A DNA stretch of 64,000 nucleotides from Mariniflexile sp. AS56. Its GTDB lineage: Bacteria; Bacteroidota; Bacteroidia; Flavobacteriales; Flavobacteriaceae. A program made the position numbers and the translations under genes. The notes under the pieces are model-generated. The model had not been told where the DNA came from and ran no database searches. It worked only from the letters and a program-made list of their open reading frames with translations. The stretch covers positions 248,001 to 312,000 of the forward strand of contig NZ_JAUPED010000004.1 of NCBI RefSeq assembly GCF_030552475.1, read 5' to 3'. Below, piece by piece: positions 1 through 64,000 of this stretch (position 1 is the stretch's first letter; the number at the start of each line of letters is the position of its first letter).

Positions 1-2
1 AT

Positions 3-242
3 GTGTTTTTTATTAACACTGTGAGTCCATGTAAAACTTTTATACCACCTTTTTACGAAGAATACCCTGTAGGGATTCTAGATGGTTTTAAAATTGATGG
101 TACTATAAGTGTAACACAATGGGATGATGATGATCAACCTCTTGGAGCATCTTTTGTTATAGAACCTGTAGAAGAAAATCAATTTCTTATAGATATAACA
201 ACAGGTTCATTTACTCATGTTTCATTTAAGATAAAAGAATAG
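3..242 (+). CDS. 3' end of an unidentified protein (partial)
   Basis: Open reading frame cut by the window start; about 79 residues remain and end in TAA at 242. The first codon in the window is GTG, but the frame probably continues upstream, so no start can be given. The visible part is acidic (run DDDD near residue 41) and rich in beta-branched and aromatic residues, ending in TGSFTHVSFKIKE, which suggests the last strands of a beta-rich domain. I recognise no family. It lies 56 bp upstream of a glycosidase-like lipoprotein on the same strand and may share its transcript. Confidence 0.45.
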   Translation: MFFINTVSPCKTFIPPFYEEYPVGILDGFKIDGTISVTQWDDDDQPLGASFVIEPVEENQFLIDITTGSFTHVSFKIKE

Positions 243-298
243 AACAGCACTATTTTACTCTGAACTAAATACTCTAAACTTTTTTAATTAAATCACTA

Positions 299-1414
299 AT
301 GAAAAAAATAATATTAACCACTTTAACACTTTCAATATTTGTTGCTTCTTGTCAAAACAAAAAAAGCAAGAACCCAGAAACTAAGAAAAATGAGGTTTCT
401 CAAAAACAAATAGAAGTTCCTACAGCAATGTCAGATCATTGGAAACTAATTGGAGAGTCCATAAACGAGCCTGGTTATGATGTTTGGGGAAGTTCACCAA
501 TAAGAGATAACCAAGGAAATGTACATCTTTTTGCTGCCCGATGGCCGTCTAGCACAGCATTTAAAAAAGCTTGGCGTTTCGATAGTGAAATCGCTCATTA
601 TATAGCAAAAAGTCCTGAAGGCCCTTTTAAGTTTTTAGAGGTTGTAGCGAAAGGAAAAGGTAATAAAAATTGGAATTCTGCTGGTTTCCATAACCCAAGT
701 ATTAAGAAAATTGATAATACCTATGTTTTAGTATTTATTGCCAATGATGGCGATAAAAATCATGGAGCTAGTCAAAGAATAGGCATTCTTACAAGTGATA
801 ATCTCAATGGGCCATGGGAAGAAATACCAAATAAAAATGAGCCCGTACTAAGTCCGCCAACTGATAGTGCTATTTGGTGTTATGATAGTGGACTTGGTGT
901 AAATAACCCAAGTATTATTAAACACCCCAACGGCAACTATTATTTGTATTTCAAAGCCATGGCTGGTCCAAAAGGTAAAGGCGGAAAAGTAAGTATGGGT
1001 CTTGCTATCTCAGAAAAACTAGAAGGTCCATACACCATTCAACCCAATCCAATTACCACCAACAACGTTCGAATTGAAGATGGTTATGCTTTCATGTGGA
1101 AAAATAAAATTTGCTTATTAACTACAGATAATCATGGGATTCTCGAAAAAGGAGGTGGCTTACTTTGGGTGTCTGAAGACGGACTCGAGTTTAATTCGGA
1201 GCCCTTATCTGGCTTTCACAATTTTCAAAATTATTACCTTAACGGCGCTATACCTGAAAATGCAAATGCGCGTTATGGCAATGGTGTTAAATTTGAAAGA
1301 CCTCAGCTATTAATGGATGCCAACAACGAACCCGAATACCTATATTGCCCTAGCGGAATAGCCTTAGATGGCAGTGACGGAACAAACAACTATGTATTAA
1401 AATATCAAAAATAA
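299..1414 (+). CDS. secreted lipoprotein, five-bladed beta-propeller glycoside hydrolase-like (GH43/GH117 type)
   Basis: 371 residues. The N-terminus is a lipoprotein signal peptide with lipobox VASC (Cys18) followed by a Lys/Asn-rich linker, so the mature protein is probably membrane-anchored, facing the periplasm or the cell surface. The rest has repeated blade-like segments typical of GH43/GH32/GH117 propellers: HNPSIKK near residue 125 and NNPSIIKHPNGNYYLYF near residue 200, each followed by a strand and a GPW or GPY turn. I infer a role in polysaccharide breakdown, which fits a marine flavobacterium, but no substrate can be assigned and no SusC/SusD pair or sulfatase is visible nearby. 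The stop is directly followed by the ATG of the next gene, so the two are co-transcribed. Family assignment is by general pattern and catalytic acids were not located with confidence. Confidence 0.65.
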   Translation: MKKIILTTLTLSIFVASCQNKKSKNPETKKNEVSQKQIEVPTAMSDHWKLIGESINEPGYDVWGSSPIRDNQGNVHLFAARWPSSTAFKKAWRFDSEIAHYIAKSPEGPFKFLEVVAKGKGNKNWNSAGFHNPSIKKIDNTYVLVFIANDGDKNHGASQRIGILTSDNLNGPWEEIPNKNEPVLSPPTDSAIWCYDSGLGVNNPSIIKHPNGNYYLYFKAMAGPKGKGGKVSMGLAISEKLEGPYTIQPNPITTNNVRIEDGYAFMWKNKICLLTTDNHGILEKGGGLLWVSEDGLEFNSEPLSGFHNFQNYYLNGAIPENANARYGNGVKFERPQLLMDANNEPEYLYCPSGIALDGSDGTNNYVLKYQK

Positions 1415-1786
1415 ATGATAATAATCGCAATAATTAATCTTTTTTTGGCCGTATTAGGAGGAATAACAACAATTCTAGTAGGCACATTACTCATTAGGCA
1501 TAGGCAACTCATTGCATACTTTAAAAACTCATTCACTTTTATAAAAGAGGACTACCAGTCTGAAATAGAAGTGACCTACGGCAACTTTTTTAATGAATCT
1601 TTCAAGGCCTTTAAGTATGGTATCAAATCTATTCGGAAAAGTGAATCTTCCCATGTTTATCATGACGACAAAACAAATGAAATTAATCAGATATTAGTCT
1701 TAACAGGCAAACTTCTGGTTGTTTCTGGAATTTTAGGAATAATTATAGCCTTCATTGGAACTATTTGGATGCAAAAATGGACATAA
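1415..1786 (+). CDS. small two-helix membrane protein, unknown function
   Basis: 123 residues. A hydrophobic helix at about residues 2-28 and another at about 95-118 flank a charged soluble segment. The ATG directly abuts the TAA of the glycosidase-like gene, so translational coupling is likely. No known family was recognised. A further short reading frame opens at 1799, 12 bp after this stop, and looks like the first part of a broken membrane-protein gene. Confidence 0.6.
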   Translation: MIIIAIINLFLAVLGGITTILVGTLLIRHRQLIAYFKNSFTFIKEDYQSEIEVTYGNFFNESFKAFKYGIKSIRKSESSHVYHDDKTNEINQILVLTGKLLVVSGILGIIIAFIGTIWMQKWT

Positions 1787-1798
1787 CCAGCATAAAAC

Positions 1799-1966
1799 AT
1801 GGTTCACAAAAAACCTTCTACGCTAAAAACATTTTCCAAAATACTAAACGAAGTATTTATAACTGAAGAAATCAAAAACTTAGAGGCCTTTTTTCGTAAG
1901 TTAATGTTTATTATATTCGTAGGAACAAGGACCGTTGGGCATATCCCATTGTTGTGTTTAATTTAA
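1799..1966 (+). pseudogene. possible 5' fragment of a gene interrupted by the inverted-repeat cassette
   Basis: A frame beginning ATG-GTT-CAC at 1799 runs 55 codons, opening MVHKKPSTLKTFSKILNEVF and turning hydrophobic (KLMFIIFVG) just before it enters the inverted repeat at 1951. It starts 12 bp after the preceding membrane-protein gene, a normal operon spacing. A second open stretch, also membrane-like, resumes on the far side of the cassette (2498-2680). Reading the two as halves of one gene is inference. Confidence 0.3.
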
Positions 1967-2482
1967 ACCTAATCGATAAAATCAGAATTTCAGAATTGAA
2001 TTTAACCGATAAATACCTGAAAGTAAAAGAATTTATATCTGAATATTATTGGATTGCTGGAATTCCTTTTTTCATTTTTGCAATAATTGGCGTTATGGAA
2101 AGCAAAGAAGATATTAAACAAAATAAAACTCTGACTTACGGAATGGTTTATGGCTCAACATCGATATATAAAAAATACAGCAAACGGAATTACAAATACG
2201 AATTCTATAATAACGGAAAAAAATATACTGGAACTTCAACAGCATATAGTTCTAAAAATATCCGAAATGGAAATTTCTACAAAGTTGAGTTCTCTGACAA
2301 AAACCCTGAGCATAGCCGAATGATTTTCGAATCGGAATATGAACGAAAAATAGGAACCAACAAAAAGGACAAAGTTACTGACACAATCTTTGTACTAAAA
2401 GGAGGAAAATTCAAAAATGAAATGAAAGATTTAATTGAGAAATATGAATTTAAAACTGACAGTATAAAAAACTAAACACAAC
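1951..2482 (+). mobile_element. cassette-like element bounded by perfect 10-bp inverted repeats
   Basis: GTTGTGTTTA at 1951-1960 and its exact reverse complement TAAACACAAC at 2473-2482 enclose a single ORF (1954-2475). The ORF's probable GTG start and its TAA stop both lie inside the repeats. Immediately upstream is a short palindrome, TTGGG-cata-TCCCA (about 1935-1948). No transposase is encoded, so any mobility would have to be supplied from elsewhere. Single hypothetical genes set between such repeats resemble integron-like or non-autonomous cassettes. That interpretation is inferred; only the repeats are seen. Confidence 0.45.
1954..2475 (+). CDS. cassette-borne membrane protein of unknown function
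   Basis: Up to 173 residues from a GTG at 1954. One transmembrane helix lies at about residues 31-48 (YWIAGIPFFIFAIIGVM). The rest is a soluble Lys/Tyr-rich region with the pattern TYGMVYGSTS...KYEFYNNGKKYTG, which looks like a small beta-sandwich similar to DUF3592-type cargo (weak resemblance). The start is uncertain because a later in-frame start is possible. The coding sequence exactly fills the interval between the inverted repeats at 1951 and 2482, and its composition is more Lys/Asn-rich than its neighbours. Confidence 0.5.
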   Translation: MFNLNLIDKIRISELNLTDKYLKVKEFISEYYWIAGIPFFIFAIIGVMESKEDIKQNKTLTYGMVYGSTSIYKKYSKRNYKYEFYNNGKKYTGTSTAYSSKNIRNGNFYKVEFSDKNPEHSRMIFESEYERKIGTNKKDKVTDTIFVLKGGKFKNEMKDLIEKYEFKTDSIKN

Positions 2483-2497
2483 AAAGAACTGAGGTGA

Positions 2498-2680
2498 AAA
2501 ATTTGGCTTATTATAATTAAACCGCTTGGTCTTGCACTTTTTCTAACTACTGATTCCCCTTCTTACACTCTTAAAATCCTGCTAATTTTTTACGGGTTCA
2601 CTGTATTTTCAGTAAGTTTGAATCTTAATTACACTGGTACTCCCAGTAAAATTAAATGCAACATACATTCTAGAAAATAA
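2498..2680 (+). pseudogene. possible 3' fragment of the interrupted membrane-protein gene
   Basis: After a TGA at 2495-2497 the frame AAA-ATT-TGG stays open for 60 codons to TAA at 2678-2680. It encodes a hydrophobic segment (KIWLIIIKPLGLALFL, then LKILLIFYGFTVFSV) and a basic tail. There is no start codon at its head, as expected for a truncated 3' part. It directly follows the right inverted repeat of the cassette. It also overlaps the promoter of the next gene (TAAGTTTG at 2613-2620), so chance openness cannot be excluded. Confidence 0.3.
2613..2620 (+). promoter_or_regulatory. -7 element TAAGTTTG for the SDR gene
   Basis: Exact match to the Bacteroidota -7 consensus TAnnTTTG, 65 bp upstream of the ATG at 2686. 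No good -33 TTG was seen. Confidence 0.45.
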
Positions 2681-2685
2681 AATAA

Positions 2686-3405
2686 ATGGAAAATTTAAAA
2701 AATAAAAAAGCACTCATTACTGGAGGTGGTAGAGGCTTAGGAAAAGCAACCGCCATCGCATTTGCAAAAGAAGGTATTGACATCGCTATTACAGGTAGAA
2801 ATGAAGCCGTCTTGAAAGAAACGGTTTATGAATTAGAAGCATTTGGTGTAAAAGCCACCTACTCGGTATTTGATGTAGGCAATTATGAGGATGTAAAAAG
2901 AGGCATCAAGGAAATAATTGACACCCTTGGACCCGTAGACATTTTAGTAAACAACGCTGGTATTGCCGCTTTTGGATCTTTTAACGACATGAACGTTAAC
3001 CAATGGAGCCAAATTATGCAAACAAATGTTATGGGCATGTATTATGTAACCAAAGAAGTGCTGCCCTACTTAATCGCTAAGAATGAAGGAGATATTATAA
3101 ACGTAGCATCTACCGCTGGGTTGAATGGAAACGCAAATACATCGGCGTATTCTGCTTCTAAATTTGCGGTAATCGGTATGTCACAATCTTTAATGAAGGA
3201 AGTACGTAAAAATAACATTCGTGTGTGCACATTAACACCAAGCACTATTGCATCAGACATGTCTATTGAATTAGGTATTGCAAGTAAAGACTCTACAGAT
3301 AGCGTGCTACAACCAGAAGATTTTGCAGAATTAATTGTTGCAGGTTTAAAATTACCAAGAAGAGCTATGCTTAATAGCGCTTCTTTATGGTCTACAAACC
3401 CATAA
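2686..3405 (+). CDS. SDR-family oxidoreductase (3-ketoacyl reductase-like)
   Basis: 239 residues, the usual length for a classical short-chain dehydrogenase. The nucleotide-binding motif TGGGRGLG is at residues 12-19, NNAG at 89-92, catalytic Ser near 142, and the YxxxK pair at Tyr155/Lys159. The sequence is FabG-like (NAD(P)H-dependent reduction of a carbonyl), but the real substrate cannot be read from sequence. FabG proper normally sits in a fatty-acid operon, and this gene stands alone. It has its own promoter and a strong terminator 30 bp after the stop. Confidence 0.85.
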   Translation: MENLKNKKALITGGGRGLGKATAIAFAKEGIDIAITGRNEAVLKETVYELEAFGVKATYSVFDVGNYEDVKRGIKEIIDTLGPVDILVNNAGIAAFGSFNDMNVNQWSQIMQTNVMGMYYVTKEVLPYLIAKNEGDIINVASTAGLNGNANTSAYSASKFAVIGMSQSLMKEVRKNNIRVCTLTPSTIASDMSIELGIASKDSTDSVLQPEDFAELIVAGLKLPRRAMLNSASLWSTNP

Positions 3406-3433
3406 TTAGTATTAAATATATTAATATAATAGG

Positions 3434-3469
3434 AACGCCTGTTTTGGAAATCCATACAGGCGTTTTTTT
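3434..3469 (+). terminator. Rho-independent terminator of the SDR gene
   Basis: Stem AACGCCTGT (3434-3442) / ACAGGCGTT (3455-3463) with a 12-nt loop followed by T7. Confidence 0.85.
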
Positions 3470-3488
3470 ATTGATTTAACTGTAGAAA

Positions 3489-4481
3489 TTAAGATTTAAG
3501 TTCAAACCTAAATACAGTCTCCTGCTGTTTGACGTGAAAAAATTTGCAGTTAGAATAATGTACAAATTGAAATTTGTCTTGGTAATTGAAACTATCATTT
3601 TCAACTATAAAAACAGCTTCCACATCGACATGGCCCGCAGGTGAAATTCTTCTAAAAAGGTATTCGATCGCGTTTTCGGTTGGTTGTAATTCAAACCACG
3701 CACCTGCTGCAATTCCTGGTAACCATTGTGCTTTTTCGTGTAAACCATCAACCGGTTGTGGCTTTAAACTACCCATAAATTGTGGTTCGTGGTTTTTAAG
3801 TTTATCTAAAAAACAACGTACATTTTCACTTTTTTGAGAACCTTCAAATTTTGAAATCACACCGGTTTCGCTTACAACAAAAGTATTCGATTCTGTATTT
3901 GCTAGCAGCACATTACCAACCGTACTCGGTGTAAACCATTTGGAGTTTTCAAGATTCTTTTTAATACGGGTATCGGTTACGGAAGCAATCAATGCGTCCG
4001 TCACAAAGCGTGCACAATTACAGGCTTCTTTTATAAAAGCAGCATAACGGATAAAATGTTTTTCTTGCATGCTTGTAATATGCGTTCTGGCTTTTTTATA
4101 GTTGACCGCATTACAAACCGAAGCCACCATTTTACCTTCACCATGTGTTAATTTCGGGTGTGTTGCTAGAAACTCTAAAATTGCGTTTAAATTGGTTATT
4201 TTATCACCTTCCATGGTCGCCACTAAAGGGAAACGCAATTCGTTATCGGTATCATTACCACGCACGCGCCCTGTAGGTTCTGGGGTAATGTAGCGTCCAA
4301 AGTCATGGTATTCTAAAATACCTGTTTCCTTATTTATAAGCACCAAAGCCGCATGACCTGCTCGTAAATAATTCTTTTTACCAACACCCACAAACCTTAA
4401 AAATGGCGAAAACCATTCTTTAGAAACCATCACAATAGTATCAGGGTAGGCTAATGTTAAAATGATACCTGTGTTAGTCAT
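3489..4481 (-). CDS. probable circularly permuted papain-fold (NlpC/P60- or YiiX-like) hydrolase
   Basis: 330 residues, cytoplasmic (no signal peptide). A His in RAGHAALVL (His43) lies N-terminal to a Cys in KEACNCARFVTDAL (Cys154/Cys156). This His-before-Cys order and the 'GHAAL...G...YHDFGRY' context resemble the circularly permuted papain-like enzymes (YiiX, LRAT, NlpC/P60 variants), which cleave amide or ester bonds. That placement is by motif only. The C-terminal 130 residues form a separate beta-rich part. The start codon overlaps the end of the upstream NRDE gene by 8 bp, so the two are translationally coupled and probably act in one process. Confidence 0.55.
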   Translation of the reverse strand: MTNTGIILTLAYPDTIVMVSKEWFSPFLRFVGVGKKNYLRAGHAALVLINKETGILEYHDFGRYITPEPTGRVRGNDTDNELRFPLVATMEGDKITNLNAILEFLATHPKLTHGEGKMVASVCNAVNYKKARTHITSMQEKHFIRYAAFIKEACNCARFVTDALIASVTDTRIKKNLENSKWFTPSTVGNVLLANTESNTFVVSETGVISKFEGSQKSENVRCFLDKLKNHEPQFMGSLKPQPVDGLHEKAQWLPGIAAGAWFELQPTENAIEYLFRRISPAGHVDVEAVFIVENDSFNYQDKFQFVHYSNCKFFHVKQQETVFRFELKS

Positions 4482-5199
4482 TTACCGTCTCTGAAAGTTG
4501 AAAAGATTTACTTGAAATGGTTTTATTTTGAAGGTTTTGATGATACATTTCAAGCGACTCACTAAATCTTTCTATTTGTGTGATACTGGTTGTTTTTACA
4601 AAATCACGGTTCATAACAATACCAAACTCTTTGTTATCCGCTTTTGTTATTTTGTGAAACTTCAGCAATGTTTGTGCATTCAAATCATTTTCAGCTTTAA
4701 AACTTTCAAACCATTGTTGGCGCTCCGCTTGCATTTCCGCAGTATATAACGTTGAGGACGACCACATTTTAGGCTCTAAAGGCAAGCTATTTAAATATTT
4801 TTCGGTGCCATCCCAAACCAATTCAAAAAACCTCAGCGTGGTATCCCAATCTACAAGTACCATCGTAAAAGGTTCTATGTGATTAAAATCATAAGCTTCA
4901 ACGGTTGCCAAAAGATCATCAGTCGTTAAAAAATCGAGCGCCACGATACCTCTGCTTTTTTTGTATTCCGCTTGACGTTCATGACGGGTAAATGCACCAT
5001 TTAATACGCAAACCACTCTGTTTTTTTCACTTAAACCAATCCATGTGCCACTAGACTCAATATCCATAGGGTATAAAAGTCTGGTTTCCTTATTTATATA
5101 AAAATCTGGCGGAAGCGATTTCCTATTAGGAGCCTCGTCTCTGCTTGATGTCAACACAAAATCGGTATCGCCTTTTGGAATAATAGTTACTGTACACAT
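4474..5199 (-). CDS. NRDE family (TANGO2-like) protein
   Basis: 241 residues beginning Met-Cys-Thr-Val. In this family the Met is removed and Cys2 is the presumed N-terminal nucleophile (Ntn-hydrolase fold). The family signature appears as SSRDEAPNR at residues 18-26, here with Ser-Arg-Asp-Glu in place of Asn-Arg-Asp-Glu. GTWIGLSEKNRVVCVLNGAF further on is also characteristic. Bacterial members have no firmly assigned reaction; the eukaryotic TANGO2 is linked to lipid and haem homeostasis. It is first in a two-gene operon with the permuted papain-like gene. The start is fixed by the conserved Cys2. Confidence 0.8.
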   Translation of the reverse strand: MCTVTIIPKGDTDFVLTSSRDEAPNRKSLPPDFYINKETRLLYPMDIESSGTWIGLSEKNRVVCVLNGAFTRHERQAEYKKSRGIVALDFLTTDDLLATVEAYDFNHIEPFTMVLVDWDTTLRFFELVWDGTEKYLNSLPLEPKMWSSSTLYTAEMQAERQQWFESFKAENDLNAQTLLKFHKITKADNKEFGIVMNRDFVKTTSITQIERFSESLEMYHQNLQNKTISSKSFQLSETVND

Positions 5200-5300
5200 A
5201 AAAACTGTAGTCTAAAAACTGGTTGGCAACTTACAAAAAATAAATAAACTTTAACGCGCATTTAAGAAGGTATCAAGCCAAATAATCGTTTTAAAATTCA

Positions 5301-5308
5301 TAAGTTTG
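5301..5308 (+). promoter_or_regulatory. -7 element TAAGTTTG for pruA
   Basis: Exact TAnnTTTG match 42 bp upstream of the pruA ATG at 5351. Confidence 0.55.
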
Positions 5309-5350
5309 TTACCTATTTACTGATAATTCAATAACAAAAACAAACAAATC

Positions 5351-6979
5351 ATGGGAAAAGGTTTTTTTAATGTACCACCTGCTATTAACGAACCTGTTAA
5401 AAGTTACGCTCCGGGAACGCCTGAACGCGACGCTGTTTTAAAGACTTATAAAGAGATGTACGCAACGACTGTGGATGTGCCTTTATACATAAACGGACAA
5501 GATGTAACCACAGGAAATACCAGAACCATGTCGCCTCCACACGACCATAAACATGTGGTAGGAACCTATCATTTAGCCGAAAAAAAGCATATAGACGAGG
5601 CCATTGCCACGGCTTTAGAAGCGAGAAAAGCCTGGTCGTTAATGCCATGGGAACAACGTGCTGCTATCTTTTTAAAAGCTGCAGAATTAGTTGCTGGTCC
5701 ATACCGCTATAAAATTAATGCCGCTACCATGATAGCGCAATCAAAAAATATATTTCAAGCAGAAATTGATGCCGCTTGTGAATTAGTAGATTTTTTACGT
5801 TTCAATGTACAGTACATGACGGAAATTTACAGTGAGCAACCAAAAAGCACCAGTGATGCCTGGAACCGAGTTGAATATAGACCTTTAGAAGGATTCACCT
5901 ATGCAGTAACACCATTTAACTTTACGGCTATTGCTGGAAATTTACCCGCGTGTATGGCCTTAATGGGGAATGTGGTGATTTGGAAACCAAGTGATAGCCA
6001 AGTATATTCTGCAAAAGTAATCATGGATATTTTTGAAGAAGCAGGTGTACCTCCTGGTGTTATTAATGTTGTTTTTGGAGATCCTGTTATGATTTCTGAA
6101 ACGGTATTATCAAGTCCAGATTTCTCTGGCTTACACTTTACGGGGTCTACCTTTATTTTCAAAGAACTTTGGAAACAAATAGGAAACAACATTCACAACT
6201 ACAAAACCTACCCAAGAATTGTTGGGGAAACTGGAGGAAAAGACTTTATAATGGCGCATAAAAGTGCCGATTCGAAACAAGTAGCTACCGCTATTGTAAG
6301 AGGTGCTTTTGAATTTCAAGGTCAGAAATGTAGTGCTGCTTCTAGAGCTTATGTACCAAAAGGTATTTGGAGTGAGGTTAAAAAGTTTATTATAGAAGAT
6401 GTAAAATCTTTTAAAATGGGTTCTCCAGAAGATATGGGTAATTTTATTACTGCTGTAATTCACGAAGGCTCTTTCGATAAATTGGCAAAATATATTGATG
6501 CTGCAAAAGCAGATAGCGATGTTGAAATTATTGCCGGTGGTAACTACGATAAAAGTAAAGGTTACTTTATAGAACCTACGGTTATTGTAACAACAAACCC
6601 GAATTACACGACCATGCATACCGAATTATTTGGACCTGTAATCACTATTTACGTTTACGAAGATGAAGCGTATGCTGAAACTTTAGAGTTAGTAGATAGC
6701 ACGAGTGAATATGCCTTAACAGGTGCTATTTTGTCAAAAGACAGATACGCTGTAACACAAGCAACTACTGCTTTGCAAAATTGTGCTGGAAACTTCTACA
6801 TTAATGATAAATGTACAGGTGCCGTTGTAGGACAGCAACCTTTTGGTGGTGCACGTGCCTCTGGGACAAATGATAAAGCAGGAAGCCCACAAAACTTACT
6901 TCGTTGGGTATCTCCAAGATTAATTAAAGAAACCTTTGTAACACCAACAGATTATCGTTACCCTTTTTTAGGTGAATAA
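5351..6979 (+). CDS. pruA: L-glutamate gamma-semialdehyde (P5C) dehydrogenase
   Basis: 542 residues, the length of monofunctional PruA. It oxidises glutamate-gamma-semialdehyde to glutamate with NAD+, the second step of proline catabolism, in the cytoplasm. Aldehyde dehydrogenase hallmarks are present: VTPFNFTAIAGNLP (cofactor site), the glycine loop FTGSTFIFKELW, GETGGKD with the general-base Glu, and catalytic Cys327 in GQKCSA. The N-terminus (VPPAINEPVKSYAPGTPER) is typical of Bacteroidota P5C dehydrogenases. There is no fused proline dehydrogenase domain; putA/prodh must lie elsewhere. It is monocistronic, with a promoter at 5301 and a terminator at 7004. Confidence 0.95.
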   Translation: MGKGFFNVPPAINEPVKSYAPGTPERDAVLKTYKEMYATTVDVPLYINGQDVTTGNTRTMSPPHDHKHVVGTYHLAEKKHIDEAIATALEARKAWSLMPWEQRAAIFLKAAELVAGPYRYKINAATMIAQSKNIFQAEIDAACELVDFLRFNVQYMTEIYSEQPKSTSDAWNRVEYRPLEGFTYAVTPFNFTAIAGNLPACMALMGNVVIWKPSDSQVYSAKVIMDIFEEAGVPPGVINVVFGDPVMISETVLSSPDFSGLHFTGSTFIFKELWKQIGNNIHNYKTYPRIVGETGGKDFIMAHKSADSKQVATAIVRGAFEFQGQKCSAASRAYVPKGIWSEVKKFIIEDVKSFKMGSPEDMGNFITAVIHEGSFDKLAKYIDAAKADSDVEIIAGGNYDKSKGYFIEPTVIVTTNPNYTTMHTELFGPVITIYVYEDEAYAETLELVDSTSEYALTGAILSKDRYAVTQATTALQNCAGNFYINDKCTGAVVGQQPFGGARASGTNDKAGSPQNLLRWVSPRLIKETFVTPTDYRYPFLGE

Positions 6980-7003
6980 TAATGCTTGTTACTTATTAAT
7001 ATA

Positions 7004-7036
7004 AAAAATGCCACCAAAATTTGGTGGCATTTTTAT
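7004..7036 (+). terminator. bidirectional terminator between pruA and the T9SS adhesin
   Basis: Stem AAAATGCCACCAAA/TTTGGTGGCATTTT around 7005-7034, flanked by A- and T-runs, so it can serve pruA (+) and the convergent gene ending at 7074 (-). Confidence 0.85.
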
Positions 7037-7073
7037 TTACTCATATTTATAAAACCCCTAAACTTATGGGGTT

Positions 7074-10000
7074 TTAATTTATAATGATTTTTTTAGTTAC
7101 AATCCCTTTTCCTGTATTTAACTTCACAATATAAAAACCTGTAATAGCAGATACCTGAACCGATGCATGGGAACGCGTGTTTAATTTCGTTTTTTTAATT
7201 CGGTTACCAAGAGCGTCATAAATAGCCACATCCTTGATATGAATGTTTTCTGAATTAACTAAATTTAATTCACCCGATTTTGAATCGTAACCAATAAACA
7301 CAGAGCTCACTGCTTCTACACTTTTTACGCTTTCAACCATAGCCACCTTCATTTCTTCTTGCTTAAATACCAGTTTAAACCTGTCGGCATACACACCCGG
7401 CTCCAATTTAATTTCGAAGGACTCCGTATTAATTTGTTTCGTTTCACCCGTTAATTCATCTTTAATAAAAAGAGGTAAACCCGATGCTAAATTCTCTAAA
7501 CCATCCACTCTTATTTTCGCAACACCTGCGTTCTTTACAACCAGTCCTAATGAAAATTCTTGAAACTCATCAAAAACTTCAACACCTTGAATTACAAATT
7601 TATTATTACTGAAATCCCAATACATATCTTCCTCATTCACATCAACCATAAAAGCATCATAGCCCAAATCGAAACCATTCGAAGCCTTTTTATTAGCACC
7701 AATAACTAATTGTCTGTGATACCCTAATGGCGAATCATAAACCAATCGGATGGTTGGAGTTTTGTTAATTATGGCTTCATTAGTTGTTTTAGCAGCCGTT
7801 TTGCTATTTGACGATTTAAAAAACAAGGAGGTCGATGCATTCTCTGTAGCAAAAACACGTTGGCTATTTTTAAATATAACCGTTCCCCCATCAACACTTG
7901 CAATAGTTCCCAAATTATCGTTAGGGTTTCCATCTAACTTCGTAGACACGAAAAACCCTTGATTTATAGCAATGTATTGCCCCGGCACCTTTGTTCCTGT
8001 AGCAGCAACACCTTTTTCGGAAGCATCATTAATTCTGGCGTCATTTGAAATGGCTGCAGCACCACCTGTTAAATTATAAGTAGCATACCCACCAACATAC
8101 GATTTTAAATCGTGTGTGTTTTGTTCACCAAAATGGTCCCAGAAATACAAAGCACCGTTAATAACAGTATTCGCATTATTACCACCTTCTGCTGCACTAA
8201 TATTATCTAAAATAAACTCGATAGCATCAATAGAAGATGGATATGGATTCCCTATTAAGCGGTTAACATCGCCCGAAGTTTTATCTAACTCCAAAGTGAT
8301 ATCGCCGTTATTAGGCAAACCTTTAAAAACATAATTTTGCAATTCATCAATTGGAACATTACCAGAAGTACCTTTCATGGTAAATCCTTCACCCGCTAGC
8401 ATAGGCGATGTTTCGTTTATTCGCGACCAACCATCATAACTACCTGCCTTTCCATAAAATTTATATAACCAATAATTACTAATAGTTCTAGGAAATCCTG
8501 GAGGTGGCGCAGAACCACTTCCGTTAACAGACGAGCTAAATTGCATGTCTTGGTATAAAGATGACATGGTACCATCTTTCAAAACACTTACTAAATTATA
8601 GTTTTCATTGGTGCTTGATGCTCCTACACCACGTGTAGACGCATCTCCTGAACTAGGACCTACTGAAGATGACCAATAATTATAATTATACCCATTGGCT
8701 GTACCTTGTTGATCGCGTTCTATATACCCGCCACTATCCGCATCTACAATACTGCCTTCTGTTTGAACAAGTTGCGATTCACCAACTAAATCTATAACAC
8801 CATCTAGCTCTAAATAATGAGTGATCGTTAATTCTTGACCGGTGTTATTTTCTTCGGGAGACGTTACCACAGGATCTGCCATCGTTAGAATACCAGCGGT
8901 TTGAATTAAACCTAAAAGTGAGATGTCTCTATCGCCAGAAGTGATGTCGTGAGATAGTTGAACAATGTTCCAATCTATCATGGTAACACCATCTAAACTT
9001 AATGTATTCGGGATCACTTGACTGGCACTATGACTCCAAACCCCTTCAGAATCCCAAGCGCCATCTGCTACCGATATATATGGCAGTGGTGTTGTTTGCG
9101 ATTCTATAAGTTCTTTATCTTTATCTAAATATTTTAATCTTAAGAAATTTCTATCTTCTGTTAAACCTTCCACTGTAGAACCATAAAAGGAATTGAAATC
9201 ATAATACGCTTTTAGTTGACTCCAAACAATATTAGAAACCTCATTACTAGCACTAGCTGTTGGAATAACTTTACCACTCACTATACCTCCTACTGTTTCA
9301 ATTTCTTGATTCATTAGGTAATGGATTTGGTTATCCGTTAAACCTTGATCCCACACATACACTTCATCAATATCTCCTAAAAAGGGATTTGAAATCGTGT
9401 TTTTATCAATATACAATGCCCCTACTGCAAAACGATTGAAATTAGGCGAAGGCGCCGCTACGTTTTGTTGAGATTTATCTAAAACACCATCCACATACAA
9501 AAACATGGTACCACTTATGTACACAAAGGTTACTTGATGCCATTTACCATCATTCAATTGCATAGATGATGTGAATCTAGGTGTCACAACATCATCTACC
9601 ATAACCTCAACTTGGTCGCTTGTATTCAACCTAAGTTGTAACTTACTCCCTTTAGACATGATGGTTCGAGGACTTGCACTAGCTGTATTATTTTTTACCC
9701 AAGCTGAAATAGTAAAATCGTTTACATTTAAATTGAGCAAAGATTCGCCTACTAAATAATCGCCTGAAGCAATACTTACCGAGTGGTTTTCTGAAAACTT
9801 AGACGCCTTTCCGAAGGTAAAAAACTTAGTTCCATCAAAATCATACCAGGTTTCAAGATTTCCTGCACCATCCGCTTTTAAAGGAATAACATCTATAATA
9901 TCTGCATCTCCAAAAGCATCATTATCGGCTACAATTAAAACATATTCCTCATCTGTACCCAAAGAAAAACTACTAAAAGCAGCAGATGGAATGGAGACAT

Positions 10001-11978
10001 ACACCGTTTCCACATCACCACCAGAACTTGGTGCGATAGACTCTACTATTTTCCATTGTCTCGATATTCTTGTTAAAGATGTTGTAATTCCAGTTGCTAT
10101 AGTTACCGTATTACTGCCGCTTGCTGTGTAAGCAGCATCGTTTGTACCCCAAACTAAAAAATCGCCGTCATCATTAAATTCATTTAAATTCGAATTATTG
10201 GTTGTAAAAACACCATCTAAACCTATAGTAACTTCGTTTACGGTATTTACTGTTTTTGATTGTTTTTGATTTAAATCGGAACTCTCATCTTTCCCAATAC
10301 CTGCAACATGGTAATTGTACCCCGTATTCGCAGTAACATCCCAAACAGCAATATCAAAAGAATTAATGTAATTTTTTTGCGCTTCGTTTGAAGCTCCTAA
10401 AGTAATACCATATTTAATAGCTAAATACGATTCTATTTTTTGTCTCCCAGCATCATTAACACGCGATGCAAATGTGAATATTTCTGCAACACGCCCGTTT
10501 AAACTTCCTTGTAAATCAAAGTTTCTACCTATCCAGTACTTACTCCCTGTTACATTAGCGAAAGACACATCCGATTTATTTGAAGTCGTTAAAACTGAAG
10601 AATTATATAAAATATCTTGTTTTGTTGGCGATGTATCGGAGTTGTTTCGAACATTAATAATCCCCACATTAGCATAAGAAGAACCAATTTCAGCTTCACC
10701 ATTAAAACTACTACCACCAACTATATTTTGATTGTACGACAAGGCTTCATTAGTAAATTCTGTTGAGTAATCACCAAAACCCAAACCTGTTATATCGCCT
10801 GCACTTCCAGACTCTAGACCTCCAAAAATGGTATTTCTTGAAGAACTACTAGTCATCGTAGCATCAGGAATCATTACAATAAAAATATCGTGGCTATAAA
10901 AACCGCTTATCGTACTGTTATTATTGTATAAATATTGTTCTACACTAGCCCCATCATTCTCAAACTTTAAAACGGGGTTAAAATTTATGTTAGACGTTGC
11001 ATTATCTATATAAGTTGGTTCTTTACCAGTATCAGATATGGCATCCTTTCCATTAGTACCAATATCTGCCCACTTAGACACTTTTGAAGCCGTTGCCGTA
11101 ATACCACGAGTCGATTTAAGCCAAAGTCTAAAGTCTGCCGTTACCCCTCCAGGACCAGGAATACTATAATTAAACATTTCTGCACTTACGTTATAAGTAA
11201 AGGTTGTATTGGCCGTATTTGTAACACTAATAGTAGACGTTAAGGTTCCAGAACCACCTGTTGGGCCCGTAAATGTGACAGGTAAAATAACATAATCGCC
11301 AGGATCAACACTTGTAGGAAAGCTAGAAGGTGAATAATTTGGTAACAACACATATGCCGGAACTGCAAAATCACTAAGTGAACTTGCCACTGCAGAAATT
11401 ACTAACGGACAACTACCTGTATTTGCAATGGTATAATAACGTGTCGCTGAAGCCCCTTCATCAATCACTCCAAAATAGGTTCCGTTACTAGAAGTTGTTG
11501 TGGTAGCACCGTTTAATATATCGGAAGATGGACTTCCTCCAACCACATTAATTTCCGGAGAACCACTTATAGAAAAAGTAAAAGTAAAGTTAGGATCTTG
11601 TTTAACTAAAATTACGATATCTGTAGACCCGCCACAATTACCACTAATATTCGTTATTGTAAAATCGACATTCTTTGTCTTTCCATTACAAGCATCTGTA
11701 TCTACGTTTGTAGGTACTTTATCAGTAGAAAGTGAAAAATCCGCGGTATTTGTGATCGCTATATCTTCAATTTTAACCTTATCACAATCTGTTCTTGTAT
11801 TTGTAATTCTAAAAGCAATACTGTTACCTGCAGAAATGGAAACCGTCGATCCTCCTGAAACTGTTGAGCCTCCTAAAATTTCAACTTTAATATCTTGTGC
11901 CAATAATTGGTTAGAAATGAGGCAAGATAAAAGCACTAACGAAACCGTTAGCAAATGAGAGAGAGAAAGTTTGTTCAT
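7074..11978 (-). CDS. large T9SS-secreted multidomain surface protein with LamG domain
   Basis: 1634 residues. A signal peptide covers residues 1-28 (ends LLAQ). An immunoglobulin-like region with a choice-of-anchor/ASH-type domain lies at about 140-270. A concanavalin-like region at about 280-530 starts RLWLKSTRGI and ends in the pattern IESYLAIKYGITLG, common in Bacteroidota giant surface proteins. A LamG/laminin-G domain lies at about 730-875 (FTISAWVKN...DGKWHQVTFVYISGTMFLYVDGVLD). More repeats and a type A T9SS C-terminal sorting domain occupy about the last 75 residues (GFYIVKLNTGKGIVTKKIIIN at the end). It is probably exported across the outer membrane by the type IX system and attached to the cell surface; PorT-like protein is encoded at 31216. 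No enzyme active site is seen, so I infer adhesion or glycan binding. It is monocistronic. Confidence 0.85.
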   Translation of the reverse strand: MNKLSLSHLLTVSLVLLSCLISNQLLAQDIKVEILGGSTVSGGSTVSISAGNSIAFRITNTRTDCDKVKIEDIAITNTADFSLSTDKVPTNVDTDACNGKTKNVDFTITNISGNCGGSTDIVILVKQDPNFTFTFSISGSPEINVVGGSPSSDILNGATTTTSSNGTYFGVIDEGASATRYYTIANTGSCPLVISAVASSLSDFAVPAYVLLPNYSPSSFPTSVDPGDYVILPVTFTGPTGGSGTLTSTISVTNTANTTFTYNVSAEMFNYSIPGPGGVTADFRLWLKSTRGITATASKVSKWADIGTNGKDAISDTGKEPTYIDNATSNINFNPVLKFENDGASVEQYLYNNNSTISGFYSHDIFIVMIPDATMTSSSSRNTIFGGLESGSAGDITGLGFGDYSTEFTNEALSYNQNIVGGSSFNGEAEIGSSYANVGIINVRNNSDTSPTKQDILYNSSVLTTSNKSDVSFANVTGSKYWIGRNFDLQGSLNGRVAEIFTFASRVNDAGRQKIESYLAIKYGITLGASNEAQKNYINSFDIAVWDVTANTGYNYHVAGIGKDESSDLNQKQSKTVNTVNEVTIGLDGVFTTNNSNLNEFNDDGDFLVWGTNDAAYTASGSNTVTIATGITTSLTRISRQWKIVESIAPSSGGDVETVYVSIPSAAFSSFSLGTDEEYVLIVADNDAFGDADIIDVIPLKADGAGNLETWYDFDGTKFFTFGKASKFSENHSVSIASGDYLVGESLLNLNVNDFTISAWVKNNTASASPRTIMSKGSKLQLRLNTSDQVEVMVDDVVTPRFTSSMQLNDGKWHQVTFVYISGTMFLYVDGVLDKSQQNVAAPSPNFNRFAVGALYIDKNTISNPFLGDIDEVYVWDQGLTDNQIHYLMNQEIETVGGIVSGKVIPTASASNEVSNIVWSQLKAYYDFNSFYGSTVEGLTEDRNFLRLKYLDKDKELIESQTTPLPYISVADGAWDSEGVWSHSASQVIPNTLSLDGVTMIDWNIVQLSHDITSGDRDISLLGLIQTAGILTMADPVVTSPEENNTGQELTITHYLELDGVIDLVGESQLVQTEGSIVDADSGGYIERDQQGTANGYNYNYWSSSVGPSSGDASTRGVGASSTNENYNLVSVLKDGTMSSLYQDMQFSSSVNGSGSAPPPGFPRTISNYWLYKFYGKAGSYDGWSRINETSPMLAGEGFTMKGTSGNVPIDELQNYVFKGLPNNGDITLELDKTSGDVNRLIGNPYPSSIDAIEFILDNISAAEGGNNANTVINGALYFWDHFGEQNTHDLKSYVGGYATYNLTGGAAAISNDARINDASEKGVAATGTKVPGQYIAINQGFFVSTKLDGNPNDNLGTIASVDGGTVIFKNSQRVFATENASTSLFFKSSNSKTAAKTTNEAIINKTPTIRLVYDSPLGYHRQLVIGANKKASNGFDLGYDAFMVDVNEEDMYWDFSNNKFVIQGVEVFDEFQEFSLGLVVKNAGVAKIRVDGLENLASGLPLFIKDELTGETKQINTESFEIKLEPGVYADRFKLVFKQEEMKVAMVESVKSVEAVSSVFIGYDSKSGELNLVNSENIHIKDVAIYDALGNRIKKTKLNTRSHASVQVSAITGFYIVKLNTGKGIVTKKIIIN

Positions 11979-12260
11979 ATTTACTTGAGTAAATTAAAAT
12001 AGCAATTTAAACTACTAGCTTCTATATATAGTAGCTGAGCAAATTTAGAAATATTTCGACAAGAAGCAAGTTTTTATAGATGAACGGTTAAAATTAAATG
12101 GTTTTTGTCAGTATATTATTAATAATTCATTTTTTTTGAGAGAATAAACTTATCCTGAGTTTTGAATAAACTATAAAAAAGTTAAGATTCTTACTTAGAA
12201 TCAATTAAAAATATCACTAAATTTATTCCTTAGAACTCAAATCTATTACATCTGTCTAAA
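11979..12260. other. divergent intergenic region between the T9SS adhesin and the TPR gene
   Basis: 282 bp, very A+T-rich. It must hold both promoters, but I see no clear TAnnTTTG on either strand. The run CTATATATAGTAGC near 12020 is a weak palindrome. No ORF or RNA gene was recognised. Confidence 0.4.
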
Positions 12261-13223
12261 ATGAAAAGAATTATAATTATTTTAATAGTTACTATTTGCC
12301 AATTCACAACTTATGCCCAAGCCAGAAAGTTTTTAAGACAAGCGACGAAGACTAACGATTTAAATGAAAAAATAGAACTTTACACTCAAGTTATAGAACT
12401 AGAACCAAAAAATTTAGATGCTTATTTCTATAGAGGCCTTGCTAAAAATGATTTGGGTGATTATTCGGGTGCCATTGTTGATTATTCTAAAATCATTGTT
12501 ATACAACCAGATGCCGACACGTATTACAACAGAGGAAACTCCAGATACAGTATAAAAAATTATGTTGGCGCTAAAGATGATTATGAAAACGCCTATAAAC
12601 TCGACCCTAACTTTATTGATGCCCTTTACAGTTTAGCCTGTGTAAAATATGATTTAGGTGATTTTGAAGGTGCCATAAGCAACTTGAGTGGTGTTATTAA
12701 TGTAGACCCTTCGGTGACTAAAACCTATTATTTAAGAGCTTCGGCTTACGCCGCTTTAGAAAATCACAAATTAGCCTTAAACGATTACAGCTTAGCTATT
12801 TTATCTGACCAAAGTTCAGACTCGTTTTATAATAGAGGTGTTTTCTATTTAAGCATTAATTATTATCAAGATGCCAATACCGATTTTTCAATCGCCATAA
12901 AACGCAACAGAAATAATAGTTTTGCCCATTTCTACAGAGGCACCTCGTTTCTTTTATTAGGAAAATATGAAGATGCCCTTCTAGATTTTAATACTGCACT
13001 TGGTTTTGACCCTTTAGATTTTGATGCGCTTACAGGCTTAGCACTCACCTATTACAACATGAATAATTTAAATAGCGCTAAACTTCATTTCCAAAAGGCT
13101 AAAGCTATTATAGCGCCAGAAGCAACGATAGATAGCATCGATCAATTTAAAAACACTTACTGGTATCAAAACCAATATTTTTATTTTAGTGAAAACTTTA
13201 AAAAGCTTGTTAACTTACAGTAA
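12261..13223 (+). CDS. secreted tetratricopeptide-repeat protein
   Basis: 320 residues. A signal peptide covers residues 1-19 (MKRIIIILIVTICQF, cut near TYAQA). After it come about eight TPR units with the A-x-x-Y/F-R-G and NRGNSRY-type signatures (YFYRGLAKNDLGDYSGAI, YYNRGNSRYSIKNYVGAK and so on). TPRs are protein-interaction scaffolds; a periplasmic location is predicted and the partner is unknown. Convergent with rsmG, with only 4 bp between stops. Confidence 0.8.
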   Translation: MKRIIIILIVTICQFTTYAQARKFLRQATKTNDLNEKIELYTQVIELEPKNLDAYFYRGLAKNDLGDYSGAIVDYSKIIVIQPDADTYYNRGNSRYSIKNYVGAKDDYENAYKLDPNFIDALYSLACVKYDLGDFEGAISNLSGVINVDPSVTKTYYLRASAYAALENHKLALNDYSLAILSDQSSDSFYNRGVFYLSINYYQDANTDFSIAIKRNRNNSFAHFYRGTSFLLLGKYEDALLDFNTALGFDPLDFDALTGLALTYYNMNNLNSAKLHFQKAKAIIAPEATIDSIDQFKNTYWYQNQYFYFSENFKKLVNLQ

Positions 13224-13227
13224 TCAA

Positions 13228-13857
13228 CTAGCCTTTGTATTTTAAAGGCAAGTGTACCACCTTTTTGGTTTCATAAAAATCTTCTGAATAAAAATCGCTT
13301 ATATTATAAGTTGTTGCTGTTTTATATTCTTGAAGTTCTTCAGATAAGTCACCACCTTTTAAATAAAGTATCCCATTTTTAAGGTCATGGTTTTGGTTTT
13401 TAGCTATTTTACCTTTTACCCAATGCACAAACGTAGGCATAATGGCTACGGCGCGACTTACAATAAAATCATAAGTATCATTAATTTCCTCTACGCGGCT
13501 GTGTGTTGTTTTAACATTGGTTAAGCCTAAGCCTGCAACAACCTCATCGACCACTTTTAGCTTTTTAGCAATACTATCTACTAAATGGAAAGAACAGTTA
13601 GGAAACAAAATAGCCAAGGGAATCCCAGGGAAACCACCACCTGTACCAACATCTAAAATTTTGCTACCATCTTTAAATTCAATCACTTTGGCGATAGCCA
13701 AGGAATGTAAAACATGCCTTAAATAAAGTTCGTCAATATCCTTACGAGATACCACGTTTATTTTCAAATTCCAATCTTGGTAAAGCGCCTCTAATTGAGT
13801 GAATTTAAGGATTTGATCGTCTGTAAGATTCGTAAAGTATTTTAATATCAGGTTCAT
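13228..13857 (-). CDS. rsmG: 16S rRNA (guanine527-N7)-methyltransferase
   Basis: 209 residues, normal for RsmG/GidB. It transfers a methyl group from SAM to N7 of G527 in the 530 loop of 16S rRNA. The SAM-binding motif ILDVGTGGGFPGIPLAI is at about residues 68-84, followed by VDSIAKK and VSRAVA, both characteristic of the family. It stands alone and is divergent from the desaturase gene. A TATTTTTG -7 element lies 18-25 bp upstream on the minus strand (13875-13882). Confidence 0.93.
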   Translation of the reverse strand: MNLILKYFTNLTDDQILKFTQLEALYQDWNLKINVVSRKDIDELYLRHVLHSLAIAKVIEFKDGSKILDVGTGGGFPGIPLAILFPNCSFHLVDSIAKKLKVVDEVVAGLGLTNVKTTHSRVEEINDTYDFIVSRAVAIMPTFVHWVKGKIAKNQNHDLKNGILYLKGGDLSEELQEYKTATTYNISDFYSEDFYETKKVVHLPLKYKG

Positions 13858-13874
13858 TCTTGTTAAATTTTCAA

Positions 13875-13882
13875 CAAAAATA
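13875..13882 (-). promoter_or_regulatory. -7 element TATTTTTG for rsmG
   Basis: Exact TAnnTTTG match on the minus strand, 18 bp from the ATG, which would give a very short leader. Confidence 0.45.
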
Positions 13883-13939
13883 TACTATTTAAGTACATAT
13901 TTTTACAAAAAAACGTTATAACTTAAGTTGCTTTATGCC

Positions 13940-13947
13940 TATCTTTG
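13940..13947 (+). promoter_or_regulatory. -7 element TATCTTTG for the desaturase, decides its start
   Basis: Exact TAnnTTTG match followed by GCGCCGC. It lies inside the longest possible ORF (TTG at 13928), so translation from 13928 is excluded and the ATG at 14000 is the start, with a leader of about 45 nt. Confidence 0.65.
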
Positions 13948-13999
13948 CGCCGCATATGGTATACGTATTCAATTGTGTAACATATTTAAAAATAATAAC

Positions 14000-15100
14000 A
14001 TGACAAAACAGACCCTTTCATTCTCGAGAACAGATTCGGCAAAGTTTTTTAGAACACTTAATAAACGTGTTAACGATTACTTTAAAGACAACAACATCAA
14101 GCGAACAGGAAACTGGAGACTGTGGGTAAAAACCATTGTTATGTTTTCTATGTTTTTAACCCCTTATTTTCTTCTATTAACATTAGATTTTCCAGGATGG
14201 GCTCAATTACTTCTAACCATAGTTATGGGTATTGGTATGGCTGGTGTTGGTATGAATGTCATGCATGATGGAAACCACGGCTCATTTTCTAATAAAGAAT
14301 GGATTAACCGTTTAATGGGAAGTAGTATTTACATCCTCGCAGGAAACGTGTATAACTGGAAAGTACAACATAACGTTTTACACCATACATACACAAACAT
14401 TCATGGCCATGATGAAGATTTAGAAGCAGGACGTATTTTACGTTTTACAGAACATTCTGAGTGGAAATGGTACCATAAATTTCAACATTTTTATTCTGTT
14501 TTACTTTACGGATTATTAACTATTAATTGGGCGATTACTACCGATTTTCAGCAAATGAGACGCTACATGAAACGTAAATTATCTTACGGTAAATTTCCAA
14601 ACCCTGTTTTAAACTGGAGTAAATTGGTCGTTTCTAAAGTTATTTATGTGGCTGTTTGGATTGTGCTACCTATGCTTATTTTAGAAATTTCTTGGTGGAA
14701 AATTCTAATAGGCTTTTTTCTAATGCACTATACTGCTGGTTTAATTTTAAGCGTTGTATTTCAATTAGCACACGTTATGGAAGATGCAGAGATGCCTTTA
14801 CCAGAAGCAGATGGGACTATGAAAAACACTTGGGCTGTTCACCAACTTAGAACAACCATTAATTTCAGCACTAAAAACAGAATTGTAAATTGGTTTACTG
14901 GTGGTTTAAACCATCAAGTAGAACACCATATTTTCCCTCATATTAGTCACGTTCATTACACTAAAATTTCAAAAATAGTGAAGGAAACCGCTAAAGAATT
15001 TAACTTACCATATAACGAATATAAAACTACACGTAAAGCCATTATTGCACATTTCAAACATTTAAAAGAAATGGGAATAAAACCAGCTTTACACGTCTAA
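14000..15100 (+). CDS. membrane fatty acid desaturase (acyl-CoA/acyl-lipid, front-end type)
   Basis: 366 residues from the ATG at 14000. Three histidine boxes that bind the di-iron centre are intact: HDGNH (residues 89-93), HNVLHH (124-129) and HQVEHH (305-310). The QxxHH form of the third box is typical of delta-5/6 'front-end' and linoleoyl-CoA desaturase-like enzymes, but no cytochrome b5 domain is fused. Hydrophobic segments at about 45-85 and 215-255 give the usual four-helix membrane topology. The role is insertion of double bonds into acyl chains, tuning membrane fluidity. It uses its own promoter; the aminotransferase gene follows 18 bp later and may be co-transcribed. Regioselectivity cannot be read. 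Confidence 0.85.
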   Translation: MTKQTLSFSRTDSAKFFRTLNKRVNDYFKDNNIKRTGNWRLWVKTIVMFSMFLTPYFLLLTLDFPGWAQLLLTIVMGIGMAGVGMNVMHDGNHGSFSNKEWINRLMGSSIYILAGNVYNWKVQHNVLHHTYTNIHGHDEDLEAGRILRFTEHSEWKWYHKFQHFYSVLLYGLLTINWAITTDFQQMRRYMKRKLSYGKFPNPVLNWSKLVVSKVIYVAVWIVLPMLILEISWWKILIGFFLMHYTAGLILSVVFQLAHVMEDAEMPLPEADGTMKNTWAVHQLRTTINFSTKNRIVNWFTGGLNHQVEHHIFPHISHVHYTKISKIVKETAKEFNLPYNEYKTTRKAIIAHFKHLKEMGIKPALHV

Positions 15101-15118
15101 CACTTATTATTTATTTAA

Positions 15119-16303
15119 ATGCAATTACTATCCGATAGAATTTTAAACATGGCTACGTCTGCGACATTAGCTATGGCTGCAAAAGCAAGAGAATTGAGAA
15201 CTGAAGGCAAAGACATTATTGGGCTAAGTTTGGGTGAACCAGATTTTAACACGCCCGATTTTATTAAAGATGCCGCTATTCAAGCTATTAATGAAAACTA
15301 CAATTCGTATTCTCCAGTAGATGGATATGTAGATTTAAAACAAGCCATTATCACTAAATTTAAACGTGATAATGATTTAACATATGCACCAAGCCAAATT
15401 GTGGTTTCAACGGGAGCTAAACAATCGTTAGCAAACATTGCAGCCGTTATGACTAACAAAGGTGACGAGGTTATTATGCCATGTCCTTACTGGGTTAGTT
15501 ATGCCGATTTAGTAAAATTAAACGATGGTATTCCTGTTGAAGTTAAAACAACAATTGCTACCGATTTTAAAATGACTCCTGCACAGTTAGAAGCTGCTAT
15601 TACTCCAAAAACAAAAATGATTTGGTTTAGCTCACCTTGTAACCCAAGCGGATCTATTTACAGTAAAGAAGAATTAAGAGCTTTAGCTGATGTATTAGTA
15701 AAATACCCAGATGTTTATGTCGTTTCAGATGAAATTTACGAACACATTAACTATGTTGGTGGGCATGCAAGTATGGCACAGTTTGAAGATATGTACGACC
15801 GTACAATCACTGTAAACGGTGTATCAAAAGCATTCGCAATGACGGGATGGCGTATTGGGTACATAGGTGCTCCTGAAAAAATTGCTCGTGCTTGTAACAA
15901 AATGCAAGGCCAAGTTACTAGTGGTGCTAACTGTATTGCACAACGTGCAACTATTACCGCTCTTAATGAATCGCCAAGTCGTGTACAATACATGATTGAC
16001 GAATTTAAAGTACGTCGTGATTTAATTTTAGACTTATTAAGCGATGTTGAAGGTTTCGTAACAAACGTACCAGAAGGTGCTTTTTATGTATTCCCAAACA
16101 TTTCTCATTTCTTTGGAAAAACGCTACGCGGAAAAACAATAAACAATGCTTCTGATTTTTCTTTGTATTTATTAGAAGAAGCTTTAGTAGCAACCGTTGA
16201 TGGTGAATCTTTCGGAAACCCTGATTGTATTCGTATTTCTTACGCTGCTTCACAAGAGCAAATTAGAGAAGCTATTAAACGTATTAAGGCTGTTGTTAGC
16301 TAA
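15119..16303 (+). CDS. class I PLP-dependent aminotransferase (aspartate aminotransferase type)
   Basis: 394 residues. PLP Lys237 lies in the motif SKAFAMTGWRIGY. Other fold I markers are SLGEPDF near the N-terminus (about 36-42), NPSG near 180, and SDEIYEH for the cofactor Asp/Tyr. The sequence is closest in pattern to AspC/AatA of subgroup I-gamma, which interconvert aspartate and oxaloacetate with 2-oxoglutarate/glutamate. Some relatives also act as prephenate aminotransferase, so the substrate is not certain. It ends at a strong bidirectional terminator. Confidence 0.85.
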   Translation: MQLLSDRILNMATSATLAMAAKARELRTEGKDIIGLSLGEPDFNTPDFIKDAAIQAINENYNSYSPVDGYVDLKQAIITKFKRDNDLTYAPSQIVVSTGAKQSLANIAAVMTNKGDEVIMPCPYWVSYADLVKLNDGIPVEVKTTIATDFKMTPAQLEAAITPKTKMIWFSSPCNPSGSIYSKEELRALADVLVKYPDVYVVSDEIYEHINYVGGHASMAQFEDMYDRTITVNGVSKAFAMTGWRIGYIGAPEKIARACNKMQGQVTSGANCIAQRATITALNESPSRVQYMIDEFKVRRDLILDLLSDVEGFVTNVPEGAFYVFPNISHFFGKTLRGKTINNASDFSLYLLEEALVATVDGESFGNPDCIRISYAASQEQIREAIKRIKAVVS

Positions 16304-16332
16304 AATACACGTATTTAATATACATAAAATAA

Positions 16333-16363
16333 AAAAGACTGCTTTTATAAGCAGTCTTTTTTT
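16333..16363 (+). terminator. bidirectional terminator between the aminotransferase and stress operon
   Basis: Stem AAAAGACTGC (16333-16342) / GCAGTCTTTT (16351-16360), 8-nt loop, with A-run before and T-run after. It serves the plus-strand aminotransferase and the minus-strand operon ending at 16385. Confidence 0.85.
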
Positions 16364-16384
16364 GTTATAATAAGTAGATTTAAA

Positions 16385-16528
16385 TTAATCTACAGCGTCC
16401 TCAATACCATCACCTACCTCTTCAATACCATCTTCTACTTTCTCTCCTGGTGATTTTTTTTCTCTACAACTAGTCGAAATTATTCCAACTGTTGCTAATA
16501 ATAAAAATGCATATACTAATTTTTTCAT
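16385..16528 (-). CDS. small lipoprotein, 47 residues
   Basis: Found by reading the minus strand. ATG at 16528-16526, TAA at 16387-16385. The N-terminus MKKLVYAFLLLATVGIISTSC is a lipoprotein signal with Cys21, and the mature part is only 26 residues, acidic, with a repeated VEDGIEEVGDGIEDAVD pattern that would make an amphipathic helix. Small acidic lipoproteins of this kind are common in Flavobacteriia next to stress genes; function unknown. It is the last gene of the operon starting at 20151, and a (TA)12 tract lies 32 bp upstream of its start. Confidence 0.7.
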   Translation of the reverse strand: MKKLVYAFLLLATVGIISTSCREKKSPGEKVEDGIEEVGDGIEDAVD

Positions 16529-16560
16529 CTTACTAATTTTTAATGGTTAATTAATACTTT

Positions 16561-16584
16561 ATATATATATATATATATATATAT
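16561..16584. repeat. (TA)12 dinucleotide tract
   Basis: 24 bp of uninterrupted AT repeats between the PA2169-family gene (stop at 16595) and the small lipoprotein gene (start at 16528). The transcript of this tract is self-complementary. Such tracts are prone to slippage, so its length may vary between strains. Confidence 0.9.
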
Positions 16585-16594
16585 CTGAGGTTAC

Positions 16595-17050
16595 TTAATC
16601 AATATCCTCAAGTCTCTTTACTGTGTTTAAAGCTGTTTTAACACTAACTAATTGACTATATACTAGATTGTTAATATCTGAATAGTTGCTAACCTTTGCC
16701 AGTTGTTTTTCATATTCATCTACACTTGCTTGCTCGCCTCGAATACATTCTTCTAAAATTGCTTCATCTGTATTAGAACTCAAGGTTGTTTTCACATCAA
16801 TCCAAGCTCTATGTGCCGTACCTAGAATGGTACCATCACTAACTGGAGTTGCATTTAGGCCGCGTATTAAGGCATCTAACTCATTTGCGAATTGACTTCT
16901 TTGTTGCGCTTTTGATTGCAACCAATTCTTTAAAAGAACATTATCAGATTTTTGCATAATTTGCTTATAACCTGCTTCAGCATCATAATTTTTCTGAAGT
17001 AATTCCTGTAAAACATCTACTGTTTCCTTATTTGCTTTTGAAATTTCCAT
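16595..17050 (-). CDS. PA2169 family four-helix-bundle protein
   Basis: 151 residues, ferritin-like four-helix bundle (DUF2383/PA2169). Markers are the opening NKETVDVLQELLQKNYDAEAGYKQ, the central SDGTILGTAHRAWIDVKTTL, and the helix EECIRGEQASVDEYEKQL. Members are soluble, often stress- or biofilm-associated, and have no proven reaction; Glu/His residues at the helix faces would allow metal binding, which I infer only from the fold. It sits inside the stress operon, 27 bp after the outer-membrane-like gene. Confidence 0.85.
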   Translation of the reverse strand: MEISKANKETVDVLQELLQKNYDAEAGYKQIMQKSDNVLLKNWLQSKAQQRSQFANELDALIRGLNATPVSDGTILGTAHRAWIDVKTTLSSNTDEAILEECIRGEQASVDEYEKQLAKVSNYSDINNLVYSQLVSVKTALNTVKRLEDID

Positions 17051-17077
17051 AATATTAAATTTTTAAGTTTATATCAT

Positions 17078-17563
17078 TTAAAACTGGTATCGAAGTCCCA
17101 AGGCAATATCAAAATCTAGATCATTATTATTGTAACGTTCATCACCAAAGGCCAACTCTGGTCTAAAGTCTAATGAAATAAGTAGTGGAATATCAAAATT
17201 ATATTCTATACCAATATCACCGGCTCCAAAAATAAAGGTGTCATTATAATCGTCTCCATTATTGAAGTTATATGATCCAACTCCACCACCAAGACCGGCG
17301 TACCAGTTAAAACCACCATCAATATTCCAAATCCATTGGTGTAATGCTGCTAGTTTAAAACCATCATAGTTTTTACCATCTCTCCAACCTAAATCTAACT
17401 CTAACCTATGGTCATTTCCTAAACGTGCTTGGTATGATATTTCAGTCCCAAAACCGTTACTATCACCTAATCTTAATCCTAAAGCATTTTTTGCTATTTC
17501 TTGGGCATTTAATGACACACTTGCCATTAACAATACGATTCCTGTAATTAAATATGTTTTCAT
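17078..17563 (-). CDS. small outer membrane beta-barrel protein
   Basis: 161 residues. A signal peptide covers residues 1-20 (ends VSLNAQ). The mature part alternates short amphipathic strands with Gly/Asp/Asn turns (LGLRLGDSNGFGTEISYQ, RLELDLGWRDG, WYAGLGGGVGSYNF, IGIEYNFDIP, LLISLDFRPELAF) and ends in an aromatic residue (ALGLRYQF), as outer membrane barrels do. About eight strands fit an OmpA/OmpX-sized barrel. The function is unknown; by context it belongs to the envelope stress operon. Confidence 0.75.
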   Translation of the reverse strand: MKTYLITGIVLLMASVSLNAQEIAKNALGLRLGDSNGFGTEISYQARLGNDHRLELDLGWRDGKNYDGFKLAALHQWIWNIDGGFNWYAGLGGGVGSYNFNNGDDYNDTFIFGAGDIGIEYNFDIPLLISLDFRPELAFGDERYNNNDLDFDIALGLRYQF

Positions 17564-17614
17564 TTTTTTATTTTATAAGTTACTTATTGACTATTATTTT
17601 TTATAGACTAATAA

Positions 17615-18277
17615 TTATTTTTTAGCATCGGCGTTTTCATCCGATTTGGCTCCCATTCTGTTAACAGTATACATAGGTGCAAATTTCAATTTTAAACCTG
17701 CAATCTTTCTATTATCAGAACTTGACAACCCTTCTTTCTCCACGGTGTTTTTTCTAGTATCAATTGCTTCGTAAAGTAATTTAATCTCATCCCAATCTTC
17801 ACGAGAATACGTGTCTTTATTGTTTTGAACTGTATCTACAAAATTCTGATAAACACCTAAAATATTATCTTTATTAATCCATGTGAAGGTCATGTCTCCA
17901 CCAGTATAATGGCTACCTAATAATGATTGATGCATCATCTTTTTAGAAGACTCTACTTCCATTCTTTCATGCTCTGCAATCACTTCCGCTTTAAATTTCT
18001 CATACTTTACTGTAGCCTCATCTATATCCTTCTGCAACTCAGAATGATCTTTAACTGCTACTACCGCATTATCTGTTTCCAGTTTCATTTTGTGATAATT
18101 TCTATCAATAGCTTCCCAGTTTGCAGCTGCTTCATTTCTAGCCTCTCTACTTACAGAATCTACATAAAATTCATAATTATCAACACTCTTTTCTGCCATA
18201 CCTTTTTGGCTATCATTACAAGCAACAAACATGGTTGATGCCGCAACTAGTACTAATGTTATTTTTAAAGTTTTCAT
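17615..18277 (-). CDS. lipoprotein with long coiled-coil helices, unknown function
   Basis: 220 residues. Lipobox FVAC (Cys20) ends a normal signal peptide. Residues 30-120 are Glu/Lys/Ala-rich and heptad-like (NWEAIDRNYHKMKLETDNAV, KDIDEATVKYEKFKAEVIAEHERME), predicting a long helical hairpin in the periplasm. The C-terminal part contains LGVYQNFVDTVQNNKDTYSREDWDEIKLLYE. No family was assigned with confidence. Its operon partners (YtxH, PA2169, small barrel) suggest an envelope role. Confidence 0.7.
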   Translation of the reverse strand: MKTLKITLVLVAASTMFVACNDSQKGMAEKSVDNYEFYVDSVSREARNEAAANWEAIDRNYHKMKLETDNAVVAVKDHSELQKDIDEATVKYEKFKAEVIAEHERMEVESSKKMMHQSLLGSHYTGGDMTFTWINKDNILGVYQNFVDTVQNNKDTYSREDWDEIKLLYEAIDTRKNTVEKEGLSSSDNRKIAGLKLKFAPMYTVNRMGAKSDENADAKK

Positions 18278-18300
18278 TTTTTTGTTTTTTAAATTAATAT

Positions 18301-18651
18301 TTACGCTTCACTATCTTTTTCTGTACCTACCTTCTTTGAAATAAAATTGGTTACGGCATACTGCAACGCATAGCCCAAAACCCGTTTCACTAAAGAACTT
18401 GATTTACCAACAATTATCTTTTTTGAAAAATAACCTCCAGAAATACTTAATATGGTTTCTAGTAGATTGGTTTTCACGTCTGGTGACTGTCTAAAATCTT
18501 TTACAGTTTGGTTAAATATATTTATCGGCCTAAAAGCTTCGGTAGTTTCATGAAACTGAAGTCTTAAATCTTCATACTCCATTCTTCTTCTTTTTTCAAG
18601 AAGTACCATGGCATCATTTAATAATTCTATTTGATTTTTAGGCTTCTTCAT
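18301..18651 (-). CDS. conserved small protein of the YtxH/holin-like cluster, unknown function
   Basis: 116 residues. The first 50 residues are charged and helical (ELLNDAMVLLEKRRRMEYEDLRLQFHETTEAF), followed by a moderately hydrophobic C-terminal half (ETILSISGGYFSKKIIVG, RVLGYALQYAVTNFIS) that could lie on or in the membrane. It overlaps the upstream holin-like gene by 14 bp, so translation is coupled. No family was recognised; the arrangement YtxH, holin-like, this gene is a plausible membrane-stress module. Confidence 0.65.
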   Translation of the reverse strand: MKKPKNQIELLNDAMVLLEKRRRMEYEDLRLQFHETTEAFRPINIFNQTVKDFRQSPDVKTNLLETILSISGGYFSKKIIVGKSSSLVKRVLGYALQYAVTNFISKKVGTEKDSEA

Positions 18652-19048
18652 GATGTGCTTTTTTAAATATGTCTGCTATATTAAAATCTGAATTTTTCGA
18701 TTTCAATAATTTGGATATTATTAAATTAGATACGGGCATTTTAATGAGTTTATCTTTTAACACATATAGCACTAAAGCCAATACTATATAAAACCCAGAC
18801 ACTATAAAAAACCCTAAATAATACGCGTTTAACAGGCTGCCAATTAAAAGACTTAACCCCACGTTAATAAACAGTGTAAACATCACAACGACAAGAACAA
18901 GTAGCACAATTGTTGTTAAAGACGACAATACATCAGCTGTTTTATCAACCGTATTGAGAGCCAATAACTCTGCACTTGTTTCGGTGTATTTTTTAGCCTT
19001 TTCATAAAGCAAGTCTACACTTTTTGTCATGTTTGTGCCGCTGTTCAT
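18638..19048 (-). CDS. phage-holin-like (Holin_X/PF07332-type) membrane protein
   Basis: 136 residues. Two transmembrane helices lie at about residues 42-70 (LTTIVLLVLVVVMFTLFINVGL) and 75-100 (LGFFIVSGFYIVLALVLYVL), after an amphipathic N-terminal helix. This is the arrangement of the 'phage holin family' proteins found chromosomally beside YtxH in many bacteria. No phage genes are near, so the name reflects the family and not a lysis function. The N-terminus has a second possible start at Met7. Confidence 0.7.
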   Translation of the reverse strand: MNSGTNMTKSVDLLYEKAKKYTETSAELLALNTVDKTADVLSSLTTIVLLVLVVVMFTLFINVGLSLLIGSLLNAYYLGFFIVSGFYIVLALVLYVLKDKLIKMPVSNLIISKLLKSKNSDFNIADIFKKAHHEEA

Positions 19049-19051
19049 TTT

Positions 19052-19312
19052 TTAAAGTTTTGAGTTCACTGTTTCTTTAACTTCTTTTTTTCCTTTTTCT
19101 AGAATTTCTTCCCCATTCTTAATAGCCGAATCGTATTTTTTTGATACGGTATCTAAAAAATTATCGAATTCTTCTTTTAAGCTTTCTTTAGCTTCAACCG
19201 ATTTATCTTTAATTTTTTTTCTTGTTTTTGATCCTTTATCTGGTGCAAAAAGCACTCCTAAAATGGCTCCTGTAGCAACACCTGCTAATACGCCTAATAT
19301 ATTTGATTTCAT
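19052..19312 (-). CDS. YtxH domain-containing protein
   Basis: 86 residues. The glycine-rich transmembrane segment NILGVLAGVATGAILGVLFAPDKGSKTRKKI is the YtxH signature (PF12732), followed by an amphipathic Lys/Glu helix (SVEAKESLKEEFDNFLDTVSKKYDSAIKNG). Members are general-stress proteins in Bacillus and are widespread in Bacteroidota; a biochemical role is unknown. It sits in the nine-gene stress operon between the lmo0937-type gene and the holin-like gene. A small hairpin CCACC-tacc-aaatGGTGG lies just upstream (19344-19359). Confidence 0.85.
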   Translation of the reverse strand: MKSNILGVLAGVATGAILGVLFAPDKGSKTRKKIKDKSVEAKESLKEEFDNFLDTVSKKYDSAIKNGEEILEKGKKEVKETVNSKL

Positions 19313-19390
19313 AATTTTGATTTTTTTTTAATTTTTTAATTTGCCACCTACCAAATGGTGGTGTTTTGTTATTTTTAGGTTGTGTAAAAA

Positions 19391-19543
19391 CTATACGCCT
19401 CTACCACCTATTAGCCTAAGTAATATGGCTATTACAGCTATTACCAATAAAATATGGATTAAACCTCCTGCACTGTAAACAAAGAACCCTAAAGCCCAAC
19501 CTATTACAAGCACTACCGCAATTAGATATAATAAACTTCTCAT
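19391..19543 (-). CDS. lmo0937 family small membrane protein
   Basis: 50 residues, found by reading the minus strand: ATG at 19543-19541, TAG at 19393-19391. It is two hydrophobic helices (LLYLIAVVLVIGWALGFFVY and LIHILLVIAVIAILLRLIGG) separated by SAGG, matching the lmo0937-family pattern seen next to YtxH and CsbD genes in Bacteroidota. No reaction is known. It starts 11 bp after the stop of the upstream lipoprotein gene (19555), which supports co-transcription. Confidence 0.8.
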   Translation of the reverse strand: MRSLLYLIAVVLVIGWALGFFVYSAGGLIHILLVIAVIAILLRLIGGRGV

Positions 19544-19554
19544 GATTTTGATTT

Positions 19555-20151
19555 TTAATTGTTAATAATTCCTTTTAATTCTTGTTGTATTTGATCTAAA
19601 TTATAATTTAACTTGTTTAATATTTTTACCGTAACCACCTTAAAATCAATATCATTTGTTATGGATGACAAATATTTTAAATGCATTATTTCATTTTCTA
19701 ATAATTTCTCCATTCTAGCTAAATACATATTAGAAGAATCCTGTTTGTTTGCCACTGTTACCTTTTCAGAATTACGCTCTTCAAAACGACTAGGCCCTGG
19801 CAGAAGTATTAATTTTTTCTCAGCTAAACTGTGTAAATAGCCCCTTATTATCAATACGTCTTTTTCAAGTCTGTTAGCAATGACATACATACTATCAAAC
19901 TTGGTTGTTTCTACATACAACGCATTCAACTGCAATACACTATCATTCAATATGTCAATATCTGATAATACGGCTGCTTCTTCAATATTAGTTTTAATAC
20001 TTTCTTGAGATTTTATATTCTTCTCATTCAAATATGAGTTATTATCAGCTCTTTCCAAATCACAAGAAATAACACCTATGCTTACAGCTATAATTAGTAA
20101 GCTCGCTATGCATATTTTTATACTTCTATTAATTATCACCTTGTCTATCAT
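19555..20151 (-). CDS. lipoprotein, first gene of the stress operon
   Basis: 198 residues. A hydrophobic segment at about 13-28 ends in lipobox VISC (Cys30), so a lipoprotein is likely. Residues 60-190 are predicted helical (SDIDILNDSVLQLNALYVET, MYLARMEKLLENEIMHLKYL), with the C-terminus KLNYNLDQIQQELKGIINN, which suggests a periplasmic helical bundle. No named family was recognised. The gene is preceded by the composite motif at 20163-20221 and leads nine minus-strand genes with gaps mostly under 80 bp. Confidence 0.65.
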   Translation of the reverse strand: MIDKVIINRSIKICIASLLIIAVSIGVISCDLERADNNSYLNEKNIKSQESIKTNIEEAAVLSDIDILNDSVLQLNALYVETTKFDSMYVIANRLEKDVLIIRGYLHSLAEKKLILLPGPSRFEERNSEKVTVANKQDSSNMYLARMEKLLENEIMHLKYLSSITNDIDFKVVTVKILNKLNYNLDQIQQELKGIINN

Positions 20152-20162
20152 TTTCTATAATA

Positions 20163-20221
20163 CAAAGATGCAACCCCTTTACAGGTTTTGTGTTACAGCA
20201 TTTTTAATGATTGTTATAGAA
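20163..20221 (-). promoter_or_regulatory. composite stress promoter, copy 1 (TTCTATAA-N16-TGTAAC-N21-CATCTTTG)
   Basis: Minus strand: TTCTATAA at 20221-20214, TGTAAC at 20197-20192, then 21 nt, then CATCTTTG at 20170-20163, one base off the -7 consensus TAnnTTTG. The start codon is 12 bp downstream. The spacing is identical to the copies at 24941-24999 and 25422-25480. Confidence 0.7.
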
Positions 20222-20260
20222 TTTCAACACTCACTGAATTCTGGCTGAATTAATGCATAA

Positions 20261-20297
20261 AAAAAACCTTAAAACATACAGTTTTAAGGTTTTTAAA
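20261..20297 (-). terminator. terminator of the kinase/regulator operon
   Basis: Stem AAAAACCTTAAAAC/GTTTTAAGGTTTTT (about 20262-20295) with loop ATACA. Reading on the minus strand it follows the kinase stop at 20322 and ends in T-rich DNA. Confidence 0.8.
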
Positions 20298-20321
20298 AAT
20301 TGAATAGGATTTGTATTTTAT

Positions 20322-22106
20322 TTATACTGGAAGGTAAATTACAACAGTAGCACCAACTTGTAGCTCGCCTTCGGCAACAATAAAGCCTTGATGATTCTCT
20401 ACAATTTTTTTACAAATTGAAAGTCCAACTCCAGTTCCTGAGTAGTCTTGTTTATTATGAAGTCTATTAAATAATTCAAATATTTGCGAAGCATATTGCT
20501 GATCGAAACCAATACCGTTATCTGAAATGGTAATTTTATGATAATTTAATTGCTGACCTTTTACCAAAACGTCGTCTTCTATTGAATTAATTATCGAATA
20601 CGTTATTTTAATTATAGGACGCACATCTTTTTTACTATACTTCAACGAATTACTCAACAAATTTAAAAAGAGTTGACGCATCTGAAAAGGTATTACGAAC
20701 ACGGAAGGCAAGACGTCACTAAAAATGGTAGCTTCTTTATCTGTTATCGTTTCTGCCACATCTTGTTTAGCGTTTTCTAGCAACTCATTCAAATCAGTTA
20801 AAACGAATTCTTTATCCGGTTTGTTTGTTCTTGAAAACTGAAGTAAATCGTCTATTAACAAGCGCATTCTAGTAGCCGCCGCATTTATACGATCCAAATA
20901 TTGAATTCCAGAACTCGAAAATTTATCAGACTCTTTTTCTTCTAATCTCGATATAAACGTTTGAATTTTACGAAGAGGCTCTTGTAAGTCGTGACTGGCC
21001 ACATAATTAAATTCTGAAAGTTCCTCGTTATTTCTTTCAAGTTCTAAATTACGTTCTTCAAGCTCCAAATAATTTTCAATTTCATCTGAGATATCCGTAA
21101 TATTCCCAATAACCCGTCTTTCTCCCTCATCACTTACTAAAAGCTTACCATAGCCTTTAATATGCCTTATAGTGCCATCTTTTTGGATAATCCTGTAATA
21201 AGTAAAAGGTAAATGCTTCTCCTCCATCATTTTTTCGACATCGGCTGCAAGTTTATCTTTATCATCTGGATGTACAAAACTCATAAACGTTTCTAGAGTC
21301 GCTTGAAAGGCTCCTGGTTTTTCACCTAAAACCCGATATAAATTATCTGAAAACGTAAATGAATTTGTATCGACATGCCACACCCAATTACCATGTTTAC
21401 CTATATTTTCTAACTGAATAGTTGCTTCATGAAAAATGGACAATTGATTATTAAATAACTTGATGTTTTTAAAATCATTACTTATTCTATTGTATGATAT
21501 TATAATAAGCACCAATGTAAACAACAACAGCAAATACAAGAATAATGGTGTAAACTGTAAATTACTTTCATACTGTTTGTGATGCTTTTCAAGTTGTTGA
21601 TTTTCAAGCGAAATCATCTCATCGATTTTTTGCCTAATAGAATCCATTATTATTTTTTCTTCAAAAAAATTGGATTTAAATTCTTCTGTTAAAGTTTCTT
21701 TGTTTTCAACGAATGCATTAGTTTGAGTAAAGTTTTTAAAAAGATTATCAATGTATTTGCTTAATGTTTTTAAATTTTCGTTCTGATCTTCACTATGGCT
21801 TGCTATTTCTTTTAACTCTGCAAAAGATTCATTTACTTTTTCTCTAGCACTTAAATAAGGCTCTAAATGGGTTGTATCTCTTGTTAAAATATAATTTCTA
21901 TGACCATTTTCCGCATCTTTTAAATAAGATATAACCTGCTCTAACTCTACATTAACTTTATAGGTACTAACCACCAACTTAGTAGAGTTTGATAAATTAG
22001 AAATATGCTTATAGGTAAAGCCTCCTATAACAAGAATTAGAAAAACACTAACCAAGAAAACTATTCTTAAAAATAAGGCCGATTTTGAGAATACTTGCTT
22101 CGTCAT
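20322..22106 (-). CDS. CHASE3-PAS sensor histidine kinase
   Basis: 594 residues. TM1 lies at about 12-31, a periplasmic CHASE3-type helical sensor at about 35-180 (KDAENGHRNYILTRDTTHLEPYL is the family signature), TM2 at about 185-207, PAS at about 235-340 (GNWVWHVDTNSFTFSDNLYRVLG), HisKA with the phospho-accepting His in YVASHDLQEPLRK (about residue 372), and HATPase_c with N box LLSNSLKYS, G1 DNGIGFD and G2 GTGVGLSICK. It senses an unknown envelope signal. The start overlaps the stop of the response regulator by 1 bp (TAATG), so the pair is coupled; the regulator has no output domain, so signalling probably ends in a protein interaction or in the AraC-type gene upstream. Confidence 0.92.
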   Translation of the reverse strand: MTKQVFSKSALFLRIVFLVSVFLILVIGGFTYKHISNLSNSTKLVVSTYKVNVELEQVISYLKDAENGHRNYILTRDTTHLEPYLSAREKVNESFAELKEIASHSEDQNENLKTLSKYIDNLFKNFTQTNAFVENKETLTEEFKSNFFEEKIIMDSIRQKIDEMISLENQQLEKHHKQYESNLQFTPLFLYLLLLFTLVLIIISYNRISNDFKNIKLFNNQLSIFHEATIQLENIGKHGNWVWHVDTNSFTFSDNLYRVLGEKPGAFQATLETFMSFVHPDDKDKLAADVEKMMEEKHLPFTYYRIIQKDGTIRHIKGYGKLLVSDEGERRVIGNITDISDEIENYLELEERNLELERNNEELSEFNYVASHDLQEPLRKIQTFISRLEEKESDKFSSSGIQYLDRINAAATRMRLLIDDLLQFSRTNKPDKEFVLTDLNELLENAKQDVAETITDKEATIFSDVLPSVFVIPFQMRQLFLNLLSNSLKYSKKDVRPIIKITYSIINSIEDDVLVKGQQLNYHKITISDNGIGFDQQYASQIFELFNRLHNKQDYSGTGVGLSICKKIVENHQGFIVAEGELQVGATVVIYLPV

Positions 22107-22552
22107 TATAACCTCATTAAAAAATTATCTTTATTTAAACCATTGGTATGATACTGCCAGTTCATAGACACCACTTCCGATAGCACTTTCTTTAATTGCT
22201 TGAAACTACTTGGTTTTTTAATGTAAATATTGGCTCCTAACACAAAGGTTTCCTCTATATCTTCCTCTGATGCCGATGTGGAATAAATTGCAATGGCAAT
22301 ATCTGCCATTTTACTATTCGACTTTATTTCATTTAAACATTCTATACCATTTTTTTTAGGCATATTTAAATCTAAAAAAAGTACTTGTGGCAAGATTGCT
22401 TCTTCACATAATAAATAGTCCATAAGTTCTACCCCATCATTAAAGGTATTTACTTTAGTACTCATATTTAACTCATCAAAAGCATCTGTAAAAAACAGTC
22501 TATCATCTTCATCATCATCAGCTAAAATAATATGTATATAATCGTTTGGCAT
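22106..22552 (-). CDS. single-domain response regulator (Rcp1-like)
   Basis: 148 residues, a receiver domain only. Acidic pocket ADDDEDD (residues 11-17), phospho-acceptor Asp in VLFLDLNMPKKNG (about residue 61), switch Ser/Thr in IYSTSAS, and Lys in YIKKPSS. This is the stand-alone receiver type that partners CHASE3 or phytochrome kinases. Without a DNA-binding domain it cannot act on promoters itself. It is followed by the kinase with a 1-bp overlap and preceded 26 bp upstream by the AraC-type gene. Confidence 0.92.
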   Translation of the reverse strand: MPNDYIHIILADDDEDDRLFFTDAFDELNMSTKVNTFNDGVELMDYLLCEEAILPQVLFLDLNMPKKNGIECLNEIKSNSKMADIAIAIYSTSASEEDIEETFVLGANIYIKKPSSFKQLKKVLSEVVSMNWQYHTNGLNKDNFLMRL

Positions 22553-22578
22553 ATATTCTTTTATAAATACTGGTTAGT

Positions 22579-23136
22579 TTATTGTTGCGCCATATTTCTT
22601 CGCTTCGTAATAATACGTTGAAAAGCAGAAGGCGTTATGCCTGTGCTATTTTTAAATTGTGTGCTTAAATGAGCCACACTAGAATAGTTAAGTTTGAAAG
22701 CTATTTCGGTTAAGCTTAAATCTGTAGATAACAATAATTGTTTGGTATATTCTATTTTTTGAATAATAATGAAATTTTCAATAGACGTATAAGTTACTTC
22801 AGAAAATAAGTTGGAAAGATATCCGTAGCTATGACCTAATTTTTCTGATAAATATACCGAACTTTTAACGTTGATAGTAGAATCTTCATTAAAAACCATA
22901 TCAATAATGGCATCTTTAATTTTTTGAATCAATATACTTTTTTGATTTTCAACTATTTCGATACCATATTCGTCTAACGAACTGGTTAATAATTGATACG
23001 TTTCTGTGGGTACTTTTTCTAGTAACTCAACTTCTCCAAAAGCGAGAATTTTGTATTTTATATTGAGTTCACTAAGTCTTGTTTCCAAAACTTTTTTACA
23101 GATAGCATTAAAATCAAACTTTATAAATAATTTCAT
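22579..23136 (-). CDS. AraC-type transcriptional regulator
   Basis: 185 residues. The N-terminal 75 residues form a small alpha/beta domain (MKLFIKFDFNAICKKVLETRL...YGIEIVENQKSILIQKIK) that differs from the AraC sugar-binding cupin. The C-terminal part (about 80-180) holds the two helix-turn-helix motifs: GHSYGYLSNLFSEVTYTSIENF, then SLTEIAFKLNYSSVAHLSTQFKNSTGITPSAF, the standard second HTH. It is first in an operon with the receiver and CHASE3 kinase. Because AraC-type proteins bind direct repeats about 21 bp apart near -35, it is the best local candidate for binding the composite motif; this is inferred. Confidence 0.88.
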   Translation of the reverse strand: MKLFIKFDFNAICKKVLETRLSELNIKYKILAFGEVELLEKVPTETYQLLTSSLDEYGIEIVENQKSILIQKIKDAIIDMVFNEDSTINVKSSVYLSEKLGHSYGYLSNLFSEVTYTSIENFIIIQKIEYTKQLLLSTDLSLTEIAFKLNYSSVAHLSTQFKNSTGITPSAFQRIITKRRNMAQQ

Positions 23137-23220
23137 ATAGCTTTTAAAATTACTGTAAAGTTAAGAAAGATTTTTTTTTAACCTTAATTTATTATGCTAT
23201 ACTTATAGTTTAAAAGTTAT

Positions 23221-24333
23221 TTATTTAGACTTTCTAATGGCTTTCCATATTTTTAAGCGCACCCGAGCTTTACTTTGTAAATGTTTATCTACAGGTTCTC
23301 CTATTAGAAATCCATAAGCTTCACAACCTGGTGTGTTATCAAATAGTATTTTTAAAGTTGCTGTAATTGGTAAGGCTAAAACCATTCCTGTTATACCCCA
23401 TAACATTGAAAACAAAACCAATGATGATATGGCTACAAAAGCATTTACGCTTACTTTGGATCCTGTAATTTTAGGGGTTATAAAATTCCCTTCTAAAAAC
23501 TGTATAAATCCAAAAATGGCAATCACACCAAAGGCATACCATGCAGAATCTTTGGTTGCTAAAGCAAGAATAGCAGGTAATAACGAGCCTATTATAACCC
23601 CAATATAAGGGATTAGTAATAAAAGTGCTGCTAAAAACCCAAAGAAGAATGGGTTACCAATACCTAAAAGTAATAAGCCCAAACTATTTAAACAGCCCAC
23701 AATAAGTATCACCTTAATTAAACCTAATAAATAATTTTGCTGGATAGCGTATATTTTTTTCAAAACACTATTTATAAACGATTTTGATTTTGATTTAAAT
23801 ACTTTATAAACAAATGTTCTAAAAAATGCTCGGTAATAGAGAAAGAAAAAAATATAAATCGGTATTAAAACCAAATCGCTTAGAAGACTACTTGATTCGG
23901 TTAAAACAATCCCAATCTTGTCTAAATTATCTTTAATAATATTTTCAGCTTTGAATTCACCTTTTGAAAAAAGCCGATTGTTTCCTATATTGAAGGTTTG
24001 CTCTAAACCGTTAACCGATTTATGAAATAATTCACCTAATTTTTGAGAATACACTTCACTATTATCCATAAAGTACATTAACCTACTACTTATTAAGAAA
24101 AAAAGTAATGCCGTTAAAACAAATAAGGTTATTAAAGATGTAAGTGTTGCAAACAACCTACTACAATGCCATTTTTTCTCAACCAAACGTTGTATAGGGA
24201 ATATCATAACGCTTAGTATGATGGCGAAAATTATAGGTACTATAAAAGGTTTTAATACATACAAAATAAAAACCACAGCAATAAGCGACACTAAACTTAG
24301 GGCGCTGTGATTGATGTGGTTTTTAGAATTCAT
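23221..24333 (-). CDS. AI-2E family transporter (TqsA/YdiK-type permease)
   Basis: 370 residues with about eight membrane segments: a pair near 12-50, one near 55-75, one near 148-170, and a C-terminal block rich in Gly/Leu (LLLLGIGNPFFFGFLAALLLLIPYIGVIIGSLLPAILAL). The motif PYIGVIIGSLLPA and the ending GITGMVLALPITATLKILF are diagnostic of the AI-2E permease family. Members are homotrimeric; various ones export AI-2 or act as Na+/H+ antiporters, so the substrate here is open. It lies between the AraC-type operon and the CsbD operon, on the same strand, and follows the CsbD terminator. Confidence 0.88.
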   Translation of the reverse strand: MNSKNHINHSALSLVSLIAVVFILYVLKPFIVPIIFAIILSVMIFPIQRLVEKKWHCSRLFATLTSLITLFVLTALLFFLISSRLMYFMDNSEVYSQKLGELFHKSVNGLEQTFNIGNNRLFSKGEFKAENIIKDNLDKIGIVLTESSSLLSDLVLIPIYIFFFLYYRAFFRTFVYKVFKSKSKSFINSVLKKIYAIQQNYLLGLIKVILIVGCLNSLGLLLLGIGNPFFFGFLAALLLLIPYIGVIIGSLLPAILALATKDSAWYAFGVIAIFGFIQFLEGNFITPKITGSKVSVNAFVAISSLVLFSMLWGITGMVLALPITATLKILFDNTPGCEAYGFLIGEPVDKHLQSKARVRLKIWKAIRKSK

Positions 24334-24349
24334 ATAATTAAGTTTAAAT

Positions 24350-24432
24350 AAAAAAAAAACTGTCTAGGTGTTACAAATCTCGATTTTTACTAACCAACCA
24401 AACAACCTGAGCGTGCAACAATTCTAGACAGT
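24350..24432 (-). terminator. long-loop hairpin terminator (or small RNA) after the CsbD gene
   Basis: On the minus strand ACTGTCTAG (24432-24424) pairs with CTAGACAGT (24367-24359) and is followed at once by T10 (24359-24350). The 56-nt loop is unusually large for a simple terminator; weak extra pairing continues inward. It starts 17 bp after the CsbD stop. Confidence 0.65.
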
Positions 24433-24448
24433 ATTGACTATTTACTTG

Positions 24449-24634
24449 CTATAAATTAGAAATGATTTTGTGTACTTGTTCTTTCGTTTTTCCGAGTTTT
24501 TCTTGTAGCCTAACTACTAACTCGCCTTGTTTTCCTTCAGCTAAAAGCAAATCATCCTCTGTTAACTCAGCATAATTTTGTTTTAACTTATCTTTTATTT
24601 CGATCCAGTTGACTTTAATTTCCGTAGCGTTCAT
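24449..24634 (-). CDS. CsbD family stress protein
   Basis: 61 residues. The CsbD signature is clear: NWIEIKDKLKQNYAELTEDDLLLAEGKQGELVVRLQEKLGKTKEQV. CsbD proteins are small, helical, soluble and induced by general stress (sigma-B in Bacillus); no enzymatic role is known. It is the second gene after the two-helix membrane protein (54 bp gap) under the composite motif at 24941-24999, and is followed by a strong terminator. Confidence 0.92.
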   Translation of the reverse strand: MNATEIKVNWIEIKDKLKQNYAELTEDDLLLAEGKQGELVVRLQEKLGKTKEQVHKIISNL

Positions 24635-24688
24635 AATTATTATTTTTTATATTAATAATTTCTCTCTTTCATTTGCAAAGTCATTGTT

Positions 24689-24895
24689 CTAGGCTTTTTT
24701 AGCACCTACAAAGCTAAAAAGAAGCGCTACAAGCCCTAAACCTATTGTTATATAGGCATTGGTGTTATCTTGCGCTTCAATAAGATCTAAATCCCCTATA
24801 CTTATCTGTGTTTCTGGCATAATCATGGTATAAATACCATACCCCAATAACACGACTCCTACTATCATTAAAATTGATTTTACACTCTTGTTCAT
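24689..24895 (-). CDS. small two-helix membrane protein, first gene of the CsbD operon
   Basis: 68 residues from the ATG at 24895. A longer frame opens at 24943, but that start would lie inside the -7 element at 24941-24948 and its extra residues (CQRVKRSYNLLNNEA) are not signal-like, so the shorter form is right. Helix 1 is KSILMIVGVVLLGYGIYTMI and helix 2 is ITIGLGLVALLFSFVGA, with a short acidic loop between. The pattern is DUF3185-like but I cannot place it firmly. Confidence 0.7.
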   Translation of the reverse strand: MNKSVKSILMIVGVVLLGYGIYTMIMPETQISIGDLDLIEAQDNTNAYITIGLGLVALLFSFVGAKKA

Positions 24896-24940
24896 GGCTT
24901 CGTTATTTAATAAGTTATAAGAGCGCTTTACTCTTTGACA

Positions 24941-24999
24941 CAAAGGTAGGCTAGCAGTAAAGATGTATGGTTACACAATTTTTATAGATTATTATAGAA
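24941..24999 (-). promoter_or_regulatory. composite stress promoter, copy 2 (TTCTATAA-N16-TGTAAC-N21-TACCTTTG)
   Basis: Minus strand: TTCTATAA at 24999-24992, TGTAAC at 24975-24970, TACCTTTG (exact -7 consensus) at 24948-24941. It drives the two-gene operon 24895-24449. Both spacings equal those of copy 1. Confidence 0.75.
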
Positions 25000-25026
25000 T
25001 TTTAAGAAACTGATTATTTTGGAATA

Positions 25027-25052
25027 AAAAAGCCACCTATTTAAAGTGGCTT
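25027..25052 (-). terminator. terminator of the 25324-25061 gene
   Basis: Minus strand stem AAGCCAC/GTGGCTT (25052-25046 and 25036-25030) with a 9-nt loop and a T-run after it, 9 bp past the stop at 25061. Confidence 0.8.
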
Positions 25053-25060
25053 GAATTTAT

Positions 25061-25324
25061 TTATTTGATGTAGATTAAGAACGCTATTACTACGGACAAG
25101 AAAACACTAACAGCAACTAGTTGCCGAATTCTATTTTGTCGATTCTTAATTTGAATACGCTTTTTTATATTTTCTAATTGAACTGCAGTCGCTTTAGGGA
25201 ATTCTTTTAATTCGATATTTGAATAACTCCCTTCTAAAGCACTGTTATCTTTTCGTTTTGTTAAAAGACTTCGGTTATTTTTTAACGAATTCATTGCCGC
25301 CATCATAGCACCTTCTCCACCCAT
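25061..25324 (-). CDS. small C-tail-anchored membrane protein, unknown function
   Basis: 87 residues. A soluble, basic N-terminal part is followed by a helix rich in Lys/Arg/Gln (AVQLENIKKRIQIKNRQNRIRQL) and one C-terminal transmembrane segment (VAVSVFLSVVIAFLIYIK), giving a tail-anchored layout. The start could be Met1, Met7 or Met8. No family was recognised. It is a single-gene unit under the third copy of the composite motif and is flanked by a terminator, which links it to the stress genes. Confidence 0.6.
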   Translation of the reverse strand: MGGEGAMMAAMNSLKNNRSLLTKRKDNSALEGSYSNIELKEFPKATAVQLENIKKRIQIKNRQNRIRQLVAVSVFLSVVIAFLIYIK

Positions 25325-25421
25325 AATTTCTAAGTTTTAAAATGAAACATAATTGATTTATCAAACAACAAAAGATACTATTAATCTCAGGTATTCTCAA
25401 TCAAACTAAAAAAAGCTGCTT

Positions 25422-25480
25422 TATATATAAGTAGCTAATTTTATAAAAATGTTACAAAATGGTGGTGTGAACTTATAGAA
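25422..25480 (-). promoter_or_regulatory. composite stress promoter, copy 3 (TTCTATAA-N16-TGTAAC-N21-TATATATA)
   Basis: Minus strand: TTCTATAA at 25480-25473, TGTAAC at 25456-25451, and 21 nt later TATATATA at 25429-25422, a weaker -7 element. The leader to the start at 25324 would be about 90 nt, longer than in the other two copies. Confidence 0.6.
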
Positions 25481-25558
25481 CTTGTTTGAAAACGAAAAGC
25501 ATCTTTCTCCTTTATATAAAATTGGCTTCTCTCGAATTAATAAACACTTAGATACAGA

Positions 25559-27019
25559 TTAATTATTTATAATGAGTTCCATACTATCTATATAATCTCC
25601 TAGACTGACATCAACATTTACAAAATTCACATATATGTCGATCGCATTTTTTGCATAAAATTCAGCCTTATATTTATCATAATTCACAAAACTCTTATTG
25701 TCAAACAATTTAGCCAAACCATAATACACATGCGCAAGTTCTATTTCAAAAACTCCTTTTCTATTTTCACTATCAATTAAACTAATTCTAACTTTTTTAG
25801 ACTTCTCATAATATTCCAAAGATTTATCATAAATATTTAAATTATAATTAACAAGCCCTAAACCATATAAACAAGCAGCATAAACCCTTAATATTTTAGG
25901 CCCCTCTATGTTTTTAAAACTTTTAAATTCCTGCTCAGCTTTTTCTAAATAAAATTTAGCTAATTTTAAATCATCACTATTATTAGTATTATAGAATATC
26001 AAAGAATAGTAGTCATTAAAATTGATATAAAAAGCAATTACAATAAATAAAAAATCTTCTCCTAAATAATCTTTATTACTAACTGCATTAATCAATTCTT
26101 CTCCCTCATCAAAATAAGTTCGAGCTTGATTAAATTCTCCTTGCTTCACATACAACTTACCTAAACTACTTATGGTATTTAAGTAACTTGAAACATAGTT
26201 GTTTTCAGCTTCATATGCCTTTTTTTTAAAATCATAGGCTTCTAATAATAATGAATCATAAAATTTATTATAGCCACTATACAAGCTATAGATATTCTGA
26301 TATTGTTTTCCTATATTAATATTATACTTTCCTGAATACAAAAAATTTAATCTTTTATACAAATTCAAAGAATAATCGTATTGCTCTCTAGCTTTTTCTA
26401 TTTCCCCTTTTTGCTTATAAAGAATACCTAAATCAGTATGAATTTCTGCTTTTTGAATAAGAAATATTTCAGTATCCAAATTGTACTTGTTGAAAAGACT
26501 AAGCGCCTCGATGAAATAAGTTTCTGGCTTTACTCCCTTTTCAAGAATATTATTTAAATAAATTCTACCTATAAATGAATCACTAATTGCTAATTCATAA
26601 TCATCTTTGGTGTTACTCCGAATATATTCAAACACTCCTAACGATTTAAAATAGTCATCAGCAATATAATATGATAATGCTTTCTCGAGCAATCCCCTTC
26701 CTTCTAAATAAGAGTCGTTAAGAATATTAGCAATTTCATCATCTTCTGCTTCGCTTAAAGACTTAATTTGTGCTAAAAATTGTTTTTTCATTGGATCAGA
26801 ATCATCCATATAGGCAACTTTTAAAAGCAAATCAATTTTGCGATCACGATCTTCATTATCATTTTTATCAGACACTCCTGTTTTATAACTTATAACAGCC
26901 GCAACAACAGTTAATAATCCAATACTTATTCCCACTATTAACAAAATGATTCCCATTTTTCGATTTAAGCTCATATCTGTACGAAATGTTTTCAAATATA
27001 CATTTTTGTTTTCAAACAT
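25559..27019 (-). CDS. membrane-anchored TPR protein
   Basis: 486 residues. One transmembrane helix near the N-terminus (about 23-46, MGIILLIVGISIGLLTVVAAVISY) is followed by an acidic stretch (DKNDNEDRD) and then tetratricopeptide-like helical repeats over about 100-470 (EIHTDLGILYKQKGEIEKAREQYDYSLNLYK, YVSSYLNTISSLGKLYVKQGEFNQARTYFDEG, YGLGLVNYNLNIYDKSLEYYEKSKK). The layout resembles the sensor half of Bacteroidota TPR regulators, but no kinase or HTH domain follows. Met16 is an alternative start. Partner unknown; monocistronic. Confidence 0.75.
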   Translation of the reverse strand: MFENKNVYLKTFRTDMSLNRKMGIILLIVGISIGLLTVVAAVISYKTGVSDKNDNEDRDRKIDLLLKVAYMDDSDPMKKQFLAQIKSLSEAEDDEIANILNDSYLEGRGLLEKALSYYIADDYFKSLGVFEYIRSNTKDDYELAISDSFIGRIYLNNILEKGVKPETYFIEALSLFNKYNLDTEIFLIQKAEIHTDLGILYKQKGEIEKAREQYDYSLNLYKRLNFLYSGKYNINIGKQYQNIYSLYSGYNKFYDSLLLEAYDFKKKAYEAENNYVSSYLNTISSLGKLYVKQGEFNQARTYFDEGEELINAVSNKDYLGEDFLFIVIAFYINFNDYYSLIFYNTNNSDDLKLAKFYLEKAEQEFKSFKNIEGPKILRVYAACLYGLGLVNYNLNIYDKSLEYYEKSKKVRISLIDSENRKGVFEIELAHVYYGLAKLFDNKSFVNYDKYKAEFYAKNAIDIYVNFVNVDVSLGDYIDSMELIINN

Positions 27020-27200
27020 TTACTCATGGAAAATTAAATTCAGAAATCCAGCCCCGTTTGTATTAGCCTATAAAAGTAAAAACAACTTGACTTCGAAACG
27101 GTTAGCTCTTTTGCTATAAAACACAGTGAGCCAAAACCATCAACAGGTAAAACTCCCCGCTTGGAAAACCTTCAAGTATTACACAACATAAAACAATGTA

Positions 27201-27222
27201 ATTCCTGCCGTCGCAGGAATGA
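27201..27222. repeat. short palindrome ATTCCTGC...GCAGGAAT, copy 1
   Basis: ATTCCTGCcgtcGCAGGAAT is a nearly perfect palindrome just downstream of trkH (stop at 27230, minus strand). A relative occurs at 46350-46368. It may act as a terminator hairpin or be a dispersed REP-like unit. Confidence 0.55.
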
Positions 27223-27229
27223 CAAGAAA

Positions 27230-28723
27230 CTATCTATTACGCCAAAAGAAAGGTGTGAATAAAATAAGTACCGTAAACAATTCTAAACGCCCAATAAGCA
27301 TTAAGAACGACGACCACCACTGTGCCAACGGTGGCAAAGCCGCATAATTATTTACAGGTCCGAAATTACCTAGCGCAGGACCAATATTCCCTAAACTGGA
27401 AGCAGACAAACCTATAGCCGATTCAAAATCTATATTAAACATCGAAAACACCAAAGCCCCTATAATAAACGATAGCATATACAGAATAAAAAAGGCTAAC
27501 ACATTAAACACAATAAACCTATTAATGGCCTTATTATTATACCTTACTGGAATAATAGCGTTGGGGTGCAGCGTGCGTTTAAATTCTAAAAAACCATTTT
27601 TTATAAGTATTAAATGGCGCACCACTTTTACACCTCCCGAAGTACTCCCTGCAGAACCACCAAGAAACATGAGTCCGAAAAAGAACACCACCAAAAAGGG
27701 TGTCCATAAGGTATAATCAGCACTTATAAAACCGGTTGTTGTAATAACACTTAGCACTTGAAATAAGGCGTGCCTAAAAACACTTTCACCTTCTCCCCAA
27801 ACCATAGGATGATTTATAGTCGATTTTGAGATGTCCGCTTGAAAATAAATTACAAGAGCCGCTATAACAGTAAAAACAACTACAAATTTAAAGTAGAGAC
27901 TAAACTCTTCATCTTGAATTATTTTTTGAACCCGTCCTTTAAAAGCAAAATAACTTAATACAAAGTTTGACCCCGCCAAAAACATAAATAATATGATGAT
28001 GTATTGAATAACAGGTTCGTTATTCCAATAAGCGACGCTGGCATTTTTTGTTGAAAACCCTCCTGTCGATAAAGTTGCCATAGAGTGATTGATCGCATCG
28101 AAAAACGACATTCCTGCTAGTTTTAACAAAAGTGTTTCCGCTGCAGTGTACCCAAAATAAATAAGCCATAAACGTTTGGCTGTATCTGTAATTCTAGGGT
28201 GTAGTTTATCGCCACTAGGCCCAGGTGCCTCGGCTGCAAAAAGCTGCATCCCTCCTATGCCTAATAATGGTAAAATAGCGATAGCAAGTACAATAATACC
28301 CATACCCCCAATCCAGTGTGTGGTACTTCTCCAAAACAAAACACCTTCGGGTAATATTTCAATATCGTTTAAAATTGAAGCGCCCGTGGTAGTATACCCA
28401 GACATGGTTTCGAAAAAAGCATTCGTAAACGTGGGAATACTTTCTGTTAACACATACGGCAAAGTACCCGACAAGGACATAATAATCCAACCAAAGGTTA
28501 CAACAATATAACCTTCACGCTTATTCATTTCCTTTTTATGCTTGGCAGTAAGCAACATGGTTACAATTCCTATAATGATGGTAAACAGACCAGCAAAAAA
28601 TATTTGTAAAGTCACACCATCGTTATAAAGAAAACTTACAAGAGACGCTAACAGCATAAAACCACCGTTAAAGACTAACAGCAATCCTAAAAAGTGGAAA
28701 ATGATTTTATAGTTGAGTTTCAA
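27230..28723 (-). CDS. trkH: TrkH/KtrB-type potassium uptake channel subunit
   Basis: 497 residues, polytopic. Four filter-like repeats typical of the family are visible: SGYTTTGASI, TLSTGGFST, ITTTGFISAD and SLGNIGPALGNFGP, each carrying the conserved Gly of the K+ selectivity filter. It works in the inner membrane with the cytoplasmic NAD(H)/ATP-binding TrkA subunit, whose gene lies 106 bp upstream on the same strand, so the pair is an operon trkA-trkH. Potassium uptake supports turgor control, fitting a marine habitat. Confidence 0.93.
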   Translation of the reverse strand: MKLNYKIIFHFLGLLLVFNGGFMLLASLVSFLYNDGVTLQIFFAGLFTIIIGIVTMLLTAKHKKEMNKREGYIVVTFGWIIMSLSGTLPYVLTESIPTFTNAFFETMSGYTTTGASILNDIEILPEGVLFWRSTTHWIGGMGIIVLAIAILPLLGIGGMQLFAAEAPGPSGDKLHPRITDTAKRLWLIYFGYTAAETLLLKLAGMSFFDAINHSMATLSTGGFSTKNASVAYWNNEPVIQYIIILFMFLAGSNFVLSYFAFKGRVQKIIQDEEFSLYFKFVVVFTVIAALVIYFQADISKSTINHPMVWGEGESVFRHALFQVLSVITTTGFISADYTLWTPFLVVFFFGLMFLGGSAGSTSGGVKVVRHLILIKNGFLEFKRTLHPNAIIPVRYNNKAINRFIVFNVLAFFILYMLSFIIGALVFSMFNIDFESAIGLSASSLGNIGPALGNFGPVNNYAALPPLAQWWSSFLMLIGRLELFTVLILFTPFFWRNR

Positions 28724-28829
28724 TTAGATAGTATTTATATTTTTACTTAAAACGACATCTCGAATCTTATTTTTAATTCGACACCCTTTCATATACGGGA
28801 GTTTCGGGTTTCGTAGCTGTTTGTTTTTT

Positions 28830-30179
28830 TTAAAGAAATAATTTTTCGACTCGTTTTATAGATTGAAGCAAGCAACACACGACTACGCGATCACCTTCTT
28901 GAATTTTAAAATCGCCCAAAGCAATCATTCCAATACCATCTCTAATAACTCCACCTATAATGGCAGATCTTGGAAAATCGATAGATTTAATAGATTTATT
29001 ACAAACAGCAGATGTCCCTTTAACTTCAAATTCCAGCAACTCTGCATTTAAATTATTAAGCTTGGTCATGGCAACTACTTCACCACGGCGTATATATCTA
29101 AAAATATTATTGGCTGCTAATAATTTCTTATTTACCAAGGTATCAATCCCAATAGAATGTGATAACTCGAAATAATCCATATTTTCAACCAAAGCAATGG
29201 TTTTTTTTATGCCTTTTGATTTTGCCACTAAACACGACATAATGTTGGTTTCAGAATTTCCTCCCACAGCTATAAAAGCATCCATGTCGCGAATATTTTC
29301 TTCTTCTAGCAAGTCAACGTTTCGTCCATCACTATTAATAACCAATACCTTTGTGAGAACTTCAGCAATTTCGAAAGCTCTATCTCTATTGCCTTCCAAT
29401 AATTTAACATTAAATCCTTTTTCACTTAAATCTCTAGCGGTTTTAAAACCTATTTGGCTTCCGCCAAGAATCATCACATTTTTTAAAGCTTTGTTGGTTC
29501 TTCCGGTAAGTCTACAAAGTTCATCACCACCGCCTTCAGAAGTTATAAAAACAACATTATCACCCCGTTTAAACTTGGTATCACCACGAGGAATGATGGT
29601 GTATTGCGTTCCAAAACGCTGAATCGCAATAGGCACAAAATGTAATTCTGGAAAAATTTCAGCGGCTTCTTTAACGGTTTTACCAACAAAGGATGCCGAT
29701 CTAGACAGGGTTAAACCTGACATCGTTAAGGCCCCATTTTCAAACTCGTAATTCTCGTTAAAGGATGATTGTTTTAATGATAATTCAATTTCAGATGCTG
29801 CTAAAGCCTCAGGAGAAATCAACTCATCAATTCCAAATTTTGTAAAACCAACCTCTTCTTTATGGTGTATAAACTCGGTATTAGAAATTCTTGCAATGGT
29901 TTTTTTAGCCCCTAATTGCTTAGCTAACACACAAATAGTAATATTCGTGGTTTCGCTCGATGTTACGGCTATAAATAAATCGCAGGTATTTACACGCGCT
30001 TCTTTTAAAATTGCAATAGAAGTGGCATCACCTCGAATCACTCTAATATCTAAATGCGTATCAGCGTAGGCTAAACTTACCTTGTTGGGATCTAATAAAG
30101 TAATTTCTTGAGATTCGTAAGATAATAACTTAGCCAAATGAAATCCTACTTCACCGGCTCCAGCAATAATTATTTTCAT
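28830..30179 (-). CDS. trkA: Trk system potassium uptake regulator TrkA
   Basis: 449 residues with the tandem TrkA layout: NAD-binding RCK domain 1 at the N-terminus (MKIIIAGAGEVGFHLAKLLS, then LLDPNK), a TrkA_C domain near 140-225 (ENGALTMSGLTLSRSASFVGKTV), RCK domain 2 from about 232 (NVMILGGSQIGFKTARDLSE), and TrkA_C 2 at the end. It is peripheral at the inner membrane and gates TrkH. Length and domain doubling match enterobacterial TrkA. It is upstream of trkH on the minus strand. Confidence 0.93.
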   Translation of the reverse strand: MKIIIAGAGEVGFHLAKLLSYESQEITLLDPNKVSLAYADTHLDIRVIRGDATSIAILKEARVNTCDLFIAVTSSETTNITICVLAKQLGAKKTIARISNTEFIHHKEEVGFTKFGIDELISPEALAASEIELSLKQSSFNENYEFENGALTMSGLTLSRSASFVGKTVKEAAEIFPELHFVPIAIQRFGTQYTIIPRGDTKFKRGDNVVFITSEGGGDELCRLTGRTNKALKNVMILGGSQIGFKTARDLSEKGFNVKLLEGNRDRAFEIAEVLTKVLVINSDGRNVDLLEEENIRDMDAFIAVGGNSETNIMSCLVAKSKGIKKTIALVENMDYFELSHSIGIDTLVNKKLLAANNIFRYIRRGEVVAMTKLNNLNAELLEFEVKGTSAVCNKSIKSIDFPRSAIIGGVIRDGIGMIALGDFKIQEGDRVVVCCLLQSIKRVEKLFL

Positions 30180-30374
30180 TTATTAAAATTCATTTTAAAC
30201 ACCCTAATAAGGGACTGCAATATACTATATTTTAGAGTTAGCACATTAAAATAGCTTTATGTAACCAATAAATCGTGTAAGTTGTAATAATTAAATGATT
30301 TAGAAATGCTGAAATTTTTATCACTTTACCCTATTTAGATTTTAATTGATATTTTAAAGTAGAAATAAATTATG

Positions 30375-30382
30375 TAGGTTTG
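30375..30382 (+). promoter_or_regulatory. -7 element TAGGTTTG for ubiE
   Basis: Exact TAnnTTTG match, 16 bp upstream of the TTG start at 30399, implying a leader of only about 10 nt. Confidence 0.5.
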
Positions 30383-30398
30383 CCAAAAAATTAGAGCA

Positions 30399-31124
30399 TT
30401 GTCGAAAATTAAGCCTTACAAAAACAGCGATTTAGGAAAAAAAGAACAGGTAACTAAAATGTTTGATACCATTTCTGGAGATTACGACGGGTTAAACCGT
30501 GTGATATCTTTTGGAATAGATATTAAATGGCGTAAAAACGTAGTTAAGCTTGTTAAAGAAAGCAACCCAGACACCATTCTAGATATCGCTACTGGAACGG
30601 GCGATTTAGCTATAAATCTAGCCGAAACCAACGCTACTAAAATTGTTGGTTTAGACATAAGTAGTGGCATGCTTGAAGTTGGTAAAGTAAAAATCAAGAA
30701 GAAAGCTTTAGAATCTAAAATAGACATGATTTTAGGTGACAGTGAAAATATGCCTTTTGAAGATAATAGTTTTGACGCTATTACCGTTGCCTTTGGGGTG
30801 CGTAACTTCGAAACACTTGAAAATGGCCTTAAAGAAATTTATCGAGTACTAAAACCTAACGGTACATTTGTTATTTTAGAAACTTCGATCCCAACAAAAA
30901 CCCCTTACAAACAAGGTTACAAATTCTACACATCAAACATATTGCCTCTTATAGGTAAACTGTTTTCTAAAGATAGAAGTGCTTATAAATATTTATGCGA
31001 ATCGGCATCTGTTTTTCCTTATGGTGAAGCTTTGAACAATATTTTACGTAAAATTGGGTTTATTAATGTTGAAGATTTTCCGCAAACTTTTGGAGTTGCG
31101 ACTATTTACAAAGCGTCAAAATAA
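30399..31124 (+). CDS. ubiE: demethylmenaquinone methyltransferase
   Basis: 241 residues from a TTG at 30399. It adds the final methyl group of menaquinone from SAM (MenG activity); flavobacteria respire with menaquinone. Family motifs are [22 protein letters not shown] near the N-terminus, SAM motif [38 protein letters not shown], and the C-terminal [17 protein letters not shown]. The TTG start is placed by the -7 element 16 bp upstream and by the alignment of YDGLN-type motifs; no in-frame ATG precedes it. The porT gene follows 91 bp downstream, plausibly in the same transcript. Confidence 0.93.
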
Positions 31125-31215
31125 AACTATGAAACGAGCATGTTAAAAATTTCATCTCCCAAGGAAATGATTAATTGCGAACAACATGTGTCCGTTAAAA
31201 AATAAACACACTTAC

Positions 31216-31944
31216 ATGAAATACTTTTTTGCATTATTAACATGTTTACTTATCACACAATCTTCTGATGCTCAATTATTCAGAAAAGAGAAAGTAACTT
31301 ATGATGCAAACCAAGGGAGAGGCACTACCGATAATAACTTATTACGCTGGGGATACTTTTTAGGAATTAATAATTATGATTTCAACTTCGATTACAACGA
31401 AGACTTACGTGATATTTACGTAAAACGAAGCCCTGGTTTTAGTGTAGGTTTAATAGGAAACCTACGCATTAACGAGTTTTTAGATTTACGTTTAGAACCT
31501 GGTTTATTAATTACAACCCGCGAATTGTATTATAGCCAAAGCTATTTTCAAGGCGCTGCAGTTACTGAAGCCGATTTAATACGTGAGGTCAAATCGACCT
31601 ACATACATCTACCTTTATTACTTAAAGTTTCAACCAAGCGTGTTAATAATTTCAAACCCTTTATTGTGGGCGGTTTTTCAACAGCTTTAAACTTATCTAG
31701 TAATGAAGAAAACCCTAACGACAATTCTAACGGGCAATTTAGAACTACCAAAAACAACCTATATTACGAATTAGGTTTTGGTATAGACTTCTATTTATAC
31801 AATTTTAAATTCACACCCTCTATACGCGGTCTTTTTGGAATTAACGACGAACTTGTGCGTGACGAAAACCCAGACAGTCCTTGGACAAGCAACGTAAACA
31901 GCATGAAAACCAGAGGTGTTTTTATTAATTTTACGTTTCAATAG
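31216..31944 (+). CDS. porT: PorT family outer membrane beta-barrel protein (type IX secretion)
   Basis: 242 residues from the ATG at 31216; an upstream in-frame ATG at 31186 would add ten residues ahead of a clear signal peptide (MKYFFALLTCLLITQSSDAQ) and is rejected. The mature part begins LFRKEKVTYDAN and continues as an eight-strand-like barrel (GYFLGINNYDFNF, FSVGLIGNLRINEFLDLRLEPGLLITTREL, FKPFIVGGFSTALNLS), ending in aromatic INFTFQ. In Bacteroidota the gene next to ubiE commonly encodes PorT, a T9SS component. The large T9SS substrate at 7074-11978 fits this. Confidence 0.85.
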   Translation: MKYFFALLTCLLITQSSDAQLFRKEKVTYDANQGRGTTDNNLLRWGYFLGINNYDFNFDYNEDLRDIYVKRSPGFSVGLIGNLRINEFLDLRLEPGLLITTRELYYSQSYFQGAAVTEADLIREVKSTYIHLPLLLKVSTKRVNNFKPFIVGGFSTALNLSSNEENPNDNSNGQFRTTKNNLYYELGFGIDFYLYNFKFTPSIRGLFGINDELVRDENPDSPWTSNVNSMKTRGVFINFTFQ

Positions 31945-31996
31945 ACTTAAGACAAAAAGCACTTAGCTTTAACCAATCAACCCATTTTTAATTGTT

Positions 31997-32021
31997 AATT
32001 TTCAATTATTCATTGAAAATC
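31997..32021. terminator. hairpin between convergent porT and the rRNA/tRNA methyltransferase gene
   Basis: ATTTTCAAT (31998-32006) / ATTGAAAAT (32012-32020) with loop TATTC, overlapping the stop of the minus-strand gene. A+T-rich; likely a weak bidirectional terminator. Confidence 0.5.
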
Positions 32022-32745
32022 AACACCCTCTTCTCTTAAATTCGCTCAATAAAATAGCAGTCGCAGTCGCCACATTTAAACTTTCAGTTGCTTGTAAATC
32101 GCCAAATCTTGGAATGGATATTTTATCAGTAATAATAGCTTCCACTTTTTTTGAAACGCCGTTGGCTTCGTTACCCATAACCAAAATACCATGTTCAGGC
32201 AATTGTTCCTTATAAACGTTTTCACCTTCCATAAAGGCACCATAAACAGGAACCTCTGTTGCTTTTAAAAACTCAACCAAATCAACATAATTAATAGTCA
32301 CTCTGGTTATAGACCCCATAGTCGCCTGCACCACTTTAGGGTTAAAACAGTCTACAGTTTCATGACTACACACCAAATTTTTCACCCCAAACCAATCACA
32401 AAGCCTGATGATGGTTCCCAAGTTCCCAGGATCTCTAACAGCATCAAGCGCCACTGTAAGTCCGTTTACTTCAATCGGTTCTTCTGCAGGTATTTTAAAA
32501 ATAGCCAAAGCCGTGTTGGGTGTTGTTAAAAAACTAATTCGTTTTAAATCGGTTTCATTGATTAAAATTTCATTTCTGGCATCACTATTGAAGGATTCAG
32601 TCGTATATAATGCATGTAAAACCAAATGAGATTGTAATAACTCTTTTATCGTTTTAACGCCTTCAACAACAAAAAGACCATGTTGTTGTCGGTATTTTTT
32701 TTGCTTTAAACTCGTTATTAGTTTTATCTGACTTTTAGAGAGCAT
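32020..32745 (-). CDS. TrmH/SpoU family RNA 2'-O-methyltransferase
   Basis: 241 residues. The N-terminal substrate-binding domain (QHGLFVVEGVKTIKELLQ) is followed by the SPOUT knot with the three family motifs: RDPGNLGTIIR (motif 1), VMGNEANGVSKKVE (motif 2) and SIPRFGDLQATESLNVATA (motif 3). These enzymes 2'-O-methylate ribose in rRNA or tRNA; which target (G2251-like or other) is not readable. It stands alone, convergent with porT and divergent from tamL. Confidence 0.88.
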   Translation of the reverse strand: MLSKSQIKLITSLKQKKYRQQHGLFVVEGVKTIKELLQSHLVLHALYTTESFNSDARNEILINETDLKRISFLTTPNTALAIFKIPAEEPIEVNGLTVALDAVRDPGNLGTIIRLCDWFGVKNLVCSHETVDCFNPKVVQATMGSITRVTINYVDLVEFLKATEVPVYGAFMEGENVYKEQLPEHGILVMGNEANGVSKKVEAIITDKISIPRFGDLQATESLNVATATAILLSEFKRRGC

Positions 32746-32841
32746 GACGTTTTATTAATTAATATGATTTTTTATAAAGAAATGAAAATACCAATGTATT
32801 AATCTCAAATTATTTAAATATTTATTTCAATGAAAATAATG

Positions 32842-32849
32842 TATTTTTG
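32842..32849 (+). promoter_or_regulatory. -7 element TATTTTTG for tamL
   Basis: Exact TAnnTTTG match, 74 bp upstream of the TTG start at 32924. Confidence 0.5.
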
Positions 32850-32923
32850 AGTCCGCAAAGGTCATTATTTTTTTTAACCAAATAGACAAAGAACACCTAT
32901 AACCTGAATTAATTTTTTTTCGT

Positions 32924-35449
32924 TTGAAACAACAAGTCTCAAAAATAACACTTTTAGCAGTATTTACAGCACTTTTAATATCTTGTGATGCCGTAAAACG
33001 AGTTGGAGAAAACGACCATTTACTTACTAATAACACAGTTTATGTAAATGGTAAAAAAGACCAAACCGAACTAATAAACAACTTATTATACCAAGAGCCT
33101 AACAGCCAAATACCCGTAATTGGTACACCTTTGCGCTTACACGTTTATAATTTAGCTCGTAAAAACAGAGATTCTTTATTCGAAGCCTGGTTAGATAAAA
33201 AACCAAATCGTAGAGAGCGTTTAACAAAACGCTTATCTAAAAAACAATTAGACAAATTAAAAGAATCTTCCATAGGCTTTAATAATTGGTTACGCAAAAC
33301 AGGAGAAGCACCTGTAATTGTAAGTGAAGACAAGGCTATAAAATCGGTAAAACGATTGAAGGCTTTCTACATAAATAACGGTTGGTTTGATGTCGACGCC
33401 AATTACAACATTAACAAAAACGAGAACAAACGTGCCGATGTGGAGTATCAAATAGAGACCGGCAATGCATTTATTCTCGACACCATTTCGGCTAAAATTA
33501 AACCGACTGTTGTTGATTCACTTTATCAAAAAATCAAAAAAAATAGCGTACTTAAACAGTACGACCAATACAGATCTTCAAATTTCGCCCAAGAACGGGA
33601 ACGTATTTCCAGCGAGTTACGTAACTCGGGCGTTTACCATTTTAACCAAGATTATGTCACTTTTGAGACGGACACAATTGGCACCAACAAAAAAGTAAAT
33701 GTTGAAATTCAAATTCAAAATAGAGCAATTAGAACTCAAGATTCGGTTAGCAGAGTTCCTTTTAAAATTTACAAAATAAAAGACGTTAATATTATAACCG
33801 ATTATTCGTTTGAAGACAAAGACAAACCGTTTCAAGATTCTATTACATACAAAGGCTATAAAATTTTTAGCTATAATAAAATTAAGTACCGTCCCAAAGC
33901 TTTAACCGATGCTATTTTTATTGCACCGAACACTATTTTTAGAGATAGAGATAGGACTTTAACCTATAGACACCTTAACGAGTTACGCACTTTTAAGTAC
34001 CCCAATATTGATTACACCGAAAACGCCGACAACACATTAACAGACACGATTAGACTAACACCTTTAAAGAAATTTAGTTTAAGTTTTAGTGCCGATGTGT
34101 CGCAAAGTAATATACAAACCGTTGGCTTCTCATTAAACCCTAGTTTAATGATTCGGAACGTTTTTAGAGGTGCCGAAACTTTAGAGCTGTCTGCAATTGG
34201 AGCAATTGGCGCATCAAAAGACAAAAATAATATTGACGACCCATTTTTTGATATTAATGAAATTGGTGCCGATTTAAAACTAACTATACCCCGATTCTTT
34301 TTTCCTTTTAATACCGAAAAAATCATACCTAAATACATGTCGCCCAGTACGCGAATTAGTTTAGCTACAACCAGCCAAACCAACATTGGCTTAGATAAAC
34401 AAACGTTTACAGGCATTTTTAATTACAATTGGCAACCTTCAACCAAAGTAACCAACAGGCTAGATGTATTTAATATTCAATATGTTAGAAATTTAAATAT
34501 TGAAAATTATTTTCGAGTTTATGAAAACTCATTCAATTCATTAAATGACATCGCCTACGATCTAGATTATACTGAAATCGATTTGGCCATACCAACCGAT
34601 ACAGACGCCTTTATAGCCTATGTTTTGGATACACCAACGCCGACTGAAGTTTCATCTACGCAACTATCCACCGTAAACAGCATCAACGAACGTAAAAATA
34701 GATTAACAGAAAACAACTTAATTATATCCACCAGTTTCAGCTTAACGAATGATGAGCGCACCAATTTGTTTGACGAAGATTTTTCTATTTTCCGTTTTAA
34801 ATTAGAGTTAGCAGGAAATTTACTTTCTAGTATATCTGACCTTGTTGGACAGAAAAAAAATTCTGACAACCGCTACGAGCTTTTCAATGTAGCCTATTCT
34901 CAGTTTGTAAAAACCGAGCTAGATTATGTTAAACACTGGAGTTTAGGTAAAAAAAACGTGCTTGCCACGAGAAGTTATTTTGGCTTTGCGATACCCTATG
35001 GCAACTCAAGTAACATTCCTTTCTCTAAAAGTTTCTTTGCTGGAGGCGCGAATGATAATCGTGCTTGGACCGCCTACCGCTTAGGACCAGGAAGCTCTGC
35101 TTCAACCAACGAATTTAACGAGGCCAACTTAAAACTTGCCTTTAGTGTAGAGCAACGGTTTAATTTATTGGGCAGCTTAAACGGTGCTTTCTTTGTGGAT
35201 GCTGGAAACATTTGGAACGCCTTAGATGATGTTACAGATGAAAACTCCACCTTTACAAGCCTGAGTTCTTTAAAAGACATTGCTGTAGGTTCTGGTTTTG
35301 GTTTGCGCTATGATTTCAGTTTTTTCATCTTCCGTTTTGATGTTGGTTTTAAAACCTACGACCCTTCTTACCAAGACCAAAACCGTTGGTTTAACGACTA
35401 TAATTTTTCTAATGCTGTTTATAACATCGGTATTAACTATCCGTTTTAA
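32924..35449 (+). CDS. tamL: TamL-type lipoprotein, BamA/TamA outer membrane assembly family
   Basis: 841 residues from TTG at 32924. The N-terminus is a lipoprotein signal with lipobox LLISC (Cys21), so this Omp85 protein is lipid-anchored, as in Bacteroidota TamL. POTRA-like domains follow (about 100-300; AIKSVKRLKAFYINNGWFDVDANYNI), then a 16-strand barrel over about 400-841 with FAGGANDNRAWTAYRLGPGS (the conserved family loop RGxR-like) and an end NIGINYPF. It is the outer membrane part of a translocation and assembly module; its inner partner TamB is not in this window. The start is weak but the signal peptide supports it. Confidence 0.85.
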   Translation: MKQQVSKITLLAVFTALLISCDAVKRVGENDHLLTNNTVYVNGKKDQTELINNLLYQEPNSQIPVIGTPLRLHVYNLARKNRDSLFEAWLDKKPNRRERLTKRLSKKQLDKLKESSIGFNNWLRKTGEAPVIVSEDKAIKSVKRLKAFYINNGWFDVDANYNINKNENKRADVEYQIETGNAFILDTISAKIKPTVVDSLYQKIKKNSVLKQYDQYRSSNFAQERERISSELRNSGVYHFNQDYVTFETDTIGTNKKVNVEIQIQNRAIRTQDSVSRVPFKIYKIKDVNIITDYSFEDKDKPFQDSITYKGYKIFSYNKIKYRPKALTDAIFIAPNTIFRDRDRTLTYRHLNELRTFKYPNIDYTENADNTLTDTIRLTPLKKFSLSFSADVSQSNIQTVGFSLNPSLMIRNVFRGAETLELSAIGAIGASKDKNNIDDPFFDINEIGADLKLTIPRFFFPFNTEKIIPKYMSPSTRISLATTSQTNIGLDKQTFTGIFNYNWQPSTKVTNRLDVFNIQYVRNLNIENYFRVYENSFNSLNDIAYDLDYTEIDLAIPTDTDAFIAYVLDTPTPTEVSSTQLSTVNSINERKNRLTENNLIISTSFSLTNDERTNLFDEDFSIFRFKLELAGNLLSSISDLVGQKKNSDNRYELFNVAYSQFVKTELDYVKHWSLGKKNVLATRSYFGFAIPYGNSSNIPFSKSFFAGGANDNRAWTAYRLGPGSSASTNEFNEANLKLAFSVEQRFNLLGSLNGAFFVDAGNIWNALDDVTDENSTFTSLSSLKDIAVGSGFGLRYDFSFFIFRFDVGFKTYDPSYQDQNRWFNDYNFSNAVYNIGINYPF

Positions 35450-35489
35450 GCTTTAAATCATTCCAGACATACTATAACGTTTTAGTACT

Positions 35490-35524
35490 TTTTTAGTGGT
35501 TTCAACCCGAAAAAACACTAAAAA
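35490..35524. repeat. perfect 9-bp inverted repeat between tamL and fba
   Basis: TTTTTAGTG (35490-35498) and CACTAAAAA (35516-35524) separated by 17 nt, just upstream of the fba -7 element at 35541. It could be a terminator for tamL (no T-run follows) or an operator of fba. Confidence 0.5.
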
Positions 35525-35540
35525 TGATTTAAAAATTGAT

Positions 35541-35548
35541 TACTTTTG
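35541..35548 (+). promoter_or_regulatory. -7 element TACTTTTG for fba
   Basis: Exact TAnnTTTG match, 35 bp upstream of the fba ATG. Confidence 0.55.
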
Positions 35549-35583
35549 AAACTTACAATCTAAAATTAAAATAACTAATAATT

Positions 35584-36651
35584 ATGGGACATAACATAAA
35601 ACCAGGCGTTGCTACAGGACAAGAAGTGCAAGCCATTTTTAAACTTGCTAAAGAAAAAGGATTTGCTTTACCTGCTGTAAACGTAATAGGTTCAGATACC
35701 ATTAATGGTGTATTAGAAACTGCTGCATCATTAAATGCACCTGTAATTATTCAATTTTCAAACGGTGGCGCACAATTTAATGCTGGAAAAGGCTTAAATA
35801 ACGACGGTCAAAAAGCAGCGATTGCTGGAGCTGTTGCTGGAGCAAAACATGTACATACTTTAGCTGAAGCATACGGTGTTCCAGTTATTTTACATACAGA
35901 CCACTGTGCTAAAAAACTTTTACCTTGGATTGATGGTTTATTAGACGCTAGTGAAAAACATTTCGCTGAAACTGGAAAATCTCTTTTCAGCTCACATATG
36001 ATTGACCTTTCTGAAGAGCCAATTGAAGAAAACATAGCTATTTGCAAAACCTATTTAGAGCGTATGAGCAAAATGGGAATGACTTTAGAAATTGAACTTG
36101 GTATTACAGGTGGTGAAGAAGATGGTGTTGATAATAGCGATGTAGATGATTCTAAATTATACACACAACCAGAAGAAGTCGCTTATGCTTATGAAGAATT
36201 AAGTAAAGTAAGTGACCAATTCACTATTGCTGCTGCTTTTGGAAACGTTCATGGTGTTTACAAACCAGGAAACGTAAAATTAACTCCGAAAATCTTAAAA
36301 AATTCTCAAGATTTTATCTCTGAAAAATACGGTGTAGGTCATAACCATATCGATTTTGTATTCCACGGTGGTTCTGGATCTACAGTTGAAGAAATTCGTG
36401 AAGGTATTAGCTACGGTGTTATTAAAATGAACATTGACACAGATTTACAATATGCATTCATGGAAGGTATCCGTGATTATATGGGATCTAAATCTGAATA
36501 CTTAAAAGCTCAAATTGGTAGCCCTGATGGTGATGATTCTCCAAATAAAAAACACTATGACCCACGTGTTTGGTTACGTGCTGGTGAGGTGACTTTTATC
36601 GATCGTTTAAAACAAGCTTTTGAAGATCTAAACAACGTAAATACACTATAA
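35584..36651 (+). CDS. fba: class II fructose-bisphosphate aldolase
   Basis: 355 residues. It cleaves fructose-1,6-bisphosphate to DHAP and G3P in glycolysis and works in reverse for gluconeogenesis; a Zn2+ ion is needed. The metal and catalytic motifs are visible: VILHTDHCAKK (catalytic Asp and Zn-binding His), ELGITGGEEDGVD, the His in GNVHGVYKPG, and FHGGSGS near 258-264. Length and the insertion pattern fit class IIA (E. coli-like). It is monocistronic, with a promoter at 35541 and a terminator at 36678. Confidence 0.95.
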   Translation: MGHNIKPGVATGQEVQAIFKLAKEKGFALPAVNVIGSDTINGVLETAASLNAPVIIQFSNGGAQFNAGKGLNNDGQKAAIAGAVAGAKHVHTLAEAYGVPVILHTDHCAKKLLPWIDGLLDASEKHFAETGKSLFSSHMIDLSEEPIEENIAICKTYLERMSKMGMTLEIELGITGGEEDGVDNSDVDDSKLYTQPEEVAYAYEELSKVSDQFTIAAAFGNVHGVYKPGNVKLTPKILKNSQDFISEKYGVGHNHIDFVFHGGSGSTVEEIREGISYGVIKMNIDTDLQYAFMEGIRDYMGSKSEYLKAQIGSPDGDDSPNKKHYDPRVWLRAGEVTFIDRLKQAFEDLNNVNTL

Positions 36652-36677
36652 TAATCGTTGATTATTTATAATATATA

Positions 36678-36704
36678 AAAATCCTGCTTTATGCAGGATT
36701 TTTT
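36678..36704 (+). terminator. fba terminator
   Basis: Stem AATCCTGC/GCAGGATT (36680-36687 and 36693-36700), loop TTTAT, then T-run. Confidence 0.85.
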
Positions 36705-36789
36705 CATTTATATATGCCTAGTAAAAAGCAGAAAAAGTATTTCGGAAATAAAAAAGGTATTCGGGTTACACAAAATTAAAATAAAGCCT

Positions 36790-36797
36790 TAATTTTG
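36790..36797 (+). promoter_or_regulatory. -7 element TAATTTTG, probable accD promoter
   Basis: Exact TAnnTTTG match in the 283-bp gap before accD, inside a small hairpin (AAGCCT at 36784 / AGGCTT at 36803). The leader to 36935 would be about 130 nt. The rest of this gap holds nothing I recognise. Confidence 0.4.
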
Positions 36798-36934
36798 TAG
36801 TCAGGCTTTTTGCTTTGGCTTTTTATTTTCACCTAAAGTGTTATATAAAAGAACATGGTAACCAGCTTAACGCTAATACCGATGTATAAGATTTTTTAAA
36901 TCTGAAAATCGTAAACTATAAATTGTAAATCACT

Positions 36935-37792
36935 ATGTCTTGGTTTAAAAGAAAAACAAAAGGAATAACAACTACAACAGAGGAAAAGAAAGACACCCCT
37001 AGAGGACTTTGGTACAAATCTCCTACTGGAAAAATTGTCGATACAGATGAACTTGAAAAGAACTTTTATGTAAGTCCTGAAGATGGTTACCACGTACGTA
37101 TAGGAAGTAAAGAATACTTCGAAATTCTTTTTGATGATAATAAATTTAAAGAATTAGATGCTAATTTAGAATCTAAAGATCCATTAAAATTCGTTGACAC
37201 TAAAAAATATCCAGACCGTTTAAAATCTGCACAAGAAAAAACAAATCTAAAAGACGCAATACGCGTTGGCGTTGGCAAATCTAAGGGTAAAGATTTGGTA
37301 GTAGCTTGTATGGATTTTGCATTTATTGGAGGTTCTATGGGAAGTGTTGTGGGTGAAAAAATTGCACGTGCAGCTAATCATTCATTAGAAAACAACATAC
37401 CATTAATGATTATTTCTAAATCTGGTGGCGCCAGAATGATGGAAGCAGCGTTATCGCTTATGCAGTTAGCAAAAACATCTGTAAAACTAGCACAATTAGC
37501 AGATGCTGGTATTCCTTACATCTCATTATGTACAGACCCAACAACGGGAGGTACTACTGCATCATTTGCGATGTTAGGCGATATTAACATTGCTGAACCT
37601 GGTGCTTTAATTGGTTTTGCAGGTCCACGTGTTGTAAAAGATACTACAGGTAAAGATTTACCAGACGGTTTCCAAACATCAGAGTTTTTACTAGAACACG
37701 GTTTCTTAGATTTTATCACATTAAGAAAGGATTTAAAAGACAGAGTGAATCAATATGTTGATTTAATTACGAATCAACCATTAAGAGCATAA
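36935..37792 (+). CDS. accD: acetyl-CoA carboxylase carboxyltransferase subunit beta
   Basis: 285 residues. It forms the carboxyltransferase with AccA and makes malonyl-CoA for fatty acid synthesis. Crotonase-fold markers are strong: [17 protein letters not shown] (about 126-142), [39 protein letters not shown] and [15 protein letters not shown]. The N-terminal zinc ribbon has lost its cysteines: where AccD normally has two CxxC pairs, this protein reads [11 protein letters not shown] and [14 protein letters not shown], with Ser and Glu/Gly in their place. The same loss is, from memory, usual in Flavobacteriia. Monocistronic with a strong terminator. Confidence 0.93.
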
Positions 37793-37802
37793 TTTCAAAA
37801 TA

Positions 37803-37841
37803 AAAAAAGCCTTACTAAATTAAATTAGTAAGGCTTTTTTA
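37803..37841 (+). terminator. accD terminator
   Basis: Stem AAAAGCCTTACTAA/TTAGTAAGGCTTTT around 37805-37838, loop of about 6 nt, T-run after. It can also serve the minus-strand kinase gene. Confidence 0.85.
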
Positions 37842-37873
37842 TTTTATATCATTTTTGCTTAATTAAAACAGGG

Positions 37874-38998
37874 CTAAGCTGATTTTAAATAAACTGAAAA
37901 GGTAGTCCCTTTATCCACTTCACTTTTCACATCCACACAACCTCCTAAAGATTCAATATGGTTTTTGGTTATAAACAACCCAACACCTAAAGCATCTTTA
38001 TTTCTATGGAAGGTTTTATACATTTGAAATAGGTTATCTCCATATTTCTCTAAATCTATCCCTAAGCCATTATCTTCAATATGAAATACAACAAACTCAT
38101 TTATAATTTCACTACTTAATTTAATAATACAACCTCTACAGTCTGAACGATATTTTATGGCGTTTGTTAAAAAATTTAAAATAATACTGTCCAAAAACGC
38201 AGGTACTGCTTTCACTTTATGATGTTCACAAATATGATTTTCTATGGTACAATTTATATTTTTAGCTAGGGCACTTACATTATACAGAGCATGCCTTACA
38301 AAGACACTTAAGTTAAGGGATTCAATTTTACACTCCTCAATCGATTTTATTTTAGCAACTTCAGCCAAATGAGACACTGTTTCATCTAGATTATTTATAG
38401 ACTCTTTAAGCAAACCGAAGTTTTCCCCTTTAACTAACAATTGATATTCCTCCTCTATAAAATCAAAAAGAGTTAATAAATTGGAAGCATGTGTACGTAA
38501 ATTGTGTGTAATAATGTCGGCAAAACTAGACAACCTATTATTTTGTTCTTTGGCTACTCTAAGTAAAGCTCCTAATCGACTCTTATCTTCATTCTGTTTT
38601 GAAATGTCATGAATTTGCGATATAAAATATAAAGGACGCCCATCAACATCTCTCACCAAGGATACCGATAGCAATGTCCAAACGATACTGCCATTTTTAC
38701 GGAAATAACGTTTTTCTATCTGATAATTATCGGTTTTCCCTGATATAAGCGAACGCATGTGCCCTAAGTCACTATCCAAATCATCTTTATGAGTGATGTC
38801 TTGAAATGAAAGTTGGTAAAGTTCTTCCTCTGAATACCCCAGACACTTAACAACACTTTGATTCACTTTTATCCATTTCCCTTTCGTGCTCAAAATAGCG
38901 ATTCCACCATGGGCAAAATTAAAAATATTCTCAAACAACTTGTCTTTAATAAGACTCAAACTTTCCGGCATATATAGAGGATATGAATTACACATCAA
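37874..38998 (-). CDS. soluble PAS sensor histidine kinase
   Basis: 374 residues, no transmembrane segment. A PAS domain with PAC motif covers about 15-130 (GGIAILSTKGKWIKVNQSVVKCLGYSEEEL, YFISQIHDISKQNEDKSR). A Bacteroidota-type HisKA variant follows with His in ADIITHNLRTHASNL (about 166), then HATPase_c with NFLTNAIKYRSDCRGC, DNGLGIDLEKYG and LGVGLFITKNHIESLGG. It is an orphan kinase; no receiver gene is adjacent. The start may be the second Met or Met10 (MPESLS). Confidence 0.85.
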   Translation of the reverse strand: MMCNSYPLYMPESLSLIKDKLFENIFNFAHGGIAILSTKGKWIKVNQSVVKCLGYSEEELYQLSFQDITHKDDLDSDLGHMRSLISGKTDNYQIEKRYFRKNGSIVWTLLSVSLVRDVDGRPLYFISQIHDISKQNEDKSRLGALLRVAKEQNNRLSSFADIITHNLRTHASNLLTLFDFIEEEYQLLVKGENFGLLKESINNLDETVSHLAEVAKIKSIEECKIESLNLSVFVRHALYNVSALAKNINCTIENHICEHHKVKAVPAFLDSIILNFLTNAIKYRSDCRGCIIKLSSEIINEFVVFHIEDNGLGIDLEKYGDNLFQMYKTFHRNKDALGVGLFITKNHIESLGGCVDVKSEVDKGTTFSVYLKSA

Positions 38999-39098
38999 TA
39001 AATATACTATTTTTCTTCAAAACACACGAGTATTTAGATGACAATTATTGCGTCTAAAAAGAATTCCCTGTTATTAATATTAACAGAAATTTATTCAT

Positions 39099-39106
39099 TA
39101 TATTTG
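39099..39106 (+). promoter_or_regulatory. -7 element TATATTTG for rpsO, decides its start
   Basis: Exact TAnnTTTG match 54 bp upstream of the ATG at 39161. It excludes the longer frame starting at 39038. Confidence 0.65.
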
Positions 39107-39160
39107 CAGCTCGAAAGAGACACTTTCGTTTACATAACAATTATTTACAATAATATTAGA

Positions 39161-39430
39161 ATGTATTTAGATCAAAAAGAAATTGAAGCTATCTTCACCA
39201 AACATGGTAAAGGTGCTAAAGACACAGGTTCTGCAGAAGGACAAATTGCATTATTCACTTACAGAATTAACCACTTAACTGGACACTTAAAAAAGAATCG
39301 TAAAGACTTTAACACAGAGCGTTCATTAGTAAAATTAGTTGGTAAAAGAAGAAGCTTACTAGATTACTTAACTAAGAAAGATGTCTTAAGATATCGTGCT
39401 ATAGTAAAAGAATTAGGATTAAGAAAATAA
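39161..39430 (+). CDS. rpsO: 30S ribosomal protein S15
   Basis: 89 residues, the standard length of S15, from the ATG at 39161. It binds the central domain of 16S rRNA early in 30S assembly. The signature TGSAEGQIALFTYRINHLTGHLKKNRKDF and the end LRYRAIVKELGLRK are those of S15. It precedes pnp as in most bacteria, with a terminator between. The frame extends upstream to 39038, but that region holds the promoter. Confidence 0.96.
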   Translation: MYLDQKEIEAIFTKHGKGAKDTGSAEGQIALFTYRINHLTGHLKKNRKDFNTERSLVKLVGKRRSLLDYLTKKDVLRYRAIVKELGLRK

Positions 39431-39433
39431 ATA

Positions 39434-39460
39434 AAAAGAGGCTTTTCAGCCTCTTTTTTG
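39434..39460 (+). terminator. rpsO terminator
   Basis: Stem AAAGAGGC/GCCTCTTT with loop TTTTCA, followed by T-run. Confidence 0.85.
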
Positions 39461-39465
39461 TTTTT

Positions 39466-39549
39466 GCGTTAGGGATTGCAGTGAAAAGCCCACAGCGAGG
39501 TACGAGCGAGGACTTGTAACGAAAAGCCCGACCCGAAAGGGAAACGCCC
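39466..39549. repeat. G+C-richer palindromic intergenic element, probably a dispersed repeat
   Basis: An 84-bp element unlike its surroundings: it starts GCGTTAGGGATTGCAG and ends GGGAAACGCCC, so the ends are inverted (GCGTT 39466-39470 / AACGC 39543-39547). Inside, GTGAAAAGCCC and AACGAAAAGCCCG are near direct repeats, along with GCGAGG...GCGAGG. Elements with this look recur between genes in Flavobacteriia genomes, from memory; only one copy is in this window. Confidence 0.55.
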
Positions 39550-39616
39550 ATATAAAATAACTCTAGCGAAACGAGTATAAAAATTCGAATTGAAGAAGCT
39601 TATTATTGTTTTTCAT

Positions 39617-39654
39617 TGGTCACACAACAACTACACACAACAACGCAACGACCA
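39617..39654 (+). promoter_or_regulatory. possible pnp leader stem-loop
   Basis: TGGTC (39617-39621) pairs with GACCA (39650-39654) around a 28-nt loop made almost only of ACA/CAA units, 27 bp before the pnp ATG. The single-stranded, A/C-rich loop would suit binding by the S1/KH domains of PNPase; weak and inferred. Confidence 0.25.
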
Positions 39655-39680
39655 TTGTTTAATTAGAATTAAAAAAATTT

Positions 39681-41927
39681 ATGATTCCAAAAGTTTTTAA
39701 AGAGGTTATAGACCTTGGTGATGGCCGCACAATTTCCATCGAAACAGGAAAATTAGCAAAACAGGCTCATGGGTCTGTTGTTGTACAATCTGGAAAATGT
39801 ATGCTTTTGTGTACAGTTGTTTCCAACTACAAACAAAGTGATGTTGACTTTTTACCGTTAACGGTAGATTACAGAGAAAAGTTTGCAGCTTCTGGACGTT
39901 ACCCAGGTGGTTTCTTCAAAAGAGAAGCAAGACCTAGTGATGGTGAAGTATTAACAATGCGTCTTGTTGACCGTGTTTTACGCCCATTATTCCCTAAAGA
40001 TTACCATGCAGAAACGCAGGTGATGATTCAGTTAATGTCTCATGATGATGATGTTATGCCTGAGGCTATGGCTGGTTTAGCTGCTTCTGCTGCTATTCAA
40101 TTATCAGATTTCCCATTTGAATGCGCTATCTCTGAAGCTAGAGTTGGTCGTATTAATGGTGAATTCATTATTAACCCAACACGTGCTCAATTAGAAGAGT
40201 CTGACATTGACATGATGATTGGTGCTTCAGCTGATTCTGTGATGATGGTTGAAGGTGAAATGGACGAGATTTCTGAAGAAGAAATGGCTGATGCTATTAA
40301 ATTCGCTCACGAAGCGATCAAACTTCAAATTGCCGCTCAATTGCGTTTAGCAGAAGCTTTTGGTAAAAAAGAAACTCGTGAATACGCTACTGCAGAAGAA
40401 AACGCAGAATTAGCAAAAAGAATTCATGATTTAACTTATGATAAATGTTACGCTATTGCTAAGCAAGGAACTTCTAAAGCAGAACGTAGCGCTGCATTCG
40501 CCGAAGTAAAAGAAGAAGTTAAAGCTTCCTTTACAGAAGAAGAAATGGCTGAATTTGGTCACCTTGTTGGAGGCTACTACAGTAAAGCAGAAAAAGAAGC
40601 GGTTCGTGAATTAACGTTGGCTGAAGGTTTACGTTTAGACGGACGTAAAACAGATGAGATTAGACCAATTTGGTCTGAGGTAGATTACTTACCATCTGTA
40701 CACGGTTCTGCTATTTTTACTAGAGGTGAAACGCAAGCATTAGCAACCGTTACTTTAGGAACTTCAAGAGAAGCTAACAAAATAGACATGCCATCTTACG
40801 AAGGTGAAGAGACATTCTATTTACATTATAACTTCCCTCCTTTTTGTACAGGTGAAGCTAGACCATTAAGAGGAACGTCTCGTAGAGAAGTTGGTCATGG
40901 AAATTTAGCTCAACGTGGTTTAAAAGGAATGATCCCTACAGATTGTCCTTATACAGTAAGAGTTGTATCTGAAGTATTAGAATCTAACGGTTCTTCTTCT
41001 ATGGCAACTGTTTGTGCTGGTACTATGGCTTTAATGGATGCTGGAGTTCAAATGATAAGACCAGTTTCTGGTATTGCTATGGGATTAATTTCTGATGGTG
41101 ATCGTTACGCAGTATTGTCTGATATTTTAGGTGATGAAGATCACTTAGGAGATATGGACTTTAAAGTTACAGGAACAACGGAAGGTATTACAGCATGCCA
41201 AATGGACATTAAAATTAAAGGCTTGCCTTATGAAATTTTAGTGAATGCATTAAAACAAGCACGTGCAGGTCGTTTACATATTTTAGGTAAAATTGCCGAA
41301 ACAATAACAGAACCAAATGCAGACGTGAAACCTCACGCTCCTAAAATGGTAACTCGTGTTATACCAAACGAATTTATTGGTGCATTAATTGGACCTGGTG
41401 GAAAAGTAATTCAAGAATTACAAAAAGCTACTAAGACCACTATTGTTATTAATGAAGACCCAATTACGGAAGAAGGTATTGTTGAGATTCTAGGTACTAA
41501 CCAAGAGGGTATCGATGCTGTTTTAACTAAAATTGATTCGTTAATGTTTAAACCATCTGTTGGTGGAACTTACGAAGTGAAAGTAATTAAAATGTTAGAT
41601 TTTGGAGCAGTTGTAGAATATATGGATGCGCCAGGAAATGAAGTTTTATTACACGTAAGCGAATTAGCTTGGGAACGTACTGAAAATGTAAGTGACGTAG
41701 TTAATATGGGTGATGTTTTTAACGTGAAGTATTTTGGAACCGATCCAAAAACACGTAAAGAAAAAGTATCTCGTAAAGCTTTATTAGAAAAACCAGAAGG
41801 TTATGTTGCAAGACCACCAAGAGATAATAACGATCGTGGTGGACGTGATAACAGAGGTAGAGATAATCGTGGACGCGATAACCGTCGTGACGATAGAAAA
41901 CCTAGAGAAGATAGAAAAGACGATTAA
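39681..41927 (+). CDS. pnp: polynucleotide phosphorylase
   Basis: 748 residues. A 3'-to-5' phosphorolytic exoribonuclease of the RNA degradosome. Two RNase PH domains lie at about 10-145 and 315-460 ([25 protein letters not shown] in the second), an all-helical linker between them, a KH domain (about 560-620; [19 protein letters not shown]), and an S1 domain (about 625-700; [19 protein letters not shown]). The tail is a low-complexity Arg/Gly/Asp run ([15 protein letters not shown]) that probably binds RNA or partners. It follows rpsO, a conserved pairing. The start is at ATG 39681, within an A-rich leader. Confidence 0.96.
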
Positions 41928-41951
41928 GTTTTTTAGAATCTATATTTTACT

Positions 41952-41985
41952 AAAGCCTGTTTCAAAATTTGAAACAGGCTTTTTT
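41952..41985 (+). terminator. pnp terminator
   Basis: Stem AAGCCTGTTTCAAA/TTTGAAACAGGCTT, near-perfect, loop of about 2-4 nt, then T-run. Confidence 0.88.
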
Positions 41986-42086
41986 ATGAATTATATTGAA
42001 GGAAAACATAAAACTTAGCGTGACCACAAAACGTTAAACCTTGTTAAAAACTTGCTTTTAAGCTTATTTTCAGTATATTATAAGTT

Positions 42087-42461
42087 ATGATACAGGAAGA
42101 CAAAGCAAAATATTCAGACATTTTAGAGAACTCTATTACCTATTTAGAAAACCGCGGCTTCGAAAACATAAAAGCCGATACGGAAGGGTATGAAACACCG
42201 AAATCATATAAAAAATCAGGAAGTACTATTAGTATTACCCCAGATATTGTCGCCGATAAAGAAGGTAGAAAACATTATTTCGACATCAGTTTAAAATCTG
42301 AAAAACCAAATTTATTAAAATCGAAATGGTTATTTCTAAACGCACTAAGCCGTTTAAAATCGTCCAAATTTAAACTCATAACTACGCGTGGACATTATGC
42401 CTTTACTCAAGAAATGTTAGAAGCTACCAACCTTACTAGCAAATCATTAATTAAAATTTAG
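42087..42461 (+). CDS. conserved small protein, possible restriction-endonuclease-like fold
   Basis: 124 residues, soluble. The order helix (AKYSDILENSITYLENRGFENI), strand SISITPDIVADKEG, strand KHYFDISLKSEK, helix, strand FKLITTRG recalls PD-(D/E)xK nuclease folds, with a PD pair at about 52-53 and an Asp...Lys on the next strand, but the usual (D/E)xK triad is altered (DISLK). I therefore give the fold only as a possibility. It is a single gene between pnp and rpoD. Confidence 0.55.
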   Translation: MIQEDKAKYSDILENSITYLENRGFENIKADTEGYETPKSYKKSGSTISITPDIVADKEGRKHYFDISLKSEKPNLLKSKWLFLNALSRLKSSKFKLITTRGHYAFTQEMLEATNLTSKSLIKI

Positions 42462-42495
42462 AACCAACTTACTTAAAATAGAAGAAGAGCCGTTT

Positions 42496-42503
42496 TATAT
42501 TTG
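42496..42503 (+). promoter_or_regulatory. -7 element TATATTTG for rpoD
   Basis: Exact TAnnTTTG match, about 200 bp upstream of the rpoD ATG; the long leader is A+T-rich with no ORF. A purine-rich AGGAG lies 8 nt before the ATG, unusual for Bacteroidota. Confidence 0.5.
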
Positions 42504-42706
42504 ACTCATAAAAAATATAAAGCCTTTAAAGAAGCATGCGCATAATTCTTAAAAAATCCACTTAAAATGTGTGACTTTTTCAATTTATAAGGGTCATAAA
42601 AAAAGAAATACAAAAATAATTTAAAATTTTTGTAACATTTATTAATACCACAACGTATAACTATTGAATAACAATATTCATTTTAAAACTTACAGGAGAA
42701 CTTTAG

Positions 42707-43570
42707 ATGAGACAACTTAAAATCACGAAGCAGGTTACCAACAGAGAAACCGCCTCGCTAGACAAATATCTTCAAGAAATTGGAAAAGTTGACTTAATTA
42801 CTGCAGACGAAGAAGTAGAATTAGCACAACGTATTAAAGCCGGTGACCAACTAGCTTTAGAAAAGTTGACAAAAGCGAATTTACGTTTCGTTGTATCGGT
42901 AGCTAAGCAATACCAAAATCAAGGTTTAACATTACCCGATTTAATTAATGAAGGTAATTTAGGTTTAATTAAGGCCGCACAACGTTTTGATGAAACTCGT
43001 GGTTTTAAATTTATATCGTATGCCGTTTGGTGGATTCGTCAATCCATCCTTCAAGCATTGGCTGAACAATCTCGTATTGTACGTTTGCCTTTAAACAAAA
43101 TTGGTTCTATTAATAAAATTAATAAAACATTTGCGTTTTTAGAACAAAGTCATGAGCGTCCACCAAGTGCTGAAGAAATTGCAAAAGAGTTAGACATGAC
43201 TATTAACGATGTTAAGGAGTCTATGAAAAACTCGGGGCGTCACGTAAGTATGGATGCGCCCTTAGTTGAAGGTGAAGATTCTAACTTATATGATGTATTA
43301 AACAGTGGTGAATCGCCTAACCCAGATAGAGAATTATTACACGAATCTTTACGTACTGAAATAGAGCGTGCTTTAGAAACACTTACACCTCGTGAGGCTG
43401 ACGTGATTCGTTTATATTTTGGTTTAGGAAACCAACACCCAATGACTCTTGAAGAAATTGGAGAAACTTTCGATTTAACACGTGAGCGTGTACGCCAAAT
43501 TAAAGAAAAAGCGATTAGAAGACTGAAACATACTTCTAGAAGTAAAATATTAAAAACATATTTAGGTTAG
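42707..43570 (+). CDS. rpoD: primary RNA polymerase sigma factor (sigma-70 family)
   Basis: 287 residues, the short primary sigma of Bacteroidota lacking region 1.1. Region 1.2 is [17 protein letters not shown], region 2 is [49 protein letters not shown] with the -10-binding helix [11 protein letters not shown], region 3 is at about 125-190, and region 4 has [15 protein letters not shown] plus the [31 protein letters not shown]. This factor recognises the TTG/TAnnTTTG promoters noted through the window. The start is supported by an AGGAG 8 nt before the ATG. Tandem terminators follow. Confidence 0.93.
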
Positions 43571-43600
43571 TATTTTTTTTACGACCAAATACCAGTAACA

Positions 43601-43628
43601 AACAGTTACACATAACTGTTCGTTTTTT
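43601..43628 (+). terminator. rpoD terminator 1
   Basis: AACAGTTA (43601-43608) / TAACTGTT (43613-43620), 4-nt loop CACA, then CG and T6. Confidence 0.7.
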
Positions 43629-43640
43629 GATTGATGAAAG

Positions 43641-43675
43641 AACCCTCGGCTGATTACCGGGGGTTTATTTTTTAA
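43641..43675 (+). terminator. rpoD terminator 2
   Basis: ACCCTCGG/CCGGGGGT (one T-G pair), loop CTGATTA, then a T-rich stretch. It follows terminator 1 by about 20 bp. Confidence 0.75.
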
Positions 43676-43737
43676 TTTGTATATTCAAACAATAATTCTC
43701 CCCCATAAATTAGCAACATTATTTATTTCAACAATCA

Positions 43738-44139
43738 ATGATTAAAACAATTTGTTACACCAGCATATATACGCAAAACATTCATGCGTTTAAACTAGAA
43801 ATGCTATTTCATGAAACGAGACTAAATAACAATAGCCATAAAATTAAGGGAGTGCTGGTTGCAAAAAACAACAAATTCTTTCAAATTTTAGAAGGTCCCG
43901 AAGCTATTTTAGATGATTTATATACTGCCATCAAAAAAGATACGAGACATCATGAAATTAATGAAATACTAAATACTCCAATAACATCGAACTCTTTTAA
44001 AGATTTTGGCACCGGCTATAATACCATAAAGAGCATCGAATCGCTATTAGGACTCCAAACTTATTTAAGTTCTCCTTCCATAAACAACTTAAATAATGCC
44101 GCTTTATTTTTAACAACCATTCAAAACTTTTTTAAATAA
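43738..44139 (+). CDS. BLUF-domain blue-light photoreceptor
   Basis: 133 residues: a stand-alone BLUF domain that binds FAD and switches hydrogen bonding under blue light. The key residues are in place: Tyr7 (ICYTS), Asn30-32 (ETRLNNNSHKIKGVL), and Gln49 (FFQILEG), together with the hallmark LEGP and DTRH (residues 68-71). The usual downstream Trp/Met (GFGMGW-like) is replaced by DFGTGYNT. No output domain is fused, so it must act by protein contact. It lies alone between rpoD and rpe. The upstream TTAATTTG (43672-43679) is a weak -7 element overlapping the terminator tail. Confidence 0.88.
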   Translation: MIKTICYTSIYTQNIHAFKLEMLFHETRLNNNSHKIKGVLVAKNNKFFQILEGPEAILDDLYTAIKKDTRHHEINEILNTPITSNSFKDFGTGYNTIKSIESLLGLQTYLSSPSINNLNNAALFLTTIQNFFK

Positions 44140-44174
44140 TTTTCAATATTAGTTACATTGGCTATTAAATCATT

Positions 44175-44182
44175 TATTTTTG
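44175..44182 (+). promoter_or_regulatory. -7 element TATTTTTG for rpe
   Basis: Exact TAnnTTTG match, 23 bp upstream of the rpe ATG at 44206. Confidence 0.55.
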
Positions 44183-44205
44183 CAAGAAATTAAATTTTTC
44201 AATAA

Positions 44206-44868
44206 ATGACTACTAAATTAATAGCCCCTTCTTTATTAGCTGCCGATTTTGCAAACTTGCAACGTGACATTGAAATGGTAAACCAAAGTGAAGCAGATTG
44301 GTTTCATATAGATATTATGGATGGTGTTTTTGTACCAAACATTTCTTTTGGTATGCCAGTACTTCAGGCTATGACAAAGCACACAAAAAAAACGGTTGAT
44401 GTACATTTAATGATTGTTGATCCAGACAGATACATTAAAACATTTGCCGATTTAGGAAGCAATATTTTAACGGTACATTATGAAGCTTGTCCACATTTAC
44501 ACAGAACCTTACAAGCTATTAAAGCCGAAGGCATGAAAGCAGGTGTGTCACTAAACCCACATACCAATGTGAGCCTTTTAGAAGACACCATTAAGGATAT
44601 TGACTTAGTGCTTATCATGAGTGTAAATCCTGGTTTTGGTGGTCAAAGTTTTATTGAGAATACTTACGACAAAGTAAAACAGCTTAAAGAATTAATTACA
44701 CGTAAAGGTGCTTCTACCATTATTGAAATTGATGGTGGTGTTACCAGTGCCAACGCAAAAGCTCTTGCAGATGCTGGTGCCGATGTTTTAGTTGCGGGTA
44801 GTTTCGTTTTTAAAAGCGAGAATCAAATAGAGACCATTAAAGAATTAAGAGCCATTGCAAACTCTTAA
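44206..44868 (+). CDS. rpe: ribulose-phosphate 3-epimerase
   Basis: 220 residues, TIM barrel. It interconverts ribulose-5-phosphate and xylulose-5-phosphate in the pentose phosphate pathway, using a metal ion. Motifs: IAPSLLAADF (N-term), WFHIDIMDGVFVPNISFG (metal-binding His and Asp), VDVHLMI, LIMSVNPGFGGQSF, and IEIDGGVTSANA. It is monocistronic; its stop is 4 bp from the stop of the convergent MtfA-like gene. Confidence 0.95.
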   Translation: MTTKLIAPSLLAADFANLQRDIEMVNQSEADWFHIDIMDGVFVPNISFGMPVLQAMTKHTKKTVDVHLMIVDPDRYIKTFADLGSNILTVHYEACPHLHRTLQAIKAEGMKAGVSLNPHTNVSLLEDTIKDIDLVLIMSVNPGFGGQSFIENTYDKVKQLKELITRKGASTIIEIDGGVTSANAKALADAGADVLVAGSFVFKSENQIETIKELRAIANS

Positions 44869-44872
44869 ATAA

Positions 44873-45724
44873 TTAATAACCCGCGATATTAAAATTCAGC
44901 ATTTGCTTTATTTTAATATATAAAATCGGGAATTGTGACTTAAAAACTTGAGGTGTTTCCATGAAGTTTTCAATAATAACGGCTAAGAATTCATACTGGT
45001 TGGTAAAAGCATACTTTCTAAAATAATCGGAGTCCATTAATTTATTTCGGAAAGGTTCGCTTTCAACCAGCATTTCAGATAACTCTTTAAACGAATCACT
45101 AAAAATGGTTGCGCTCACATCGCTCGCATTCAAACTATTTATATGAATGGCATGTGTAAATTCGTGTATTCCTAAATTAATATTATCCTTCCCATCTCGA
45201 AAGCCCTCTACAAAATCTTCCCAAGACAGAACCAACGTTTCTAATCTTGGGTTAAACTCCCCTTTGTGGTAAGCCTTATTGGTATTCGAATAAAATGCTT
45301 TTGGGTATATAACAATTTTAGAAATTACTCCTATATAAAAGTCACGAAAACCAAAAGTTAGCATAATGGCCGTGGCAGAAACCAAAACTCTTACTTCATC
45401 ATTAATAACAAAACCATCTCTAGCTATAAAATCTTTATCAGCCATAAAGGAAGCGACACGATGGTTGAAGTGTTTCTTCTCTGTACTACTAAGTTTTTTA
45501 TAAAATGAAAACTGATTTTGTAAAATGTTTTTTTGATTTTGATTGAGGCGTCTTAACCTGAAATAAAAATGATTATACATGGGGCGCTTACGCTTTAAGA
45601 CATAACCCATTTCGATCATTTTAAACGCTAAACGCAAGACAACATAGACCAATATGGCAAGTATCAATCCAATAAAAATTTGACTTCCTAAAGAAGGAGC
45701 TTCAGTAATTAGTAGGTTTAACAT
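44873..45724 (-). CDS. MtfA-like zinc metallopeptidase (M90)
   Basis: 283 residues. One N-terminal transmembrane helix (FIGLILAILVYVVLRLAF, about 16-33) anchors a cytoplasmic domain with the zincin motif in NLGIHEFTHAIH (HEFTH, about 191-195) and a downstream Glu in NQYEFLAVIIENF as third ligand. This is the M90/MtfA pattern; MtfA in enterobacteria binds the repressor Mlc, but that regulator is absent here. The extra N-terminal helix is common in Bacteroidota members. Monocistronic; function in this organism unknown. Confidence 0.82.
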   Translation of the reverse strand: MLNLLITEAPSLGSQIFIGLILAILVYVVLRLAFKMIEMGYVLKRKRPMYNHFYFRLRRLNQNQKNILQNQFSFYKKLSSTEKKHFNHRVASFMADKDFIARDGFVINDEVRVLVSATAIMLTFGFRDFYIGVISKIVIYPKAFYSNTNKAYHKGEFNPRLETLVLSWEDFVEGFRDGKDNINLGIHEFTHAIHINSLNASDVSATIFSDSFKELSEMLVESEPFRNKLMDSDYFRKYAFTNQYEFLAVIIENFMETPQVFKSQFPILYIKIKQMLNFNIAGY

Positions 45725-45795
45725 GAAGTAGAAACGTCTGTTTTAAAGTTTAATTACATCTAAACTTTAAAAATACGAAACGTGCACTTAAATTA

Positions 45796-46176
45796 TTAAT
45801 TTTCAAGGACATCTTCTAGGTAATACATTAATACCGTGTAAGTCCCTGAAAATTCATCCTTTGTTTCCAGCAACAAACTTTTAGGTGCTAATTTAGTAGG
45901 ATTTGCGGGGTTGTTTAATGTTATTCTAATTTGAGCGTTATCACCCGTTTCTAAAGCTTTAAATTGTTTAGTATCTCCTGCTTCCAAAGTTTTTTTCACC
46001 TTAAAATTGGCAGGATTTCCGTTCGTATGAATAGAAATAAGAGTGTCGCAAACAGTAATAACACCTTTCAATTTTATATTCTGTCCACTAGCAGACACTT
46101 TATTATAAGTAAAGCTTTGTGAATTACCAAGAAAACCACAAAAAAGTAACAGCCAAACAACAAAACTTTTATTCAT
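45796..46176 (-). CDS. small secreted protein, unknown function
   Basis: 126 residues. A signal peptide covers residues 1-19 (VVWLLLFCGFLGNSQ). The mature part is a beta-rich domain (TYNKVSASGQNIKLKGVITVCDTLISI, GTYTVLMYYLEDV). No conserved catalytic pattern was seen. It sits between the MtfA-like gene and tRNA-Arg. Confidence 0.6.
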   Translation of the reverse strand: MNKSFVVWLLLFCGFLGNSQSFTYNKVSASGQNIKLKGVITVCDTLISIHTNGNPANFKVKKTLEAGDTKQFKALETGDNAQIRITLNNPANPTKLAPKSLLLETKDEFSGTYTVLMYYLEDVLEN

Positions 46177-46271
46177 AACTACGTATTAAAAAATTCATCT
46201 AGCAATGAGTAACCCCCTAAAACAAGTGACACCCATGTGGCCTCTATACTTCTCATATTTTCACCACTTTG

Positions 46272-46345
46272 TGACCGCGAAGGGATTCGAACCCCCAACC
46301 ATCAGAGCCGAAATCTGATATTCTATCCAGTTGAACTACGCAGCC
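46272..46345 (-). tRNA. tRNA-Arg (anticodon TCG)
   Basis: 74 nt, cloverleaf read on the minus strand: acceptor GGCTGCG/CGCGGTC (two G-T wobbles), D arm GTTCAACTGGATAGAAT, anticodon stem TCAGA/TCTGA with loop TTTCGGC giving anticodon TCG, and T arm GGGGGTTCGAATCCC. The 3' CCA is not encoded. It lies 33 bp downstream of yqeY, separated by a palindrome. Confidence 0.93.
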
Positions 46346-46349
46346 ATTA

Positions 46350-46368
46350 ATTCCTGCGAAAGCAGGAA
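46350..46368. repeat. short palindrome ATTCCTGCGAAAGCAGGAA, copy 2
   Basis: Related to the palindrome at 27201-27222, TTCCTGC-gaaa-GCAGGAA, located between yqeY and tRNA-Arg. Confidence 0.55.
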
Positions 46369-46378
46369 CCATTATGTT

Positions 46379-46828
46379 TTAAGACAATTTAGCCTTAACT
46401 ATATTTGAAATGGTTTTACCATCGGCTTTCCCTGCAAGTTCTTGACTTACAACACCCATAACTTTCCCCATATCTTTCATGCCTTCTGCACCTAGTTTTT
46501 TAATAGTGTCTTCCACAATTTTAGCAACAGCTTCTTCACTCATGGCTTCTGGTAAAAACTGGTTGATAACCTCAGCTTCTGCCAATTCTGGTGCTGCCAA
46601 ATCCTCACGACCTTGTTCCAAATAAATAGCGGCACTATCTTTACGCTGCTTTACTTGTTTTTGAAGTATTTTAAGTTCCTGCTCTTCCGTTAACTCTTCT
46701 TTCGCTCCGCTTTCTGTTTGCGCTAATAAAATAGCCGATTTAACAGCGCGTAAAGCCGTTAACGCTCCTTGATCTTTCGCTTTCATGGCTTCCTTTAAAG
46801 CCGTCATAATATCCTGTTGTAAACTCAT
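46379..46828 (-). CDS. GatB/YqeY domain protein
   Basis: 149 residues, two helical subdomains as in YqeY: MSLQQDIMTALKEAMKAKDQGALTALRAVKSAI (N-terminal bundle) and LPEAMSEEAVAKIVEDTIKKLGAEGMKDMGKVMGVV (UBA-like, similar to the GatB tail). A role in tRNA-dependent amidation was proposed from the GatB similarity but is not shown for stand-alone members. It is close to the 3' end of the dcw cluster but separated from ftsZ by a strong terminator. Confidence 0.92.
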   Translation of the reverse strand: MSLQQDIMTALKEAMKAKDQGALTALRAVKSAILLAQTESGAKEELTEEQELKILQKQVKQRKDSAAIYLEQGREDLAAPELAEAEVINQFLPEAMSEEAVAKIVEDTIKKLGAEGMKDMGKVMGVVSQELAGKADGKTISNIVKAKLS

Positions 46829-46944
46829 GGTCTTATTTTATTAGAATGCGAAGATAAAAAATAGAATCTTATTTAATAGAGATTTTTTGAATAGGTTTTT
46901 GTCTGGAAAAAGAAATAAGAATCCTTCTTTTTTTAAAACTAAAA

Positions 46945-46976
46945 AACCCGAAAAGCTGAGGGAAACTTTTCGGGTT
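46945..46976 (-). terminator. terminator of the dcw (mraZ-ftsZ) cluster
   Basis: Stem AACCCGAAAAG/CTTTTCGGGTT with a 10-nt loop and T-run on the minus strand, 27 bp after ftsZ. Confidence 0.9.
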
Positions 46977-47002
46977 CATAACTAAGTTAGGTTAGTATAT
47001 AT

Positions 47003-49009
47003 TTAATCTACATTATCATGTAAAAATGAATTATTACTTCTTATTTGAATATCATCATTATCATCAAACCCAACACTAGAGCGTGATAAATCTGTTTCTG
47101 AAGAGTGTTTTGCTTCGTCTAAATTAACACCTTGACGTCTGTAAGCTGGTACTCTTTCTATATCTTCAATTTTTGCACTGTTGAATTTATAATTAAAGTC
47201 TTTCATTTTACGTCTGCGTTCTTCAGCACGTTCTTTAAGAATATCAGAAATTGGACTGTTCATCGGGTCAAAATCTTCATCTAAATTCTCTTTAGGAGCT
47301 GGTGCTTTAACCACTTTCTTTTCGAAAACTATTTCTTGATCAAGTTCTTCTACAATTTCTTTTGTTTCTACCTGTTTTTTATTGATTGAAGATTCTACTT
47401 CAAAATAATCCTCAAGCGCATAACGTACATCTCCTTTTTCATTAGTTTCATTAACCGGGATTAATTCTACATAATCATTTACAGGGATTTTCTTAATATC
47501 CTCATCAACTTTCATTGACGGCATATCTTCTTCTACCTCTTGAATTCTTTCTACTTTTTCATTGGTAGATAAAGGCAAATCAAACGTTAATGTTATTTGC
47601 TTTTCTTCTTCACTATAATCTGAAATTACTTCAATATCGGCAACATCTTTGTCCGCTTTAGACATTCTAGTAACCGGTTTGATTATGAAATCTTCTTCAT
47701 CTTCAAAACTTGAACTCACTTCTTCATAAACAACTTTCATGTTTTTTAAAAGCTCTGAAGTTGGTATTAAATCGATGTTGTTGTTAGCAGAAGGTTTACT
47801 TACGCGTTCTTCTTTTACAACCGGCTTTTCAAATTTAAAAGTCTCTTCCTCTTCAACATCTAATTCTAGAGTATGCTTTACAATAGGCGGCTCCTGTTTT
47901 TCTTTTAACTCGATAACAGGTGCGATAATTACAGGCTCTTTTTCTTTAGATTTCACGTCTAAATCCTCACTAACTAAAGAATGTACTACCTTTTTAGTTT
48001 CAGTATTAGAAATTTCATCCTGTTGTTCTATATTAAAACCCGTAGCTATTATAGTTACTGCGATAGATTCTTCCAAAGTTTCATCTTCACCAACACCCAT
48101 AATAATATTGGCACCGTGACCTGCTTCACTTTGAATATGATCATTTATTTCACCTATTTCATCAATGGTGATTTCGTTTGTTCCTGAAACTATTAGCAGC
48201 AATACATTTTTAGCTCCAGTAATTTTATTGTCGTTTAATAATGGCGAATCTAAGGCTTTACGAATGGCGTCTTGCGCACGACTATTACCTGATGCCATTG
48301 CCGACCCCATAATTGCTGTACCACTATTACTTAATACGGTTTTAGCATCACGTAAATCAATATTTTGAGTGTAGTGATGTGTAATAACTTCTGCTATACC
48401 GCGAGCAGCTGTAGATAGCACTTCATCTGCTTTAGAAAACCCTGCTTTAAAACCAAGGTTACCATATACTTCACGAAGTTTATTATTATTTATTACAATT
48501 AATGAATCGACTACGTTTCTTAAATTCTCGATACCATCTTGCGCTTGTTGAATACGCATTTTACCTTCAAATTGAAATGGCATAGTTACAATACCTACTG
48601 TTAAAATGTCTAAATCTTTAGCCATTTTAGCAATAATAGGTGCTGCACCCGTACCCGTTCCACCACCCATACCGGCGGTAATGAAAACCATTTTGGTATT
48701 TGTATCTAGCATAGTAGAAATATCTTCGAAACTTTCTACTGCCGATTGCTCACCTACTTGAGGGTTGGCGCCTGCTCCTAAACCTTCTGTTAAGTTAAGT
48801 CCTAGCTGAATTTTGTTTGGTACGCCACTATTTTGAAGTGCTTGTGCATCTGTATTACAGACGTAAAAATCAACTCCTTTAATGCCTTGTTGGAACATGT
48901 GGTTAATGGCATTACTACCACCACCTCCAACACCAATAACTTTGATAACATTTGATTGGTTTTTAGGTAAATCAAATGCGATACTTGCGAATTCGTTTTT
49001 GCTGCTCAT
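47003..49009 (-). CDS. ftsZ: cell division protein FtsZ
   Basis: 668 residues. Tubulin-like GTPase that forms the Z-ring. The GTPase core covers about 1-330: [17 protein letters not shown], the tubulin signature [14 protein letters not shown], and the catalytic T7 loop near SKADEVLS. After it comes an unusually long acidic/disordered linker of about 250 residues, then the conserved C-terminal peptide [13 protein letters not shown] that binds FtsA, followed by another 40 residues. FtsZ is usually about 380-400 residues; the extension is characteristic of Bacteroidota. It is last in the dcw operon with ftsA 62 bp upstream. Confidence 0.96.
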
Positions 49010-49070
49010 AAATTCTGTTTTACTGGTATTATACTTTAATAATTACTTTTTGTTCTATGGATGTTTTGTA

Positions 49071-50384
49071 CTACTCTGCGTTGTCTAAAAAATCTTTAAC
49101 ACGCTCTGTTAACTTGTCTAGAAACGAACGGCGTTCTTTTACCGGTTTCTCTTTAATCTCTTCAACAGGTTTTTCTTCTTCTTGAACCTCTTGTTTTATT
49201 TCTTGTTGTTCAATTCTTTTGCGTTCGTTGCGTTTTAAACCATCTAAAACTAAACCTACAGCTGTTGCGTATAATGGGCTTGTAATATCATCATCACTAT
49301 CGCCAGCTAAATGTTCGTTAGGATAACCAATTCGAGTATCCATACCAGTGATATATTCTACCAACTGTTTTAAATGTTTTAATTGACTACCACCACCTGT
49401 TAAAACAATTCCGGCAATCAATTTTTTCTTTTGCTCTTCGTGTCCGTAGTTTTTAATTTCCACATACACTTGCTCAATAATTTCAACAATACGCGCATGA
49501 ATTATTTTAGAGAGATTTTTAAGGGTTATCTCTTTTGGTTCTCGGCCTCGTAAACCAGGAATGGAAACGATCTCATTATCCTTGTTTTCTCCTGGCCATG
49601 CAGAACCAAATTTTATCTTTAATAATTCAGCTTGTTTTTCTATAATAGAACAACCTTCTTTAATGTCTTCAGTAATCACATTTCCTCCAAAAGGAATGAC
49701 TGCTGTATGACGAATAATGCCATCTCTAAAAATGGCTAAATCGGTGGTACCACCTCCTATATCTATAAGCGCTACACCCGCTTCTTTTTCTTCTTGACTT
49801 AAAACCGCATTGGCAGATGCTAAAGGTTCTAAAGTGATGCCTTCTAAATTTAAACCGGAACTTTGAATACAACGCCCCACATTTCTAATAGAAGACACTT
49901 GCCCAACTACGACATGAAAGTTCGCTTCTAAACGACCTCCATACATCCCGATGGGTTCTTTAATTTCCCCTTGCCCGTCTACTTTGTATTCTTGCGGCAA
50001 AACATGGATAATTTCTTCACCAGGAAGCATCACCAATTTATGTACTTGGTTTATTAATCTATCAATATCTTCATCATCTATAACCGTTTCAGAATTTGCT
50101 CTGGTTATATAATCACTGTGTTGCAAACTACGAATGTGCTGTCCTGCAATACCCACTGTTACACCTTCAATTTTAATATCAGAAGCCGCTTCTGCTTCTT
50201 GAACTGCTTGCTGTATAGATTGAATGGTTTGTGTGATATTATTTACCACACCACGGTGTACACCCAAGCTTTTAGATTTACCAATGCCTAAAATTTCTAC
50301 TTTTCCGTACTCGTTTTTACGACCAATCATAGCCACAATTTTTGTGGTTCCTATGTCTAATCCTACTGCTAAATTATGCTCCAT
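49071..50384 (-). CDS. ftsA: cell division protein FtsA
   Basis: 437 residues, actin-like ATPase that tethers FtsZ to the inner membrane. Motifs: AVGLDIGTTKIVAMIG (phosphate 1), GVALIDIGGGTTDLAIF (phosphate 2), IVLTGGGSQLKHL (adenosine), and domain 1C near 85-165. The C-terminal end EERRSFLDKLTERVKDFLDNAE is amphipathic, the membrane-targeting sequence. It lies 3 bp downstream of ftsQ on the minus strand. Confidence 0.96.
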   Translation of the reverse strand: MEHNLAVGLDIGTTKIVAMIGRKNEYGKVEILGIGKSKSLGVHRGVVNNITQTIQSIQQAVQEAEAASDIKIEGVTVGIAGQHIRSLQHSDYITRANSETVIDDEDIDRLINQVHKLVMLPGEEIIHVLPQEYKVDGQGEIKEPIGMYGGRLEANFHVVVGQVSSIRNVGRCIQSSGLNLEGITLEPLASANAVLSQEEKEAGVALIDIGGGTTDLAIFRDGIIRHTAVIPFGGNVITEDIKEGCSIIEKQAELLKIKFGSAWPGENKDNEIVSIPGLRGREPKEITLKNLSKIIHARIVEIIEQVYVEIKNYGHEEQKKKLIAGIVLTGGGSQLKHLKQLVEYITGMDTRIGYPNEHLAGDSDDDITSPLYATAVGLVLDGLKRNERKRIEQQEIKQEVQEEEKPVEEIKEKPVKERRSFLDKLTERVKDFLDNAE

Positions 50385-50387
50385 GGC

Positions 50388-51107
50388 TTATATTTTGGTA
50401 CATACTACTTGGTTATCAAACTGCAAATTCACTTTACTATAACTATCAAGTGTTTTTTCTTTTAGGTTTTTCTGATAAAATGCTTTTAGGTTGTTAATTT
50501 TCTTATCTAAAAAAGCAACATCTCCTAATTGCACTAAAAATTGACATTGTCTAAGTTTTAGATAAACATCCTTATCAATACCTTGACGAATTTCTACAAC
50601 ATGCTTTTTTAAAAACTCATCATTATTAACTTTATTTGCAACTATATAAATGTTTTTTAAATCATTTTTTTCAACAAAACCAGTAACTAAAGGTACTCTT
50701 GCAGAAAAATTATGAGACAATGGCATGTAAAAACCGTCATCGTCTATATAATAAGACTCATTTGTACTTACTCTCGCAATAGGTGATTTTTGTTCAATTT
50801 CAGCATTAAGTGTGCCATCTACAGCAACATACACTTCTGCCTTTTTAATCATAGGGTTAGATTTTAGGGCATTTTCTAACTCATTCAAAACTAAAGTTTC
50901 TTTAGGTATATTTATGAGACCTTTAAAATTTTGTATTAACAATTTACTAACATTCTCGTTTGTTATAAACAAGTTGTTCTCTCCAACAAATTTAACGTTG
51001 GGTTTAGACACGGTTCTCACTGAATTTCTTGCCGAAGCAAAAGCAAACAAGAAGACCACTAAGCCTAGCAACACAAACATCTTTATGTAGTTCCAGTTAA
51101 TTTTCAA
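50388..51107 (-). CDS. ftsQ: cell division protein FtsQ/DivIB
   Basis: 239 residues. One transmembrane helix near 10-27 (FVLLGLVVFLFAFASA), then a periplasmic POTRA domain (VKFVGENNLFITNENVSKLLIQNFKGLINIPKETLVLNELENALKSNPMIKKAEVYV) and the beta domain that binds FtsB/FtsL. Its partner FtsL is encoded at 60845. The start overlaps murC by 11 bp. Sequence identity across the family is low, but position between murC and ftsA confirms it. Confidence 0.9.
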   Translation of the reverse strand: MKINWNYIKMFVLLGLVVFLFAFASARNSVRTVSKPNVKFVGENNLFITNENVSKLLIQNFKGLINIPKETLVLNELENALKSNPMIKKAEVYVAVDGTLNAEIEQKSPIARVSTNESYYIDDDGFYMPLSHNFSARVPLVTGFVEKNDLKNIYIVANKVNNDEFLKKHVVEIRQGIDKDVYLKLRQCQFLVQLGDVAFLDKKINNLKAFYQKNLKEKTLDSYSKVNLQFDNQVVCTKI

Positions 51108-52449
51108 GGCTAAATTTATTTTTAATATGTTTTACCTCTTCACCAATATCGCCAGCACCAATGGTTAGTACTATTTGAGCATCACTAGCTTCTATTTTTT
51201 GCAATAAATCAACCTTACTAATTAGTTGCTTATTTTCATTGGTCATTTTACTTAATAACCATGCAGAATCGACCCCTTCCATAGGCAACTCTCTAGCTGG
51301 ATAAATATCCAACAACAACACCTCATCAAACTGAGACAAACTTTTCGCGAAATCGTCAATAAAATCGCGGGTTCTACTAAATAAATGTGGCTGAAAGATA
51401 GCTAACACCTTTTTGCCTGGATACATTTCTCGAACTGCCTGATGCACCGCATTAATTTCTTCTGGGTGATGGGCATAATCATCTATATAAACGAAATCAT
51501 CTGTTTTAATATGATATGTAAATCGACGCTTCACCCCTTTAAAAGACTCTAAAGCTTTGGCGAGCTGCTGGTGAGAGCAACCATATTCTACAGCCATCGC
51601 CAAGGCTATTAGTGCATTAGACAAATTATGTCTACCAGGTAGGTTAAATTGCAAATTCCCTAGAACCGCATTGGGGGTCTTCACATCAAAAATATAGCAC
51701 CCATTTTCTATTTTTATATTTTGAACCGAATAATCGGAATCATCTTCTATACCATAAGTAATACCTTGAATTGGTAAACCGTTTCTAACAAACAGCTTTC
51801 CGTTAGGCTTCACTCTTTTTGAAAAATCTTCGAATGATTTTATTAATTCTGAAGCATCACCATAAATATCTAAATGATCGGCATCCATAGACGTTATGCA
51901 CGCTAAATTTGGTGACAAGGTTAAAAATGAACGATCAAACTCATCTGCTTCAACTACTGAAACATCGGTGCCTTTCAGAATTAAATTGGAATTATAATTT
52001 TCACAAATACCACCTAAAAAGGCTGTTAATGGCACATCGCACTCATGCAACAAATGCCCCAAAATACTTGAAGTTGTTGTTTTTCCATGTGTACCTGCTA
52101 CTGCTAAACAAAATGTGTTTTCAGTGATCAATCCTAAAATTTGAGACCTTTTTAATATTTGAAAATCATTTGTTTTGAAATATTCAAACTCTAAATGATT
52201 TTTAGGAATTGCAGGCGTATAAACCACCAAGGTGTTTTCTACATCTAAACAGTTTTGAGGAATATTTTTAACCGCATCTTCAAAATGAATTTCAACACCT
52301 AAAGCCACTAAGCTATCTGTGATTTCAGTTGGCGTTTTATCGTAACCAGCCACCACCTTTCCGTTAGCAACAAAATAGCGCGCCAAAGCACTCATGCCAA
52401 TACCGCCAATGCCAATAAAATATAGGTTATGTATCTTATTTAAATTCAT
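51097..52449 (-). CDS. murC: UDP-N-acetylmuramate-L-alanine ligase
   Basis: 450 residues. It adds L-alanine to UDP-MurNAc, the first step of the stem peptide, using ATP. Rossmann start [20 protein letters not shown] loop [19 protein letters not shown], and the ligase motif [17 protein letters not shown]. It overlaps murG by 4 bp (ATGA) and ftsQ by 11 bp, both within the dcw operon. Confidence 0.96.
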
Positions 52450-53546
52450 TTTTTTGTTTTAAGAAGTTTCTCAACTTCATCGGCTATTTGATTCGTAGCA
52501 TCTACTAATGCTAACTTTTTTATATTATCTCCTAATTGCTTTTGCTTTTCTGTAGAAGCTACAAGCTGAGAAAATTTATTCTCAAAATCGGCATCTAAAT
52601 CTTCCTCTTTAATAACCATCGCAGCTCCTTTATCTACAACAGCCATGGCATTTTTTGTTTGATGATCTTCCGCTACATTTGGCGAAGGCACAAAAATAAC
52701 AGGCTTACCAACAATACAAAGCTCGGATACCGAACTAGCACCTGCTCTTGAAATCACAATATCAGCAGCTGCATAAGCAAAGTCCATATTATTCAAAAAC
52801 TCATAAACCTGCACGTTATTCGTGTTATTATAAATTTTATACTGGCTGTAATACAATTTGCCGCATTGCCATATAACTTGAACGTTTTGTGTATCTAAAA
52901 AGTCTAATTTTTTCTCAATTAATTGGTTAATTCGTCTAGACCCCAAACTACCGCCTAAAACCAAAAGCGTGTGTTTTCCATGTTTCAAATCGAAAAAGTT
53001 TTTAGCTTCTACCGTTTTCGACTCAATATCCAACAAACCTTTACGAACCGGGTTTCCTGTTTTTATTATTTTATCCTTCGGAAAAAAACGTTCCAAACCA
53101 TCATAAGCCACACAAATTTTTTGAGCTTTTTTCGAAAGCATCTTATTTGTAATACCTGGAAAGGAATTCTGTTCTTGTATTAAACAAGGCACCTTATAGG
53201 AAGCAGCCACCTGTAACAGCGGTCCGCTTGCAAAACCTCCTGTACCAATAGCCACATCGGGTTTAAACGACTTCACTATTTTTCGAGCATTCCAAAGACT
53301 ACTAATTAACTTAAACGGAAACATTAAATTTTTTAAAGTTAGTTTCCGCTGAATTCCTGAAATCCAAAGTCCTTTGATTTCGTATCCCGCTTGCGGCACT
53401 TTTTCCATCTCCATTCTATCCTTTGCCCCAACAAATAAAAATTCAGCATCAGGAAACCGCGCCTTTAATTCGTTTGCAATAGCAATGGCTGGGTAGATAT
53501 GACCACCCGTTCCGCCTCCAGACAATATGATTTTATAGTTACTCAT
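52446..53546 (-). CDS. murG: undecaprenyldiphospho-muramoylpentapeptide beta-N-acetylglucosaminyltransferase
   Basis: 366 residues, GT-B fold, peripheral at the inner membrane. It transfers GlcNAc from UDP-GlcNAc to lipid I, giving lipid II. Motifs: [21 protein letters not shown] (first glycine loop), [14 protein letters not shown], and [26 protein letters not shown] (UDP-GlcNAc site). It follows ftsW directly. Confidence 0.96.
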
Positions 53547-54740
53547 TTATAAAGCTTCGCTTAATATTTCTAACGGATTATCTTCAACACTTTCTTGTTC
53601 TTTCATTTCCTCTCGCTTCGCACTTACACTTAGTATAATTCCTAAGGCTAAGCAAGTCATCCAAATAGAGGTTCCTCCACTACTTACTAAAGGCAAGGTT
53701 TGCCCTGTAACAGGAAACAACTCCACGGCCACAGCCATATTTATAAGGGCCTGAAAAACTATAGGCAGTCCAACACCCACCACTATTAGTTTACCAAAAA
53801 CGGTATCCGATTTTTGTGCCACAATAACAATTCTAAACAATAACCACATGTACAATACCATGATAAAAAAACCGCCTACAATGCCATATTCTTCAATAAT
53901 GATTGCAAAAATGAAATCGGATGACGATTGTGGTAAAAAATTCTTTTGAATACTTTTACCTGGACCAACACCAAAAATATCGCCCGAAGCAATCGCTATT
54001 TTAGCTTTTTCAATTTGATAATCGGCCTCTGTATCTTCATCATTAGAATAATTCTTAATTCTATTTTCCCAAGTTTCTACTTTAACACTTAATGGACCGG
54101 TTGTTAATTTGGCAACCATTATAAAAAGTACCAACCCAACTAAACCAATCCCTAAAATAACACCCATATAACGCATGGGATATCCGCCTAAAAAAACCAA
54201 AATCATCACCATTAAAAACATAATAGCAGTGGTTGAAAAATTCGACGGAAGTATTAAAGCCAAAATCATGAACACAGGTGCCCACAAAGGTAAAATGGAA
54301 CTTTTAAACGTAATCTCCTTGTCTTTAATTTTAGACATGTATCGTGCCACATAAATCATAAGCACCACAGATGCTAAAGTGGACGTTTGAAACGACACAC
54401 CTACTATTGGTATTTGTATCCATCGACTCGCACTCGCCCCTTCAATAGTGGTTCCCTGCAACATCGTAATACCCAATAACACTAACACGATAGGAATCAT
54501 CACTAACGATAAACCTTTAAAATATCTATACGGTATTTTATGAACACCATACATAATAGCAAACCCTAAAGCCAAATGCACTAAATGTTTAATAAAAAAG
54601 GTAAAGGTATTGCCACCAACGCTTCTATACGCTAAATTACTGGCAGCACTATACACGGGCAAAAACGACACAATTGCCAACAATGCAACTATTGCCCAAA
54701 TTAACCTATCGCCTTTTATGTTATTAAATAGTGTTTGCAT
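53547..54740 (-). CDS. ftsW: peptidoglycan glycosyltransferase FtsW (SEDS)
   Basis: 397 residues, about ten transmembrane helices. SEDS-family glycosyltransferase that polymerises lipid II at the division septum with FtsI. Conserved SEDS parts: EGASASRWIQIPIVGVSFQTS, FGVGPGKSIQKNFLPQSSSDFIFAIIIEEYGIVGG and TGQTLPLVSSGGTSIW. It sits between murD and murG in the dcw operon. Confidence 0.95.
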   Translation of the reverse strand: MQTLFNNIKGDRLIWAIVALLAIVSFLPVYSAASNLAYRSVGGNTFTFFIKHLVHLALGFAIMYGVHKIPYRYFKGLSLVMIPIVLVLLGITMLQGTTIEGASASRWIQIPIVGVSFQTSTLASVVLMIYVARYMSKIKDKEITFKSSILPLWAPVFMILALILPSNFSTTAIMFLMVMILVFLGGYPMRYMGVILGIGLVGLVLFIMVAKLTTGPLSVKVETWENRIKNYSNDEDTEADYQIEKAKIAIASGDIFGVGPGKSIQKNFLPQSSSDFIFAIIIEEYGIVGGFFIMVLYMWLLFRIVIVAQKSDTVFGKLIVVGVGLPIVFQALINMAVAVELFPVTGQTLPLVSSGGTSIWMTCLALGIILSVSAKREEMKEQESVEDNPLEILSEAL

Positions 54741-54764
54741 TTCTTATTCCTTCTCAGGGATTTG

Positions 54765-56096
54765 TTACAGATTTCTTACTGCTTCTTTAAATTGACGTCC
54801 TCTATCTTCATAGCTTTCGAATAAATCGAAACTTGCACAAGCTGGTGACAACAATACATTATCTCCTGCTTCTGCTAATTTGTAAGCTATTTTTATGGCT
54901 TCAGACATTGATTGAGTTTCTACAACCGTATCAACCATACCCCCAAAGGCAGTCATCAATTTTTCGTTATCTACGCCTAAACAAATAATCGCTTTTACTT
55001 TTTCATTTACAAATGAAAATAATTCAGCGTAATTATTCCCTTTGTCTACACCTCCAACAATCCAAACAGTTGGCGCATCCATGCTTTCTAAAGCATAATA
55101 CGTCGCATTAACGTTAGTTGCTTTGGAATCGTTTATGTACTGAACCTTGTTAATTTTAAGCACTTGCTCTAAACGGTGCTCCACCCCTTGAAAATTCTCA
55201 AGGCTTTCGCGAATAGTTTGTTTTCTAATTTTTAATAAATGCGCTACAGTAGAAGCTGCCATGGCATTTTTAACATTGTGTTTTCCTTCTAAAGTAAGGC
55301 TAGTTGTTGGCATAATTATTTTATTGTTATCTATTGTTATTATTATATTCTCTTTATCTAAATACGCACCGTTTTCTATGGTTTTAACCAATGAAAATGG
55401 CAATAATGTGGATTGAACCGGGTGTTTCTCTAACCAATCTGTTAACACTGCATCATCAGCATCATAAATCAAATAATCATCTTTTGTTTGATTTTCTGCT
55501 ACTCTGAATTTGGAAGCTATATAGTTTTCAAACTTGTAATCATATCGATCTAAGTGATCGGGTGAAATATTAGTGATTACCGCTATTTTCGGTTTAAAAT
55601 CAACAATATCATCTAACTGAAAACTGCTAATCTCCAACACGTAATTTGGATACTCTTTTTCCAGAATTTGTTTTGCAAAACTGTCGCCAATATTACCCGC
55701 CAACCCTACTTCCAACTCACCTTTTAAAAGATGATGCGTTAAGGTTGCTGTTGTTGTTTTACCATTACTTCCTGTAATTCCTACAATTGTTGCGTTGGTA
55801 TATTTAGAAGCAAATTCAATTTCTGACACCACTAAAATCCCTTGCTCACGAATTTGTTTTACCAAAGGCGCTTTATCAGGAATTCCAGGGCTTTTCATTA
55901 CGATGTCGGCATTTAGAATTTTTACTTCCGTATGCGTTTCAGCTTCCCATTCAATCTCATTATGTATAAGAACTTGTTTGTACTTTTCTTTTATTTTCCC
56001 CTTATCGGAAACAAAAACATCGAATCCTTTCGCCTTTCCTAAAAGTGCTGTTCCTACACCACTTTCACCTCCACCAAGAATGACTAATCGCTTCAT
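54765..56096 (-). CDS. murD: UDP-N-acetylmuramoyl-L-alanine-D-glutamate ligase
   Basis: 443 residues. Adds D-glutamate to UDP-MurNAc-L-Ala with ATP. N-terminal Rossmann VILGGGESGVGTALLG, ATP loop VGITGSNGKTTTATLTHHLL, VEHRLEQV, and YINDSKATNVNATYYAL. It starts 1 bp before the mraY stop (adjacent), consistent with one transcript. Confidence 0.96.
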   Translation of the reverse strand: MKRLVILGGGESGVGTALLGKAKGFDVFVSDKGKIKEKYKQVLIHNEIEWEAETHTEVKILNADIVMKSPGIPDKAPLVKQIREQGILVVSEIEFASKYTNATIVGITGSNGKTTTATLTHHLLKGELEVGLAGNIGDSFAKQILEKEYPNYVLEISSFQLDDIVDFKPKIAVITNISPDHLDRYDYKFENYIASKFRVAENQTKDDYLIYDADDAVLTDWLEKHPVQSTLLPFSLVKTIENGAYLDKENIIITIDNNKIIMPTTSLTLEGKHNVKNAMAASTVAHLLKIRKQTIRESLENFQGVEHRLEQVLKINKVQYINDSKATNVNATYYALESMDAPTVWIVGGVDKGNNYAELFSFVNEKVKAIICLGVDNEKLMTAFGGMVDTVVETQSMSEAIKIAYKLAEAGDNVLLSPACASFDLFESYEDRGRQFKEAVRNL

Positions 56097-57338
56097 CTAT
56101 CTAATTTTCAATGTAACGATGGATAGAATAGCTAGTAAAATACCAACAATCCAAAATCGAGTTACAATTTTACTTTCGTGATATCCTGATTTTTGATAAT
56201 GATGATGCAACGGCGACATTTTAAAAATACGCCGACCTTCACCAAACTTCTTCTTGGTATACTTAAACCAACTTACCTGCATCACTACCGATAAGTTTTC
56301 GGCCAAAAATATTCCACACAGCACCGGTATCAACCATTCTTTACGCACGGCGATTGCTATAACAGCTATAATTCCACCAATTGTTAAACTCCCCGTATCT
56401 CCCATAAAAACAGAAGCCGGATAGGTATTGTACCATAAAAAACCAATAAGCGCTCCCACAAAAGCAGCGATATAAATGGTGATTTCCTCCACCCTCGGGA
56501 TATACATGATATTGAGATAATCTGAAAAAATAATATTACCAGACACCCATGCAAAAATCCCTAAAGTAAGCACGATAATCGCGGAGGTTCCCGCCGCCAA
56601 ACCATCGATACCATCGGTAAGATTGGCACCATTTGAAACTGCGGTGATAATAAATATGGAAACAATTATAAAAATTACCCAGCCATAATCTTTCAAACTC
56701 GGACTTACCCAAGTTAAGATATCAGCATAATCAAACTCATTACCTTTTACAAAAGGAATGGTCGTTTTAGTTGATTTCATTTCTTCTTCAAAAAACTTAG
56801 TGGGAGACACATTAGGATCTTCAGACAGCATTTGTTGACGCACTTCTACTGGCAATTTTTCCTTTATAGTTACATTCGGGTTGAAATACAAAGTTGCTCC
56901 AACAATGATACCTAAACCAACCTGCCCAAGCACTTTAAAACGCCCTTTTAAACCTTCTTTATCTTTCTTGAATTTTTTAATATAGTCATCTATAAAACCG
57001 ATAACACCCATCCAAAGTGTAGTGATGATCAATAAAATGATATAAACATTATCTAATTTTGAAAGTAGAAATACAGGAATCAAGGTTGCCAATATGATAA
57101 TAACACCACCCATTGTTGGCGTACCTGCTTTTTCTTGTTGCCCTTCTAAACCTAAATCTCTAATAGTTTCACCTACTTGTTGCTTCTGTAAAAAACGAAT
57201 GATGCGTTTTCCATAAATAGTAGAAATTAACAACGACAAAATCATAGCAGCAGCAGCCCTAAAGGTTATAAAACCAAAAAGAGACGCTCCAGGAATCTGG
57301 AATTGCTTTTCTAAATAATCAAATAGGTAATACAGCAT
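56097..57338 (-). CDS. mraY: phospho-N-acetylmuramoyl-pentapeptide transferase
   Basis: 413 residues, about ten transmembrane helices. It attaches phospho-MurNAc-pentapeptide to undecaprenyl phosphate, making lipid I at the inner membrane. Motifs: [13 protein letters not shown], the Asp pair in [35 protein letters not shown] and [13 protein letters not shown]-like ([13 protein letters not shown]), and LSPLHHHYQ-like [14 protein letters not shown]. An insert of about 60 residues after the second segment ([11 protein letters not shown]...) makes it longer than the E. coli protein (360). Confidence 0.95.
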
Positions 57339-57359
57339 TTGGTTATCGTTTATTTATTA

Positions 57360-58823
57360 TTATTTATTTAATTGATTTAAAAAGTCTTGCACTATTTTAA
57401 AGTCATCAAAATCAAATCGCTCTCCTTTAATCTCTTGGTACGTTTCATGTCCTTTTCCTGCGATTAGGATAATATCATTGGGCTGCGCCATTTGGCATGC
57501 CGTTCTAATAGCCTGAAGCCTATCTGTAATAGTGAGTGTCTTTTTATAATTTTGAGGCTCTACCCCTTTTTCAATCTCTTTTAAAATCGTTTCTGGTTCT
57601 TCACTTCGTGGATTATCACTTGTAAAAATCACCTTAGTACTTAAAGCCGTTGCAATGTGTCCCATTTTTGGGCGCTTGGTTTTATCTCTATCACCACCAC
57701 AACCAACAACGGTAATTAATTCTTCGTTTTTTGTACGGATACTATTAATAGTTTCTAATACATTTTTCAAAGCATCAGGCGTATGTGCATAATCTACAAT
57801 AGCCGTTACTTTTTCAGTTGAAATAACATATTGAAAACGTCCACTTACACTTTCCAATTCACTTATCAAACGTAGAACCTCTACCTTTTCAAGACCTAAT
57901 AATTCCGCTGTAGCGTAAATAGCCAAAATATTGTAAGCATTAAAATTTCCAATAAGTCGCGTCCAAACCTCTGCATCATTAATCTTTAGCAATAATCCGC
58001 TAAATTGATTTTCTAAAATTTGAGCCTTATAATCTGCATAGCTTTTTAAGGCATAGGTATATTTACGTGCTTTAGAATTTTGCAGCATCACCATACCATT
58101 CTTATCATCTAAATTCACAAGCGCAAATGCCTTTTCAGGAAGTGCATCAAAAAACTTTTTCTTCACATCTCGGTATTCTGCAAATGTGTTGTGATAATCT
58201 AAATGATCATGTGTTAAATTGGTGAAAATGCCTCCTTCAAAATGCAAGCCTTCTGTTCTCGACTGATGAATACCGTGCGAACTCACTTCCATAAAGCAAA
58301 ACTCAACACCTTCCGCATTCATTAATTGCAAATACTTGTTAATAGTTAAAGAATCGGGCGTGGTATGTGTTGCTTTATATTCTTTAGTGTTAACCATGAT
58401 TTTCACGGTAGATAGCAAACCAACTTTATAACCTGCTTTTTTGAATAATTGATACAACAAACTAGCAACCGTCGTTTTTCCGTTTGTACCGGTAACACCT
58501 ACTAACTTTAAATTCCCAGACGGGTTTTCATAATAATTTGAAGCCATAATCGCTAAGGCTTTACTTGTATTATCAACCTCCAAATACGTAACACCTTCCA
58601 CTAACTTCTCAGGCATCACTTTACACACAACAGCTACTGCGCCTTGATTTATAGCCACATCGATAAACTTATGACCATCTGAAACACTGCCTTTTATAGC
58701 TACAAACACATCGCCAGTCTTAATGTTTCTAGAATCGAAATCTAAAGCCGACACACTAACACCCGTAGAACCTACTACAGCATTTAGCGTTACCTTATAT
58801 AATATGTCTTTTAATGCGATCAT
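57360..58823 (-). CDS. murE: UDP-MurNAc-L-Ala-D-Glu:meso-diaminopimelate ligase
   Basis: 487 residues. ATP-dependent addition of the third stem-peptide residue. ATP loop LVGVTGTNGKTTVASLLYQL, VSSHGIHQSRTEG, and the substrate motif DNPRSEEP: the DNPR form selects meso-diaminopimelate, so this cell has the Gram-negative type stem peptide. It overlaps ftsI by 4 bp. Confidence 0.96.
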   Translation of the reverse strand: MIALKDILYKVTLNAVVGSTGVSVSALDFDSRNIKTGDVFVAIKGSVSDGHKFIDVAINQGAVAVVCKVMPEKLVEGVTYLEVDNTSKALAIMASNYYENPSGNLKLVGVTGTNGKTTVASLLYQLFKKAGYKVGLLSTVKIMVNTKEYKATHTTPDSLTINKYLQLMNAEGVEFCFMEVSSHGIHQSRTEGLHFEGGIFTNLTHDHLDYHNTFAEYRDVKKKFFDALPEKAFALVNLDDKNGMVMLQNSKARKYTYALKSYADYKAQILENQFSGLLLKINDAEVWTRLIGNFNAYNILAIYATAELLGLEKVEVLRLISELESVSGRFQYVISTEKVTAIVDYAHTPDALKNVLETINSIRTKNEELITVVGCGGDRDKTKRPKMGHIATALSTKVIFTSDNPRSEEPETILKEIEKGVEPQNYKKTLTITDRLQAIRTACQMAQPNDIILIAGKGHETYQEIKGERFDFDDFKIVQDFLNQLNK

Positions 58824-60832
58824 GAAGCTTTTAAAATAACTACTTGATTAGTCTTTAATTTTATATTCTGTTCGATGGATTGTTTTGTAACAACACCATT
58901 CCCTAATAATTTCACTTTTACTTTCACCTGCATATTTTCCAAAAGAGCTAAAGCATCCATAGCTGGCAATCCAACCACATTTGGCATAATTGTTTTATAG
59001 GTTTGCGCGGTTTTATAAAAATTCTCATATTCCGTTTCTACGGAAGCTACTCGAACATTTAGAGAACTCACCTCATCTATAATAGGTGTATCTGTAAATA
59101 TTTTTTGAGCAATTTTTTTAAACACAGGCCCTGATACATCTGCACCATAATACCCCACACTTTTATCAGGCTCATGAATAACCACAATACACGAATATTT
59201 AGGGTTTTCAGCAGGAAAATACCCAGCGAATGATGAGATATAACTTAACTTGTCCTTATTTGCATAATCTTTTTGACACGTCCCTGTTTTTCCAGCCATG
59301 GAGAAATTCTCAGAATACAACCTGTGTCCTGTTCCATGTTTTTTCTCAACCACATTCTTAAGCAGTTGTTTTACTTTTGAAACCGTTTCTTTTGAACAAA
59401 TCTCTTTGTTTATCACTTCCTTTTTAAAAGGCACTACCACATCATCAAACTCTCTCACCTCTCTTAAAAACTGAGGTTTCACCATTTCGCCATCGTTGGC
59501 AATCGCATTATAAAACGTTAAGGTTTGAAGCGGTGTAAAAGACACACCATAACCATAAGCCATCCACTGCAATGCAATACCACTCCAACGTCCGTTTTTA
59601 ATTCGCGGATCTGGAATAACAGGCATAGGCTCCCCTATAATAGGAAGGTCTAAATCATTATTCAGATTCATAGCATACAATCTATCGACAAACTTGCTTG
59701 GATTTTTACCATACGCTTTATCAATCGCTTTTACAATACCGGTGTTTGAAGACACCTCGAATGCTTTAGATATGCTAATTTTACCATAACCACCATGATG
59801 CGAATCTCGAACCGATTTCCCGTAGAATTTTATAACACCATTTTCAGTATCAACCACATCACTCGTATCAATCACTTTATCTTCAATGCCGGCTGTTAAA
59901 GCCATTAATTTAAAAGTAGATCCCGACTCATGCGATTCACCAACAGCATAATTCAAACGCTCGTAATAATAACCATCACTGTTTCTTCCTAAGTTTGAAA
60001 TAGCACGAATTTCGCCTGTTTTGGTTTCCATTACCACCACACAACCATGATCGGCTTTGTATTTTTCTAATTGCTCTAAAAGCGCATGGTGCGCAATATC
60101 TTGAATATTAACATCGATGGTTGTATACACATCATAACCGTTTTTAGGGTCAATTTCATTGGCATCGTTCAAGGGTTTCCACTGCCCTTTACCTATTTGC
60201 TGTTTTTTTCTCTGGCCATCGGTTCCGCGCAAATATTTAACCCCAAAAGCACCATCAATACCTGCTCGAGTTACATTTCCTTTTTCATCAAAACGCTCAT
60301 AACCAATGGAACGCTGCGCAATACCACCCATTGGATGTTCGCGCTTTGTGGTTTGCTCTACAATCAACCCACCTTTAAATGCCCCCAGTTCTAATAATGG
60401 AAAACTGCGTAAACGGATATAATCTGAATACCCAACATTCCGCGCAATTAAGTAGTATCTATTTCTATTAGCACGTGCTTTTCTAAGTTCGTTTTGATGA
60501 TAGCCAGAAGGTTTTCCTGAATATTTTGAAAGTGAATCACTTAATGGTTTTACGTATTTCTCGAAAGTTTTTACTGTAGGCGTCAAAGCATCAAACCTAA
60601 GATCGTATTTAGGAATGGATGTCGCCAATAAATTCCCTTTCACAGAATACACATTACCTCTATTTGCAGGAATTACTACATTTCGAATAACACGCTCACT
60701 AGCCATCGCTTTATACTTATCGCCTTGAAAAAACTGAATACTAACCAATTTGAACGCCACGGCAAGCCCAAAGACGAACATACATCCTGCTACAAAATAC
60801 AATCGGTTTAATATGCTTTTCTCGTTTATCAC
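58820..60832 (-). CDS. ftsI: division-specific penicillin-binding protein (FtsI/PBP3 type) with PASTA domain
   Basis: 670 residues. Transpeptidase for septal peptidoglycan. One N-terminal transmembrane helix (about 9-31), the dimerisation domain, then the transpeptidase with SxxK as STFK (about residue 309, ESGSTFKLMAL), SxN as SSN (about 360, EVSSNTG) and KTG as KTGT (about 514). A PASTA domain at the C-terminus (about 615-670, MPNVVGLPAMDALALLENM) is absent from E. coli FtsI and brings it closer to SpoVD/PBP2x types. It is preceded by ftsL as usual. Confidence 0.95.
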   Translation of the reverse strand: MINEKSILNRLYFVAGCMFVFGLAVAFKLVSIQFFQGDKYKAMASERVIRNVVIPANRGNVYSVKGNLLATSIPKYDLRFDALTPTVKTFEKYVKPLSDSLSKYSGKPSGYHQNELRKARANRNRYYLIARNVGYSDYIRLRSFPLLELGAFKGGLIVEQTTKREHPMGGIAQRSIGYERFDEKGNVTRAGIDGAFGVKYLRGTDGQRKKQQIGKGQWKPLNDANEIDPKNGYDVYTTIDVNIQDIAHHALLEQLEKYKADHGCVVVMETKTGEIRAISNLGRNSDGYYYERLNYAVGESHESGSTFKLMALTAGIEDKVIDTSDVVDTENGVIKFYGKSVRDSHHGGYGKISISKAFEVSSNTGIVKAIDKAYGKNPSKFVDRLYAMNLNNDLDLPIIGEPMPVIPDPRIKNGRWSGIALQWMAYGYGVSFTPLQTLTFYNAIANDGEMVKPQFLREVREFDDVVVPFKKEVINKEICSKETVSKVKQLLKNVVEKKHGTGHRLYSENFSMAGKTGTCQKDYANKDKLSYISSFAGYFPAENPKYSCIVVIHEPDKSVGYYGADVSGPVFKKIAQKIFTDTPIIDEVSSLNVRVASVETEYENFYKTAQTYKTIMPNVVGLPAMDALALLENMQVKVKVKLLGNGVVTKQSIEQNIKLKTNQVVILKAS

Positions 60833-60844
60833 TAAGTTTCTGCG

Positions 60845-61162
60845 TTACTTTTGAGATTTTACTTTTATCTTTTTTGGCGGAATAACAGAAGGCTCTATGC
60901 CTTTTACCAGCATCACCTCCATGACATTCGATTCCATTTTTAACTTCATAAGCTTTGAACGACCATCTATAAAGGCAGAACGCATTTCGCTTACTTCATT
61001 TTTTAACCGCGCTATTTCATACACCTTTTTATCGGCACTATGTGAGCTCGCAATCATTACTATAGCTAAAGCCGAAATAAATATGATAAATCTCCAATTC
61101 TTAAAAGAGTCATCACTTACTAAAAAAGTGCCTTTTAATATTTTATAGATATTCGTTTTCAT
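60845..61162 (-). CDS. ftsL: FtsL-like division protein
   Basis: 105 residues. One transmembrane helix (about 25-43, IIFISALAIVMIASSHS) followed by a periplasmic coiled coil (EIARLKNEVSEMRSAFIDGRSKLMKLKMESNV). The FtsL family is poorly conserved in sequence; the call rests on topology and on its place between rsmH and ftsI. It binds FtsQ and FtsB in the divisome. Confidence 0.85.
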   Translation of the reverse strand: MKTNIYKILKGTFLVSDDSFKNWRFIIFISALAIVMIASSHSADKKVYEIARLKNEVSEMRSAFIDGRSKLMKLKMESNVMEVMLVKGIEPSVIPPKKIKVKSQK

Positions 61163-61202
61163 ATGATTAATTTCGGCTTCAACTACGATTAGTCACCTCT
61201 AA

Positions 61203-62111
61203 TTATATTTTTTCTGCAATACGAAGTTTTGCACTTCTTGCTCTACTATTTATTTTTACTTCTTCTTTTGAAGGCACTATCAATCCATTTACTTTTTTAA
61301 GGGGCACTTCAAAATTCCCATACATATCACGCTCTGGTTCCCCTTCAAACAAACCGTTTCTTATAAAACGTTTCACTAATCTATCTTCCAATGAGTGGTA
61401 AGAAATCAAACTTAATCGTCCAGATTCTTTTAAAATCTCAGGTGTTTGTTCTAAAAACTCTTTCAAAGCTTCAATTTCCTGATTCACCTCAATACGTATG
61501 GCTTGATAAATTTGAGCCAACACTTTATTTTCATGACGTGGTGGTAAAAACTTTTTTAACACCGCCTTCAACTCTTCACTAGTAACAATAGGCTGCAACT
61601 CTCTATGCTCCACAATTAATTTTGCCATAGCAGGCGCTGCTCTTAATTCACCATATTGAAAAAACACTTGTTTTAATTGCTCTTCCTCATATTTATTAAC
61701 CACTTGAAAAGCAGACAACACACTTTCTTGATTCATGCGCATATCTAAATTCGCTTCAAACCGTGTTGAAAATCCGCGTTCAGCCACATCAAACTGATGC
61801 GAAGACACACCAAAATCAGCCAAAACACCATCCACTTTCTTCACACCATAAAATCTTAAAAAGCGTTTTATATAGCGAAAGTTTTCATTTATCAATGTAA
61901 ATCTCGAATCGTCAATGGCATTCTCAAGCGCATCTAAATCCTGATCAAAAGCAAACAACTTTCCTTTATCACTAAGTCGTTTCAGTATTTCTTTACTGTG
62001 CCCACCACCACCAAAGGTGACATCGACATACACACCGTCTGGATTAATATTTAATCCATCAACAGTTTCTTTTAACAATACGGGGTTATGATATTCCATA
62101 ATCTTCATCAT
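61203..62111 (-). CDS. rsmH: 16S rRNA (cytosine1402-N4)-methyltransferase
   Basis: 302 residues. SAM-dependent methylation of C1402 in the ribosomal P site. Motifs: EYHNPVLLKETVDGL (start), VDVTFGGGGHSKEIL (SAM), FDQDLDALENA, and the family marker VLADFGVSSHQFD. The gene overlaps mraZ by 26 bp, giving tight coupling in the dcw cluster. Confidence 0.95.
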   Translation of the reverse strand: MMKIMEYHNPVLLKETVDGLNINPDGVYVDVTFGGGGHSKEILKRLSDKGKLFAFDQDLDALENAIDDSRFTLINENFRYIKRFLRFYGVKKVDGVLADFGVSSHQFDVAERGFSTRFEANLDMRMNQESVLSAFQVVNKYEEEQLKQVFFQYGELRAAPAMAKLIVEHRELQPIVTSEELKAVLKKFLPPRHENKVLAQIYQAIRIEVNQEIEALKEFLEQTPEILKESGRLSLISYHSLEDRLVKRFIRNGLFEGEPERDMYGNFEVPLKKVNGLIVPSKEEVKINSRARSAKLRIAEKI

Positions 62112-62556
62112 CTTGTCCCATAACTTCTTCAGCTAAATCTGCAAAATCTACAGCAGCATCATCTATGGCTTGTTCGTATAAATCTTTATCCCAAATCTCA
62201 ATAATATTTATTGCAGAGGCTACCACAATATCTTTTGTGATATCTGCAAACACAGTCAAATCTTTAGGTATTAACAAGCGTCCATTCACATCAACCTCAA
62301 CCATTTTAACTCCTGCCGTAAAACGACGGATAAAATCATTGTTCTTTTTATTGAATCTATTTAGCTTGTTCATTTTTTGCATTAGCACCTGCCACTCACT
62401 CATGGGGTACAACTCCAAACACTTTTGAAATACAGAACGACGCAACACAAACCCGCCTTCCAAAACTGAAGCCAGCTGCTTTTTAAGCGGAGCAGGCATC
62501 ATAAGCCTGCCTTTTGCATCCACTTTGCAATCGTATGTTCCTGTTAATAAGTCCAC
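62086..62556 (-). CDS. mraZ: transcriptional regulator MraZ
   Basis: 156 residues. Two SpoVT-AbrB-type halves, each with the DNA-binding signature: CKVDAKGRLMMPAPLKK (about 10-26) and VEVDVNGRLLIPKDL (about 83-97). MraZ forms rings and represses its own dcw promoter by binding three or four direct repeats upstream. Such repeats are seen at 62607-62636. It is first gene of the cluster, with a -7 element 33 bp before its start. Confidence 0.95.
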   Translation of the reverse strand: MDLLTGTYDCKVDAKGRLMMPAPLKKQLASVLEGGFVLRRSVFQKCLELYPMSEWQVLMQKMNKLNRFNKKNNDFIRRFTAGVKMVEVDVNGRLLIPKDLTVFADITKDIVVASAINIIEIWDKDLYEQAIDDAAVDFADLAEEVMGQDDEDYGIS

Positions 62557-62588
62557 TGTGTTTTAAAAACTTTTTAGAGTTTGAAATT

Positions 62589-62596
62589 CAAATATA
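62589..62596 (-). promoter_or_regulatory. -7 element TATATTTG of the mraZ promoter
   Basis: Exact TAnnTTTG match on the minus strand, 33 bp before the mraZ ATG. The -33 region has no TTG; the MraZ repeats begin there. Confidence 0.65.
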
Positions 62597-62606
62597 TTGA
62601 TTTTTT

Positions 62607-62636
62607 TACCACTTTTTACCACTTTGTACCACTTTG
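62607..62636 (-). promoter_or_regulatory. MraZ operator: three 10-bp direct repeats
   Basis: Minus strand CAAAGTGGTA, CAAAGTGGTA, AAAAGTGGTA, three in a row with exact 10-bp period. They reach into the -33 zone of the mraZ promoter. MraZ boxes in other bacteria are direct repeats with a TGGG or GTGG core at 9-11 bp period, so the match is good, and the position fits self-repression. Confidence 0.75.
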
Positions 62637-62815
62637 TTGATAATTTTTCGACCAAACGTTCTTTATTATAATTTTTAACAGGCAACAACTCCCACTACCA
62701 CTAAGAATCAACATGTTAAACAAAAGCACACAGCCCTAACCCATTTGTTAACATCTCTATTATTAAATATTATTTTTGAAAATCAATAAAATGATTGTAA
62801 TATGAATGAAATAAC

Positions 62816-62823
62816 TATATTTG
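62816..62823 (+). promoter_or_regulatory. -7 element TATATTTG for the alpha/beta hydrolase
   Basis: Exact TAnnTTTG match 25 bp upstream of the ATG at 62849. TATTTTTG at 62771-62778 is a second, less well placed match. Confidence 0.55.
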
Positions 62824-62848
62824 TTTTTAAAGCAATGACAACCGATTA

Positions 62849-63613
62849 ATGACGCACTGTTTAAAAAAAGAGAAGAATTACAGCTATATTGAGGCTGGTG
62901 AGGGTACACCAATTATAGTTCTACACGGACTTATGGGTGGTTTGAGTAATTTCGATGCGGTAATAAATTATTTTAGCCAAAAAGGCTACAAAGTTATTAT
63001 TCCCGAGCTTCCTATTTACACCATGTCTTTGCTGAAAACCAACGTAAAAAGTTTCGCAAAATACTTACACGATTTTATAGAGTTTAAGGGGTATGACGAA
63101 GTTATTTTACTTGGAAACTCATTAGGCGGGCACATTGGCTTATACCACACGAAACAATACCCGGCAAAAGTGAAAGCTTTAATAATAACCGGAAGCTCAG
63201 GCCTTTACGAAAGCGCCATGGGTGGAAGTTATCCAAAACGCAGCGATTATGAGCTTATTAAAAAGAAAGCTCAAGATGTTTTTTACGATCCTGCTGTGGC
63301 AACTAAAGAAATTGTAGACGAGGTTTATGATACCGTAAACGACCGTAACAAACTTATAAAAACATTGGCTATTGCTAAGAGTGCCATTCGCCACAACATG
63401 GCTAAGGATTTACCAAAAATGAACCTTCCCACTTGTATTATTTGGGGGAAAAATGACACGGTAACACCTCCAGAAGTAGCAGAAGAATTCGACAGTCTTT
63501 TACCTGACTCTGAGTTATTTTGGATTGATAAATGTGGACACGCAGCCATGATGGAGCACCCTGTAGAATTTAACCAAATTCTCGACGCTTGGTTACAAAA
63601 ACGAGGTATTTAA
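62849..63613 (+). CDS. alpha/beta hydrolase
   Basis: 254 residues. Oxyanion-hole motif VLHGLMGG (about 24-31), nucleophile elbow GNSLGGH (Ser about residue 93), acid in WGKNDTVTPPEVAEEF and His in KCGHAAMMEHP, so the catalytic triad is complete. No signal peptide. The substrate is unknown; several Bacteroidota have a gene like this next to engB. It is divergent from mraZ. Confidence 0.88.
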   Translation: MTHCLKKEKNYSYIEAGEGTPIIVLHGLMGGLSNFDAVINYFSQKGYKVIIPELPIYTMSLLKTNVKSFAKYLHDFIEFKGYDEVILLGNSLGGHIGLYHTKQYPAKVKALIITGSSGLYESAMGGSYPKRSDYELIKKKAQDVFYDPAVATKEIVDEVYDTVNDRNKLIKTLAIAKSAIRHNMAKDLPKMNLPTCIIWGKNDTVTPPEVAEEFDSLLPDSELFWIDKCGHAAMMEHPVEFNQILDAWLQKRGI

Positions 63614-63712
63614 TAAAACTTCTAGTATTAAAAAGACCAATTTCCAATATTGGAAATTTAAAGTTCAATTAATAAAATTTCCGTCTTCACGGGAATAACA
63701 AAAAAACTAATA

Positions 63713-64000
63713 ATGCATATAAAATCGGCCGAATTTGTAATGAGTAATTCCGATGTGGAAAAATGTCCCAAAGGCTTACTACCCGAATACGCATTTATTG
63801 GTAGAAGTAACGTAGGTAAATCGTCGCTTATAAACATGCTAACCAGCCGTAAAAGCTTAGCAAAAACATCTGGTAGACCAGGAAAAACGCAACTTATAAA
63901 CCATTTTTTAATTAATAAAGATTGGCACCTGGTAGATTTACCCGGTTATGGTTATGCACGTGTTTCTAAAAACGCAAAAAAGACATTTCAAAAATTTATC
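63713..64000 (+). CDS. engB: ribosome biogenesis GTPase EngB/YihA (5' part)
   Basis: The ATG at 63713 opens a frame that runs to the window end, 96 codons seen of about 200. It has the YihA/YsxC features: [15 protein letters not shown]-loop [14 protein letters not shown], switch I region [15 protein letters not shown], and G3 DLPGYGYA. These GTPases act in late 50S assembly. It lies 99 bp after the alpha/beta hydrolase on the same strand. Confidence 0.92.

Follow-up and report, generated by a model that had tools for sequence, protein, structure and literature searches.

A direct-repeat promoter element that accompanies a small AraC-type regulator in Bacteroidota, and the candidate stress regulon behind it

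Introduction

CsbD, YtxH, Dps, OsmY/BON and lmo0937 are protein families with a role in stress, and they are found among the targets of the Sigma-B, RpoS and EcfG responses. To our knowledge, Bacteroidota have neither RpoS, nor sigma-B, nor EcfG. Broad stress regulons read from housekeeping promoters are also known in enterobacteria, where the small AraC-type activators MarA, SoxS and Rob act as monomers on a single degenerate site. By analogy, the locus described here may belong with these activators, differing from them by a rigid tandem site and an adjoining two-component pair. It lies in a window of 64,000 nucleotides, the whole stretch of Mariniflexile sp. AS56 DNA that was analysed.

A direct repeat with fixed geometry

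An exact search of the window for TTCTATAA-N16-TGTAAC returns three matches, each of them on the minus strand, at the places and with the invariant 16-nt spacing reported by a sequence-only reading of this DNA. That reading was also right that the window holds no fourth exact copy, and that 21 nt separate TGTAAC from the -7-like elements CATCTTTG, TACCTTTG and TATATATA. When up to two mismatches are allowed, the window has six matches, against a mean of 1.57 and a maximum of 5 in 100 shuffles. Base composition predicts 0.003 exact copies in 64 kb (P of at least three, about 5e-9); since the motif was picked after inspection, the fair test lies in relatives rather than in this P value. Three of the four exact copies in the whole genome (4.65 Mb) fall inside the window. 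When as much as one mismatch is tolerated, the genome gives 18 matches and the reversed-pattern control 15, so that these 14 letters alone make a poor probe, and the exact motif occurs 17 times over six genomes of the genus against three in the control.

The 14-letter consensus proved incomplete, as it also needs AAT ahead of each half-site and TTTG at N25. The full element is a 21-bp direct repeat, AATnnTrTAA-N11-AATnnTrTAAC, followed after exactly 25 nt by the TTTG of a sigma-A -7 box. Searched in this form, the genome yields 11 matches and the control none; the refined motif is not random in the genome. Sites A and B (Table 1) agree with the full conserved element at every position, and both leave a conservation footprint across nine aligned genomes, the sites having been chosen by pattern. 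The third copy departs from it by four mismatches and has no TTTG, and its upstream half is absent from the three relatives compared, which keep a different block there. On these grounds it was rejected as a regulon member, and the proposal of one regulon with three promoters stands for the first two copies only.

The geometry fits the AraC/XylS pattern of direct half-sites some two helical turns apart near -35, where such a protein may bind. The half-sites are, as first described, directly repeated at 21 bp, and the proximal member of the pair covers the -35/-33 region. The box at the sites resembles TAnnTTTG, which PMC9723704 gives as the sigma-A -7 consensus of Flavobacterium psychrophilum, at -12 to -5.

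Table 1. Features of the locus, in window coordinates
Feature	Position	Strand	Remarks
Site A, 21-bp direct-repeat candidate operator AATTCTATAAC..AATGCTGTAAC	20192..20223	-	14-bp half-sites 20223-20210 and 20202-20189
Site A -7 box CATCTTTG	20163..20170	-	predicted transcription start near 20158
Site B, 21-bp direct-repeat candidate operator AATTCTATAAT..AATTGTGTAAC	24970..25001	-	14-bp half-sites 25001-24988 and 24980-24967
Site B -7 box TACCTTTG	24941..24948	-	predicted transcription start near 24936
Intrinsic-terminator-like hairpin	25030..25052	-	immediately ahead of site B
Third copy, judged a look-alike	25451..25480	-	upstream half not conserved; no TTTG; another conserved block overlaps and follows
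87-aa tail-anchored-type protein	25061..25324	-	downstream of look-alike; judged outside regulon
Small AraC-type regulator, 185 aa	22579..23136	-	N-terminal domain of predicted ferredoxin-like fold, carrying N10xxC13; residues 64-185 form the AraC-type DNA-binding domain
Stand-alone receiver (response regulator without output domain)	22106..22552	-	Response_reg 1.2e-17
CHASE3-PAS-HisKA-HATPase sensor kinase	20322..22106	-	
Lipoprotein, first gene of site A operon	19555..20151	-	lipobox VISC seen in sequence
YtxH-family protein	19052..19312	-	site A operon
Holin-X-like membrane protein	18638..19048	-	below Pfam cut-off
116-aa conserved protein of site A operon	18301..18651	-	
DUF6565-like lipoprotein	17615..18277	-	below cut-off
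161-aa protein	17078..17563	-	outer-membrane-barrel-like by eye; no Pfam match
DUF2383 / PA2169-family protein	16595..17050	-	
69-aa membrane protein, first gene past site B	24689..24898	-	
CsbD-like protein	24449..24634	-	38.6 bits, cut-off 40
AI-2E-family transporter, between CsbD and regulator	23221..24333	-	

Association with a regulator family

Outside Mariniflexile, the element was found on the regulator's strand in 73 of 78 named loci (a count without correction for shared ancestry), essentially only where the spacing is 21 and the offset is 25 or 24. Two of the five loci without a site by the grid criteria are short contigs. A survey of 198 genomes from the phylum gave 244 matches in the 96 genomes that encode the regulator family, against 8 for the reversed-pattern control, and 3 matches in the 102 that lack it, against 12 for the control; these counts are likewise uncorrected for shared ancestry and describe the family rather than this orthologue alone, many sites outside Flavobacteriaceae belonging to metal-type paralogues. 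In one count, 187 matches belong to the own family, and 162 of them come from nine genomes of a single genus. Two of the three promoter repeats belong to a conserved set of candidate switches that accompany the small AraC-type regulator across Bacteroidota; lying ahead of stress-protection genes, they make a strong candidate for a general stress response in this phylum.

The regulator ends in the double helix-turn-helix domain (HTH_18 / HTH_AraC) of the AraC/XylS family, and its family divides by the N-terminal motif. None of 27 members of the CxxC type adjoins a receiver gene, against all 87 of the NxxC type, to which the window's protein belongs; further CxxC-type members adjoin heavy-metal ATPases. 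Paralogues carry an MxCxxC-like KNMVCxRC where the window's protein has N10xxC13. Pfam HMA (PF00403) gave no match at E up to 1 for five N-terminal fragments and three CxxC paralogues. In many Chryseobacterium loci, neither a kinase of this type nor the stress operon was found within the stretch examined.

Downstream of the sites lie YtxH, CsbD, DUF2383, Dps, BON, lmo0937-like, DUF1328 and outer-membrane genes, and the candidate targets include several families with a role in stress protection. CsbD genes have a site at 8 of 18 loci, all eight beside the regulator, and at none of the nine loci away from it. Among the 133 sites in named loci, only 62 are followed by an ATG 15-65 nt past TTTG, and 22 have no open reading frame of at least 45 aa starting within 400 nt. 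AraC-type regulator genes of 337-342 aa stand behind some sites in Mariniflexile, genome G126, Kordia, Tenacibaculum, Polaribacter and Winogradskyella, and such a second regulator, of 338-342 aa, could bind the sites it lies behind.

The refined motif is conserved in relatives and precedes stress-type genes; a motif placed at random or absent from relatives would have refuted the sequence-only reading. The candidate regulon, which that reading placed at three promoters, exceeds that number. The co-occurrence with relatives of the regulator that it proposed to look for was found, and favours its suggested link between the sites and the small AraC-type gene lying between the operons with a receiver and a CHASE3 kinase.

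Proposed mechanism and its alternatives

We propose that the small AraC-type activator encoded at 22579-23136 has its operators at sites A and B. One subunit would occupy each 14-bp half-site (about AATTnTrTAACnnAAA), the 21-bp repeat corresponding to two helical turns, and the protein on the proximal half-site, at about -39 to -34, would contact RNA polymerase. The promoter itself would be of the ordinary sigma-A kind, its -7 box being TAnnTTTG, in a class-II arrangement like that of AraC at I1-I2. Signals would enter through the adjoining CHASE3 kinase and the stand-alone receiver, whose phosphorylated form probably acts on the ferredoxin-like N-terminal domain, the position that bears a metal-type CxxC motif in paralogues. 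Envelope and stress-protection genes would form the regulon at the output end, and via site B the activator would regulate itself positively. We give this proposal as a whole a probability of about three in four.

Real operators could also serve another AraC-type protein, such as the 338-aa regulator with a site ahead of its own gene or a small paralogue, the 22579-23136 gene being merely nearby. This is improbable: the larger AraC genes behind sites in several genera and five homologous matches to the small regulator in genome G000 would suit it, but next to small paralogues the repeat likewise has its peak at 21 bp, the tie to the small regulator is both local (73/78 loci) and genome-level, and in 18 Chryseobacterium loci the regulator's own ATG follows the site after 226-230 nt. 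That the regulon serves envelope or metal homeostasis instead, with the stress-like genes as passengers, appears unlikely yet weightier; outer-membrane barrels, lipoproteins and OmpA-like proteins account for many of the targets, and heavy-metal P-ATPases and HMA proteins follow the family's sites outside Flavobacteriaceae, while Dps, BON/OsmY-like, CsbD, YtxH, DUF2383 and lmo0937-like genes recur over different genera and families and the window's subtype is devoid of the CxxC pair.

That the proximal TGTAAC stands at a fixed distance from the -7 region might be expected of a promoter for an alternative sigma factor rather than of an activator site. We hold this very improbable, as the direct-repeat signal reaches about -62, which a sigma factor does not explain, and the -7 box follows the sigma-A consensus that PMC9723704 gives for F. 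psychrophilum; a stress response driven by an alternative sigma factor was discarded on account of the same box. Chance likeness in AT-rich DNA, combined with common ancestry of one locus, could account for the near-control count that the 14-bp motif gives when as much as one mismatch is allowed, and for its 17 exact copies against 3. It is already contradicted by the refined element, which is near zero in reversed-pattern controls, at wrong spacings and on the opposite strand; sites also recur ahead of non-homologous genes, leaving this account a negligible likelihood.

The best reading is that of a metal-sensor-like AraC activator rewired to a two-component input and driving a candidate general stress regulon of Bacteroidota. 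Its widest form, to which we would give a little under even odds, is a general stress response that dispenses with a stress sigma factor. In it, an activator of the metal-sensor type would have given up its pair of cysteines and passed under the control of a kinase with a stand-alone receiver; still using its ancestral operator, the 21-bp direct repeat, it would have gained control of Dps, OsmY-like, CsbD, YtxH and outer-membrane genes through their housekeeping promoters. For the Bacteroidota stress response, the analysis yields a concrete candidate regulator, a precise candidate operator and a list of genes that they may control. It also offers an operator rule for promoter annotation across the phylum, of two AATnnTrTAA half-sites 21 bp apart and 25 nt from TGTAAC to TTTG. 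Finally, the family may represent a natural experiment in which the input of a metal-sensor-like regulator changed, presumably from CxxC motif to receiver protein, and the DNA site was kept.

Comparison with known systems

The paralogues recall HMA-type metal-binding domains (PF00403) by their MxCxxC-like motif and predicted ferredoxin-like fold. Pfam HMA does not match the proteins tested, and the window's protein has N10xxC13. Two-component control of an AraC-type DNA-binding domain is shared with response regulators of the AraT/YesN type (6swi, 3lsg), although at this locus the receiver is encoded by a gene of its own, apart from that of the DNA-binding protein. The Sigma-B, RpoS and EcfG responses have target families in common with this locus, which would rely on a putative activator at sigma-A promoters instead of an alternative sigma factor. 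As with Escherichia coli AraC at araI1-I2, the locus combines a double helix-turn-helix protein with two half-sites directly repeated at 21 bp, of which the proximal one adjoins the -35 region of a housekeeping-sigma promoter. Its protein differs in having no sugar-binding domain and in being single and small, with a ferredoxin-like N-terminus; kinase and receiver are encoded separately, and the candidate targets are many.

Refinement of the promoter motif

The sequence-only reading described three minus-strand copies of TTCTATAA-N16-TGTAAC, each 21 nt from a -7-like element, with no fourth in the window. Our search of the window recovered all three on that strand, without mismatch and at its coordinates, and no further exact match; element sequences and distances also agreed for the copies. 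For this motif, picked after inspection, base composition predicts 0.003 exact copies in the window. The whole genome (4.65 Mb) holds four, and exact copies occur in six of six genomes of the genus (17 vs 3 for the control, the reversed pattern). With up to one mismatch, the genome gave 18 matches vs 15 reversed, so the 14-letter motif had to be refined.

Sixty loci were fetched around homologues of the AraC-type gene. Where a kinase gene stands beside the regulator, the motif (≤2 mismatches) lies between it and the next operon in 20 of 24 loci, and several loci carry a second motif ahead of the CsbD operon; behind the kinase gene of the other four (L053, L057, L058, L060) it was absent at this threshold. 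In the consensus of 36 such sites, a 14-bp half-site of about AATTnTrTAACnnAAA is directly repeated after 21 bp and followed by cATCTTTGTA; the TGTAAC-to-TTTG distance of 25 nt is by itself partly circular, the sites having been preselected for ≤2 mismatches and TTT at N25, with a few chance-like ones among them. For a test free of this selection, 80 named loci were fetched and two from Mariniflexile dropped; half-site pairs were counted over spacings of 15-27 and offsets of 18-32 in the remaining 78, from genera including Kordia, Flavobacterium, Polaribacter, Tenacibaculum, Lacinutrix, Olleya, Gelidibacter, Gilvibacter, Winogradskyella and Chryseobacterium. On the regulator strand, cell (21,25) held 142 matches in 73 of these 78 loci, among which Chryseobacterium is over-represented, cell (21,24) held 14 and every other cell at most one; the opposite strand gave two at (21,25). 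Scored with a weight matrix trained on seven own-genome sites, 18 example loci had maxima of 11 to 55, vs -4 to 10 on the opposite strand or in shuffled sequence; Planobacterium and Chryseobacterium were the weakest. Two sites 1.2 kb apart (G102:C4:382759 and 383941) share an identical 43-nt stretch from proximal half-site to TTTG; the pair is, on sequence grounds, a duplicated promoter.

Co-occurrence with the regulator

The family-wide pattern AATTnTATAA-N11-AAT-nn-TGTAAC-N25-TTTG (≤3 mismatches) was counted in 149 Flavobacteriaceae genomes (148 genera) grouped by best regulator match. Motif:control counts were 83:10 in the 11 genomes matching at E≤1e-69, then 37:10 (12 genomes), 47:14 (37), 9:11 (18) and 45:38 (71). 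Across 198 Bacteroidota genomes (regulator family called at E≤1e-20; general pattern, ≤1 mismatch), the 96 with the regulator family gave 244 matches vs 8 control, genomes being counted irrespective of kinship and a single genus (g128, nine genomes) contributing 162 of the 187 own-family matches; the 102 without it, counted likewise, gave 3 vs 12. Outside Flavobacteriaceae, the ratios were 57:2 in 79 regulator-bearing genomes and 2:12 in 100 others. Co-occurrence, position and geometry lend strong support to the proposed link to the AraC-type regulator.

SxxC in place of CxxC marks a third subtype among the small AraC regulators (31 proteins, e.g. at L062-L065, L324-L328), with no adjoining receiver gene. 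Outside Flavobacteriaceae, the same direct repeat precedes heavy-metal P-type ATPases, an HMA protein and a 52-aa cysteine-rich protein (L415, L420, L421, L422, L423, L425), with CxxC-type small AraC regulators near most; these repeats likely mark a Bacteroidota metal regulon.

Candidate regulon

In its own genome the refined element gave 11 matches vs 0 for the control: sites A and B and nine more, eight of which have an ATG 25-61 nt downstream of TTTG. The ninth, C25:9576, lies inside a gene and looks like chance. The site classes of the DUF1328 or 183-aa gene, the 172-aa protein, the lipocalin-like lipoprotein, the 46-aa ORF and the barrels are found again ahead of corresponding genes in other Mariniflexile genomes, and several of them also in another genus (G126).

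Sites and genes of the candidate regulon, and the third copy with the block that overlaps it, with window positions where assigned
Feature	Position	Strand	Genes that follow
Site A	20223-20192	-	
CHASE3 kinase gene	20322-22106	-	
Receiver gene	22106-22552	-	
AraC-type regulator gene	22579-23136	-	
Site B	25001-24970	-	69-aa gene, CsbD, AI-2E transporter, AraC, receiver, kinase
Third copy	25480-25451	-	
Conserved promoter-like block	25463-25400	-	87-aa tail-anchored-type gene
Own-genome site			outer-membrane barrel, 200 aa
Own-genome site			outer-membrane barrel, 216 aa, TDE1717-type match
Own-genome site			172-aa protein
Own-genome site			DUF1328 protein
Own-genome site			63-aa membrane protein
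Own-genome site			lipocalin-like lipoprotein, YiaD-type OmpA lipoprotein
Own-genome site			46-aa ORF, 338-aa AraC regulator
Own-genome site			M48 peptidase

Sites also stand ahead of genes for CsbD, YtxH, Dps (L245, L347), DUF2383 (L246, L432), lmo0937-family (L262, L339) and triple-BON (L341) proteins in other genera and families. Among 133 sites in named loci (≤1 mismatch), the ATG lies 15-65 nt downstream of TTTG in 62, 66-200 nt in 24, more than 200 nt in 22 and less than 15 nt in 3, and 22 have none within 400 nt. When loci were chosen by gene family and a same-strand site sought upstream within the fetched 1.5 kb, YtxH had one at 16 of 24 loci (14 genomes; one locus below the Pfam cut-off), of which five are distant from the regulator; CsbD had one at 8 of 18, all adjoining the regulator, and recA at 0 of 14. 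Second YtxH operons with a distant regulator (L359, L360, L363, L366, L369) show the second half-site variant TATnnTrTAAT. A second AraC-type regulator, of 338-342 aa, recurs behind sites (L189, L198, L207, L209, L231, L232, L235, L238, L242, L301), which suggests a regulatory cascade.

The claimed set of three promoters stands for sites A and B, which fit the full pattern without mismatch, but not for the third copy, which has four mismatches and lacks TTTG. Ahead of the same 87-aa gene in three relatives (L080, L083, L043), a block like TTTGTAACATTTT...TACTTATAwATAAAGCAGCTTTTT is conserved, while the upstream half of the third copy is not. The copy may be a recent gain in this species; we read it instead as a look-alike that overlies another promoter and reject it as a regulon member. 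The conserved block is possibly the target of another sigma or regulator.

Proposed mechanism and possible autoregulation

If the -7 box spans -12 to -5, as in PMC9723704, the TrTAAC cores fall near -60 to -55 and -39 to -34, a layout consistent with a class-II activator with one subunit per half-site, both on one DNA face. The receiver would act on the AraC protein by contact with its N-terminal domain. Site B may drive the regulator's own gene, since the genes behind it share one strand with gaps of at most ~115 bp, a terminator-like hairpin lies upstream of the site, and the kinase gene closes, ahead of site A, with an AT-rich hairpin and its T run. Sites 226-230 nt upstream of the regulator ATG in 18 Chryseobacterium loci, and ~140 nt upstream in L244, L249 and L271, likewise suggest autoregulation.

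Of the stress regulon first claimed, stress gene families are indeed found behind the sites; the stress role, read from these families only, is a candidate one. The system would be a case of AraC-type activation coupled to two-component input, and in Bacteroidota it is a candidate for a general stress regulon.
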